This document shows positions 1-64,000 of a stretch of 64,000 bases of DNA, one piece after another. The stretch's first letter is position 1, and the number at the start of each line of letters is the position of its first letter. Both the position numbers and the translations under genes were made by a program. The DNA is taken from NCBI GenBank assembly GCA_951230915.1, contig OX579638.1, positions 21,718,696 through 21,782,695 of the forward strand, in the 5' to 3' direction. Source of the DNA: Antitrichia curtipendula. Taxonomy: Eukaryota > Streptophyta > Bryopsida > Hypnales > Leucodontaceae. Below the pieces are notes generated by a model, which saw nothing but the letters and a program-made list of their open reading frames with translations, was not told the DNA's origin and did no database searches.

Positions 1-164
1 TTGTGAATGTGATTGATTACTATTGGATAGAGATGAGTGATATTCACATCAAAATTATACCTTTCACTTCCCTTAGTTTTTTTTGAACTCTACTAATAAC
101 TAGTGATCTCATTTTGTATAACTTGTATTCTACTCTATAGAATCTTGTCCATTGAAACTCAACA

Positions 165-725
165 CTCCCTTTGTTTCACTAAAACCCTCCAAATCAAGCA
201 CAATTTATGTTACACTAAAAAACTCCATTTACTAATTTCAATTGTTGAGTAAGCATTGGCTGTATTGAATGCCTCTAAGGGAGTTAGTGGCAAGCAATCA
301 AGGAGCATTCCTCTCCTAGTAAGCTTTGCCTTGCCCATAAGAAGCATCTTGTACTTGCTGCTTCTTCAAATAGTTGTGTTGACAATGGATTCAGTGCCCA
401 CTTGAACACTATGCAAATTTGTTCATGAAGGGGGCTATGTTTACTAGTTGTGGTATTTAGGTTGGGAGCATATATTTTTACAATCCCATTGTTGTCACCA
501 ACCTTTAAATCATCAGAAATGACAAGTTGGTAGCATTCACGAACGATGCTCAAATTTGATGCTTTTCGCATAGATTTTGGACGCTTGAACAACGACGCCT
601 AAGCTGGAGATTTTGCATAGATCTCGGGGATGGGTTACTAGTTCATGAATGTATGTATCACTGGCACAAAAAATAAAAATAGATTTAATCCCTCATGGGA
701 AAGGTTTTTAGTGGGGCAGAGGGAG
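165..725. mobile_element. Stowaway-like MITE (copy A)
   Basis: The left end reads CTCCCTTTGTTTCACTAAAA. The reverse complement of the right end reads CTCCCTCTGCCCCACTAAAA, so the two form an imperfect terminal inverted repeat. The right flank is TA; the left flank is CA, probably a mutated TA duplication. The CTCCCTCYGT-type end and the roughly 560-bp size fit the Tc1/mariner-derived Stowaway class of plants. No convincing transposase is visible inside; the 102-codon minus-strand ORF within it matches nothing I recognise. Confidence 0.6.
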
Positions 726-2872
726 TACTAATTACTAAGGTAGCCATCATGCTCAATAATAGAAACTGACTGAGCAATCATTTAGGAAAGAAAAGGTAAT
801 GGAAGTATGGAACTGACCCAGCCTTTGTGGCTTAATAAATACATCTTGTTACATCCGTTGCTGTGATACAAAGCAAGTGCCAAAGTTATGGATGCTTTGA
901 AGATATTCATACTGAAAGGATTTGTCAGACTACGCCAGTTGCATGTTACTCTGATACATACTGTAGTTCATTTGAAGTTACTCTATCTTAGTGGCTAGAA
1001 ACTAAAGGTCCACGGTGCTTTGACTAAATTTGTGTGCAATGCATCAAGACAGTCGCATCCAAAATCCATTCTGTTTCATTCTGTACACGCACATCCAAAA
1101 TCATCCGACCTTGCAAAGTCACAGATTTGTCATCTGGGTTTCCGTAAAAGCCAGTTTATAAATAGAACGCGAACACTGGATTTTCAAAGACTGGAAAGAT
1201 TGGAAAGGCAAAAGCTTTTGTCTCACGCTGTTTTGCAGGCCAAGAGCAAGCCTGCAAACTGGACCCTGTTTGCAAGCTATCCTACATTTGCAAGCCGATC
1301 CGACGAACAAATAATCCATTTTGCAAGCCCGGTGGGAAAGTTTTGCAAGCCCGCTTGAACAAGCCATCCATTTTACAAGATGCTCTAAAGTTGTTTGGCA
1401 GCAGCAATTAAATTCTATCAGCATTAGAGGAAATTTTTGCACATTTGGCCCCTGAGATGGGTGAGATCCACTACTTGACCGTATTTGTCTTTGCAGATCA
1501 GTGCTGGTCTTTGAAGATACTGGTTTTTCAGGAAGAAAATCAAGGGGTATTGGAAAATATTGATACATGGTATAATTCTTTTGTACATCGGGGTATTCAG
1601 ACACCAATGTTGATGACTCTAAATGTGGGCAAGACACGAATATTCTATGAAAAAGTACATTAGGAAAAAAAGCTGAAGTGCATTAAAAAAGAGATTGTAA
1701 ATTGTGAAAGGACAAACGAAGAAGGTAAAACCGACATCGTTAGGTTAGAAGTCATTGATTACATTTAGAACATTCTAGTCATGCACAAAAATCAGTTTGA
1801 GAAACGGAAAAAGATTTCAGCTTTGTTTTAGGAAGGGTGTTTTTTTTAGACAATTTTTGGCGTAAAACACATCAAAGATCTTAAAGCAATAAAGCAATGT
1901 GCTTGGAGTTCATCAATGCTCATATTTTCCTGTCCGTCTCCCCCCCCAAAAGAACCAAGTGAAATTTTTACAACAATAAGTAAACTTCACACTTTCTGCC
2001 CCTCCTACCTAATGGCCATCAAGAGCATCCTCGTCCAGCTCTTTGGGCTTTGACGAAGCATTTCTAAAGGAAGACAGTGTAAATGTGAGTCCAGAACATG
2101 CTTAGAGTTGCAGTTATACATCCACCGTCAGAATGGATTCCGATACTACTGAGTGGAAATTCAAGTGCTCCAAGTTCGAGGCTAACGTGAAGCGTTGCGT
2201 TGCAATGGCAATAATGTTGGCAAAGATTGCTTCATCATCTTCCTGCTCCTGTTCGCTCCTGTCAAACTCGCGTCAGAACGATGGTCTACATTGCTTCCAA
2301 ACCACATATTAATTCAGTTTTACTGTAGCCATTGAGTCATTTATAAAGCTGAACTCATCTGACTTGATTACTCATTGAGCAGATGATTAGTGCCTTCAAT
2401 TTCAAACTTTTGCTTTTTTTGAATTCGTCTGGTAAAGTCCAAGTCCATAACGGTGGTTGGCTCACATCTTTTGTGCACATTCTGTGAATGGTGATTCGTG
2501 GCTTTGCATATCTGAACATACATGTACAGTGCATTAGATAGTTGCCCAAACACTAGCTTTTGTTTCAAACAACCAAGGAAGCCGAAACAGTATCCCAAGG
2601 TCGGTTTTTTTGGTGTTTTTTTCTCATCTTGTTTCAGCAGGGCGTTTGCACTTGTAGTCCTTCAATGAACTAGATAATGCTCAAGATCATAATCAGAGAA
2701 AATGTCAAGACACTAAGAACTTCTGAAATTCGCACTTTTTGGGTGAGCTCATAATCCTCTTTTGGAGACACAGCAGACATGTCACTATGAAATGGCATCA
2801 ACAACACTAGCTTCTGCTGTGCACTGATCAAGTGGAGTGATGGTTGTTGGGATGCAGGAATAATTGGGAAAC
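726..2872. other. Intergenic region upstream of the lyase gene
   Basis: I see no supported gene here. Five copies of GCAAGC lie between about 1247 and 1350, with a downstream edge reading CATCCATTTTACAAGATGCT, which may be the end of an old DNA transposon. I could not find a matching left end. The last few hundred bases should hold the promoter and 5' leader of the rhamnogalacturonate lyase gene. Confidence 0.4.
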
Positions 2873-5800
2873 ATGACGCAAGAGTTGGAGGACACCCTTC
2901 CTCAAAGTGTCAACAAGACTAGTGGCATCGATGGCGGCACTGATGTTCTCCTCGATGAGCAATCGAACTATGTACTAGTGCTTACTGATTTCCTCAGATT
3001 TTGAATGCTTGCATGTGGAAGTGCATATCATTTTTTAGCTGTTGTAATAACTCACTCCTCCACTTGCAGGTGGTGTTGGATAATGGCATTGTGCAAGTGA
3101 CGCTGACCAAGCCTGGGGGCATTGTGACTGGCGTCAAATACGGTGAAATAGCAAATCTTCTCGAATATAATAACAAGGAAACCAACAGAGGGTGATGTTT
3201 CACTTCCCGTCAATCATTCACAAACAGTTGGGTTACAGGTAGTCCTTGATGTTTTGATGCTCCATCACACGTGTCTAGTGTTGTCCCATCTGTAGTTCAT
3301 CTCAAGCACATGGCAACGTTAACACGGTTGATTGCAGATACTGGGATATGAACTGGAGCCAAAATGGTGGAAAAGATAATTTTTACGTGTAAGTTTGGCT
3401 CTCTAATTTTCATCGAGAATACTAGTGCAGACACCGAGTTGAAACAACATTCTAAACAGCACTGGATCGTGTTGAGTGTTTGTATCTTCCTTTGGGGGTT
3501 GAAACAACAGTCCCATGTAGTAAGGCATGTTGTCTTACCGTCTAACGGACCAAAGATGCACGGTTAAAAAATGGCTAATTTGATTGATTATATTGTACAA
3601 AATGTAATTGAGATAGTGTCAAGTTTCATATCATAAGAATCAGTTCAGAACATCGCAAGCCTTGGTTAAAAATAAAATGAATAGTGGCCAAGAGAGAGAT
3701 CCCATACAAGCTACTTAAAAGCGCTAATAAAAACATGAGGAACTTGAAAGGTTAAACATTCACTGTTGTCTGGGATGTTGTTAGTTTGAAGTGAAAATGT
3801 CGAAGAGCTGAGTTTGAAGATATTTCGAAACCCACCAGTGCTCCCCAATTCAGATGCGTAAGAGTTTCAGTGTCTTCCGATTGTTCGCAGCATTTCCGGA
3901 ACCATCTTCAACGTGGTATACAAGGACGCAAACAGAGTGGAGGTTTCCTTTCTGCGACCGTATGATCCAATCTCTGCCTCAGGCGTGCCTCTCAACATTG
4001 ATAAACGGTGAGCACCTCAAACCAGGATCACATAACCGCAGTTGTAAATCAGGATTGTTGCAATCCATACGATACGCCAGGTCGCTTCAGAATTGGGTGA
4101 GGTTTGATTTTTGCGTGGGCTGAACATCAGATTTGTACTCCTGCGAGGGAGCTCAGGGTTCTACTCGTATGGCATTTACGAGCGGCCCAGTGACTGGCCT
4201 GCCTTCAACCTCAACCAAACACGCATCACGTTCAAGCTCAGCAATGACTTGTAAGGTTACACTCCCATAGTCCCATGAATTCTGTATTGATTGTCAGTTG
4301 CAACTGCCACAATGTACTGAATCCCCCAAAGATTCCATTACATGGCCATAGCCGACGACCGACAAAGGGTGATGCCGAGCGCGGAGGATTTGATGCCGGA
4401 CAGGAGTGAGCAGCTGGCGTACCCTGAAGCTCATCTCCTGACGAATCCCATCGAACCTGCGCTTGTAGGCGAGGTATGTACGTTTCCTGTGCAAAATGAC
4501 GCAGAAAATTTAACATGACATTAACATGAAATTTATAATGACATCTGGAATATCCTGCACACTTGCCGCACTTGGAGCACACGCGTTATACGTTAAAAAT
4601 ATGTCATAATTATTGATCTGTGACCAAAGCAGTCAGATTAAGAAGTTCAGAGTCTATTCCTCACCATTGTTTCAAGCTTGTTTCAAGCTTGCTTCATTCA
4701 TGAAGTATTTGATCGATTGAGTGGGAGCCTGCAGGTGGACGACAAGTATCAGTACTCCATGGAAAACAAAGAACTCAAAGTGCACGGATGGGTGAGCAAT
4801 ACCGACCCGGTGGTTGGTTTCTGGATCATCACACCCAGTGCCGAGTTTCGTAACGGCGGTCCCATGAAGCAGAATTTGACATCCCATGTTGGCCCTACGT
4901 GTCTAGCTGTGAGTCCTGAACTCTTAGTTTCTTTGCTCCATTCGATCTAACTTCGACGTTGCTCCTGGTCATTCAGATTCCAAGATTTACTGGGATGATT
5001 GTGAGTGCAGATGTTTCATAGTGCACATTATGCTGGGATCGATCTCTGCCCTAGCTTTGGAGAAGGAGAGCCTTGGAAAAAGGTTTTTGGCCCAGTCTTT
5101 ATTTATCTCAACTCCGCACCAAAGACTACTCCTGCCTGTTCTCTTTGGCAGAATGCTCGAGCCCAAGTAACGGCGGAGACAGCAGCTTGGCCCTATTCCT
5201 GGCCAGCTTCGACCGACTTCTCCAAAGCAGCGGAACGTGGCTCTCTTTGTGGCCGACTTCTTGTTTCAGATCCGTATGAACACAATACTTTTGCTTCAAC
5301 TCATTATCTGTACCCAGATTCACAAATTCACACTAACGATGCTTTAGAGAATTTGAACTTACGGATTGGAAACGCAGGTTCCAGCCACCGTACACTTGGG
5401 GAGGCAAGAACGCATTCCTAGGGTTGGCCACACCAGGCGAGACAGGTTCGTGGCAAACCGAGAGCAAGGTAAGGACATAGCGAAGCTCATCTCCTTTTCA
5501 GACACAAAGATACTAAAATCCCACTCCAGTCTTTTTGTTTGATTAGTGACGATGATGGTAATGAGTGATGGAAACAGGGCTACCAGTTCTGGACTCAAGC
5601 AGATGCTCATGGACACTTCTGCATACGAAATGTTCGAGACGGCGTCTATGACCTCTATGGATGGATTCCTGGTGTTGTGGGAGACTACAAATTCGACAAT
5701 GGTCCCATTCAAGTTCAACCAAGTTAGTTATTCTGATGCAGCATTTCCAGCAAAGAATTGCAGTTAGGATATGTGCAATACCCTACAAAATGATGGCATG

Positions 5801-7315
5801 TTCAGCAACATGGTGTATTCGACAAGAAGGCAATTCAATTAAAAGTGCATGTGTTGCCATTTGTTGCAGGTGGGGTGATAGAAATGGGGGACATAACTTA
5901 CAGGAGTCCTCGAGACGGGCCTACGGTGTGGGAGATTGGTATCCCTGACCGCACAGCAACAGGGTTTTTCGTGCCGGATCCGAATCCCAAATACGTCAAC
6001 CCTCTCTACCTTAACAGCAAGCAAAAGTAAGTTCCATAATATTCCCCAAAAATAAACTCCAGTACATTGATCCTTGGAACTTTGATCCATCAACAAGATG
6101 CTAGAATCATAATATTCGCCTGGATAAGTGCCGGGAATAATAAACCCTAAATGGACACTCGGGTGGGCAATACAGGTGGCGTCAGTATGGCTTGTGGGAC
6201 CGGTATACAGATCTCTATCCTCGAGAGGATTTGGTCTACACGGTTGGCCAAAGTGACTGGCAAACAGATTGGTTTTATGCTCATCTTAACAGGTCAGCCA
6301 ATTCTCTCGATCGACGGACCTTGTTTACATTTACATATTTTAAACCCTCTTGAATTCGACTTTCCTAAAAGGTTGACTCAGATTGCACCTTTGAGGTATC
6401 TACAACAAAGTTCACAGTACAATTATCTTCGGTACCGCACCTAATTCATACATTTTGAACATTGACCATAGTTCCTATTGTTTGATTGTCGTAGTGTCCA
6501 TTTAAGGAACATGTTGAAACAGGGCAGTTACCTTACTCAAGCGAAAACTCGTAAAGCTATCCTGTGAGTTGAGTGCATCCATTTCGTACCTGATGGCAGG
6601 CTCATGCCCGACGGTTCATACGCAGCCACAACCTGGGAGGTTCAATTTAAACTCAAAGCAGTGCGCTCCAGCAGCCCTTACAAGCTTCGAATTGCAACGG
6701 CATCCGCAAATGGAGCCGCCATCCAGGTAACCCACAACCTGCATAACTTCCAAACTTGTGCTATCAGAAAACATATGCGATGTAAATATAAGACAATGTA
6801 AATATCAGGTAGTAACCTCAGATAGTGCACGCATGACTTTCGCTAAATGTCCACTTTGCTTCAGATCTTTGACCGGAAATGCAATTGTCTACTATTGTTT
6901 CAATAGTGGTCTAAAAACCTCCCTCTTTTTTTGAGAAATTCATCCATGATGATAATAATTTCTTAAAAACAAATCTGGCTCTTGTACCCAAAGTAATCTC
7001 CCCACAGTTCTACATATTGTTAAAAATGCTTAAAAGTGACGAAACTAGTTGCTCTACCTTATGCAGCTGTTCGTGAACAAGATCGACGCTACAAAACCGG
7101 TGTTCGACACGATGCAGTACGGGAGGGACAACGCAGTGGCCCGTCATGGCATCCATGGACTGTACAAGCTCTGGACAATTGATGTGGATGCAAACCTTCT
7201 GCAAGTGGGTCAGAACAGCTTCTTCCTCACCCAGCGCAAAGCCACAGGGCCTTTCACTGCAGTCTTGTACGATTATCTGCGCCTGGAAGCGCCTGGGAGC
7301 TCCTCTCAGCTTTGA
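2873..7315 (+). CDS. Rhamnogalacturonate lyase (polysaccharide lyase family 4), 13 or more exons
   Basis: It cleaves the rhamnogalacturonan I backbone of pectin by beta-elimination; plant members are secreted to the wall. Conserved exons seen: 3069-3191 (VVLDNGIVQVTLTKPGGIV, NKETNRG), 3338-3388 (YWDMNWSQNGGKDNFYV), about 3880-4007 (DPISASGVPLNIDKR), 4131-4250 (RGSSGFYSYGIYERP), 4332-4473 (FHYMAIADDRQRVMP), 4735-4908 (VDDKYQYSMENKE, TSHVGPTCLA), 5011-5273 (SAHYAGIDL, GEPWKKVFGPVFIYLNS), 5378-5468, 5578-5722 (GWIPGVVGDYKFD), 5870-6026 (GPTVWEIGIPDRT), 6176-6292 (QYGLWDRYTDLYPREDLVY), 6600-6726 and 7067-7315 (ARHGIHGLYKLW, stop at 7315). Checked splice phases agree, e.g. GG|A for NRG-YWD. This covers the PL4 catalytic, fibronectin-like and carbohydrate-binding domains, so the gene looks intact. 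The first exon is uncertain: ATG 2873 is only a candidate and no clear signal peptide was found. Family identification is secure. Confidence 0.9.
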
Positions 7316-8756
7316 CAGCTCTCAAGGTCTCTAATCAATCACCAGGTCTGAGCTCCTAATTGGTTTTCGAGTTACTGAAATCCATCCCAATTGTCAGAAA
7401 CGATGTAGAATGCAAGTGATCCTCTATTAGATGAATGTGGATACTGAAACCGTTAAACGGATCCTCTTCAAGGAATACTGAAACCGTGATCCCATATTGA
7501 CCCTCCATACCAAAATCTTCTATTTTCTTACACTTGCTTGTATTCATTAGAATGAAGTGTAAGCAAGACTTGGCTAAATGGTTATAGCATCTGATCTTAG
7601 TATGGAAATAAGTTGTCTGGTAGTATGACGTATACTGGTCTAGAGACCTCTCCGGAAGACTATACATCTCCCGAAAGATCAAAAGAAAATATGTTAAAAA
7701 AGATTACAATGACACAACAACATCTTGTACAGTGTGACTCGGATCAGTCCTTAACGTGATTCAGTAGTGGTCCTTTTACTTTTGTAGAGAACATGGTATC
7801 TGACATATACAGAGACACCTTGTTAAAATATTTGAAGTTTTCCTCAAGTTACGGAAGGAATTTTCACGAAAGAAGAGTGATCCCATCAACATGGGCTTCC
7901 CCTCGCTAGTGATTTTATGTGCTTGGAAGAATCAGCTTGGCCACACAAATATGCACATCAACGCAAAACCATGAACTCATACAATATGAAGAGATTTTAA
8001 GATCTTCTGCTCACGAACATCAAAATCTTTCAGCATAATTATTTGACACTCACACGCTTATTCAACATACCAGGTTTCAAGTTTTAGAAGTAGACAATGG
8101 TACAGAGAGGTTCTATAGGATCGGCTCATTACAAGCATGTTCTGCAGCACACAGATATCTCTACAATCCATGTTTATCTGTGGAATCATAACTCAGAAAC
8201 GACGGGAAGATCTGTGATGAATACTACTACAAGTGCGCACTTGCCTTCTTGACTTGTATCGATACTAAGCTGCGTCACACGAAACCCGTGACAGGTCCAT
8301 GCACATGGTATTAAATAATTACCAATTCTTTAGGGATAAGAATGATGCAAAAGGTCTACACATAGCCCAAGACCAGAGCTCATATATTTCTTGTTCTAAC
8401 CGAGCTCAACTGTTCATGGCATATCTATAACAAGGGAATATAATTCACCTTGACTTACTAGATCTGCACGAAATGTGGCTCGAAGACTCGACAAAAGGTA
8501 CAATGTTTTAGTTGAAATCTACAACCTAGTAAGATACAGATTTGTTACAAAGACTCTCAAGATAACGGCACAAATGAGCTGCAAGACTCATTTGAAGAAA
8601 CATACCCAGCTTTTTTAACAAAGATTTGTCTACCTACATTCACCTGATAAGCCTATATACGAGCACCCACCATGCTACTCCAACATACCCACATCATTGT
8701 TAAGAGTATAACTTATCTAGTTGCGATGCTGAAGCTGATTAACAGCGTGGGCTCAG
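7316..8756. other. Intergenic, no gene seen
   Basis: This lies downstream of both flanking genes, which converge here (lyase on plus, small gene on minus). It should contain both 3' UTRs. I see no conserved coding segment, RNA gene or repeat that I can support. Confidence 0.5.
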
Positions 8757-10310
8757 CTAGAATGTTGATTGAGATCGTGTCAAGTCAACATTCTTTGAAG
8801 GGAGAACCGCCGTAAATGCAACATCCTTCAAGTCTCTGCTGAAGTCTACTTCTCTCTTGCGCTTCGGTGATGGAGGTGGGGAAAGTTCAGGGGATGCAGG
8901 TTCATTTGCGGGCTTCGCATCTGCCTTTACTCTGATAGGCGACGGAATTTTCTCCAAAAGATATTTCTCCTACAAATAAACAGAAGTCACTTCAATTTTT
9001 TTTTAAAGAGACACGAGAATGGTGCTCATACAACAGACGCTGACGAGAACATGTGAAAAAGGATTATCCAAAGCAAATTCGCAGGCCAAATTTCAGTGAA
9101 AGACGGAAATAACTATCTGCACGGAAACCAGACACAGTAGTATATGATTTAACCAATTCACTTTGAAACATGTAAGCGAAATTGAGTCGAAGAAACACAA
9201 GCCAAAAGACGATCAGAAGACGATGATGGAACACAAAGCCCATCGAGAAAAGACGGAAATTCTACTGAAGTTCACTTTCTTCAACAGAGACGAACAGAGT
9301 CGACTTAGAAACTTTACCTCCAGTTGAATTTGAAGTGCTCCAGGCGAACTTAACTTCGGTTGAGCCGATTCAACTTCCATTGCTGGAGGGCTTCTCGGAG
9401 ATGCCTGTCAACACCTCGAGGAATGTCGCTATATTAATACTCATTCAAATTAATTACCCGCTATTACCGTATTCAAGTTGAGCTCACAGAAACTCTAGAC
9501 ATGTTAAGCAGATAGAATCGGTGAAGGGACTTACAGAACAATCACAATGCATGGCTGCAGGACCGCTTCTCAGAGTGGGTTTCGGGTTCACAGAAATAGT
9601 GGTGGTTGCCATGTCGTCAAATGCCCCAATTGGAGTTTTTCTGTAAAATTTACAGCAATCAGCTCGTCAACTCAACCCACGCAACTGAATAGATTGCATG
9701 CAGACATCTGTGAAACTTGTTACGAGCTCGTAAGTACAGCCAAAAAAATGGTTATCAATATCAAGCACTTCAAGATGAGAAATAAAAACCGGACAACTTC
9801 GATAATGTCCAAACATAGTTTGACAAAATCTATTCCAAGTTTCAAAAACAGGACATCGTGGCAACCGATTCTAGCGAATGCACATACAGCACACAGAACA
9901 CAGAACAGGCAGCAAGTAAAGAGAAATCATCCGACGAAGTACAGCAACCTTCAAAATACTCGGTCCGGTACAGGAATCAAATCGCAATCGCAACTCAAAA
10001 AGCCCAAAAGTTCGTTTCCTTCAAATGTACATGAAAGATGACGTTGATGCAAAAACATAGCTGGCGTTCCAAACTTAAGAGACAGTCTTACCGCCAAATC
10101 AAATTAAAAAGGAGGGAGTCAAAACACACCAAAACACTAGAAGGAATAAGCATTCCGATCACGTCAGAGTAAAAGAAATAGTGCGTACTCTGGGCCGAAC
10201 GCGTGTATGCTGAGATGATGCTCTTACCTGGAATCCCCGGCGCAAAAATTGTCTACTTCTTCAACCAGAATGGGAAGACTACTCTGTGACGGATCTCGCC
10301 TCGTGGCCAT
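8757..10310 (-). CDS. Hypothetical 162-aa protein, four exons
   Basis: The family is not recognised. Four exons join in frame: 10310-10228 (MATRRDPSQSSLPILVEE), 9640-9535 (RKTPIGAFDD, NPKPTLRSGPAAMHCDCS), 9404-9318 (SPRSPPAMEVESAQPK) and 8969-8757 (EKYLLEKIPSPIRV, SPPPSPKRKREVDFSRDLKDV). All introns are GT-AG and the exon lengths (83, 106, 87, 213 nt) sum to 163 codons including the stop. The product is hydrophilic and Ser/Pro-rich, with several S/T-P sites and a basic PKRKREVDF patch that could be a nuclear localisation signal. This suggests a small regulatory nuclear protein, but that is inference. No transmembrane segment or signal peptide is visible. The splice-phase consistency makes me confident it is a gene; the function is unknown. 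Confidence 0.65.
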
Positions 10311-11778
10311 GGGCAAAGTTGGAGGTCAAGAACAAAAAAATTAAACAGAAGAGACGAAGAAACTTCAGGGTTTAAGAACGACGTGTTTTTTTTTATACCC
10401 CACATCTTATTCTAGTGAAAGTATCGAAAATGCAGACAAAGACCCTGACGCACAGAGACTTCAGCTCTCAGGACTTGAAACATCCAACAAGAATTTACAT
10501 GCATCCCCTAGTGCGTAAAAATCAAGTATGAACACAGCACCGTAGGACCAACGAAAAACTCTGAAGTCACAGACAGTGGAGGCCACTCTCTGGTAATATC
10601 TTAGAAGTAAGAGCAGCACTTCAGAAACAGAACTTGAGCTTGTGTGTGCATTATACTCCAACAAGGAAAGAGAACTTAAAATATTTTTCGAAAAAACATC
10701 AAAAAAAACTTCCGATCGCAGACAGAAAATAAAACAGATGCCAAGCACAGGGGAGACTCCAGAAGCAAACAGCATCGAATTAAACACCAGTTCGGCGCCG
10801 GTGATTTGAGCTCAAAGCAATGACGCCAACGGGATCACCAAGAATTTCCACACAGACGCACCAGCAGAGGAAGTCGCAAGAGACTCAAAACCACGTAGAA
10901 ACACAATATCGGGAGACTAAATGAAGGGGGAAGCAGCCTAAAATCAGGAGACTAAAATGCAAACCGGCAAATCAAAGAGAAATCAAATCTTCCAACAACA
11001 AACAAAAACATGAAAACCACAGCAAAGGAGAAAACCTCAAACTGTAGCACACCACAGCGCAGACTAAATCCTCGCTTCCAAAAAAACGCACATCCGCGGG
11101 TGAGCCGCTTCAAGATTCCGCTTCAGACATATGACCTCCACCAAGCCAAATAAACAACCCAACCCGACACAACAAGAGCGGAAACGCACCTCCAAAACCC
11201 GTTTAAATAGCGCAAGACGACGCTCTCCTGCTCGTGCAAACCGAAGCCTAGCAACTGCTAGTGCGACTGAACCAGACGGAGTGAAAACCGAAGAAATCGG
11301 AGCTCCCGGCCAATGCGAAATGCTACGAGCGCGCCCCTTGCTCTCTAATGGCAGCGACTTGCAGCTTTGTCCCACTGCCAGTGCGGTCACGAGAGAGACG
11401 AGATATTATTGAGCCTCTATTACCGCGTGTGAATGAAGGGGAAAGATCTCATCCAAATGGATAGTCCATCTGCGAGTGTGAACGCGGCTCGATGTTCGTT
11501 CGTTCGGATTCTAGGGTTCCGTCAGTTTTCCTGCTTGACGGACGGAGGCGGGGAGACAGTTGGCTGGGTGAGGAAATCCAACGTGTCGTTCGCCCTTAAT
11601 TAGGGGTTTCTCTTAATTAGGGGTTTCCCTTAATTACGTTAGCCCGTTCAGGCTCAGTACCTCAAGTTAGGCAGGTAGGTACTCGTGGTAGGTAGGTTGA
11701 TAGAGAGGATGGGCGGTAGTTGGCAGTGTCTGTAGCTTTGCCCTGTTGCTGCAGGAGGGGGATGCTGCAACTTATGTG
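10311..11778. promoter_or_regulatory. Probable divergent promoter region
   Basis: The region lies between the starts of a minus-strand gene (10310) and a plus-strand ORF (about 11779). It is A-rich on the plus strand near 10.6-11.0 kb and becomes GC-richer near 11.1-11.5 kb. It contains two direct copies of CTTAATTAGGGGTTTC near 11595-11630. I find no supported coding region inside it. Confidence 0.35.
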
Positions 11779-12726
11779 ATGAGAGCTCGGAGAAGGTCAC
11801 TTTCAGCGCGGAATCGACTGGGAGCGTCGTTTGGCGTTGGGATAAGGATTGCGGCGGTGTTGGTGGAGGCACAAGCATTGCAAGGCCGATCCGCGGGCTC
11901 TCTAGCGCACTTTCTTTCCGTTCTAAATTTGGTGCTCTCTGGACGTGGTTTAGGGTTGAAAGGTTTGCGAAAGAGGATGAAGATGCAAATTGGCGTAAAA
12001 CGTCCCTACGTCCCTGCAACGAAAAAGCATCGATGTGTCCGTTTCGGGCGTGACCAGGCGACAGGGTTCGTTGAGAAAATGACGACTTCTCAAATCAAGA
12101 GATTAGTCTCCACTTCTTCAGTGCGTTCGTTGGGAGCTCAAGTCAGCATCGACTTAATGGACTCACCTAGATCAGTGATTGCAGAAATCCAAGACGATGA
12201 CAACATCTTCTCGAGGGTCCTAAACTTGGAGGCTACTGTCTCCCGTCAGAAACAGGAGATTCTGGACCTCAAGGAACAGGGAGTTGCAGTGGCAGTTATC
12301 GTTGACGAAGGCTTTTCGGTATGCACTCGCGCTTTTGCGGATTACGTAGTAAAATCATTCTACCAAGCTGTAGGCTCTCCAAGAGAGCTACGGGGTTGGC
12401 TGGAGGGAAGCGGGGCATTGACTTCTGTGCAAAGAGGGGGATCTATGGAGGTTTTTGGGAAGTGCATTGCAATTGATAGGAATTTGCTCCTTATGATTAG
12501 AAAGTTATGAAAGCTGTCCCTCAACTACAGTAGGACTACTTGTCATAATTTCAAACCTGTGCAAGTCGCCTTTGTGCTGAAAAGGCTGCCGGAATTCAAA
12601 CCTGAGGATCCAGTTTTCACGTTTTTCAACACCTGCTTTGGACTCCCTGCTGAAAACGTGGTGAAGCTGCATAAGACGGGAAAGTTGCCTGCGAAATACT
12701 TTAGAGAATACAGCGTGGCGACTTGA
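11779..12726 (+). pseudogene. Unknown ORF interrupted by an in-frame TGA
   Basis: The reading frame is open from about 11746 (first ATG 11779, a second at 11974) to a TGA at 12508-12510. The same frame then stays open for 71 more codons to a second TGA at 12724-12726. The two halves read as one protein: the part before the TGA contains FADYVVKSFYQAVGSPREL and MEVFGKCIAIDRNLLLMIRK; the part after has PVQVAFVLKRLPEFKPEDP and FTFFNTCFGLPAENVVKL. A short heptad-like segment (LEATVSRQKQEILDLKEQ) suggests a coiled coil near residue 160. I do not recognise the family. It may be a pseudogene with a nonsense mutation, an allele or sequencing error, or two pieces joined by an intron I missed. Confidence 0.4.
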
Positions 12727-14737
12727 AGGTCAAACGACTTTCTGTTTCTCTGCAAGTGTCGAGAAGCAAGGGCATTATCAAGCAGACCAGGTCAGGTCTT
12801 GTGAATCCCTTTGGATATCGATAGATGAAGTTGAAAGAGGAGCCAGGGACTCGTTGATGTTGTAGACAGAGGATCGGTAGTGAGAATAGTTACGTGGTAA
12901 ACCACGCATGGAAATGCACAGTTGTAAATACCGCAGACCCAGGGGTTTAGGGTTAATTTAAAATATTAATTTAATATGTAATTTAATACCCTGGTGTAAA
13001 GAATATATTAAGAGATACTTGGGACAGAGCCTCTCATGGCCGTGCCATCTTGTTCAGGGTAGTGGTGATCATCACGATCGCAGTGCACTTTTATATTGTG
13101 ATCGGGGCGCTTACTTTCCTGATTTTGTTTGTGTTCTCGTTTCGATTTCAGCGTGTGTGAAGGTTTTGGCCTTTTCTGTCTGTTCTCTTGATCATGTCCC
13201 TGGTAGTCAGTTTGTTGCACAAGTTTCGAAGCGAAGCAGACCGCTGCACAAATTTCAAGGGTTTCAGGGTGAATTGCGGAAGTTGAAGCATCTTATGCTC
13301 TCTTTGGAACTCTCTCCTTCGCACTGCGGGCACTGCGGTGTAAGCGGGATGCGACATCTTTGACGTGGATCGTTGCATTGAGGACTGGTTGTGAACGGCA
13401 AGATAGGCTGTTGTCCTATTCGGTAGGCTGCTGTCCTGTTCGGGGAGAGGAGAGGGGTTTCGCGGAGAGGAGGTTTAGCGATTAGGCCGTCAACGACTCA
13501 CGGTCGGTTTAGGGTTTGGTGCTGGTGGTGGGCTGGCATTGAGGTGAGGGGATTGGCTTTGGAATATTGTATTGGTTTGTGTTGTCTCTGTTTGCTTTGT
13601 GTTCTGATGTGCCGCGAGAGGGCATGCGGCTGAGTCAAGTTTTGTCAAGGTCTTTAAAAGATTTTCGGTTTATCTTTTGCGTATTTCTTGTAAGTTTTTG
13701 GTTGTGAAAGATAACCTTCCGTGCTTGGTGCTTGTGTTCGTGCTCGATGCCTGGTCGATGCATATGTCTTTGTGTGTCAGTTGGACTTTGTGAAGGCAGA
13801 ATGGAGTTTGAGTTTGTATCTTAGGGTAATCTTTTTATGGAATTGATTTCAAGAGGAGTTCCTCTTGACAACCCCCTCACCTCGAGGTGAATGGATGGTG
13901 TGGAACAGGGCGGCTTGGAAGAGCAGGGGCTTGGCGGTTTGGGATTTGAGGCGTGAGGAGGTTTGAGCCGTGAGTGGTTGCGTATTTGTTGTCGGTGGTT
14001 GGAATTTCAGAGTTACGGTTTGTGGGGTTTTTGGTCGTTGTCGCTGCTGTGTTTGGTGAGGAGTTCATGCGGGCTTGGTGGCGGTTTTGGAGTGCGGGAG
14101 GTTTTGTCATACTCAAGGTGTTGCATCTCTCTGGTAAGTATCCGGCTCATTTGAGTCGTAACTTATCGTGAAGCTGTACCGCACTTGCAACTGCCAAGAC
14201 GTCGTCTGACTCAGGCGTCCGGAGTCTGACCCAGCGTTTGGTTGTACTTGTACCCAGTTTTTGTGATGGGCGATGAATAGAATTCCATTTTGACCAGTTT
14301 CTTTTCCTCTTGCAATTCCAACGCCGGTTTGCTTTTCCAGATGACGTTGATTTCTTTGCCGGGGTCTGCCACCCGTCCCTGTTTTATGTTTCTGCGGTGA
14401 ATTTCGAGTCTGTATGGTGAATGTCTAGGTGATTATTTATGTTGTTGGAGTATTAGTTGTGAGGCCTGATTCGGGAGGGTTTGGAAGAGGCTGTCGTGCG
14501 CGCCGTGGGCTTTGATTGTGGTTTGGCAGCTGATTTTGTTCTTTCTGATTGTTGTCTCTGTCGGGGTTTGTTTTGGCTGAGCGGTGTTTTGTATGCGGAG
14601 TTTTGAATGCATTTCGAGCACTGCTCGCATTTACATGTGACAGCGTTCTGATGAATTGCTGCTGAGGTTGCATGTTACAGGAGGTGGTCACGTAGGCGGC
14701 ATAGGCGTGCTGAAAGGATTATGCGCATTGCAAGACA
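12727..14737. other. Non-coding region upstream of the kinase-like gene
   Basis: Only short ORFs of low-complexity, G/T-rich composition occur here and none is convincing. The stretch probably holds promoter and 5' leader sequence of the gene that starts at 14738. Confidence 0.4.
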
Positions 14738-16701
14738 ATGGATACCGAAATTGAAGAGATGAAGCAAGAGATCAGGAAAGTAGAGCAAGAGATTAGGAAA
14801 GTAGAGCAACAGATCGAGGATGTGGAAGGACGGCTGATGAACGCTGCCGGAGAGGCCGATGTCGCTTACTGGCGGAAAAAGGAGGAGCAACTGCGGAAAA
14901 AAGAGGAGCAACTGCGGAAAAAGAAGGAGCAATTGCGGAAAAAGGAGGAGCAACTGCGGATAGAGAAGGAGCTTCTACTCAAGGCTGCTACTTCAGGTGA
15001 AATCACTTGTCCTAACACTTAATGCGTTGTCCACTTGGTTACATCCACTTTGGCGAGGAGAGGGGGTCATCACGGCGAAGTTGCTCGACAAATCCCAAGA
15101 CCATCGGTGTGCTCTATTTTGATGATGACGATTTCGCTGTGAACGCAGCTCTTCGTTATCTCCTTAAAGATTGTATGTCTTCTTGATGATGATGATGATG
15201 ATCTTTTTGGTGGAATCATAGTGCGTGTTTCTGAGGGTTTGTGTGCCTTGTGTGTTTGAATGAAGAGCCACCCTCAAAGAAGAAGTCAACGGAGGCTCAA
15301 TTGAAGGCACTGTTAGAAGACCATGGTGAGCTTCCGCAAAGTGTCGACGACATCAAGAAATTCCTGTCCAAGACAACAGTACAGCTCCCAGTGTCAGGGA
15401 ACACTCACTCTACTCTTGGTGTTAACCTGCATGACCTCGTCATGCACTGCAGTATGGAAGAGGGAGAGGACATGTCGAACCTGATCGTTGTCGAAACTGC
15501 GTTCCTGTTTGATTTCAAACATCCACCCAATGAGGCCACAAGCTCATTCCAACTCTTTTTTCTCACAGGACACTTCTTATCAGTTTTGAACATGATTGCT
15601 CCGGCAGGCTGTGCGTTACGAAACTTAGAGACAACTTTGGATTCAGCCGACACATCAAGCGAATCTGCATTGTCAGCACTTGCATCGAAGTTGAGACCCG
15701 ATTGCTTGGTCTATGTGCGACAGGTTCTCATGTTGAGGTGGGAGAATAAGATTGACCCGTCAGAGATGGCATTGGCCCGGGATGAGAATGCGGAGAAGTT
15801 AAAGGTTTGGAGCCCATTGTACTATGGTGCACTCCCGTATGTTATTGGAGGGTGCTGCGGCGGGGCATCATTCATGTGGCTTAAGCTCTCTCCACATGGC
15901 GAGAAAATCATTGTTGATTCTCTCTTAGAGTACGATTTGTCGACGCCCCGTGGTGTAGCCTTGTTCCTACATAGTATCGTTCGGATGCACTGTCTGTTAC
16001 AGAAGTTACAGGAAAAACTTACTGGTTTTCCTCCTATTTGTTTATATAAGCCAATTCCTCGTAGTGATGGCGGACAAGTTGCAGTGTGTCCGTACAAGGT
16101 GATCAAAAAGATAATCCCGCCATTGGACGTAAAAAAGGTGCAAGCCCTGTATGATTCAATTACCTCATCCAGTTACCTCATCCAGCTTTTGAGCATCCAA
16201 AAAAGGAGAGCCAGCACAGTGTTGGAGCTGCAACCTGTTGGAGACCCAAACGCTCGGCCTCATGATTTGAAGGATTTGGGAAATGCCACTCATGACATAT
16301 TACGTGGCCTTGCGGATTTGCACCAACAAGGCTACACCCATAGGGATCTAAGATGGGAGAATTGTATAAAAGTGAATGTCCAGGGGGAATGGAAGTGGGT
16401 GCTCATAGACTTGGAAGCTGCTGAATGCGACGAAGAAGAATGGGATGAATTACGTAGTTGGGATGCGGGAACGTTGGCAGACTGCAATGGGAAGAAGTTA
16501 TACACGAAGGGATCAGATATTTACCAACTTGGGAAGCTTATAGTGGAATGGCTGGATTTGTTTGGCAAAGGTGGTGAGGAAGAACAAGCGATGAGGACTC
16601 GGGGAAAAATGATGCAGGAGCAACGTGGAGCAGCAGCGAAGATTCTTGAGGAGTTCTGTAAGAATGGTTGCAGACATTGTGGCAAGTTTGACAAAAAGTA
16701 A
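14738..16701 (+). CDS. Coiled-coil protein with a divergent kinase-like domain (Crinkler-like type)
   Basis: Two exons, 14738-14996 and 15266-16701, join with matching phase (G|AG) to give 564 aa. Residues 1-85 are an almost pure charged coiled coil built on a seven-residue unit (KKEEQLR repeated, encoded by tandem 21-bp copies around 14874-14960). The middle section (VETAFLFDFKHPP, FFLTGHFLSVLNMI) is unassigned. The C-terminal third carries kinase-like landmarks: TVLELQPVG, ILRGLADLHQQGYTHRDLRW (catalytic-loop HRD, with N two residues after RW), VLIDLEAAE (LID in place of DFG) and SDIYQLGKLI. The HRDLRWEN/LIDLE signature resembles kinase domains of Crinkler-type and related proteins reported from oomycetes, fungi and early-diverging plants. 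Substrate is unknown. The C-terminus is Cys-rich (KNGCRHCGKFDKK). The kinase-like call is firm; the Crinkler relation is from memory. Confidence 0.75.
14874..14962 (+). repeat. 21-bp tandem repeat encoding coiled-coil heptads
   Basis: Four near-identical copies of a unit beginning CTGCGGAAAAA and ending GAGGAGCAA lie in tandem inside the first exon of the kinase-like gene. Each encodes one heptad of the type LRKKEEQ, so changes in copy number would keep the frame and lengthen or shorten the coiled coil by whole heptads. Confidence 0.75.
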
Positions 16702-17081
16702 GTCTGCAAGTTTGACATGAAGGTCTCTGCGAGGTATGCATTTCCAGAATCATCATGTCCTATCTTATGAGCGGACTTCCAGTAACGTTTTGATTATTAG
16801 CATATTGCGAAAGGCACTTGAAATAGGGTGAAAACGGTAAATTATCCGCAACGGGTGAGAACGGATGAAAACGAGATGATTAAGCAAAAGTGGAAGGCTG
16901 TATTGGTGTGCAGGTGCTGTTGTGGACAACAAAATGTGGCCTTTCTTGCGTGGTGCTTCCATTGCCCGATCCTTCTGTTCCAATTTTCTTATTTGAATAT
17001 TTACTTAAGAATTTGGGATTGGCTTGAATGCAGGGTACATCCGACGGGAAATTAATTCCAACTCAAGTATCGCCCTTAGAG

Positions 17082-17628
17082 CTATTGTACAATTGCAAAC
17101 AGAGCCAGTTGTAGGCTAATAAACGTAATTGCAACACAAGATCCAAAAGTGCCAAACAAAACAAGGAACACAATCATATAACTGCGCTTCCAAGGTCCAA
17201 AATTCACTCCTACGGTATCCCAAAACGACACCATAAGACAAGTTGAAATGCTTGTTCATGTGCTACCGAAACCCAACCAAATCTAAAGCAGTTGAATACA
17301 GGGAAACACTGTCAAACTCGCACTTGCACGCATTCAAGTGCACATACCTTACTCTTGTGAAGATCCAAGAGCACCTCGGGTCGTCTCTCTCGCTTGTAAG
17401 CCACTCCAGCGACGAAATGACGCAGCTAAGAAGAACTCCACAAGCAAGAACAACGTCACATGCACAAGGGCAGTGCCTCAACTTATCCTCCTTGTGTGCA
17501 TAAGCTCGTAAGCTTTGGATACGCAATAGCTCGAGAATTGCCAACAAACAGACAGATGCAAAACAGATGCAGAGGAGCAAGAGTAGAAAAGTTCTAGAGT
17601 TGGGTTCTGGTACTCCGCCTGGGGCCAT
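17082..17628 (-). CDS. Small multi-pass membrane protein of unknown family
   Basis: Two exons, 17628-17348 and 17250-17082, splice in frame (donor AAG|GTATGT, acceptor AACAAG|CATTTC) into 149 aa. Hydrophobic segments are TFLLLLLCICFASVCLLAIL (about residues 13-35), VVLACGVLLSCVISSLEWL (about 59-77) and a long C-terminal stretch containing YMIVFLVLFGTFG and AITFISLQLALFAIV (about 116-148) that could be one or two helices. The predicted topology is three to four transmembrane spans with a Cys-rich loop (HCPCACD). The start is the first in-frame ATG after a stop, although an upstream exon is possible. I do not recognise the family. Real splice sites plus hydrophobic segments spread over both exons support a genuine gene. 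Confidence 0.55.
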
Positions 17629-18173
17629 AGTGAAAGGCCGACCGGAAACCCGGGACACTGGTGGGGTAGATATGGAACCATTATTGTCAGCCGCCCCACA
17701 TGAAGAATACTATTGTTTCCTGTTGCATGGGATCCGTGTGGGCCATGACTAGAGCTTATCTGGTCATGCGGTTTTTTCAACGCGGGGAAAACCGCACGAA
17801 AATTACTATTTACCACCAATTCATCAAATTTGGGGAAGTTAAATTCATATTTGGAATCACAGAGACCCCAAATTCGCTAAGTTGGGCAAGGAAATGATAA
17901 AATTAAGGGCTAAGTTTCTACATTTATCCCCATTTTCATCCCCATCCAATGAGAAAACCCATAAGAGGATAGGAGGCGAATACCCATTTATTGTAGTGTA
18001 AAAAGACGAAATCAGAATGTCACCTGGCGTCCGAGGCGTCTCGTCCGAGTCCTCGTTTATCTGTCTACAATATTCATCCATGCGTTTCCTCGACAATGAG
18101 GAGACGCTCCAGCTAATGAAACAAGCTCTCTAACTGTGCACAATATTCACACAAAGGGTTTCAGAGCTTGCAG

Positions 18174-20001
18174 CTACTTTGCCTGGCTTGAATCCAATCC
18201 CAATGCTTCCAGAATCTCAGCGTTTGTTGGCTGGTCACCAAAATCCTTTTGGCGGTGGTCCAACAGCATCTCTCCTCCCTTGGCCATAACAAACGTGGCT
18301 CCCAATTGCCTAGTTCAACCAAAAAAACACAACACTTGCATCTTAAAACTTCGAAAAAAAGGACCAACATACATCAATTACACCAAAACTTTCCAGTCAA
18401 CTTCATTGAATCCTCAGCAGCTACTACAACACTGATTGCAATGAGACACCTTCTAATTTCTTGAGAGAGCAAGTAGGAAGCAAGAGCTCGACCATCCTGA
18501 ATCAATTTCTTAACCAAGATTTCACGGCTTTAAAGTGACCAATTTGACTGATCATATTGCGGAAAACATAATTCAAGCTAGGACCCATTTTCTATCACCG
18601 AATCAATGGATAACAGTGCACACGTTGGTCACAAAGTAAATATAATTGGACAAAAAGGAAGTCTTCGCATTGACCAGTCCTACTCAAGGCAGCTCAAGGC
18701 GCCAATTTGGGGAAACGTACCTGCCATCACCCTGATAGTTACCAGGAGTGTCCTTAGTTTTCTCATGGGCTTCCTTCACCGACTTGTTAGCGAAAAGCAT
18801 CTTGAATGTGCCCACCCATCCCACCTTGGTCAGTGCCAAGGCATCGTGAATCTTCTTCCCGTTGTCAATGTACAGCTCACTCTTCCAGAACTTCTTCTCC
18901 TCGAACTCCTCCAGCCCAAACTTCTCAAGTCCTGCATACAATCACAAAGACAGTGAAAAAACACGCCATGTACCCACTTCAACATAACTAGAAAGTAACA
19001 TTTGTTTTGAGAGGAAATCAAGGGAGCCAGAGTGAGGGGACGTTGTCATTACCGATGCCAATGACGCGGACATTACTGGCCTCCAACTGAGGCAGCATTT
19101 TGGCCATTTCCACCGAATGACCTCGACAGAGCTGGCAGCCGAATCGTCGAAGCACATGGATCACCACCGGCTGGAAGAACATTGATGAAAATTTGATCTC
19201 AATTGATTTGCAACTTGTACCCAATGATCTCTCAACACATCTCCCAAAAATTACATAAGAAAGCTTGATAGGATACTTACAGTGACACAAATAGTATCTT
19301 CCAATTTTTATACAACCAAGTCAATCCCTCCTACAAGCTAAAGTAGAACACTAAACCCTGATAGAAACAGGAACTCATTTTGAATGGAAATCAGGGTCTG
19401 TCTGTTATCTCTTCAATAGTGATCCCACTTTGAATGATTGCAAAAGAAATTTTAATGAATAACAAATATTTAAAATTAAAAAAATTAAAAAAGATTAAAT
19501 TTTGGTTAACTAAATAACTACTTTTTTATAAAATATTACGACTCGTCTGAGTACTAGGCGCTACGGTGCTGAAGTGACCCGAAATGGGAGTAGCCTAAAC
19601 CGTGAAAACGGGGTTGTGGGGGAGCAAAGTAGGCGCTGTGTTGCTATTATTATACATTAGAGTTATCCTAAAAATACCCCTTGTTCTTCTACCTTGTGTT
19701 TTCATATTCATGTCCTACAAGTGACGTAAACACGGTAGAATCCCCTCGCATCCAAATGCCGGACGGTGGCACTAAACCCTAATTTCTATGTTGTTATTTC
19801 CAACATCCTATCATACAGTAGTCGTAATTTAGCAAATTTGTTCCAATCAAAGGAAAGCACAGGCACAAGGATGGAAAATACCTGATCCTCCCAAAAGGAA
19901 CCCAACTTCACATTCCCAGAATCTCCAGGACCCCGGATCTTCTCCACCTCAATATCCTTAATTGCATCCGCCAACGCCCGTGAGCCTCTCTCCGTTCCCA
20001 T
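18174..20001 (-). CDS. Peroxiredoxin-like 2 (AhpC/TSA-type thioredoxin-fold) protein
   Basis: Four exons, 20001-19882, 19170-19053, 18931-18721 and 18309-18174, total 585 nt and encode 194 aa in consistent phase. Exon 2 contains VVIHVLRRFGCQLCRGHS with the redox CxxC motif (CQLC), typical of the PRXL2/FAM213 branch of the thioredoxin-like superfamily. Exon 3 has ELYIDNGKKIHDAL and TKVGWVGTFKMLF; exon 4 ends with GATFVMAKGGEMLLDHRQKD. Length and order fit the family (about 190-230 aa). Members are thought to act in thiol-disulfide redox; a substrate cannot be inferred. No obvious transit peptide precedes MGTERGSRALADAIKDIEVE, so it may be cytosolic, though an in-frame ORF extends 15 codons upstream. 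Confidence 0.85.
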
Positions 20002-21123
20002 CGCTGTAATCAATCTTGCCCACAGAGAACAAAAACCCACGAGCATAAGTGAAAGAATTTGTGTCCAATTCCCAAATTGCTACACATCCCGCTTTAAGGA
20101 CCGTACCTAAGAGAACACAATTCAGCATCAATTAACATTCAAGTAAGAAACCCAGGTGACATACAGCAGGTGGAGGACCACCGTGTGAATTGGAACCATC
20201 GCCTGCAAACACCGCCTACTTCCCAACATACTCACATCAACATACAGAAAAGGAATCACATCAACAGTCCATGGATCTCCACTATTGAATAGTACGGAGT
20301 AGCAAGCAACCTGGCAAAGTTGGAAGCTGAAGAAGAAAACCTCGGAGCTTGCGCTTGCTGAAGTGTTGAAGAGGCGGTGTGAAATCAAGACGCTGAAGAA
20401 AATTTCAGCTGTAAGCGCAATACCAAGGCACCCCACACACTCTCATAACTTAGAGAACTTGACTTCACGACGTGTGGAACAAACACTTGGCAGTCACAGG
20501 TTCCAGGTTGGCAATAGAGAGAATGTAAGGCCCTGAAATGGCTGTGGGTTCCCACGAAGTTCCCATGAAGTTCCCATGAACCGACTTGATGAGGTGGCCA
20601 AAAGATTTGCCACGTTAGTTGACTGCTTGCATACCCACAAAACTTTGAATGTAAGCCAGGTACACCCAAAACCGCCACTTTTTGCTACTGAGCCTAGTTA
20701 CTATTATTAAACTGGTCAAATTTTCATATGTTCTTGTAGTCAAGTGAAAGGAGGTTCCAACGCACCAAAGAACATGGCACTTAGATAATGTATGCAAAAG
20801 TTATTAAGGAATAAAGTTTGGTTCTAAAAGTGTTTCTTCCACACAGGTACAAAACTGATTTTGGAGATGTACACATTGTATAGATGGCGGTTTAAGGTCA
20901 GTGGCACATTTGGAGGTACCTACCTTAGATTGTAGAAGCAATTACTCTTCAAATACAAACATGCATTATACCTTTCGAAAGTTATTCTAAAAAAATACAC
21001 TTTTAACAGCAATAAATATGCCTCCTAATTTCAAAAACTGAAAAGATATGAAGCCTCTAAAGTCTGGTATTATGATTAGAAGGATGGTATAAACAACATG
21101 AAGAGGTTGGAGAATAGAGGGAT
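20002..21123. other. Intergenic region upstream of the peroxiredoxin-like gene
   Basis: Contains the probable promoter and 5' leader of the minus-strand peroxiredoxin-like gene, then AT-rich DNA. Short minus-strand ORFs at 20.1-20.8 kb show no recognisable domain or splice consistency. Confidence 0.35.
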
Positions 21124-21127
21124 CTTA

Positions 21128-22837
21128 ACCCTTAAACAACGAGTTGGTCACCGTGGAAATGATTTGTTTTAGTACTGTGTGAATTGTTGGTTTAAAAAAA
21201 TGCAAAAGCATTCATTGGAAGTCAAACTAATGTAGAAGACCTTCCCTTTTCACACAAAATTTGGAAGATGAACAGTTGCACTTTATACTACATGGAGAGA
21301 TTTTTTGTCATTCAGCCAAAAAATGGACGCAACGTCATTTATAGATTAAGGAACGAAGTACAGAGAAAGGCAAGCTTTTTATGGCCCCAATTTCTTTGGC
21401 TAATGGAATATGGGTGGTTTTCTTTTACTTAGAAGTTTTTCCAAACTCAAGAGTTTAAATCCCTAATTGCTCCAACATCTATATCGGTATATCCTAATTG
21501 ATGAATGAAGTACTTTAAAGCCAATGTTTTATTCAAATATCTTCTCATTCATCCAATGAATTTCTTGAATTTTTCAAAAAATAACCTTTCTTTAAGACCA
21601 ATTTGATAAATTTAATAGAAATAATATATTTGAAATAGATATAAGCTTTTATTGCATGCATCAATAGTGTAGACAATTTTGATTAGTTTCCATTGTTTAT
21701 TATGTGTTTTTAAAATTGATTTTATTATCTTTAATTTGATCACCTAAAATTATAGATAGCATTTTTTTGCATGTGTATTTTCTACATACGCATAGATTTT
21801 CCAACATACATTTGTTCATTCTTTATAGTTGTGTCCCTATTCCTAATGTTGAAGTCATCTACACTACACTCTTTAGTAAATTATTGTGGGCTTCTCTAAA
21901 TTCTAAAAAGAAATGATTTTTTAACCCCTAAGATCTCAAGAGTTCCAAAGTTAGGATCCGTTTGAAGGTTTGGGACAAGTACCTATAATCTCAATTTTTA
22001 ACAAGAGTTTTTGAATTTTTTTTCAAGAGAAAAAATTGATGAGCTTTTTGAGAATATAATTTTTGTTATTTCAATTAGTGCCTGGGAGCAAAAGTTATGC
22101 CACAAGGAGTTCAAAATAGGCAAGAGAGGGCAGCAAAAACTTAAAAATGAAAATTTGAAATAATTTTTGCTTAAGTTTTTTCTTATAGATTATATTTTTT
22201 TTCTATGTGGAAGGTTTGATTAATTCCATTTGGATAAGTAACATTTGTGAAAGTTATGAAGCTTTTTGTTTTGTAAGAAATCTTAGCAAATTCTTGAGAA
22301 AATAATGTTTTAGATCCGTTTACAAACTCAATTTTAACAAGTTTTCATGAAAAAAAGTTGCACAGTCATGGTTTAGTTTGCTTTCTAAAACAATCTCATT
22401 GTTGGAATTAGAGTATTATAATTCCATCTTAGAGCTATCAACAATTTAGTCAATCCTTCTATTTTGTACCTACTTTGACTTCATAATATTTTGAAGGATG
22501 AAAATCATGTGTGTATGTATTATTTAAGATTTTTTTTCACAAAGTAACTCTCAATTCAATTCTTCAATATAAAAATTCAAATTGACAATCTGTAGTGTAA
22601 AATTTTAAGTAAAAAGGAATCAAAGTCTCATAATCTTGTTTTTTTCACTTAAACTCTTATATCTTGTGATCAATAAGGTCAAAGTTTTTGAAACTTCTCC
22701 TAGACATTTTTATACCAATCTAGTGCAAAATTATAGGGTTAGATATGCAAAATAAACAAATATTTAAGTTTTTTGTTGTTTGCGTTTAAAAGTGGAAATT
22801 TTGAGTTGATGAAAAAATAGCCTTGGGACTTTAAGGG
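21128..22837. mobile_element. TTAA-flanked, CCC-ended DNA element (piggyBac-like, non-autonomous)
   Basis: The left junction reads GATC-TTAA-CCCTTAAACAACG. The right junction, reverse-complemented, reads GATC-TTAA-CCCTTAAAGTCCC. A TTAA target duplication next to ends starting with CCC is the hallmark of piggyBac-type transposons. The visible inverted repeat is short (about 8-9 bp). The 1.7-kb interior is very AT-rich and holds no transposase ORF, so it would be a non-autonomous or decayed copy. Because TTAA and CCCTTAA are low-complexity motifs, the call depends on comparison with other copies. Confidence 0.4.
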
Positions 22838-22975
22838 TTAAGATCCTTGTGACAATACCTTTCAATTTTGGAGATATTTTACTTACTGGACTTGTATTGG
22901 ACCCACGCCCACCTCCAAAGTAGATGAAGGTTCGTCTTGAGGTTATGGATGAGTGAATGGAATGATAACTTTCTA

Positions 22976-23207
22976 GCACTTCTACGGTAGGAGCACCCAA
23001 AACCAATAGGGTACCCAATGGTGTCACTTTCAAGATAAAGCAACGATTCTAAAACCTAAATGTAGGTAGACTACATATAGCTTATCATTTTGATCAACAA
23101 ATAATAAGCTATCTATGGTCTACCTACATTTAAGTTCTAAAATGACTACCATGTGTAGAGATTGACACCATTGGTTTTGGGTGCTCCCACCATAGCTTCT
23201 ATTCACG
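22976..23207. mobile_element. Foldback/MITE element with a long imperfect inverted repeat
   Basis: The left arm starts CTACGGTAGGAGCACCCAAA. The reverse complement of the right arm starts CTATGGTGGGAGCACCCAAA. Pairing continues through ACCAAT, GGTGTCA and an inner hairpin (AAATGTAGGTAGAC with GTCTACCTACATTT), so almost the whole 0.23 kb folds on itself. A possible 3-bp duplication CTT flanks it. It has no coding capacity. This is typical of a MITE or foldback element, and its transcript could form a hairpin RNA. Confidence 0.65.
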
Positions 23208-23984
23208 TGCATGCATTGTATTGTATGGATCCATACATGCAAGTACTACGGCAAAATCTGCTTTGAGAGTCGGTGTTCTGTAGACTAGTGTCAAGTAGAC
23301 GACGATCAAAGCAGAATGTTTATTGCACTAATCAAAGAGTAGAATTTTCGATCTTAGAGTAACTGAGAGTGCGCCTGAGAGTCATTACTAACACCGTATG
23401 CCTTCATATTATAAGTTTTCAAGCCAGGTAACTGAATCAAGTGTGAACTCCAAAGCTGCAAGCAGCTCAAGTCTCAAGCTCATATTACACAACTCCAGGG
23501 CTACATTCGAAGCTTCAGTATTTCAAAGACATGAGTTTCTGAGGAAGAGTCTGAACCAGCCATCATCGCCACCATTGCCATCTACAGTTGACAGGTTTAG
23601 GTCAGCTGCAGCTTGTTATTAAAATTATGATATCCATGAGGCATATTCTAAAACGCAAATTATCAGCATTTGTCGCACAATCTTCATCCGATGAAACATA
23701 ACAGTTGACGAAAACACCACTCGTTCAGAAAAACACCTCGGGTACCCCCAAAAATCCCTCTCGTGCCCAGAAAATTTGAAAGATTCCACCTTGAATCGCG
23801 TCTTCTCGGACAACAGTCCAACCTCGGATGAAGTCAACCAGCAATCCAGCATGCTCACTCTCAGACAAACTAGCTGCCAGCGCTTTCTATGCCCCTGACA
23901 ATTGCCTATCGTCACCAGTGACATGAATTTGCATCCCAGATTTGCACTCCAGCAGGGAGCTTCCGCATAACTTGTGTAATTTAG

Positions 23985-24098
23985 ATTCAGAGCTGCATAA
24001 CCAGCGTGCAGATTCACAGCTGCACAACGAGAGTAGTTAGATTCACAGCTACAGAACAAGAGTGTAGCCCGTTTCACAGCTGCAGAACAAGAGTGTAT
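23985..24098 (+). repeat. About 30-bp tandem repeats in the gulonolactone oxidase 5' leader
   Basis: Units containing TTCACAGCTGCAGAACAAGA recur at about 24013, 24042 and 24072, with a diverged copy near 23985. They end roughly 50 bp before the ATG at 24148, so they probably lie in the 5' leader or core promoter of the oxidase gene. Confidence 0.6.
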
Positions 24099-24147
24099 CT
24101 AGATGCACGGCTGCCTGTGTGTGATCACAGCCACAATTTGGAGCAAA

Positions 24148-25170
24148 ATGTCTCGAAAAGCTGCGTTGATGGTATTCGCAATCGCAGTGCTACTGCACCT
24201 CTTGTCAGTTCCGGTGGTAGCCCGAGTCGAGGACCCAATTGCGAGTGAGGGCTTGACGCACCGCGACACCAGCACTACGCTCTACGGGGCTTTCACGTTC
24301 TTCAAATGCACTTCAGATCTGCACATCACCGTAACAAGCACCGCCGAAATCAGCTCTCTCATCAAGGAGTACACAACCAAGGGTACCCCAGTGAAGATCC
24401 GCGCCACACGCCCTGGGATGCACTCCACGTCAGGATTCGTCTGCCCAGGGAAACGGGCCAGCAGCAGGCTCGAATTCGGATTCATCGGGAAGAAGGAAAT
24501 CATCGTGGATCCATTACAGCAATCAACTTGCTCCTCGACAGAATGAACCGCGTGGTGGACGTCAACAAGGGAGCTCACCAGCTCACAGTCGAAGCAGGCA
24601 TGACGCTGCTAAGTCTTTTAGAAGCAAACAACATGTCGATACTAGTAGGCGCGCCATCTCTGTACGCGAATCTCACCGTTGGGGGCGTAATTTCCGCCTC
24701 TGTGCATGGTGTAGGCTCCTCTCTCGCTGAAATCGTGACGAAGCTTAAGTGGGTGAACGCCAAAGGGGAAGTGGTGGTGAGTGATGTGGGAACAGAGGAA
24801 GGAGATGGCTTACTTGGGGGACTGGGGTTGATGGGAGTGGTGACGGATGTGACGTTGCAGCTGGAGCCGTCGTCCAGGACGGAAGCGGAAGTGAGAGACG
24901 ATTTGGATGATGAGGGGATGGTGGTAGAGTTGGAGAGGGTTATGAGGGAGGAGACGAAGTTTGTGATGGTGATGTGGCAACCGGATCTTGGGATTTATAG
25001 AAGCATTTTATATAAGACTGAGGGAGGGGTGCCGGCGCTTGATGTGAATGGGACCAATGTGTTGTTGTCAGGAATTGGAGGTGACGTTGCTGGGGCGATA
25101 AGTGAATTGCATGCGGCTTGGGGGAATGATGTGGCAGATGACTCGGAGGCCGCGGATGGTTTGAATGCAG
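24148..25170 (+). CDS. L-gulono-1,4-lactone oxidase, exon 1 (FAD-binding half), with a frame break
   Basis: The family oxidises aldonolactones toward ascorbate with FAD; plant members are secreted or wall-associated. The start ATG 24148 begins a signal peptide (MSRKAALMVFAIAVLLHLL). The FAD-binding half follows: STAEISSLIKEYTTKGTPVK, HSTSGFVCP, then in another frame LLLDRMNRVVDVNKG, LTVEAGMTLLSLLEANNMS, ANLTVGGVISASVHGVGSS and VTKLKWVNAKGEVVVSDVG. The frame changes between about 24455 and 24530 and I find no plausible intron there, so this is a 1- or 2-base indel. Exon 1 ends at a good donor, GCAG|GTGAGT. Its phase 1 matches the acceptor at 39634, where the C-terminal half resumes. Exons 1 and 2 sum to 1826 nt (3 x 608 + 2), as expected for a near-full-length gene with one indel. 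The gene may therefore be a recent pseudogene or contain a sequence error. Confidence 0.8.
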
Positions 25171-25826
25171 GTGAGTGCAACCCTCTTGCTTGGGAATGCT
25201 TCTTCAAATTCACTGTAAGGAGGTTGTTGAGAATCCCGCGCAACACATACTCTGCCGTATGATTCACCGCGGGATCATTACCCCCGGGTCGCGTTGACTT
25301 CTCTGACATTGTAACTTCTGTGCAATCTTCTAGGGTTGGTTTCGTCTCTTCAATCTCCAATTGTTGATAAGAAAATCCTTCAATCTTTGACGCTCAATTG
25401 TTGATTTAATCTTGCATCGACAATTGAACATAGCATCCTTTCATTTTAACTCAAGACTAACATCATTTCAGAAACTTTGCAACCAATTTCCGTGCACTTT
25501 GTCTTTGAGGTTTCACAAACCGCTTATCAACACTCTATGTAGAAGACGGCCAATGGGTCCACAGAGCTTCAGCAAGTCATGACGAGAACCCCTCTCCTCT
25601 CACCTTACCAAACTATTGCTTGAAACCAATAGTGAAACCCTAGAAAATCCCCGGTGGTTTCCTTTCACCAGAGAGAACTTGTTCCAAAATCCGTGTGAGA
25701 CCATCTAACACTCTTCGTTGGTCAAGTTGTTCCAAACTCTTGTGAGACCAAGAGGAAAACTTGAACTTTAACATTCGAAAATTGCAACGAGGATCGCAAC
25801 TAACTCCTCGTGACAATCCTCATGGC

Positions 25827-25845
25827 GGGTGAATGCAAGAAAGAC
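25827..25845 (+). repeat. Left terminal inverted repeat of the 13.7-kb transposon
   Basis: The 19-bp sequence GGGTGAATGCAAGAAAGAC, preceded by the TGGC duplication and followed immediately by TAGTACT. It is identical to the reverse complement of the right end, with 19 of 19 matches. Confidence 0.9.
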
Positions 25846-26743
25846 TAGTACTATTTTTTGTCACACTTCATGTGCCGGAGTTTTCATGGGCCATAACTTT
25901 TTGAATTTCAAGCCAATGTACTTGAATTTTTTTTTGAAAATGGGGACATTCATACTTGTGGGCCCTGTTATTTTTCAGAAATTATGAAAAAAAAATTTCT
26001 AATTAAAATGGAATTTAGCTAATTTGTCACACTTTGCAGTTTAAGGGTTTTTAGTACTGGGGAAGACCCAAATTTAATGATTTTGAGCTGAAATTTTTGT
26101 GGTCTGTTCCCCCTATAGATGGTCATATGCCTACCAAAGGGTTTCTAGAAAAACTTCATTCCATGTGCTCCAGAGGCCGACGAATATGGGTCCCTTGCGC
26201 GCGCAAATTTGAACAACTCACAATGTTTCAAGATGAGTTCCTTGGTCAAATGTGATGAACATGAAGTTCATGCAAATGGCCAATTTTTACATTTTTTATT
26301 TGTGCCTTTTTTTTTTTTTAAAAATGAAAAACCGGACCAGGCTATTTTTTGTAGAAAACTTGGATGCTGGCTTCCAATAGTAGTGGAATGCACTGCGTAG
26401 TAGTGCGTAGTACACCCGGGAGGACAGACTTCAATGATGTGGACGACACGTGTCCGGTGAAGATTCTGAATTCTGACGTTAGCAACTGAACTACCATATT
26501 CATTATCTGACCACTCCCCATGCAAATTAATGGAAATTTAGGAGGATCGACGGCGCTCTTCGAAGTTCTGAAGCGTTTGAACCCATGTTGGCTTAGGGTT
26601 GAAGGTTCCGCGGTCGCAATTCGGAGAGACCTCGGAGTATGACGCTACTGTTCTGGCTACACAGTTTTTGATTCGCCGAAGTCTTTCTGAGTGGTATGCA
26701 GAATCATGTGCAAGGGACAGGTTGTGACGCAAAGTAGCGAGTG
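25846..26743. other. Left non-coding end of the transposon
   Basis: No gene is supported here. AGTACT occurs at 25847 and near 26051, and a cluster GTAGTAGTGCGTAGTACACC lies near 26396. It likely holds subterminal transposase-binding sites and the transposase promoter. Confidence 0.4.
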
Positions 26744-29700
26744 ATGGAGAATGTGGGCGGCCAGCCTCGTCGTGGAAGACGTCCACAAAAAGTTCGACCA
26801 AGTCCACGCACCAGGGCAGCGGTCACTGACGCTAGCCTAGCGGATCGGCGTCGCAGAGTTACCCTACGCCAGTAGAGTAGTCGAGCTAGGCGAGATTCAC
26901 TCACTTCATCGATTGAAGACGGAGCATCAACGGACATCCAAGCAGAGGAAGTAATTGATGGAAGTCTAGAACGCGCTGTATATCGAAGCACAGTGAACCG
27001 TCATGCAGACCGCATCTGCCGGGGCTTGGTTGAGCAGCTGCTGCGCTTGGAGAATGCAGACCTCCGTGCTGCAGTAATGCACAAAGTTTTCAGTCATGTA
27101 CATGTTCGTCCATTGCTCCCGGATTATTATGCCAATCCCGCTGACGCAAGAGTCGAGCGTCAAATTCTGGAGAACATCCGCGCCGAGTTACAGCAAATGA
27201 AGATTCCGCATACATCGGGTAAATTGGCGAGGAAACGTGCTATTTTGGAAGCAGTTGTAAGCGAAATCGATGCAGACTTTAGTAGATTTGCTAGAATTCT
27301 GGGTACAAAGAAGACGAATGTTGTAGGGGTTGTTGAACGCTTGCGCAGCGCTACGAGCACAGATGGTGCGAGATTCGGCGTGCCTGCCAGAAGAAAACGA
27401 GAAGGCGGCATTTCTGACGCTGTTAAGTTCGAGGTGACTACGTGGTGGACGGAAGAAACTAGGGTGAGCCCAAATCGGAAAGACATCCGCAGAAAGCGTT
27501 TAGGACGAAATCTATACGACACGCACCCAACGCATCTTCTCATGGAGACGCAGGTTTATTTTGCCAATCCTCTTCTGCACTGTTTATGCATGCTCGCTTC
27601 TTCATTCTTTTCCAAATCCTCCATCCGGTAGAGAATGGACGCAAGCATTGCTAATTCGGTTCCATTTGCTCTTGTTGTCGTCACCTTTCCTTCCTCCATC
27701 TTTGCGGACTGCCTTGGTAAGTGACTTTGTTATGTGGTTTTCTGTGAAGCCTGTACTAGGAATTCATTAATGTGTTTTTTACTTACACCGGAGACCTTTC
27801 GTCCCTTCCTCAGTATTGTACACTTAGTCTCTTATGCTTGCAGTGCTGTGAAAGGCTATATATGACAATTCACACCATATTCTATAGTACTGGACGTACC
27901 GTTCTCTCTGCTGCATTTGTCGCACTATTTCTTCCCATTACTAGTAAGCTCTTGTACAATGAGGTTTGTCACCCCCCTAGTACTCTCTAAACTTCTGTGT
28001 GCTGCGATCATTCCTCTGATGTAGTAAGCACATACAGTACGGTCTATAGTCATGCAGTTTTTCTCCCTTAGCACTTCGAGGATATCCTTGGAGAATAGTC
28101 TGTACATTACTGAGTACTGCTTCAGTATTCTCGTGGACTCACCTACCGCCTTTACCATTTCCAGTACTGCGAGCCCAGACTGGTCCTGTATGTCTTCGTG
28201 GTATACTGAATACTCTGTTTTACTGAATAGTCACACAAGCAGTCTTCATTAATGGTGCTTTGTACTCACTACTCGGTGCTCACTATTAACGGCACATTGT
28301 GTCCTTATTTCTCCTCTTACCCGCAGTACCCTCAAGACTTTTACTCCAGCCTCTTGTACTACGTAGGACTACTGATTTTCGCCCTTCAGCACCAAGACAT
28401 ACACTTCAGCGTAAGAAGTACTGGATACCCCTTGCACAGTGCTACTAGTCTTGCACAGTACTGCGGCTTCCTACGTTCGAGTACTGATTCAGTACTTTAA
28501 GTGCTACAGAGCACTGACTACGAGTACTTTGTAGCTCTTTTTATACCACATAGTACTTCTAACGGAACCAAAGTGGTACTAATGTTGCTTCGTCTGCTAG
28601 TCATGAAAGCGTTGCGGCGTCCTTTCCCTCCCGATTTTGTCAAACCATGTTTTACTCATCTGACTGTATTTCAGCATGTACGTCTCGTGGGCATCATTCA
28701 TTGGTCTTACGGATTAGACCGTTATTTCATGCAGAAGCAATTGTATGATCGATTCATAACCGCTCATCCAGAGTGCCTAATCATGCGGCGTTCATTTGAT
28801 CGTCTTCGACCTTTCTTTGTCATCAAGTGCAAGGAGCGTAACGTCTGCTGTTGTCGGTATCATGTGGAGGTCCTTTTTCTGCTGGAAGCACTTAATGCAT
28901 TTCGTGACCCTCACACTGGCGCTCACGTTGTTTTGAGGTGTGGTTGCGAATGTATTGTCTGTGGTTTTGGCAATGGTGGGCAATGCAAGGCTGGAGATAG
29001 TCGCTTTTCAGGTGTCACTGCTATGTGGGAGTCCTTGTTGTGCCCTAAAGCTGAGGACACGGAATTCCATCGGCCATACTGCTTGCTAGGAGAGTGTAGC
29101 AGCTGCGGTGTTTCCTTCTTCAAGCTCTGTCCCAGGGAGCGTGTGGACATGCCAGGCGTGAGCATCAAATGGAAGCAATTTCAATACGAGGTCGTTGGAT
29201 CCACAGACGACGGTAGGCCGAAGAAGCGCATCAAGGAGATCTCCCGCATTACTGCGTTCCCGGAGTTTGTGGACTTCTTCAAACCTACAATTGAGCGTTT
29301 CATACGACACAATTTTGAGTCCCACTGGCAAAGCGACCAAGCAAAAGTACTGAGGCAATGTCTACAGCGGGGTGCCATTCTCTCCCATATAGACTTTGCG
29401 GAAAATTATACGTTCCAGGTCCAAAATGAAATCCAGTTCATGTACTTCAATTCCACACAAATGACCATTTTGGTGCACATGACTTACTACTGTACATTAG
29501 CATCGGAGGATGCTAATGACTTGCCGACCCTAGTCAGGGAAACCCACTATTATATCTCAGACGACCGGACACACGACACCCTCTTCGTGCAACACTGTCT
29601 GCTGCTACATTGGCGGTGGTTTATTTCCACGAAATTCACTCCAGACACTCACTACGTGTTCAATGACGGCTGCACAGGTCAATTTAAAGGGGCTCGAGCG

Positions 29701-31011
29701 CTCTACTTTGCTGCCAGATTTGAGCGCCTACCTGTATTTTTCTTCGCATATAACAGTATTCAGTTATGCTAGAAAGTGTCAATCTATGTATACAACTCTT
29801 GTAGTCTTCCGTGTGGTCTAATTAGCCAAATAACTCTTCATGTGTCATATTTGACAGTATAGTGACTGCTAAAAAATATGCTCTTCATCACCTGCTTTCA
29901 TTGCTTTGTAGATATCCATCGTTGACCGGCGGCTGCAGAATGATATGGAATTTTTATGGCTCGGGTCACGGCAAGGGTGAATGGGATGGTGTTGGCGCTG
30001 TCATCAAAAGAGCTTTGCGTGCCGAGCAACTCCTCAATCCTCATAGGACTTTACAGAATGCACGCGATTGCGTTACATTCTTAGACGCGTCTTTGGCTGG
30101 ACAAGTCCCTAATACACGAGATCGGACTAGGTGATGCACCAGAACCAATCCTTCTTACTTTCTTCACTGTGCGTTCAATCTTCTGTGGTCCTAACATACT
30201 CAACTTCCATTCTTATCTGAAGCTACTCTTTCAATTGTTTCCACCTCTTCCTCTGTGTCCATTGTGTTCCTGAAATGGCATTGTTCTTGTCCATGTTCCC
30301 CCTTGCAGGTCGTATCGTTACTTCCACCACATCGGAGTTCAGGACGTTGACCGCACCAATCTCCACTCTTGTGACCGCATACCAGGATCATCGAAACTAC
30401 ACTCCGTACTGGCGCCTGATCGAAATGACCCAACGAAGCTGCTTGTACGTGAATTGTCTTGCTTCTGCGGTCCATGCTTAGAAGCAGATTTCAGCCACTG
30501 TGAAAATCTGCTGTACGTAAAATCCTGGAACGCAATCAAAATTCAGCCACATGTTGCGGGCTTCTCTCTTCCTGTACCAGACATAGACGATGGAGAAGAC
30601 ATATGGGATTGAGAATACAGTGAGGATGGCATGGCTGACTTAGTGCAAGCAGGCGACAACTTTGCTGTTCCGGCAGCTCCTGACAATGATGAGGGTGTTG
30701 CTTTTTATATACTACAGTGCCAAGCTCCCAAAAGAATTCTGACGGAAGATTTGAATTGCAGCTGGGGAGGCCAATTCAAAGTAGGAGACTCCATCATCTC
30801 AGGCACTTACTATCAGAAATGGGGACGTTCTGACCTCCAAAACTACGTGTACCTTAGTAACTCTCAGATTGCGCACTTTGATGCCAGCATTATCCTTGCC
30901 TGTAAATTTCAAATGCTTCCCAGACAATATCGTGTCAAAGGAGGAAATCGGGTATATAAGCTCCCTGATGAAACTGTAGACGTTATTAATAGCGCCTTGG
31001 ATTGCTTGTGA
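26744..31011 (+). pseudogene. DDE-type transposase of the 13.7-kb element (decayed, with in-frame stops)
   Basis: Exons: 26744-27553, 28735-29733, 29912-30130 and 30309-31011. Exon 1 encodes a basic N-terminus, then HKVFSHVHVRPLLPDYYA and WWTEETRVSPNRKDIRRKR. Exon 2 has CKERNVCCCRYHVE, several Cys pairs, IDFAENYTFQVQNEIQ, and a second acidic motif NDGCTGQFKG. Exon 3 has FYGSGHGKGEWDGVGAVIKR. Exon 4 has RELSCFCGPCLEADFSHCE and an acidic linker followed by a C-terminal module (GGQFKVGDSIISGTYYQKWG, ILACKFQM). The order DFAENY ... DGC ... HGKG-DG-G is that of a transposase-like family widespread in animals and usually annotated as uncharacterised; I infer an RNase H-like DDE/D core. Defects: TAG at 26873-26875, TGA at 30610-30612 with the frame open beyond it, and non-matching phase between exons 2 and 3. 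It is probably inactive. Confidence 0.7.
27554..28734 (+). repeat. AGTACT-rich intron of the transposase gene
   Basis: This 1.18-kb intron contains at least nine exact AGTACT palindromes (for example near 27887, 27979, 28114, 28162, 28417, 28457, 28479, 28490, 28520 and 28551) plus many GTACT and AGTAC variants. About 0.3 would be expected by chance. The copies are irregularly spaced and not in simple tandem, which suggests repeated protein-binding sites rather than a microsatellite. Confidence 0.7.
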
Positions 31012-31538
31012 GCCTAAAGAAGTAATATTCATTATCCTCTAAAAGAAGGCCTTCAAACTTGCAAATTGCATGTCCAATCATCTACCATACTAGTAGATGT
31101 GACTCTGGCACTATGATTGATCATGTAAGTATGCATTGTCAATGTCAATTTATTTATCAAAAGTACCCACACCATGCTAAACACACCTTATGTACTGAAA
31201 TTACAATATTAGACAGCAGTACAACCGTCTTCACTCGCAAGGGCACCTACAATACTGAATTTTGCTGTACATTAGGAACTATACTTCAAACGTGGTACTA
31301 TGTAGCATGATCGATACTGCTACAACGCACTCGCTACTACTGCAGAAGTACCTCTACGCACTGCGAATGTTTTATATCACTACTATAACGTACTGAAGAA
31401 CACTCCCCGCAATACTATGACGCGGTACTAGTCACTATGCAGGACTGAAGTCACTGAACGCATATACATAGCACTACACTTCTAATGTGAGGACCCTTTG
31501 GCTCTCCTGAAATTGTTTCATGTCGATTCTTGTAGAAG
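31012..31538. other. Convergent spacer between transposase and SET cargo gene
   Basis: The transposase ends at 31011 and the minus-strand SET gene at 31539, so both 3' ends lie here. The spacer is again rich in GTAC-core motifs (AAGTACC, CAGTACAA, GGTACTA, CGTACTG). No ORF of interest. Confidence 0.5.
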
Positions 31539-34500
31539 TCATACTCCTCTGCAAAGTTTGCTACGGCAGCAGCATTCAAATGGTGATGTCTGATCGTCAA
31601 ATTCGACTCCGTAGTCCCACGTTAGTTCCTCCCCGGCCCGTATCATGCGATTAGCAAAGAAAGCAACCTACACAGCATGTATCCACGACTCTCAGCAATG
31701 CAATTACAAACTACGTGTTCTGCAAAGACAACGTGCAGAAGGAGAATTGAAAGCTTTTTTCAGTTCTGGAACTTGCATGATATAACGTTGGACTATCGTA
31801 GTCCACCCACACTGGCATCTCCATGAGATTGGCATCTCCACATCTGCATTCACATTGTTGCTTTCAGTAGTACTCTATATACACCACAATCAACGAAGCA
31901 AACAGGGGAGAGAGAAGGCATATGTATGCTATGGTATTCGTACCTATGATTCAACCACCTTGCAACGTTTGCCACGTCGGTCGCATCTATGCACAGTAGC
32001 GATTCATCGTCGTTGCAGGCCTCCGACTCCCAATCAGCGTCAAGCGCCAGGGAATACTTGGTCCGGTCACCTCTTCTGAGCAATTCTGCATTTGTCACAA
32101 CTTCTCCTGCATATTCAAAAACAAAAGACCCACGTCGGAGGGCCTGCACCGTCCTAATGCCCCAGCCTTTTTCCTTGCTGACATGAAATACCTGCAACAA
32201 CATCCACAAAACCGAACATGTTACCACTCCCTTCAAATGCCCTTCACGCAATGCAGTCAGTGCTTGAGCGATGTGATTCCCTCACCTCCAAGGGCGTCGT
32301 CAATCCTCTCTGCACTACCATGTTCAAGCATTCGGGCGTACATTGACATTTGCTGTTGCACTCACGGATGAACTGCAGTGGGACATGTCCATTGCAGCGC
32401 CCATGTTTGATCTCGGTGCATGTGGAAAGCGCATTGCAATAAACATATCGCGATGCACAGCCGCTGCGCCGTCTCAAAAACTGCATAATCGCAGCCACAC
32501 CGCAGTGAACAGACAGTACGCATTCAACCACGACCACGTAGTAGTACAAGGCTGACCGTTTTCTTAGTCTGACCAAACCTAAGAAACACAGCATGAGCGC
32601 TACGAATGCACTGTACTCTCTGTTCCCGACTGCCGTGTTTTGATGCTAGTGGAGATAAAGTCATGGCAACTCCTTCAAGCCTCAGATTCCTAAGATTCTT
32701 CAAGGTAAAGAAAGCAAATACAGGAAGAAAAGCACACCTGTACAATATACCGAGGGTATAGGAGGCCGTCACCAACATAATGTTGTTGCGCTTCGTCAAG
32801 ACTGCACGAGCATGTGTTGCGCATACCAATGGAGGCGTCGTCCTTCACTGAATCGAGAGTGGAGCTCGCTATGGAAGCACGCAGTGTGACGGCAGAGACA
32901 TACGCATGGATTCCAAGGGACTTGACATATGTGTAGGACTTGTCCGGAGCAGGGATACCGTCCGAGGAATCACCCTCAAAAAAAAGAACAAGTACGCGTT
33001 CTAGACCCCTAGACACGTCAAAGTGTTTTGAATGCACAAGTCCCTGTTCAGAGCAGCTTATCATATACCAATCACGAGGCAAAGTACACAAACAAACATT
33101 TCATTACACATGATTCACATCACAAGTGCACTTTGTTTTGCACTGTGGTCCCCAAGAACCAGTACCTGAAAACTTCTACCTATACTATTAGAAGGAAGAC
33201 ATACCAAGAGTCCTTATTCAGTACAGCATTTGCAGATTGTATCTTCCGGTTATGGAACCAACCGTCTGTGGCAACGCATGACCAACGCCGATGTTGTGGG
33301 CCAACATGCCTTGCTCAAGATGCGAATCTTGGCTTGGTCCCACGGTCGCACCGTGGGACAGAAAGCACTCCCGTGGCCCACAGTCATGTGCAATCCTCAT
33401 ATGACTACTGTTGCAGGTATATGGTATGTCACTGGGGCGCTGATACTTTCCTCAGGCTCGCGCCGATGGCTGCGGTCCAGGGGACTCTCGTGGACCCTGC
33501 TAAATGCAGACCCCAGTACATGATGTTGTGTTCCTCTCACCTAGCAAAAGATAAGGAGGCAAGTAGGGAGTGCAATCCATAGAGGCAGCACGAACCTCAG
33601 CCCACATTGTCGATAGCGCAATGTGGGCGCAACTCACTTTTTGGTACCCACCTTGTTCTTCTTGGGCAAATATCCAACAGTGGGATTTGCGGTGCCACGC
33701 TCGGGTACTGATTTTCCAGACGCATGACGAAGTCGGAGGACTCTGCCGCCTGCTTCAGTTGCGGAGACTTCTTGCATGGTAGCGTCCGAGTGCTCTTGGT
33801 TTCCTGCAAGACAAGGGAGGTAGTCATGGCTCACGGTGGCACTTTGTAGCTTCTTCAGTTGTCCAAAGGAAAGAACATGGTGTGTACAGCAATCAACATT
33901 CTCTCAAGGTACGGTAACGAATTCTTTGTCTAACGATTGACAATCTCATAAGCAAGTTTCTAAGAACATTATTTGAATGCAGAAAACGTGGCAGCGACTC
34001 AGTAGACTACGAACCTCCACGAGATGATGAGACACCCTTCCTAGTAGCCTCGACAGAGATGCATGCAGCAGATGCAACAAGAATGCTGTCGTCATTGTCA
34101 TTTTGGCCCTCTCCGGCAGTCCCCGATTCTGGCACACAATTGAGAACATTTTTCCTGGCGCATTTGGAAGACCTCTCAAAAGTTAGGGAGTAGGGGTCCT
34201 CTGACTGTACGCCGATGGTTTCCCCTGCAGGAGTAGACTTCTGTTGTAAAGGAACAGAGACAACCGCCGATGCACTGCCACTTCTTACAGTCTGCAATAC
34301 AAACCATGAACCGGGAATTCTGTGAGAAGCGTGCCTGTTCACCGTTGTGGTGACAGATGTGAAACGTACTGAGTGTTACATTATACATTTACATACACTA
34401 ATTTAGAAAGCATGAAGTAGCGGAATCAACTTTTACCTTTGATGGTAGGATGATGTCACCATCCTCCTCAACCTCAAGAGAAGCCATAAGTTTCGGATGT

Positions 34501-35005
34501 TGGCTTTCGCTTTGCAGGAGGGGGTCATCCTTGTCAACAGCAAAGAAGTCACTGTCTTCATCTGGGCCCAGCTGCTGAACCTTTGGCACTGGCGCCTCAC
34601 TATCCTGCTCCACATGCTGGTCAGCGGCTTCATCCTCCTGGACTTTGAGTGGGGCATCCTGTACATTGTTCACGGGAGGAGGAGCAAGGCTCACGAAAGT
34701 CAACATTGACAGGTCTGCGTCGATGGTTTTCTCCCTAACCACCGGCGCTGGAAAGACCGTCTCCGGTGTTGACGTCACGGTGCCGCTGTCCTTCAACTTG
34801 CATGACGGGGTTGACAACTGGGACCCAAACGGCGTGCAGGAACCATCGAAGTCAAGCATCTGGAGTACTGCAAATCCGTCACTACTTTCCATGCCCGGCT
34901 TCATCACTCTTGGTCGGAACTCCTGTCCTCCGTCGCCTAGGCACTTAGAGACGCTGCTGCCGTAGGCAGACATACTGGGAGCCCCGTCACTAACGATGGA
35001 GGAAC
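31539..35005 (-). CDS. SUVR-type SET-domain histone methyltransferase, transposon cargo (C-terminal part of a probable RING-SET fusion)
   Basis: Exons (minus): 35005-34437, 34291-34015, 33803-33638, 33496-33409, 33043-32738, 32372-32286, 32191-31944, 31843-31777, 31667-31539. The first three are low-complexity and acidic/Ser-rich. DVSRGLERV and APDKSYTYVKS resemble the segment before pre-SET in SUVR proteins. Pre-SET is short: NTCSCS, then FIRECNSKCQCTPECLNMVV. The SET domain is complete: KEKGWGIRTVQALRRG, FVFEYAGEVVTNAELL, SLALDADWESEA, VARWLNHRCGDANLMEMP, VAFFANRMIRAGEELTWDYG. Post-SET CCCRSKLCRG precedes the stop at 31539. NHRC-DANL and LTWDYG-FDD match SUVR1/2/4-type H3K9 methyltransferases. 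Junctions agree in phase; 31777|31776 uses a GC donor. I saw no stop codon in it. The 5' acceptor at 35005 fits the RING exon upstream, so it may not be a separate gene. Confidence 0.8.
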
Positions 35006-35323
35006 CTACACATGCAACCGCAACAAGTTCAGAAGAAACGCAAGAAATCCAGTGATGCCTTTACAGTTGCCCCAATTTGTGGCCACATAGGATAAAACGG
35101 GAAAACGGCACATACAGTCAGTGCACAGGGATGTGGGTGGTCAGTAAATGTTGAACCATCAATACATACAGGAGGTCCACATTAGAGAGACAGAGACGGC
35201 ATATGGAGATGTGAATTGGACAGGCGATGGAGTTGAAGAAAAGTCAGGTCAAATGACGTAGTCAGCAAGTGATTGCGGAAGAGGAAAGTGAAAGAGTTGG
35301 ACAAATTAAGAGTGCAGAATTAC

Positions 35324-38021
35324 CTAAGGCTGCTGTCAAGTGTACAGCGGGCAGCTCCGTGGTTGTTGGAGGAGATGTTGTCTTCTGCATGTCTTCACTG
35401 AGCCCCTTCAGAAGTTTGTCGTACTGCCCAAATCCCCAACTATTGTACCAAAGTGGTGGCACTATCCTGCAGTGCGGGGCAGGACATGTTACATTATTTT
35501 GGAACCACTGCGCTGCACACCAGGGATAAAAAACATGTTGGCAGTTGCAGACAATGACGTCCAAGAAAGGAAAACCATCAGAGCATATGCAGCATTGAAG
35601 AAGAGTGGGAAAACTGGCTGCGCACTGCGAGGGACTAGTAACTCGTCGGTGTTGCACGCAGGTAGCGGCCGCATCAGTACTGCATCCTTGCGTGCTTCTA
35701 GCTTTGCGGAATAGGCTTGGAGGGCGACAAGGCGATTGGAAGCAGCTGTCCTTGCGCATGATACATGCTGAAGTTCGGCTTCCAATGCAGACTTTGCTGT
35801 TGCAAATGATGAAAGCTTCCTGACGTTGGAGTAGTACATTTTCAATATAGGCCCTATTCCTAGCTGCTTCGTAGCTGCTTCCATTTCATCTAGTTCGACA
35901 ACAGCACCGCAGTCCTCGCCTGCCTCACTCAAAGAGGACTTGAACTGTTCAACAAGTTCGGAGGAGGCCTCCCACTGGACAGAAGCTTGCGCAACCTCTA
36001 CCTTCTTATCAGAAAACTGTACGTCACTTCGTTGTAGTAGGGCATCGAACTTCTGCAAAACTTCAGCAACTTCGGCTTTCCTGAAACCCAAATGACGTGA
36101 AACACGTCAGCATCTACCTTGCATGGGTATTCTACATTGCAGTTTGTGCTGCATTGAGAAGTTAATGTCGGAGCACGCATGACTACATGAAAGTAGTGAC
36201 AAGAAGATACGAACAGAGGACTGCAAGTACAGCGGCACTTGGATAGTAGTCCTACGTACTACTTCTTGTATAGCGTAGTACAGCAGCACTTGGATAGTAG
36301 TCCAACGTACTACTTCTTGTATAGCGTAGTACAGTGTCACTTCACAAGAGGACCAGAACGGACACGGAGTACTACGTACTAGGAGTGTAGGTGGTAGGAA
36401 TACGAGAAAGAAAGTGAAATCTTCACTTCCCTGGGTACTCATTGTCGTCTGTACCAATCACTGCTCTACGAGCGAGTACCTCGACAGGCGCAAAGCACAG
36501 GACTTGGAGGAATAAAGTACATGAAGTGTATTTCAGTAAGCAAGTGGGGAAAGGAGGGCGGAAGTCCATTCCTTCTAATGTGCCACAACCTCTACACTTT
36601 GCACATGAATACTACCCGTCTACTAACAAAGATGCAGTGGCAAAGTCAAACCATTACCACTGAGTACTACATACGTACATTCCGCCTATTCAATAGTGCT
36701 ACATGTGATCCATTCCAGGGACGTGTACAAGCAGGAAACACAAATACTACTGGAGTATGTTGACAGATAATCAAAGCAGAAAGGGTACAAGAAGCATACA
36801 ATGCCATTCTGTCCGACAAGAATAGAAGGGCTGAGGATGTCACGAAACTCAATTACTAGTACAAATGAAGACACGCATGGAAGAGCAATTTTGTTCACGA
36901 AAATAGTAAATTGGGAGAGGAATACTACAGAACTTGAGAGCTAGTACTTCAGGGTCGCTGCTTGCGGCGTCACGTAATGAAGAACGACTCTTATTGTCCT
37001 GCGTGGATCCGCCATGCAGTGAAACTTGGCATTTGACATCCCCGAGCAAGAACTTGTCCGCAGATTCCTCCGCATACTCTGGGATGCCCTCTTTTTCATA
37101 GACGTCGTTCATCGGGACACCCAGCACGGTCGCCAGTCGTTGAATGCATCCTCGCAGGCGCCGACTGTAAGACTTTTGCTGGCCTTCATTAGTTTCTGCT
37201 GCAAATTCCGCCCAATTCACCTGCTGATTCTTAATCTTATTCAGGACAAATCCAATTGCAAACTCTTTAGCAACATGAGCAGGAGCATAAGTTTTCTGGT
37301 AGCATAGGCAATATAGTCTCTCTGCGTCTTTTCTCAAAGTGCCAGTGAGCTTTTCTCCCAAAGTAAAGCCGTTTTTGGACTTATCCTGTCCAAACACGGC
37401 CCGCACCTCTTCTAGCGATATGTCTCTTCCAATCTTCAATTTGTGACTATTTACACCTTCACAAGGAAGATTGAACGTGGAAGCAAAAGTTTCTGCAGTC
37501 ATAGACGCCGGTGGTCGTTTGTCCGCAGCGCGCAAAGTTGCCAGCTGTTTTCGGCAAGCGGATTCCGTAATTTCGTCTTCCTCCATCTTCTCTAGCAAAT
37601 GACGTTTGCCAGGGCCCATACTGGTATCAAGGTTCTCTTCGCTCTCACCTTGAATCTCTGAAATGTCTTGTGCACGAACAATGTCATCAGCAGCAACAGA
37701 CGTTTCCGAGGAGGAGTTGTCCGAAGCGTATCCTGATGTGGGCTTCTTCTTCCTAGCGACGGGCTCCTTTTCTTTTCCACATCTGGAAGGCCCAGTTAAG
37801 GCTGACGAATTCCCTTGTACACTCTTCTTTTTGGTCTTCTCCGATGCTAATGGCGATCTGCCATGAGATGGCGCTGCATTGGCGGCCTTCACGCTGTTGA
37901 CCTTCGAAGCCGTATTCTTCCTCGGAGTTGCTGGTGTAGGAGCCTGCACGTCGCCTCCGGTCTCCTCTGACGCATCAGAAGCAGGTCGTGCCCGCACTGC
38001 AGTTCTCTTCATCTTCCCCAT
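35324..38021 (-). CDS. N-terminal half of the cargo gene: basic region, unknown domain, coiled coil and RING-like finger
   Basis: Exon 1 (38021-36934) starts MGKMKRTAVRARPASDASEE and is long, basic and Ser/Lys-rich, likely nuclear. A conserved-looking block follows: KLKIGRDISLEEVRAVFGQD, GEKLTGTLRKDAERLYCLCY, LRGCIQRLATVLGVPM. I do not recognise that domain. A 0.85-kb AGTACT-rich intron precedes exon 2 (36080-35681: KAEVAEVLQKFDALLQRSDV, a coiled coil). Exon 3 (35624-35324) has a RING-like finger: CCICSDGFPFLDVIVCNCQH, VFYPWCAAQWF, CPAPHC. Exon 2 to 3 needs either a 56-nt intron (GTACTG...CGCAG) or a frameshift. Exon 3 ends at TTAG|GTAATT in phase 1, and the acceptor at 35005 continues GSSIVSDGAPSMSAYGSS in frame into the SET exons. 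RING fingers usually act in ubiquitin transfer; that role is inferred here. The exon 1 donor is weak (AA|GTTCTG). Confidence 0.6.
36081..36933 (-). repeat. AGTACT-rich intron of the RING-SET gene with a 2 x 51-bp tandem repeat
   Basis: This intron contains many GTAC-core palindromes (AGTACTACGTACT, TACGTACT, CTAGTAC). Two adjacent 51-bp copies start at 36235 and 36286, beginning GCACTTGGATAGTAGTCC and containing CGTACTACTTCTTGTATAGC. It has the same composition as the transposase intron at 27.6-28.7 kb, which ties the two genes to one element. Confidence 0.6.
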
Positions 38022-39535
38022 TGCTTGAATTTCGGCTATACCGCCCTAACTGTGCACGGAGAAGAGTACGTCAGTGGAAGCAACGAGTGGAAGATCCTCA
38101 AAAAGTGCAATTCGACAGCATCCCCAGTGCCGAAGGACTATAGCCTTGCACATCCATTTCAGCTCTCTACCTCCGACACATTCACAGAATTTATTGGGGC
38201 TGCACAGACTACCTAATGAAAGGAAGAAGAGGAAGTGCAACTCAAGCGGACGCTAAACCCTGAATTTCCTATCGAACGCTCTCAGCAATTTTATCCGGTG
38301 CTTATGCATTCGCTCCATGAAACCCAAGAAGGACATGGTATCCACTTGCAGACTGAATGTGCGTAAGCAAGTCATTTGTTTCAAGGAGAGGAGAGGACAT
38401 GATATGAAGGCGGACCTCCTATGACAAGAGAGACAGAAGAACAGAGACGGAGCCAACACACATACAGGCATTACGACGAAAACAATAAAAACCCGGAACT
38501 GAAGGCACATGCTGCATCGAGAAAATACAGAGTTGCTCATGGACGGTGAATGCAAGTGAAAGACGGCAAATCATAGCTCCTCCACCGCAGAGGAGCAGTA
38601 GGCCGAATGGCAAAGTGGCACTGACAGCGGACATCAAAATTCTCGGAATCCTAGACGGTGAATGCAGCGCCAATTCTATGTTTCCGTGGTGCTAGCTGAG
38701 AAAAGGGTATGTGCAGTGAGGAACGCCTCAACAGAACAAGCAGAGTAAGGAATGCAGAGACTTACCGGACTCAAGCGTGCTTCCGGACAGATGCTTCACA
38801 GTTCAAAAAACAACGCGCTGCGATCTCTCGACCTTTCTTGCGCCTAGAGCGTCACGCAAGCGCCCTCGCCATCAATGTGTCGGTCACTAACTACTGCTGC
38901 AGGGTGCAATTGCGGCATTGGTTGTGACCCGTATCACGGTAAGCATACTCTCCCCAAACATATTGAACCCAAACCTCAGCACTTTGAAACGTGAAGGCGA
39001 CCACCCTTTCCCTCCGTTGCCTTCAAGCGCGACGTACAACGTTGACGGCAAGCAAATTCCGAAGCAATCTCAACATGCACATGGGATCACACAGCGGCAG
39101 CAACGGCCATTGAACTGGAAACCCTAACTTCGACGACAAGCTCGCACAAGTCGCAAAATTCGGGAGAGACAATAGTCAAATTTGTGGACGGACAGATTCT
39201 CGTATTGCAAGAAATCATCGGCGGTCCTTCCATTCACTTTTGGATGAATGAGATGTGATTGGGCAGGCAACGGCGACGTCAATCCCCGGTGCCATTAAGT
39301 CCCTTGCGTCCAGGTGTCAGAGAGCAGGCGTCCGCAACTGAATTGCAAGTCCACTTTAATCCGTTGCATTGAGCGCCAGAGACAGAAATTGACACCACTT
39401 GTCAACAGTGGAGAACATCTGCAGTTCCATCGACGGTCCAAAACGGACGCTGATTTTATATTGTAGTACTCGTAGTACTGCTAGTACAGACCTGAAAACG
39501 TCCTGTACTTTGCAAAACGCTACGCAAAGTGGACG
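38022..39535. other. Right non-coding end of the transposon
   Basis: No gene is supported. It should contain the promoter of the minus-strand cargo gene. TIR-like motifs occur in left-end orientation at 38545 (GGTGAATGCAAGTGAAAGAC) and 38657 (GGTGAATGCA). AGTACT motifs lie near 39464 and 39474, close to the right terminus. Confidence 0.45.
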
Positions 39536-39554
39536 GTCTTTCTTGCATTCACCC
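39536..39554 (-). repeat. Right terminal inverted repeat of the 13.7-kb transposon
   Basis: The plus strand reads GTCTTTCTTGCATTCACCC, the exact complement of the left repeat. TGGC follows at 39555-39558. Two AGTACT motifs lie 60-75 bp inward. Confidence 0.9.
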
Positions 39555-39633
39555 TGGCGTCCTGTTTGAAATTTTCCGTTTCATGTTTGAAGTTTTCTGT
39601 TTGCTAACCCTGTCCCCCTTGTCTCCCGTGCAG

Positions 39634-40436
39634 CGGCATGCAGCGTAGCACAATCGGGAGTGCACCTCCCCGCTTTCCTCGACAACCACCACCACCCCAC
39701 CACCCACGCTACTCTCCCAACCAACCGCGTCCCCGTCTCTCCCGAATGCTCCCCCAACTGTTCTTTTGATCCTCACTACGCCGGCGTCGTGGTCCCATCC
39801 GGTGAGATTGCAATCAAACGCTCCCTCTTGTCCTCTTGGGTCCACGACGTCAAACGCATCATCCTGTCGGAGTTTTCCGAAGTTTCATCCCGCATCCCTG
39901 GCCATGGAAAGTCCTGCTTACCTGGTCCCTTCATGCTCCGCTTCGGCTCCGGAACCTCATCCCCTCTCTCCACCAGCACGGGTAATGAAGACGTGGTTTT
40001 CGTGCAGTGGCTCCCCATGGCGTCCGCAAAGACTCCTACAAAGCCAGGGAAACACGCCCCCTTGTGGGAGACGATTGAGCAGTTGAGTCTGTGTAAGTAT
40101 AAAGGACAGCCGTCGTATGGGCAGAACCCTGAGAGGATATTTAGACATCCGAAGTGCCATGTGAGTGAGAACTTCCCGGAGGAGAGCTTTGAGAAGGTGA
40201 GGGAGTTGCAGGAGAAGCATGACCCGGACAGGGTGTTTGAGCCGGAGCTTTTTCAGATGATTTTGAAAAAGAGAGGGCCGGAGTACGGGAAGTTGTGTGC
40301 GTTGGAGCACTGGTGTTTCTGTGAAGAAGACGAGCATTGTGCGGAGAGGCATGCGTGTGTGGCGTCGCCTGTGTTTCCGGAGTATAAGATTTGTAAGGTG
40401 GTGGTTGGATCGGGGGCGAGGCACGATGAACTCTGA
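39634..40436 (+). CDS. L-gulono-1,4-lactone oxidase, exon 2 (C-terminal ALO half)
   Basis: This is the second half of the oxidase gene, 14.5 kb downstream of exon 1. Acceptor CCGTGCAG|CGGCATGC gives G|CG, continuing GLNA-AACSVAQSGVHLP in frame. Family landmarks are FDPHYAG, FMLRFGSGTSSPLS, DVVFVQWLP, LWETIEQLSLCKYKGQPSYG, ELQEKHDPDRVFEPELF and the Cys-rich tail CALEHWCFCEEDEHCAERHA typical of plant gulonolactone oxidases. The stop is at 40436. The intron before it contains the 13.7-kb transposon; only about 731 bp of original intron flanks the element. Whether the transcript is still spliced correctly across this intron cannot be seen from the sequence. Confidence 0.85.
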
Positions 40437-43400
40437 AGGTGGAAGAGACGATCGGGGAAGACATTGCATTCTAGGGTTAGGGGTTTAAGAAAAGATCCAC
40501 ACATGCGCAACACTCACAATGAGCTCTAATTTCAATAATTTAAGGTAGCATTGAATTTACGTGGGACCTGCTTGAGCGCACAGGCGGCTTTCCCCACGAG
40601 AAAAGTACTATTATACTACTTTTCCATGAAATCTTTGTTACGATGAGGACCGTTTTCAATGCTGTGGATCCGTGCTGTTGGAATGCTTGGCCAGAATTCA
40701 GTATTCCACAGGATGGGCTGCACTATGAAGAAAATAGGCTGAAAGAAAGAATCATAGATAATGTATGTCAAAGAAGAGTGGTCCCATCATCCGTTTGAAA
40801 GCTCATTCTGCATCATACTTGAGTTATTTCGTGAGTATCTGAACTTCTTTTAAGGGTAAAGAATGTTACCGAATGGGACGCTTCTGACTAGGTTAAGAAT
40901 GTTATGAGTAATACAATTTTTTTTTAATACAACAATTTTCAAAAATGTTTATGCCTATCTGCTACAAAATTTTCAAATATTTCTATAATATCAGGCTAAA
41001 GAATTTCATTTTCTCAAAGAATTCGTCTAGAGTAATAGCTACACCAGAATGCTTGTTGTTGTAATCTGGCAGTACTTCGCTCAAAAAAGAATGGCTCATT
41101 GTCCCTGTCTTGCTTTCTTGCTTACATATGGTAGGGTTATAGCATTTCTGGGAGGGTTCCATCTCGGTAGATCACATGGCAAAACCATTTATTTTGCTCA
41201 GAGTTTTAGATTTTAAGCATCTCTGGCATTGCAGGGGACGTGCGCGCGCGAAGATCACCATGGAGGTTGAGCATCATTCCGGACACGTTTTTCGCTCTCG
41301 TTAACATGATTCTTTCGTTTTTCCGAATCATGTTTTGGGTCGGAATTTAGAGATTGATGTTAAGTGCCATCGGTCGCGCTTTGTGGATTAATGGATACAT
41401 TTTCAGGGCAGACCCTAATAAATGGCAATGGAGTGATTGATTGAAAATAGTTTGACATTTTGGGTTACAGGAAAATCTTAAATTCTGTTCTCCGATTTAT
41501 AGCTCGGTACTAATTTGAACTTTCAATCTTAACGTTTTTCAGTCTTTGGATGAGTACTTACGTCCTGCGAATAGATTATATTAAAAGAGATCTGGAAAAT
41601 TTCAGTTTAAAAGAACAGAATAAAACGGTCCATTTTCACCTGATTCTGGTTGACATGAAATAGGAAACTAGGTTTTGCGTGACCGAGCTTACAATGGAGA
41701 TAGATGTAGGCTTTTGGTTTGGTTCGAATCAAGTAAATAACGCTTTTCGTTTGTTTGAGGCTGCAGCTAAAAAATTACGGTAAGAGATCCGATGGATCGT
41801 ATGGCGGAAGTGTCGGTTTCGGTCCAGGAGGACCTGAGGAACCTGGTGGTCCATCTGGAGGATATGGCAGAGGATCAGCTCGTGGGACGGACAACGTGCG
41901 CGGCATTGATCACAGCATGTATCAAAATCCTAAAGTTTGCGGTGATGAACTGCACTGGATGCACTGGATGTTGTGGCCACAAATTGCTGATTTCTATTCG
42001 TTAATAGCATTACCAGTAACAAATTTATCAATGAAGCTGTTTTATACTATGTGGAGAGTGCATTTGTAATGCTCATTGGCTTCGAGGTTTCAGATGCACC
42101 TAATTAAGAGACTTTCAACTTATGTAGGAGAGTGATTCTTGGGTGATCATTATAGAGCTGGGGAGAGAGCACTTTGGGTAGAAGAGCCAAATTCGCTTCA
42201 GATCGAACTTTGATCACTCCGTGTGTAAAGAGATTGCAGACATTCCATAGAATGATGATCAGTGGCCACTGACATTTGGTAATAGGTTCGGTGACTACTA
42301 GGGGGCGGGATTACAGAATGCCCTTCAGCATATTGCGCACATTGGCGTTTGTCTCTTTGCTGGTCTTGTAGGTGCGCCTGGCTTCTCCTTGCGGGTCTTG
42401 CTGCTGTGCGCAGGACGACGTCCGTATAAAACTTTTACACCATGAGGGAGCTGAGAGAAGATAGCAAACACTAGCTACTAACAATATCATCTGCTGTCAC
42501 TACGCCAGCTTGCAATTGTTAGACTTTCCGAGGACCAGTACTGATCGGTCGAGTTTTGACTGACTCAACAATTTGGAGCCTGTACGTCGAGACAAGCTCG
42601 CTGCAGGCCGGGTGACGACCAATTAATATGTTGCCGTGCTTCTCCTTTAATTCGCGCGTATCCCTACCTGTGCAGTGCAGTGCAGCCCTGCGCATTGTAA
42701 CTACCCCGGAGCATTGTTTCGTTTCATTGACAATTAATTGTATTTAAGAGAATTCCAACGCAATTTAGAATGCACTGGTGTGCCTTTTACCGTTGTTACA
42801 GTGTAGTAAAAAAACAAACTAAAGCTCATTTTTTAATTCATAATCATAAAAAGAACTTGAAATTCAATATCTACTCTCCCATGAGTTGGAACAGCAGAAA
42901 ACAAATTCCGGGCACCCCTTCCAATCGGTACTGTTCCTCGGAAGTCTGAAAAGCACATACTTAGGTTGAATCTATGCTTGAAGTGATGCACATACCGGTA
43001 ACCTCTCATATTTAGATTTTGAACATCTTGGATCATCAATATCTAGGTTTTAGTGTTTGCTTTTGGGCTCAAATGCAAGTGTCTCATTTGGGGCACTGAT
43101 GATTATAGGTGCACTTGTCAAACTTTTTTTATTCACCCCTGGATTATACATTGAACACCATGACAATTGTTTTGTGTTTTCCTTCTAAAGTATCCTTGCA
43201 TAATGATACGTACATCCACTTTTTGTCATTCAAAAGAACTTTGTATATTATAAAATTTTACTGTTATTTTTCTTTTAGCATAAATAATATTAAATTTTTG
43301 CACAATTCCAATGAAGCATACCAAATTTGAGTTTAAAAAAAGCAAAACTTCATTTTTGGTGAATTTTTTCTTTTAAAACTCATGGTTTTACATGATAATT

Positions 43401-44014
43401 GATTGAAAAACATTGGTGAAATTTTTATTTATTTGATTGCATAGATATGTAGGAAACTTCTATACGCACATCTTTCAAATAAAAAAAAAAACCCATTAAG
43501 TACCAAAAATATGATCTGAGGAGCTTAATGTGAAATTTTATATGAGTAAATTTTGTGAAAAAAAATATCTCCATAATATGCAGTGCCCAACAAAATGATA
43601 CAGAATGATATAGAATGACTCAAAACACTCGGTACCAATATAATACAGAAAAGAGAATATTTCTGGCATAGAGAATGAAATGTTTCCAAATTAGACGTGG
43701 TGTATTGTATAGCGTGATGCAGCTAACAATTGAAACAGGGCAGTTTTCATCAAAATATGCAAGCACTTTACAGTGAATTAATCAGTAACATCGCATAAAG
43801 TCTCACTGGTTTAGGTCTTATTTTGCAGTACTTGCATACTGTTCGTGGTAGTACGCAACCACACAACTCGACAATGAAAATGTAATCAATAGCTACAAAG
43901 AGGAAAGCACCAAATCAGAACACTTTCTATCATGTACACTAAGGCAGATGTGTAGGGCAGTAACATATTACAAGGCATGGGAAGGGAATAGGCCCCCGAT
44001 AAGAAATACCCTTT
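40437..44014. other. Intergenic region between the oxidase and SMC1 genes
   Basis: Mostly AT-rich with no clear gene. One possible exon (Gly-rich) at 41767-42069 is listed separately. The part from 43.0 to 44.0 kb is very AT-rich and includes the SMC1 3' UTR. Confidence 0.4.
41767..42069 (+). CDS. Possible exon of a glycine-rich protein
   Basis: A good acceptor (GAGGCTGCAG) opens a frame reading LKNYGKRSDGSYGGSVGFG and PGGPEEPGGPSGGYGRGS, followed by HSMYQNPKVCGDELHWMHW, with a stop at 42069. The Gly/Pro repeat biases it toward coding, but I could not identify a convincing upstream exon or start. It may be the last exon of a small glycine-rich protein gene, or a chance frame. Confidence 0.25.
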   Translation, partial: LKNYGKRSDGSYGGSVGFGPGGPEEPGGPSGGYGRGSARGTDNVRGIDHSMYQNPKVCGDELHWMHWMLWPQIADFYSLIALPVTNLSMKLFYTMWRVHL

Positions 44015-47000
44015 TCACAGACCACCATACTTCCCTAGGTCAAAGGTCAATGTCCTTGAACAACTGCACAAGGGACACAACAGCCAAGAAGGTTAGCAAG
44101 CACACGAAAATGAATTTGAGAACTTCAGAGAATTTTCCAGTGAATCAGTCGTGAGTATGAACTTCAAGAAAAAAATGACAGCCACACATGACAATAATTA
44201 CCTTTGATCTCGATACACCCCGATCAAAGCATCGGCCTTGTCATAGAATGTGTCTTTCAGTGAAATCACGACACTTTGAAATCCTATTCCCTTTCCACCA
44301 TCACCGTCTTTGACCTCTGAACGTGATTTGGCACGGATGTAAGCTGCTACTTTGGCTACATTCAGGTTGTCCAAAGCAGCATCCACCTCGTCAAGAACAA
44401 AAAATGGAGATGGCCGAAAGCTGCGCAAAATGCCCAACCTTTAAGGTTCAGAACCAATTCTGCTCCACCAAAGAGAAAAGCAAATCGCCAGAATGATAGC
44501 CCACTTCTCAAAAATTCAGTTCAATGCTGCCCAAAAAACTCTTGTTAGCTAACAGTCACATAACAAAAAGGTGGACCGGCATTTGGTAATACCTGTGAAT
44601 GGCGAATAGAAGCGCAAGAGCGGCTACAGTTTTCTCTCCACCAGACAGTTGTTCCATATCCCGAAATCGCTTTGTGGGAGGCATGGCTGTGTACTTGATA
44701 CCGTTTAGATACGGTTCATCTTCACTCTCTAAACTCAAGTACGCAGTGCCTCCTAATGGGTGGGTGGTGCTCTGCGTTAGCTGTTTGTATATTGCATTGA
44801 TGTTCACCGAGATGTGGTTGAATGCATCCATGAACTTAATATATCTGCACGAAAAAGACACAGGAGTCAATCAACTCACACGTTCACACACTACATTTTA
44901 GAATGAGATCACACTTCCAACCTACCAAAAACATCAGGTTCACAACTTCAGGTCAAACTAAAGGACTATTTACAACGAGAAAGAGGATCATCGAAGCTTA
45001 GTGATTGAAGTAATATTGAGAAATGCTATGAGCACTACAACGCTATGCAAACGCTCCAATTCATGAAATTCAAACACCTAAGACCAGACCGTACTAATAA
45101 ACAGCATTTCTCGTATATCAGTGCCACATCCTTTATATCTTCTCCACATTGCGTCCGATCCTCACCTCTGTTGCTTCACCGCGTTATATTTGTCCGCAGC
45201 CTCCTTACCAGCCCTCCGTGCAGCATCAAACTCTTCGTTGAATTCCCTCTCCTTTTCCCGCAAACTTTCATACTGATCTAGCGCCTTCAGGTTTGGAGCA
45301 GTCCTCTCTATCTCAGAAGATATTGCATCCATCTTGGCCCTGAACTCCGATTCCATCCTCTCCTTCTCTGGTAGTGTCAGATCCTGGGAACTCGAATCAT
45401 ATTAGACGACGTGTAAAAAAATTTTCACAGGGCGTACGTACACAAAATATAGCAGTTCAGATCAAAGGTCAAGGTGAATTCTACCTTTCGGTGAACCCTG
45501 TCAAGTTTTGAAAAATCAAAAGACATATTCGTTCGTGTTTGCTGAGAGGAACCGGCAGAGTCAATGTCCATGGAGGAATCCGTTGTAGGCAGCTTGATCT
45601 GATCCAGCTCGCAAGTTTCAATAATTTCTTGTTTTGTCGCATTCAATTGCTCGATTTGGGTTTCCTGGAGCACTTGGAACATTTTAGAGCACCACACGCG
45701 ACAAGAATCTCTACTACATAAGCAGAACAAGAAGCTGTGGTCAAGCCAACAAAGCGGACACTAACTGATTATAATATCAATGTAAAACAGCGGATTATTC
45801 AAGTCTACAACATGCACATCAGAAGACTAGCAAAGCCTCATTTCTGAGATAGGAATGTGATCAAAGACCCAGATAAAAGATGAACAAAAAGACGACTACA
45901 TACATTCCAGATCCTGTGAAGCTAAAAGTGACTCAGAGATTATTGGCATCACACACTTGGCACACACTTTGTCAAGGTGAATGAACTTGATTTTTTACCT
46001 TGACTGTCATCTGCCGCTTAACATTTCCAAGACTGGTGGTGTCACTGCTTCCTCGCTTCTTCAGTTCCAGAATCTCCTCTTCAACACCATCAATTTTACT
46101 CTTCAGCTCAACCATATCTTCCCTAAATTTTTCAACCTGCCCACTTAGCTCCTCCATTTCCGCTTTGACTTGTATTTCTCTGCTCTCCACTTTCACAAGC
46201 TCGTCCCTCAAAGCAGAGAGCGTATCTGACATCTTCCGAATGGGTCCGTCATGATCTTTCCTCTGTTCGTACTCTAGCCTGAGGGTTACAATGCCAATAC
46301 TCAATATTGAAACATACACGATGCAAAAAACATTTCAATCACTGAACACAAACCACCAAATCTTCACGCATTAAATAAAATTCCAGCACAGGAGAACAAA
46401 GGGAAGCGTTGAACCCACTGATTTCTGAGTTTCGAAATCTGACTACTTAGGCTCATCTTTCGCTCAGCGTACTCTTGGGCAGCACGAAGCTGATTTTCTT
46501 CGTACTCCCGTATGTTTGCAACACCCACAGAAGCACTAAAATCTCTGTAGATGCGGTCAATTATGTTGTTGATGTGGCTTTCAAGCTCGGCAACCTCTCT
46601 GCTCTTGGTGCTTATAGCATTCTGGAGCTGCAGAGAACAAGCAGATACAAAATATTAATGAAACGCATCACTCTTTGATACAGTAAAAGTGAAAGGAAGA
46701 ACATTTCATTGCCAGCAGATAGAAGCTGTACTAATCACTGGATGTCACATTTCTCGTTTCATCCAACTCGAAAGTTGCAGCACATACGATCTACAGTGAC
46801 AAACTTGTGCACAACTTTTAACTACAGAAGTCACAACACTGCAGCACTACTGTACATGAATCTATGCAAGCAGGTATAAGAGGGAAGGCCATGAAAAGAC
46901 AGAATATAACCTGAATGATTTCGGGTCTGTGCTTCTCTATCTGAATCGTATTAGTGGCCCGCTCTTGCGCAAGCCTTGCAAGCTTGTCATCGATGGATTT

Positions 47001-50000
47001 CTGGCACAATCGTGTGGAAGCAAGGAGTTAGGGATTGTCGGGTGGTCACCGTAAACTAGACGGTTTTCCTCAGATTCACAACCGCATTCAAGCTGAAGAA
47101 TTTTAACTCTTCATGTAGTATCTCTGGAATTTAGAATACTTTCGAACAACGCCTGATAATCTCTCTCAAACAGTAAATATATATACCTTATCCGCGGTGA
47201 CATACTGTCTCTTTTTTTCTAGGCCACTAATCCTTCCGGCTGCCTCAGATTCCCTGCCTGACATATCCCGAGATGACCCAAGATCTGCCATCTCATTTTC
47301 AAAGCGTTCCTTACTCATCTTCAGCGCTGTAATGGTACACCAATAACATTAGCCCACAGGAAAGTCAGCAGTTCCAAATCGAGATATACCCAGGATCAAA
47401 TGACCACCAGTTAGAAAAAACACACATCGAGACCCCTCCAAACAAATTAGAAATTTATATAAAGCATAAATATAATGAAAAACTGAAATAAAGCTATGAA
47501 AACTTGCAACCGTGCAGCAGTGGCCACTGCACCGTGGTCCTAATTAAGTGGGCAACATCAATTAAAGCTCCACGCCAATTCACATTGCCAACTTAAACAC
47601 GAATCTCTTTTTTAAGAAGAATCACCACTAAACGCACCTTCAACTGCTTGGTTATCCCATTTTTGGGACCTTGATTCCATGCCCCCACTAACACCTCCAG
47701 TCATGGTGCCCGACTTCGATAGAAGAGTCCCATCATACGTAACAACTGTGAATGCAAATCAAGATATCACAAGATAAAACTTGCATCATGACAAAAGATA
47801 TAAAAATCTCCCGGGTGAAATATAGTTGTATAAAAAGATTCCCAACGATTGGTAGCCCCCCCAAAAGTACACAGTATTCAATAAATACGTGGTTTCAGTC
47901 ATGCAATCCTACAATTCATTATACAGAAAACAAGCAAAAATGACAAATCATGTACTACTGAGTTACAATGGAAATGCAAGCGAGAATATAGGGAGGTAAC
48001 CTTTGTGGCGCTCATGGCCCCAAGAAAGTCTTTTGGCTTCGTCCAACCGATCGCACACCAAAGTGTTGCCAACCGCATAAAGAAGAGCTCTCTCTAGAGC
48101 TGGATCGAATGTAAGGGCAGTCAAGGAAAGAACAATGTAGACCGATGAACGTAAAATTATCATTACATCATCAGACCCATAACAGTACAGAATGCTTTTC
48201 CGTAAGACGATTCACTGGTTGACTATCGGTCGTAGCTCCACAACAAAACGCATTGTAAAGAGATATCAAAACAAAATACGTTCCGAAAGAAGCCCTGGCA
48301 GCTTAGCCAAGCAAAAACGCTTAACCAATCCAGAAATACGATCGAGTAATAGCCAGGAGAGAATACCGAAACGGAGACAAAAGGCTGAGAGAAAGAGGCA
48401 CAGAACGATTCAAGACAGCACAATTAGAGAGCTGCGGACCAGATAGGGAAGAGTAGATCAAAGGTTTGAATCACAATTGAAAGGATATTGTATCACATCG
48501 TAGATCAGCTTTGCTGTGCCACCAAGCGCTCGCAACCTTTCTTGAATGGGCTTCACTCTAATTGACTGCAGAGGAATGAAGGTTTGAGGCTGCAACCGAT
48601 GCTCCTTCAAGTACTGACCGCACCAGAAAGGAGAGTATTAGCAAGTTGCCTTCACGTCACATCACGAATTCCAAAATGCACACGAAAAGAGCGCAACTGA
48701 TACATTTTCCATCTAGCATTCCAATCTAATCCAACAAAACACAATTTAGCCTTAAGACTACGCCCAAGCTCAAAAGTCTAACACAGTGGTAGGCCGCGAC
48801 CACACAACCTGAAAACTGCAACCGGAAGGCGTCACGCAACAGTTACTGCAAGAAGACAGTCAGTACCACTAAGACCTACCTTGATGCACTCCTTTCCAGT
48901 ACTGTCGTCCTCCACCACAACTGCATCCATGTACCTACCCATGGCCACAGTCACAGCCAGATTGAATTTCTTCTGTGTAGGTCTGCAAAGATCTGTCATA
49001 CGCCCATGCACACCAGGAAACAAGCGCTTCAAACTTGCGACAGCCTCTGCATTCCTTTTGTCTCTTTCATTCTCCCTCTTGTCAGCCTTCAGTTCTCGTA
49101 GCTGGTTCTCAATCTCATCCAGTTTGGCTCTCAAGCTCTCGGAGCGGGTCCTATCAGCAAAATAAAAACAATAAATAAAAAAACGGCTCTTGCTTTTTGA
49201 GTCAACAACGATCACGAGACGGGGATTAAATTTGTCAAAGAGCATCTACCTCGGTGCCCATGCCCATCGACCTACACCGATTTTTTCAATTACAAGTACT
49301 AGAAGACGCCCTAATTGTTTTATATTACATTTTTTGTATTCGAATACTTATTATTTTTATTATTTTGATGAATTTCGGTCGAAGGAAATGTCTTCATTCC
49401 CCATGAGTTATCAAACAAATAAAAACAAAATTTATTCTAGAAGAAAAAAGCGATAAAAATCAATTAGTGCATCTCGCAGTAGTTGAAATAAACGGTGTAC
49501 GGACGGACGATTCCACATTCTCAAGAAATTTATGGTGTGGTGCTTCAGTGCGCTTCTCAAAATTATTACAATTCTTTGGAAGGTCTAAACAAATACCGCA
49601 AATATTGGTTTAGGTAGGTACTTGGACTTCCGATGTCTGTCTTGCATATCCGAGAGTTCTTTCTGAGCCAATCCAAGATCCTCAACGTGTTTTGCATGTG
49701 CCTCTGTACACCTGATCAAGCGAGATTGTGTTTGTTCCTCCTGGAGTCAATAACAAAACATGGTGACGTCACTGAGCAGATTAATGCATGATTAATGCAA
49801 GATTAACCTGGTTCACTGGAAATCCCGATATCCAAATGACCGGACACATGGGCCACAGGTTCTGTGTTAAAGATACACAAACAGACACCACTGTGACACA
49901 CCGTCCACATTCAAAATGCGGTTCAATACGAAAAACACACATCTTCATCCTCAGACAGAAACAGAAGTTCGAAGTAAAGGTCGAGCAAGGGGTCGAGCAA

Positions 50001-52139
50001 AATAGGCAGCAAGAAACATCCTATGCTTAACAGTACGTATATGTAGTCCCCTCTTGAAATGCACCCACCTAGACTCCCATCTTCTAGCGTAGAAATTAGT
50101 ATTACGGCAATATCTGACATGAACTACACATGAAACTGGCTACTCTGCCGTGTAACCTTACCTGAGCTGCAAGCTGTTGATCCCTATCGGTGAGTTGTCG
50201 AAGATTTTCCTCAAGATTCTTCAGAGCCTCTACATCTGCTTGCAGGTGCCGATCTTGAACCTCCTTCTCTTGCCTCAGCTTAGCAGTTCTTGTTCCCGCT
50301 TCCTCCTTACTGCGAGCGCAAGGAAACCGAATGACACGGGACTGTAACTTAGAACTAGGACTTTACTGTTAACAAACTGAAGAGGTCCCAGAAGCAAACA
50401 GAAACGATGACCTGTCCATCAAGCTTACAAAGCAGACGCGACTCATAACATTAATGTTCTCACATTCGGTGATACTCCATCATCTGATTCTCTGCAAGAT
50501 GCAGGCGTCCTTCACCCTCTCGGCCTTGTTGCGCAATAAGGTCATTCATGGAATGAGTAACATCCTGCAGACTTCGCTGCAGATTCTCGATCTGGCTTCC
50601 CTGCTTTCTCTTGTCTTCCTTTTTCTTTTCGAGGTCCTTTTCACAGTTCTTGATTTTTTGAGAAATTCGGGTGATTTCTTCTTTAGTTTTCAGAAGCTCC
50701 GGGCTCTACAAGGAGAGGAATAAAGTACGATTAAAGTCAACGGTAAGCATTCTTAAAAAATAACAGATTGAAAAGTAATGAAAGAATAATGTCGTACATA
50801 CACAGAATGTTAGAGACTTTTCTCAACAGACAGCGGGTGTGACTGGGACCAAATATACCCAACCTTCTTGTCCAATTCCCCTTTCTTTTTTACTACTTTC
50901 TTCTCCAGCAAAAGAGACTCTTTCGTAAAGACTGCTTGATTCTTCTTTTTGGCTTTGATTTCTGCATCGAGTTGTTCTTGCTCGAGGTTAAGCTTCTGCA
51001 AAGTTTCTCTGTCCACCTCAAGCTGTGCTAAAGTGCTCGCCACCTCTTTTTCAATGTTGAATAGTTTCCAGAGAGCGAACTCCATCTTCAACGCTTTCTG
51101 CGGCAGAATTAAGTGAGTCACGCAGGAATTCAGAGATGTGGGTAAATCGTAAAATATTCAGCTTCCAAAGGTACCCAGGTCATCACAGCGCATGAAACAC
51201 GGGAACTCTGAAATTGAAGGCCGATTAACTCTTTCAAGCTGTATCTTCAAATCACGAAAGGAAAACACTTACCAACTCTCCCTGAAGTCGAAGATGCTTT
51301 TCGGCCTCCTCTTTCTGTTCTTTCTTCTGCTTCCTCTCGGCAGCGACCGTCTTTTTCTTCTGCCACATAAAGACCGTTGCCTCCTCCGCCCGTGCCTTTT
51401 GGACCTCCAATTCTTCATAATCCTTCTTTAACTCTTCTGAGCCCGAAATCTGCTCGAAGAGTCCCGTCAGCTCCTTAGGATTCTTGGATGCAATTGATTC
51501 CACATCTCCCTGTACAAACATTCCCACAACATATTGGCCACTCAGGTTACAGTACACCAACCGCCGAAGCTAAGAAAAGATGAATCCTCTCGATTCACAA
51601 GTCGAACCCAACACGAAAACAACCTATCTCTGATGATTTGGTCCGTCGCCGAGAACTGCTCACTCGATAAAGGAAATAACAATAGACAACGAATACAATA
51701 CCTGAAAGACGAGAAAGTTTCGGGCCTTCACAAGGATCCCAAGACTCTTCATCGTGTTGTTGTAGACGTCCCATGTAACGGTTCTGTTGTTGATGCGGTA
51801 CTCACTGGAACCACTGCTCGAAATCGTCCTAGTAAATTCCATCTCCTCCCCATTCCCAGTGATAAAGATAAGCTTCACAAACGCTTTTCTTCCCCTCTGT
51901 TCTCTGTCTTTGTCGTCGTAAGCGTACAACAAATCTTTCAGCTGCGCACCTCGTAGCTGCATAGATCGCACACCGAGGACAAAACTGATAGCATCCATGA
52001 GATTGGACTTCCCGGCTCCATTAGGTCCGATGATGGCCGTAAAGTTCTTGAACGGCCCAACAACTTGATGACCCTTGTATGACTTGAAATTCTCTATCTC
52101 GAGCCTTTCAATCCTCCCGGGGTTTAACGGGGCAGGCAT
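44015..52139 (-). CDS. SMC1: SMC1 cohesin subunit (about 20 exons)
   Basis: SMC1 is an ATPase of the cohesin ring that holds sister chromatids together. Exon 1 (from ATG 52139) has [15 protein letters not shown], the Walker [10 protein letters not shown] and [19 protein letters not shown]; the next has [20 protein letters not shown], which separates SMC1 from SMC3. Coiled-coil exons follow between 51.5 and 49.6 kb. The hinge spans 49151-48882 ([20 protein letters not shown]), about 48617-48490, 48110-48000 and 47750-47640 ([10 protein letters not shown]). The second coiled coil runs 47.3-45.2 kb. About 44846-44593 has the ABC signature [18 protein letters not shown]; about 44421-44202 has Walker [20 protein letters not shown]. 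The last exon 44063-44015 encodes [16 protein letters not shown] and the stop. All SMC landmarks are present in order, so the gene looks complete and functional. Confidence 0.92.
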
Positions 52140-53560
52140 CGTGAACACTCACGCTTCTTATCTGAACGCACCCTACACTTCTTCCTTCATGCGTCTAGTG
52201 TTTGAATCTTGAGAGTCGATCACATTCGCAAAATACGAACATCAGCACTTGACGACTAGCTGCCAAAATCAAATACAGATGATGAGAACGGAGGAACCGA
52301 AGAAGTAAGTAGGACCCGCAAGCAGAGAAAGCAAAGCATCTTCAAATGCAAATTATCGCCAAAAAAACTGGGACATAAAGACGAATGGATAAGAGGATTT
52401 AAGACAAGTTTACAGAATAAGGTTAAGATGCACCACACACAACACTGCAAGATTACCTCGTCCATTACTGGCCGACAAAGATTTCACAAGAAAACATTAA
52501 AAAAATTCCAAACATTGACAAACACCAGCTAAACAGGAGATGGTTTACAGTCCAGAATCCAATCTGGAAACAGCTATCACGATCATATGTTCTCGATCCA
52601 GAGGTTAAGTAAAAGGAGTTCTTGAAGAAAATCAAACCACTCGAAGCAACAATAGCACATAAGACGGATGTTAAACAAAAGATCCACGCCACAGAGAGCT
52701 TACAAAGTAACGCTAGTAAACAAAACCTTAAGTTACAGCTCCAATAGACCATAAGAAGACTCACAAAGCCTCTGGACTATATTTATTCATTCAGAAGAGC
52801 GATATAGACATGATTTTCTTAGAGAGGAATAGGACTATGTATTCAGGCAGCCGAATAAGCGCAGCTGAGCAATATCCTTGGAACTCACAGCTTCTTAAAA
52901 CCTCACAGAAACTCAATCAAAAATGGTAAATTTCGCGAGGAGCTGACAATAACCTCTTAAAGTGACTCAAACCGTCTGGAAATATGAGGACGTTACTCTA
53001 CAACCTCAAAACCCCAGTCGCAAGGCAGCAGGATGACAGCTATCACTGAACCTCGAATTAGAGGTACATTCACGGCAACAAAAAACCTAAGAAAATTACT
53101 AGTCTTCACACCAAGCAAGCCTTACAATCAGAGTCAACTCTCAACACCCACAGGCTCCGGCTGAAAAAAATTATAATCGCAGCAAAATCAAATTTCTCCA
53201 TTCAATTCAGGAAATAAGCGAAAGCATTACAAGCGCTGGTCAATACTTCGCACCAGGCACGCAAACACAAACACAACAAGGTGCAGAGCATACATTACCT
53301 CGGCGATGGTTTTCCCGCACCCGACGTACACCGTCAAATTAGCCCGCCGTTAGATTTGAGCGCTGAAGAATGCGCAGAGCGACGGGAACAAAATCCTTGC
53401 AAGCCAAAAAGTTCCGCAGCATGACGCTCTTCAGTTCGCGGGGAAAATAATTTGGAAGGGGTCGCGCGTCCCCTGTTTTTGCTGTGAGAGGTGTTGTTGC
53501 GCGGGAGACGAGAGCGACGATTGCGACAGGGGTGGTGCTGCGTTGTTCTGGCATGTCCTT
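52140..53560. other. SMC1 upstream region
   Basis: It contains the SMC1 promoter and probably 5' UTR sequence. A 71-codon minus-strand ORF (53554-53339, starting MPEQRSTTPVAIVALVSRAT) could be an upstream ORF or a small gene, but nothing else supports it. Confidence 0.35.
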
Positions 53561-53699
53561 GGGGAGTTTTATATGTACGATATGAGAAGATTCTGAAATT
53601 TTCTAACTGAGCTGTAGATTGTTGCGCGTCTAGGAAAGTGACGGACGTGCTCTTGTTACTAAGCTTTCGTTTGCTTTGGAGGGGAAGAGAAGGACCGGT

Positions 53700-56600
53700 C
53701 TGGGCAGTGAAAACAAATTTAAATTTCTTTAGTCCAAGTTACTTATACATTTGTAGCAAATTTATCTCCATGCAAAGGGAGAAAATACATAACTTATGAG
53801 GTTAGGATTTCAAATTTCATACAAGTGTTTGCATCAATGGGTAAATCTTCTTTCCAATTCAATGTGGAAAATGATGTGAAACAATATTCAAATGATGATA
53901 TTATCATTATGAAATTGTAAAATTCAAAGTAAGTTAATGTTGGAAAACAAACAAGCTTGATGAGGTATCTTTTTTCCTAGATTGTCAAGTGACAGTTATA
54001 TTTATATTCTATCCCTTCACTGGTGGATCAACTCTTAATCTTTTGAAGAATGTCTATTATCATATAGGTTGTAATGTCCCTTCACTGGTGGATCAACTCT
54101 TAATCTTTTGAAGAATATCTATTATCATATAGATTGTAATGTCCCTTCACTGGTGGATCAACTCTTAATCTTTTGAAGAATGTCTATTATCGTATAGATT
54201 GTAATGTCCCTTCACTGGTGGATCAACTCTTAATCTTTTGAAGAATGTCTATTATCATATAGATTGTAATTTCAACTTCGCTTAATCCCACGATCAAAAT
54301 TTATACCCCAACTATTCTTCGCTATTGGTACAAATGTCCCCTTGGGACACATTCATATTAATACTAGAATGTACTTGGAACTCTTTGTAATCATATCCCA
54401 AGCAACCAATCACAAGGAAGTTTGTACTAAAAATTTAAATGCCTTTAAAGACTTCTTTTTTTTAACTTCAAATGTTGAATTTTTTGCAAATTCATATGTT
54501 TATAGTATTTTTTTCTAAAAACTATCAAAATAGTCTAATACAATTTTGTAAGGTTTGACATCCAAAAAAAATTGTTCATTTTGTTCAATTCCGTTCTTGG
54601 AGGTCACCTTCAGCACCTATTTGCCAAATAATTAATTAAAGTCCAAAATGAACTTCAGTACTTAAAAAAAAACTTCTTAAAATTTTTGCATTAAAACATA
54701 TTAAGTTAAATTTATTCAACATCCACCTCTTATAGATTTGACAGTTAATTTTGATGTATGCAAGAATGTACACACAATCTCTTTATACAAGTGGGTGGTA
54801 GAAGGTAAAACAATCCATGTGGTATATTAAATTAGGATTAGTACAAGCTCAAATGCTCATCTAGTTAAGTCAATTTATCTAGTTCTTAAACCTTCAAGTT
54901 TTAGGACAACCTCATTTACTTTTAAAGATTGAAAGATTCAAATTCAACTTCAAAGAATGGTTTAAGCATTTTGATTTTGCAATTCGCCAAGTGTTTTTTT
55001 TTAATTATAAAAAAGACATATATTAGAAATTGAATTTAGAGTTTATATGTTTGAACATGCCAAAAATCTAAATAAGGCAAAGCATATAGCATGATTTTTG
55101 AGATAGATGTCTTGAAAAAAAAATTGGCTTAACTTTATCTACTCATGTATCTACTAAGCATCATGATTATAAATGGAGTCTTAGTAACTTTCTTGAAAAG
55201 TGTTAATCAATAACCTTTTCCACATTAATTTAAATGCATTATTTTGGCTTTGAAATTTCATCCCCAAAACAATATTTGGTTTAGCATTTGATATTACGTG
55301 TTGATTGGTTGAACTTTTTTTCATCTATAGTTTGGTATAAAAGACAAAGATTTGATGATGAAAATGTATTTGTTTTAATATTAGTATTTTATAATTTAAA
55401 TAAATAAACATTTGAGACATGGATCTTTTTCCATTAAAAATCTGCAATTGTATTCATTAGAATTAATAAAAAAAAAACTATAAAAGAATGAATGTAAGAA
55501 TTAGTGTAAGAACTATGAGAGGTGATACAATATGACCATTAGAACCTTAAATCTTAAGATTACAAATTCTTGCCAAACCTTTGGATGATTTCAGTTTTAA
55601 CAAATGTAACAAAAATATAATGTAAATATAATAAATGATTCATATTTCTATTATTTTCTATAGCATGTTATTTTGAGCAGTGTCAAGAAAAATTACAAAA
55701 AAAAACATACATAATGTCTTCTATTGGCTAAAAGTATTATTTCTAGTAAATGGCATAAAGATATAAATTTTCAAAGTCTAAATTTTTTTTTTAATCTCTT
55801 ATGGCCCGCATTTGTAGTCATGTATGTGTCTCTTGAAGTGTGACCAACATGACCTCAAATCATCACATTGGAATGTCTTCAATTTACACTTGGTGTAGTA
55901 TGACTTCAAAGCACTAAGAGCCTTACGATTTTGGATTTTAAGTCTTTTGAAAGATGGTTCAATGATGCATCAAATGACATTATAAGTAATTTTTCAATTA
56001 ATGATTTTGAAATAACAAAATTTCTCCAATAATTTGTGTTTTGGAGAATTCTTTTTTTTATATATTTCAAAGTAAAAAATAACCTCTGAGAGTATATTCA
56101 TGCCAAGGGCAATATAAAGGTGAGGTATAAATTATATCCTCTTGGATTTAATAGTAATTCAAAGTATAATTTATCAACAAAAAAAATAAAATTCTAATGT
56201 TTGATAGTGTATTCATACAAATGAGGGAGATATGACTTTTTAGGAGTGAAGGAGGAACTTCCAATGGAGTTTACATACCTTCACTTTTCAATTTCAATAT
56301 CTAATTATATTGAAGATTGTCATCCAGCATGTGCAAATTATAACCTTTAATAATTGAATTTTAAAGGTTTATATGAATTGGTATATATGATATTATAAGT
56401 GATTCTTATAAATACAAATTATATACTAAAATATTGCAAGACATATACCATTGGATTAATAACTTAAAAATTAACATTTTTCATGTGGATGTCATTATAA
56501 CATCTAAACCTCATCAAGCTCAAATATATAACACACATATATAGAATATTGTAATAGCACCATTTTGTAGTTTTTGAAACATGTAGTAGGTACAAAAATG

Positions 56601-57093
56601 ATTCAAATTGGGAGTGCCATGTATCAACATTGGATTTGGCATAGCATTAATACAAAATTTTGTCATTTTGGCTTATCTCAATTCATGCACCTTCTCTTTC
56701 AAATAACAAAAAAATAAACTATTTTACCTCTAGAACTAGGCTTCCTAAACCTTTATGGGTTGTAACCAAGGTAACATGCTCTAAAATTGCACGGGCTCTA
56801 AAATTGCCCACCTCCTCAAATGTATACTATGTGTAAATGTTGATTTTTCATAGCCTTCACCAATGTATAAACAATTTAAATTTTAGGAAGTGGGCAATTC
56901 TAGAGCCCTACGCCATTTCAACTTCAAAATTTTATAAGAATTTCACAAAGCTCCAAAAAATATGAAACAACTTGGGTTAGATGCCAATTCTACTTGTCTT
57001 TCAAGGAAAATTTATTGAAAATTATTTCAAAAAACTTTGCCTCTCCCAATTTAAATTTTAGCTCTTAGATGGGCAATTTATGGACCTACTACC
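53700..57093. other. AT-rich intergenic DNA
   Basis: Strongly AT-rich sequence without any ORF of interest. Apart from the 65-bp tandem repeat at 54.0 kb listed separately, I see no gene, RNA or intact mobile element. Confidence 0.5.
54013..54272. repeat. Tandem repeat, four copies of 65 bp
   Basis: Copies start at 54013, 54078, 54143 and 54208. Each contains CCCTTCACTGGTGGATCAAC and TTTTGAAGAATGTCTATTAT, and they differ by only a few substitutions. The exact 65-bp spacing and high identity indicate recent tandem duplication. No coding frame runs through it. Confidence 0.9.
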
Positions 57094-57097
57094 TTAA

Positions 57098-57910
57098 CCC
57101 CTAACTGCCTGGGCGACTATATATGGTCAACCTGAAATTTCAGGCTCATTTTGCAGTAGGCAGTTAAAAACGTTTGACCGTTTTAAAATTTTTTACGGGC
57201 AGTTTTGAGGGTTAACTATTGAAAACTTTCATTTTTCACTGAAAAAGGTTAATATTTGATTTTTTAGAGGTCCTCAACTACATATATGTACCATTAGTGA
57301 AGAGTAAAGCTTGCCAATTTTACTTCATTTCTCGGTTTTGAACAAAGCTCATCAATTTCACTTGATTTGAGATCTAAAAAATTGTACATATTCATTTGCT
57401 CTGAAAATGGTCCCAATGGAAAGAGTAAAGTGTTTTCGTGATTTTCACCGTTTGAAAATTTAAACATGCAAGTGTTGATTTGGAGTTTTTTGCAATTTCC
57501 ACTTATCAAACAAAATTGCAGTCCAACAATTACAAGGTCGACTGTATAATGAATTTGATAGCTTTTCATGTGAAATTAAGTTTTTTGAAAGTGCATTTTA
57601 GTGTACTAACACTATTTGTAGTTGTTCATGTCACCTCCCATCCCAAAAAACTTTTATATGTAAATTTCAGCAACATAGTGGGGAGGGACAGCACACTAAA
57701 AATAGAATGCATACTTTTCTTTTGTTATAATCTCACAACTCCTATTGAATTTTAAACTCAAAATTGATATACATACTAACAAGCAAGCTCTAGAAACATC
57801 TATGCGGTCAAATTTCAAAAAAAAAAAATTTGCTTCATGGGGGATAACTACTCTCCTATGCTCTTTTTCCATAGGAAAAACACCCTTGGAAAGGCTTAGG
57901 CACTTAGGGG
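57098..57910. mobile_element. TTAA-flanked element with about 22-bp TIRs (piggyBac-like MITE)
   Basis: The left end reads CCCCTAACTGCCTGGGC. The right end reverse-complemented reads CCCCTAAGTGCCTAAGC. Both are flanked by TTAA (57094-57097 and 57911-57914). TTAA duplication plus CCC-starting ends fits the piggyBac superfamily. A PIF/Harbinger-type element with a TAA/TTA duplication is the alternative. The 813-bp interior is AT-rich and lacks a transposase. Confidence 0.55.
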
Positions 57911-57939
57911 TTAACTTGCCTACCATATCATGTACTATA

Positions 57940-58497
57940 TTTCCTCCGTCCCATACTATTAGTCCTTTTTGTTTTTTTCCTTTGTCCCAAATTACTTGTC
58001 CTCTTTACTTAAAACCTCATTTTAGGGTTGAAAATGATTTATTTTGTCTTTAACAATAACTTATGAATGAATAAAAACAAGTCTAGTTTAGGATCCATTT
58101 TACAAATCAAGAAAATTCTCAAAATTGAATTTTTAATAGCAATTTGAAGTTGCCTAAGTCAAAGAATCAAAGACATTGAAGTTTTCATATTGATTTCCAA
58201 GCCAATTTTGTATGGACCTAAACACGTTGAAAAGCCAAGGTAGTCGCACAAGAAGTCTTTCTTCTCTACAAAGCTTATCTTTATTTATGTGTGGCACTTT
58301 GTATCTACTGCAAACTCCTATTTTATGATCTTTCTTTAATTGCAATTAATAGCTATGTCCACTTGTTCTTCACTTGAGAGGACCCATTGCATATTTACTA
58401 TAGAATCATTTGATCTAAACATGCATTCAAAAATTGTTTCCAAATCCTTAATACTTTTATTATTTCAAAAAGGACTAGTATTGTAAAACAGAGGGAG
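57940..58497. mobile_element. Stowaway-like MITE (copy B)
   Basis: The left end reads TTTCCTCCGTCCCATACTAT and the reverse-complemented right end CTCCCTCTGTTTTACAATAC. Both continue into the shared AGTCCTTTTT. TA flanks both sides (57938-57939 and 58498-58499). The end type matches copy A at 165-725. It has no coding capacity. Confidence 0.65.
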
Positions 58498-58499
58498 TA

Positions 58500-59387
58500 T
58501 AAGATTAGGCGTAAGTTTTTTCCCCCTACTTGCAAAAACTTCATTTGAGTTAAAATTGTAATCTCTTGAGTTTCATGTTTCCCACTTTGGTGTCAATGTA
58601 CCCTAGTTGTGAATAGTAATGCACACGTAAGGAAAACGACTCCTACTCGTGACTTCTTTCTAAAACCAACCCTTAGAAATTATTGCCTAAAATACACTAT
58701 CCCCATTCATGAGAACCTAGGGCCATTTTTTATACACCTATTTTTAGCGCTTTAAGAACTTACAGGTTATTCATACAATGTTTAAAAATTGCATAAGAAG
58801 GTAATTTAGAATTATACTCCTTTGACTTCTAATAAGATCCAACAGTCAATATTATGATTAGAATAATGCTAAATGGCTTATTTTGACACAATTTAGTCTA
58901 CCAAGGTATTAATAATGAAATTTAGTGTTACTTACTCAATCATACAACTTACTTTAGTTCTCATTTATTTGACAATTTGTGTTATTTATTTAGTGCAAAA
59001 AAATCTGTCTTGATACTAATTTAGTTTTTGTGGGTGAAAATTTAGTTGACAATCATTGTTCATGTTGCCATTTTGTGTTGGGAACCTTACCAACGGTGTT
59101 ACCATTTAGTATTAGAATTCGTAATTAGTGCTGCAGACACTAAATTCCAGACACTAAATTTCAGTATTAGTGTAAATTTCAATATAGTGTAGTTACCTTC
59201 CCTTATGGCACTCGAAATTGAGGAAAAGGCCTGAAATTCAGGTCCAGGTAAATTTCACCGACGCCAAACGAGTCACTATTCGAATCGCATTTCACGATTC
59301 GTCTTCACAAACTCCTTCAATCGCAACTTGGTCAGTTCCTGGACTGGAGCTCCGGCGCCTCGGTCTTCCACGACACAATTGCAGTTG
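58500..59387. other. AT-rich region and promoter of the small SET gene
   Basis: No gene is visible. The last 200 bp is GC-richer and should include the promoter and leader of the SET-domain gene starting at 59388. Around 59100-59190 there are short direct repeats of CAGACACTAAATT. Confidence 0.4.
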
Positions 59388-60445
59388 ATGGATTCCAATG
59401 AAGACAGTCGGCCTCTTGCGTCTGCGCCAAGCAGCGCCTCTGCAGTCCCCTATCTTTATGAAGTCTTTTCCACACCTTACACCAAAGAGGATGTGGCTCG
59501 CGGTGCGTTTAAATTTTGTCCAACTGTTTAGTAAGGAAATTCCTGCCCGTAGACAAAAAACTTGCTCGAGTTTGTGGATTGGATGCTATCGTAACCAAAC
59601 CTTAGGAGCCACACATTTAGCGCTCACTACTAAGAGAATGGTCAAGTTTTGCTACACTCTTGTTAGTAAATCAAAGTGGATTCCAATGCGCCAAGGAATG
59701 CAGTATTTGGATATTTTGCGCAGAAGATAGAAGAGTTCAATGTTCTGTTGGCAAATGCCCTAAAACGAACTCGAGTTCTCATGTTATGGAGTCGTACGTT
59801 CTCATATTCAATATGTATTCTTCCTGCAAAAATTTCAGGGTGTCACAGTTAGGTATGTCTACTTTAGCATGTCTCTTAGAAGCGAGGCATTGGCCAGGCT
59901 GTAAATTGTTGGTTATCTTGCGGTCTACAGGTGTTAGGGCAAAACAAAACATCAGCAGAGGCGTGTTGGTGGAGGTAGCTCACTGCATTCGGATACCGCA
60001 GGTCGAGTATGAGCATTATTTGAGGTAACCTAATGTTCAACACTGCCTTCCTCTCGTCAGTGAATCTTTTCAGAGGATGCGGTTATTTTGAAGGGATGAA
60101 ATTGGTGTACATTGCAGGTACAGTGTCCTAGAGCATTACCTTTACGTTGGCAGAAACGGCGATATGCTGATGGCGCTAGGGGTAGGATCGCTTTTCAACC
60201 ACAGCCAGCAACCTAATCTCAATTACACTATTGACCACGATCAGCTCGTCATTAAGTATCGAGCAGCTCGGGCCATTGCACCGCAGGAGGAACTGACAAT
60301 CACCTATGGCAGCAGTAGCAAGCTATGGTTTGAGGACAAGAGCGTTGATTCTACAGAGAGCAGCAGACCCAGCATGCTGCACGATTACCTGGATGACGAA
60401 AACGCATTCCTTGGAGGCCTGCAGGTAGACAATAGCGAAGTTTAG
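59388..60445 (+). CDS. Small SET-domain protein (178 aa)
   Basis: Three exons, 59388-59502, 59931-60024 and 60118-60445, splice in frame into 179 codons including the stop. Exon 1 ends SAVPYLYEVFSTPYTKEDVA; exon 2 has RAKQNISRGVLVEVAHCIRI (the G-x-G-like start of a SET fold is weak). Exon 3 carries the conserved SET C-half: DMLMALGVGSLFNHSQQPNL (NHS-PN cofactor motif), IKYRAARAIAPQEELTITYG (catalytic Tyr region). There is no pre- or post-SET cysteine cluster, so it belongs to the short SET proteins that can methylate non-histone targets. The substrate is unknown. It is unrelated in architecture to the transposon-borne SUVR-type protein. Confidence 0.85.
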
Positions 60446-61386
60446 GGCAAATTTCCGGCATGTTTAGAAAATGTAACATACATTTAGGTCTATGATTTGA
60501 GCCCCAGGCAAATGGCAGGGTTACTGTGTTGTTTAAAATAAATTGTACTTGAAATTGTTGATTCAACTCTAATACTTCCGTAGGAATTTGAGTTCAAGGT
60601 TGTAGCACTTCTCATTATAAATGCTCATTCATTGCCCAGGTTCGGGGGTGACGTTCCACATGTAGACTAGTCAGTGGCAGGAAGTATCTGATTCGTGTTT
60701 GTGCGGACAGTTCGTGCGTTTGCAGATACCGGTAGTTGGTGGGCACCGCAGTCAATACCAGCACTCATTACTTCTCCTAACCTTGAATGATATAATCCAT
60801 ACTCACCTAGTCACCTTGTGTGTGTCCAAAAATGCACACTGAAATGGATTTTGATCTAACTTGAAAATTTCCTCTAATCTTTCAACAAGGGCTTTACTTC
60901 CACAAGATCCAGTCCATCATAAGTGTAAGGTGAGAGCAGCCTAATGACCACACTTGGAATCAGTGTTTTTCCTGGTCTTCTTACAACCGGATTGGCTTTA
61001 TTATCCAGGTACATTCAGTTGATAGTAGTAATTTGGTAACCATTTGTATTTGTGACCATAATTTGGCAATTTCACCCCTATTTCGGACCATGTCCAAAAT
61101 TCGGAAAAAAAACCCCTGCTTGGAACCCCAATTAAGGGTCATACCATGCGGTGCCCGAGATGCTCTAACCTTGACATGTCCATTCAAAGCGCACTGTATG
61201 AGACTATCTATCTACAAGCTGGATCAACTCATAACGCTCTAAACGCATGAGTGACCACAGCTCCGAAAGCTACTTGATAAGAAGTAAATGGATACTACAC
61301 CCCTTCTCACTTCATAATAATACGCCCAGAGATCGACATCTTGCGAATAAATGGGACATCATGCACTAAGCTAGCATCCCGGGAAA
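60446..61386. other. Convergent 3' region, no gene seen
   Basis: The SET gene (+) and acyltransferase (-) converge here, so both 3' UTRs are expected. No ORF, RNA gene or repeat could be supported. Confidence 0.4.
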
Positions 61387-63377
61387 TCATTCTACAGGCT
61401 CCTCTTCAGAAAGGTAGAAAAGAATAGAATCGACAAGGCTGTGCATGAGAGAGCCTGTAAACAACGGAGACGGATATACGAAGGAGAACCGAAGAGAGGA
61501 GTGGCGCAAAAAGGGGAAGATGGCAAGGCAAGGCCCCACTCCATGAGTCGAGGAGCACGACAGGTAGTCCTTGACACCCACTGCAGCCGCGTCCTCATCA
61601 CCGAGGTCTTCCACCACGGGGTCCGTCATTGTGGACAGAACTGAAGTGCGCAAGCTGGAACTAGGAGTCAGGTTGGGAAACCGCATCGCCTGCACCATGA
61701 GTCCATTCAAGTCCCCCATGTCTGTGAAATGCTTCCGATTCTTGATTGCCTCGTTCAAGTCTTCTGAGCACCGTGCTGCAAGTTCCCAGAAGGGCTCAGG
61801 CTCTGTGGTGTGTATAGTCCGCATTAGAGCTGAGTGGTAGAAACCTGGCAGTTAACCGTAGAGGAAATTAATATGGGATCAGATAGAGAACCAAGACTTA
61901 CGTTAAACTGATGGATATTGATTAGAACACTCAAAATCTCTTAGTATGACCTTCTCAAAAATGTCAATGTAGAATATCCTGCACCCTTGCCACAGTATCA
62001 TTGACTGTAGCTCACTTGTCACACATTCAAACTATGTCACGGTTGTTGTATTGAACCCCAAGCAGTCAGACTAAAGAGTACTGGGCGTGTTTACCAATGG
62101 CAGATGCCGGGAGGGGAGGCTCCAGGCGACTTCGGCATTGAACCAGTACAGTTGTTCCATAATGCTCCCCTCTAGCTCCCACCTGCTTGTATGCTGCGAT
62201 TGCCTTTAGTGCTGCAGCATTGATCACGCCGTAAGTTGATACCCCTCGGTTCTCACATTCCTGTGCAAAATTGTGACACAGCTTGAGACAAAGTGGCACT
62301 GCAGAGTCTTCATATGCAACATTCTAGAGAGCCCTTGTTGGAAACCCTCTAAAGTGGCATGAAAAAACTCTCCAGACAATTGTTTTGCAATTATGAACTC
62401 AATTTGAATAAGTGAGAGCTCCTCAAGCCCATGAGCCATTGCCTTCACATGAGAGAGAATGTCACAACTTCAATTCTGATTGCTTGACTTTGTTCTAAGT
62501 AACTCGTAGTTGAGACTGTTCTCAAATAGTGCCACGCCACAACTAATCAAGGATATTACGTGCATTTCAAAACAGGTGGGAATAAGAACTGATCGGCATC
62601 GCGGAAAGTCCAATTTCTATGTTGGCAACAGTTGAACAAAATAGAAGAAAACAATACCTTGAGGAGCAAACTGGTAGCCTCGGCAGTCAATGCGGCCCGA
62701 ACCAGCTTCGACGTTCGTTCACTTTTGGTTTCCTCAAAGGGCAAGTAGGCATGTCGACGAGACGTCAAGCCATAGCCAAGGACGTCCACACCGTGAGCCC
62801 AGAATGGCTTCTTCGCCTGCCCTGGAGGAACCCCGTCTTCTATCGAGGGCAGAAGCACCTCCTGACCTTCTCCATTGCTTGAAACCCTTGTTTTCTTGAG
62901 AGAGCTCACAATCTGCTTCACCAGGGTGAAAGTGCTCGCCATGTCCGCAGCAGCGGCGTGAACGCGAAGAACGAGCAGGGAGTGCGAGGTGGAAGGAAGG
63001 AGGTACAGCTTCGGTACAAAAACAGGAATTGGATAGTCCTTCGAGAAGGGAGTATTGAGCTCTTTCTCCGTGACCAAGTGCCATGGCTCCCCTTCTCCAA
63101 ATGTTTCACCACTTACATCAGTCTCAGCGAGTCTCACAACCACTTCCTCCGGCGTACGAAAGACGAACTCTCGGTCCTCGCTGACAATTATAGACCTGAG
63201 ACGGGGATGCAGAGCCAGAAGCTCCCAGAGAGATTGCTTGACGTCGGCCACGGGCACACGGCGGTCAAAGAGGATGGAGGTGATCGTAATTCCGGTTCCG
63301 GAAGTGACAGCAGCACACCAATTGGCTTCCGTCGTCCCGAGCCTCCTTGCCTCTGTTTGCATTACCGGACTCGCCAT
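61387..63377 (-). CDS. Condensation-domain-like acyltransferase (447 aa)
   Basis: Three exons, 63377-62658, 62260-62095 and 61844-61387, sum to 448 codons with the stop. Exon 1 starts MASPVMQTEARRLGTTEANW and contains VADVKQSLWELLALHPRLRS, typical of the donor-side start of the chloramphenicol-acetyltransferase/condensation fold. The active-site region LRVHAAAADMASTFTLVKQI shows H-x4-D rather than the canonical H-x3-D, as I recall for a plant group of condensation-like proteins (H-TxxCDR). Exon 2 has GVSTYGVINAAALKAIAAYK; exon 3 FWELAARCSEDLNEAIKNRK and DPVVEDLGDEDAAAVGVKDY. Such proteins transfer acyl groups from CoA or carrier proteins, but the donor and acceptor cannot be told. Loss of the spacing might mean altered or lost catalysis. 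Confidence 0.65.
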
Positions 63378-63920
63378 CGCCTCACACCTGCCCGTTTTTC
63401 AACCTCAACTCTTGTATCAATCAATCAATCTCCTCCTTCGTGAACGCCCTACACTCAATATTTATATAAATCATATTGGGGGTTGTCACACCTTCTCCGA
63501 GAATGAAACTGCTATGAACAGCGAGAAGTTGTGGAGTGAAAAGAGGAGGCAATAGTAGGGAGCCCTTTCTTCATGGTCCATGAAGGAGGTGACACCCCTT
63601 TTGTGTCGTGTCCATTACGGAGGTGTGACACCCCGCGCTTGTCGTGTGGAGAATGAGAATGGATTCACCTGCGCTTCGATTCAAGATGCAGTTATTTTCT
63701 CGCAGTAATTTTCCCTCGCGCTCCGTCGATCTCTTCGCATCATCCCGAGATTCGCGCCACATGCCGGACATCCCCCCAATTTAGGGTTTCACTTCCAACT
63801 ACGAGGGATGTACGGTTCGATCAGATTGCTTCAGTTATCAATAATTTTTTATCCACGAATTTCACAAGGAATCCGGATGTTTTTGATTCCGCAAGCCACG
63901 GCTCGGCTCCCGAAGCAGCG
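63378..63920. promoter_or_regulatory. Divergent promoter between the acyltransferase and the next gene
   Basis: The two genes start 540 bp apart on opposite strands. An imperfect direct repeat (GGAGGTG-TGACACCCC followed by TGTCGTGT) occurs twice near 63585-63655 and could be a shared regulatory element. Confidence 0.4.
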
Positions 63921-64000
63921 ATGCAGCCATTTGCGAACAGGAGGAGTGCACCACTTCCTGGGCGCGGTGTGAAAAGGGCACTATTCTTTTGCTCTTTCTA
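63921..64000 (+). CDS. 5' end of a gene truncated by the window
   Basis: An ATG at 63921 opens a frame, MQPFANRRSAPLPGRGVKRA, that stays open to the window end. The basic, Arg-rich start could be an organelle-targeting or nuclear sequence. Too little is present to identify it, and the start could be wrong. Confidence 0.3.
   Translation, partial: MQPFANRRSAPLPGRGVKRALFFCSF

Follow-up and report, generated by a model that had tools for sequence, protein, structure and literature searches.

Host genomes use H3K9 methyltransferases to silence transposons. The locus described here raises the question of why a DNA transposon should carry a gene of this kind itself: within the window (the whole 64,000-nucleotide stretch of Antitrichia curtipendula DNA that was analysed), a host gene is split by a mobile element in which a predicted transposase gene faces a large gene with RING-like and SUVR-type SET domains. 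A transposon lineage that keeps an H3K9 methyltransferase as its own gene would reverse the usual arms-race picture, and offers a natural test of whether a ‘repressive’ enzyme is used for hiding, for self-restraint, for landing-site choice, or for jamming the host loop.

The element and its insertion site

A first-pass annotation of this DNA had proposed that a 13.7-kb DNA transposon with identical 19-bp ends and a TGGC target duplication sits in the intron of a gulonolactone oxidase gene, a reading borne out here. The ends, read directly, are an exact terminal inverted repeat, GGGTGAATGCAAGAAAGAC at 25827-25845 (plus strand) and its perfect reverse complement at 39536-39554 (minus strand), delimiting an element of 13,728 bp (25827-39554); TGGC, also read directly, is present on both flanks (25823..25826 and 39555..39558). 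The host exons contain FAD_binding_4 upstream of the element (E 1.6e-11) and GULLO2-like_3rd downstream (E 1.2e-6), and the host gene is, judged by these domains, gulonolactone-oxidase-like (with an L-gulonolactone oxidase 2-like C-terminal domain). One exon stops at 25170 and the next starts at 39634, the junction being in phase (G|CG) as the annotation had it, and the intron between them (25171..39633, plus strand) measures 14,463 bp; less the element and one TGGC, it would be 731 bp, the length originally estimated.

The annotation had further held that a genuine transposon should have other copies, and a search of the whole plant genome (400 Mb, 303 contigs) with the element ends brings the total to at least seven. 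The first 301 bases match at least six other sites at 96-99% identity (best 40 of 1,400 candidates scored), matches that led us to reject a chance inverted repeat, and the last 301 bases match at least eight other sites at 93-97% identity (40 scored matches). Six copies were retrieved and share 96-98% identity with the window element along its length; for the copy at C1:16.3 Mb, which carries an insertion and whose right end is known from the search match alone, the comparison covers the first 10.1 kb and last 0.3 kb. Perfect 4-bp duplications, all different, flank six of the seven copies (TGGC in the window; AGAG, GTTT, TGAT, TTAA and CACT elsewhere), while the copy at C1:53.7 Mb has no 4-bp duplication and a mutated right end. 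A single assembly was looked at, but with seven copies, differing duplications and different flanking DNA the probability of an assembly artefact is negligible. A relative 13,665 bp long (C1:47072736-47086400) has ends resembling those in the window and a TTAA duplication.

Shorter relatives are also present. At the left end, 33 of the 40 scored matches (best 40 of 1,400 candidates) cover just the first 279-285 bases, at 80-82% identity, and at the right end 31 of 40 scored matches correspond to the last 50-52 bases, at 96% identity; several of these pair at a spacing of 732-733 bp, giving two-ended short relatives. One of two inspected has a perfect duplication (CTAG) and the other has none. 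These ∼733-bp derivatives, which have the same ends, are probably mobilised by the same transposase. Judged by its ends, duplications and copies, the block at 25827-39554 is a cut-and-paste DNA transposon, and a now-defective copy of an autonomous family.

A predicted transposase and a convergent gene with RING-like and SUVR-type domains

The plus-strand gene (26744..31011), which the first-pass annotation had called transposase-like, was modelled by hand with exons at approximately 26744-27553, 28510-29717 (start unsure), 29912-30130 and 30309-31011; the join of exons 2 and 3 agrees with the uninterrupted relative P0001. The frame is interrupted in the window copy, other copies being broken at other places or having that exon open. 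The product is a predicted DDD transposase, and its core is predicted to be of integrase type: among 52 aligned relatives (of 108 found), D221 of the predicted triad is invariant and D306 and D348 are at least 90% conserved, and residues 202-400 of the structural model superpose on integrase folds in a second structural comparison. A Foldseek search of the transposase against PDB returned nothing at E 0.001 or better, and there is no Pfam match.

The transposase and element features fit published descriptions of the Sola superfamily. Sola (Sola1) DNA transposons are recorded in the moss Physcomitrella, where their DDD transposase, 4-bp duplications, variable ends and size, which can pass 15 kb, are like those seen here; the passages describing Sola1 mention neither a RING nor a SET gene (PMC10741241, PMC9033089). 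Harbinger identity is ruled out by the 4-bp duplications, those of Harbinger being described as 3 bp (PMC2213677).

Convergent with the transposase gene lies a minus-strand accessory gene (31539..38021), corresponding to the large RING-like and SET gene of the first-pass annotation, which in our model of its exon joins would encode, in order, an N-terminal domain, a coil, a RING-like finger, a linker, and pre-SET, SET and post-SET. The N-terminal domain occupies an open frame at 36852..38045 (minus strand), has no Pfam match, and gave an unusable structure prediction (pLDDT 40.5). At least eight environmental proteins are N-terminal/RING relatives, 42-61% identical (7,994 candidates scored), so that the accessory protein is not confined to one genome. 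A separate minus-strand frame (35265..35885) contains the RING-like finger, whose zf-RING_2 match (E 2.5e-5) falls just short of the cut-off (24.9 vs. 27.3 bits); set against a C3H2C3-type cross-brace, the finger resembles it in pattern, with C-x4-C as the last pair in 4/4 aligned rows. The first large intron of the gene holds a 51-bp tandem repeat (36226..36342, 2.3 copies), the repeat number of which differs among element copies. In L045, a relative of the window element, one frame with a single stop inside spans the N-terminal domain, the coil and the RING-like finger, which supports one protein for these parts; the joins from RING to SET are a hand model of what would be a single fused gene.

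The exons for pre-SET, SET and post-SET (roughly 31539..33025, minus strand) are located by profile matches. SET passes the Pfam cut-off, with E 4.6e-7 in the frame of the window copy and a score of 63.7 bits against a threshold of 22.4; Pre-SET, at 26.3 bits, stays under its threshold of 29.1, and the post-SET cysteines are present by alignment. The matches listed include 120 plant SUVR-type relatives, 116 with WIYLD according to precomputed annotation, and PDB matches of the module include SUV39H2, EHMT1/2, Clr4 and similar proteins. By these resemblances, the SET module is of the SUVR1/2/4 type of plant H3K9 methyltransferases. None of the transposon pieces that were scanned matched WIYLD, although the Ceratodon control P0111 did.

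Pairing of the two genes and ancestry of the SET module

The accessory gene is not the casual passenger that ‘cargo’, the term of the first-pass annotation, might suggest. Among the matches listed, a SET place lies downstream within 15 kb in 81 of the 94 transposase matches at least 45% identical (6/7, 25/27 and 50/60 in successive identity tiers), and all 81 are on the opposite strand, in convergent orientation; in the 40-42% tier, none of the 15 transposase matches listed has a downstream SET. These counts are based on 109 transposase matches scored of 385 candidates, with 12 short or split rows excluded, and on 133 of the 150 SET matches listed (207 in all), with 17 second-exon rows omitted and two second exons still included; 52 of the 133 SET rows are not near any listed transposase. 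The one window-family copy that lacks SET, at C6:19.5 Mb, has lost 1,052 bp at that spot.

Eight other transposase lineages, chosen before SET was looked for, contain SET in six cases (L043-L047, L050) and the RING-like finger in five (L044, L045, L048 weakly, L049, L050), so that three of the eight have both. RING was not found in L046 and L047, whose retrieved sequence stops soon past SET, nor in L043, where the sequence runs on further. L048 and L049, both from the 40-42% tier, have the RING-like finger and no SET, which suggests, on the thin ground of two lineages, that SET was added to a RING protein already in existence. As its distribution indicates, the SET gene is a recurrent second gene of the whole transposon lineage rather than incidental cargo, and we regard the anatomy described above, together with a long-term association of transposase and SET, as very probable. 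It is highly improbable that the SET/RING gene belongs to a separate element inserted beside the transposase: two neighbouring elements could in theory give rise to a convergent layout, and RING was not found in three of the eight sampled, but no inner end pair of comparable length lies within the block, and the layout repeats in separately diverged elements that have their own outer ends.

In a tree of seven transposon SETs and 17 of the 120 host proteins listed (the host genome's own SUVR genes not included), the transposon SETs fall on one side of a branch opposite the 17 host proteins (support 97/94), the branches that meet there being long. The pairs L043/L044 and L046/L047 recur in the SET and the transposase trees, and a group made up of the window element, L043, L044 and L050 is likewise common to the two, with some weak branches on the transposase side; the transposon SETs thus appear to branch broadly like their transposases. 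No nearer host donor for different transposon SETs was found among the host proteins compared. The window SET core is 50-54% identical to the 17 host proteins, and across the transposon SETs the identity to the compared host proteins is 42-57%, whereas host SUVR proteins are 56-95% identical among themselves (land plants and one charophyte); the greater transposon-host distance implies either an old split or fast evolution of the transposon genes.

Constraint could be estimated for one pair, L046 and L047, in which SET has a pooled dN/dS of 0.335 (exon A 0.255, exon B 0.685) and a transposase part a dN/dS of 0.164; between L043 and L044, synonymous sites are saturated. The exon B value, the stops in many copies, and the retention of introns, as when genomic DNA is captured, would suit a host gene fragment captured passively (Pack-type) and useless to the transposon. 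We consider such a fragment very unlikely, in view of the convergent SET accompanying listed transposases diverged to 45% identity, the clustering of the transposon SETs, their mostly retained core motifs, and the pooled dN/dS. Instead, a single capture from a host H3K9 methyltransferase, followed by retention, is the most likely origin of the SUVR-type module.

Decay, possible function and known systems

Differences among the seven copies are mainly C-to-T (and G-to-A), amounting to 4.8% in CG and CHG and 1.4% in CHH, which is, as a sequence signature, the mark of plant CG/CHG methylation. Codon-position periodicity of the differences among the seven copies gives no clear coding signal, as most of these differences are C-to-T decay. 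TAG accounts for 90 of 115 in-frame stops in the 109 transposase matches listed, an excess that decay of CAG in CHG context would produce. Among the same matches, the transposase is stop-free in 14/15 of the SET-less tier, the most intact of the tiers, vs. 28/94 of the tier at least 45% identical. SET-bearing copies thus look methylated and decayed, which implies that the accessory protein gives its copies no lasting protection and argues against strong protection by it.

In the mechanism that we propose, the plus-strand DDD transposase would act on the element ends, leaving 4-bp duplications, and the accessory protein would be a chromatin protein, with a lineage-specific N-terminal domain, a coil and a RING-like finger preceding its C-terminal pre-SET/SET/post-SET. 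It would write H3K9 methylation on chromatin bound by itself or by the transposase, perhaps assisted by ubiquitin from its RING end, and would thereby set the chromatin state of element copies. Its motifs make H3K9 methylation by the protein likely. Arabidopsis SUVR4 is described as binding ubiquitin via WIYLD and as raising H3K9me1 to higher methylation states in vitro (PMC7218100). In the transposon protein, a RING-like finger occupies the place where the SUVR4 ubiquitin route would start, an analogy that hints at a possible link.

As for purpose, we tentatively suggest that the protein interferes with the host silencing loop of H3K9me2 and CHG methylation, by drawing H3K9 away. It is also possible, though we have some doubt, that the SUVR-type protein silences its own copies, or steers insertion to heterochromatin, and so spares the host. 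H3K9 methylation is normally repressive (PMC7218100), and the strong CG/CHG decay of SET-bearing copies is in keeping with such self-restraint, but hosts methylate plant transposons anyway, so that decay is not diagnostic, and the window copy lies in a gene intron, no evident heterochromatic haven. Conceivably, if far from certainly, the transposons of this plant lineage have for a long time supplied a chromatin writer of their own, a RING-like/H3K9-methyltransferase fusion acting in trans. For scale, at least 81 transposase-paired SET places were counted here, compared with the seven genes that a Su(var)3-9 survey took from Physcomitrella (PMC3063831). If this is true, the transposase-adjacent SET genes of one genome may exceed the host's SUVR-type genes in number and contribute to shaping how it silences. 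Annotators should also be aware that many SUVR-like genes of such genomes may belong to transposons.

The accessory gene has the pre-SET/SET/post-SET module in common with plant SUVR1/2/4; these usually possess WIYLD, in place of which the transposon pieces scanned have the N-terminal domain and RING-like finger. SETMAR likewise links a SET methyltransferase to a transposase, and its SET (3bo5) is among the PDB matches, but SETMAR is a fusion of a host gene with a mariner transposase, whereas here SET lies in a second gene of the transposon itself, and a SETMAR-like reading was rejected on gene layout. The Phytophthora HarbingerS and MuDR elements are DNA transposons reported to have acquired SET histone methyltransferase genes (PMC12730594, citing Repbase Reports 2014), in oomycete hosts and other superfamilies, whereas the module here is plant SUVR-type and accompanied by a RING-like region. 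A Phytophthora proto-Helentron also carries an H3K9-type, Clr4-like SET gene, but that element is described as Helitron-type, with rolling-circle transposition, and its SET frame (∼153 aa) as separate (PMC4067079). TET/JBP proteins of fungal DNA transposons and the Vandal anti-silencing protein are transposon-encoded and act on epigenetic marks, their described target being DNA methylation, in contrast to the histone methyltransferase type predicted here (PMC12730594).

The first-pass view that elements of this sort had not been described therefore stands only in part: oomycete SET transposons are published, while our literature search found, among the papers listed, no description of a plant RING-SUVR transposon. 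The novelty can at most be that of a plant, Sola-like, RING-SUVR version of what is already known from oomycetes, one that extends transposon-borne SET genes to plants and makes candidate natural RING-SET fusions available.

Short derivatives and a SET-less relative

Among the matches listed in genome searches with the element family's ends are short derivatives of 732-733 bp that bear these ends, for example at C3:3471287-3472019, C2:8174675-8175407 and C1:790821-791553 (C1-C3 being contigs of the same genome). Many score identically, a pattern as would follow a recent burst. A SET-less transposase lineage, 40-42% identical to the window's transposase, is nearly intact (14 of 15 copies lack a stop), and some copies share identical scores; on these grounds, it has probably been active recently.

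Repeated sequence in the element and elsewhere in the window

The word AGTACT occurs 21 times in the element (25827-39554), or 1.53 per kb, whereas the window outside the element has 0.32 per kb, with several copies close to both ends and within the first transposase intron; these are possible protein-binding sites. The same intron contains a 273-bp stretch (28274-28546; element positions 2448-2720) of which three further element copies (C1:53.7, C6:19.5 and C1:16.3 Mb) carry a tandem duplication. Outside the element, a 65-bp tandem repeat (four copies, 97%) lies at 54012-54340.

Host oxidase and a related SET-bearing locus

In the 5' part of the host oxidase gene (24103-25170), the reading frame switches near 24.5 kb, between frames 24103-24546 and 24249-25262; either an intron has been missed here, or the sequence holds a frameshift or an assembly error.

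In L043, a stretch carrying a related, SET-bearing transposase lineage, a frame containing EGDGNC (L043:971-1069) lies upstream of the SET gene, at the position expected for the RING; this motif is reminiscent of OTU-type cysteine proteases.
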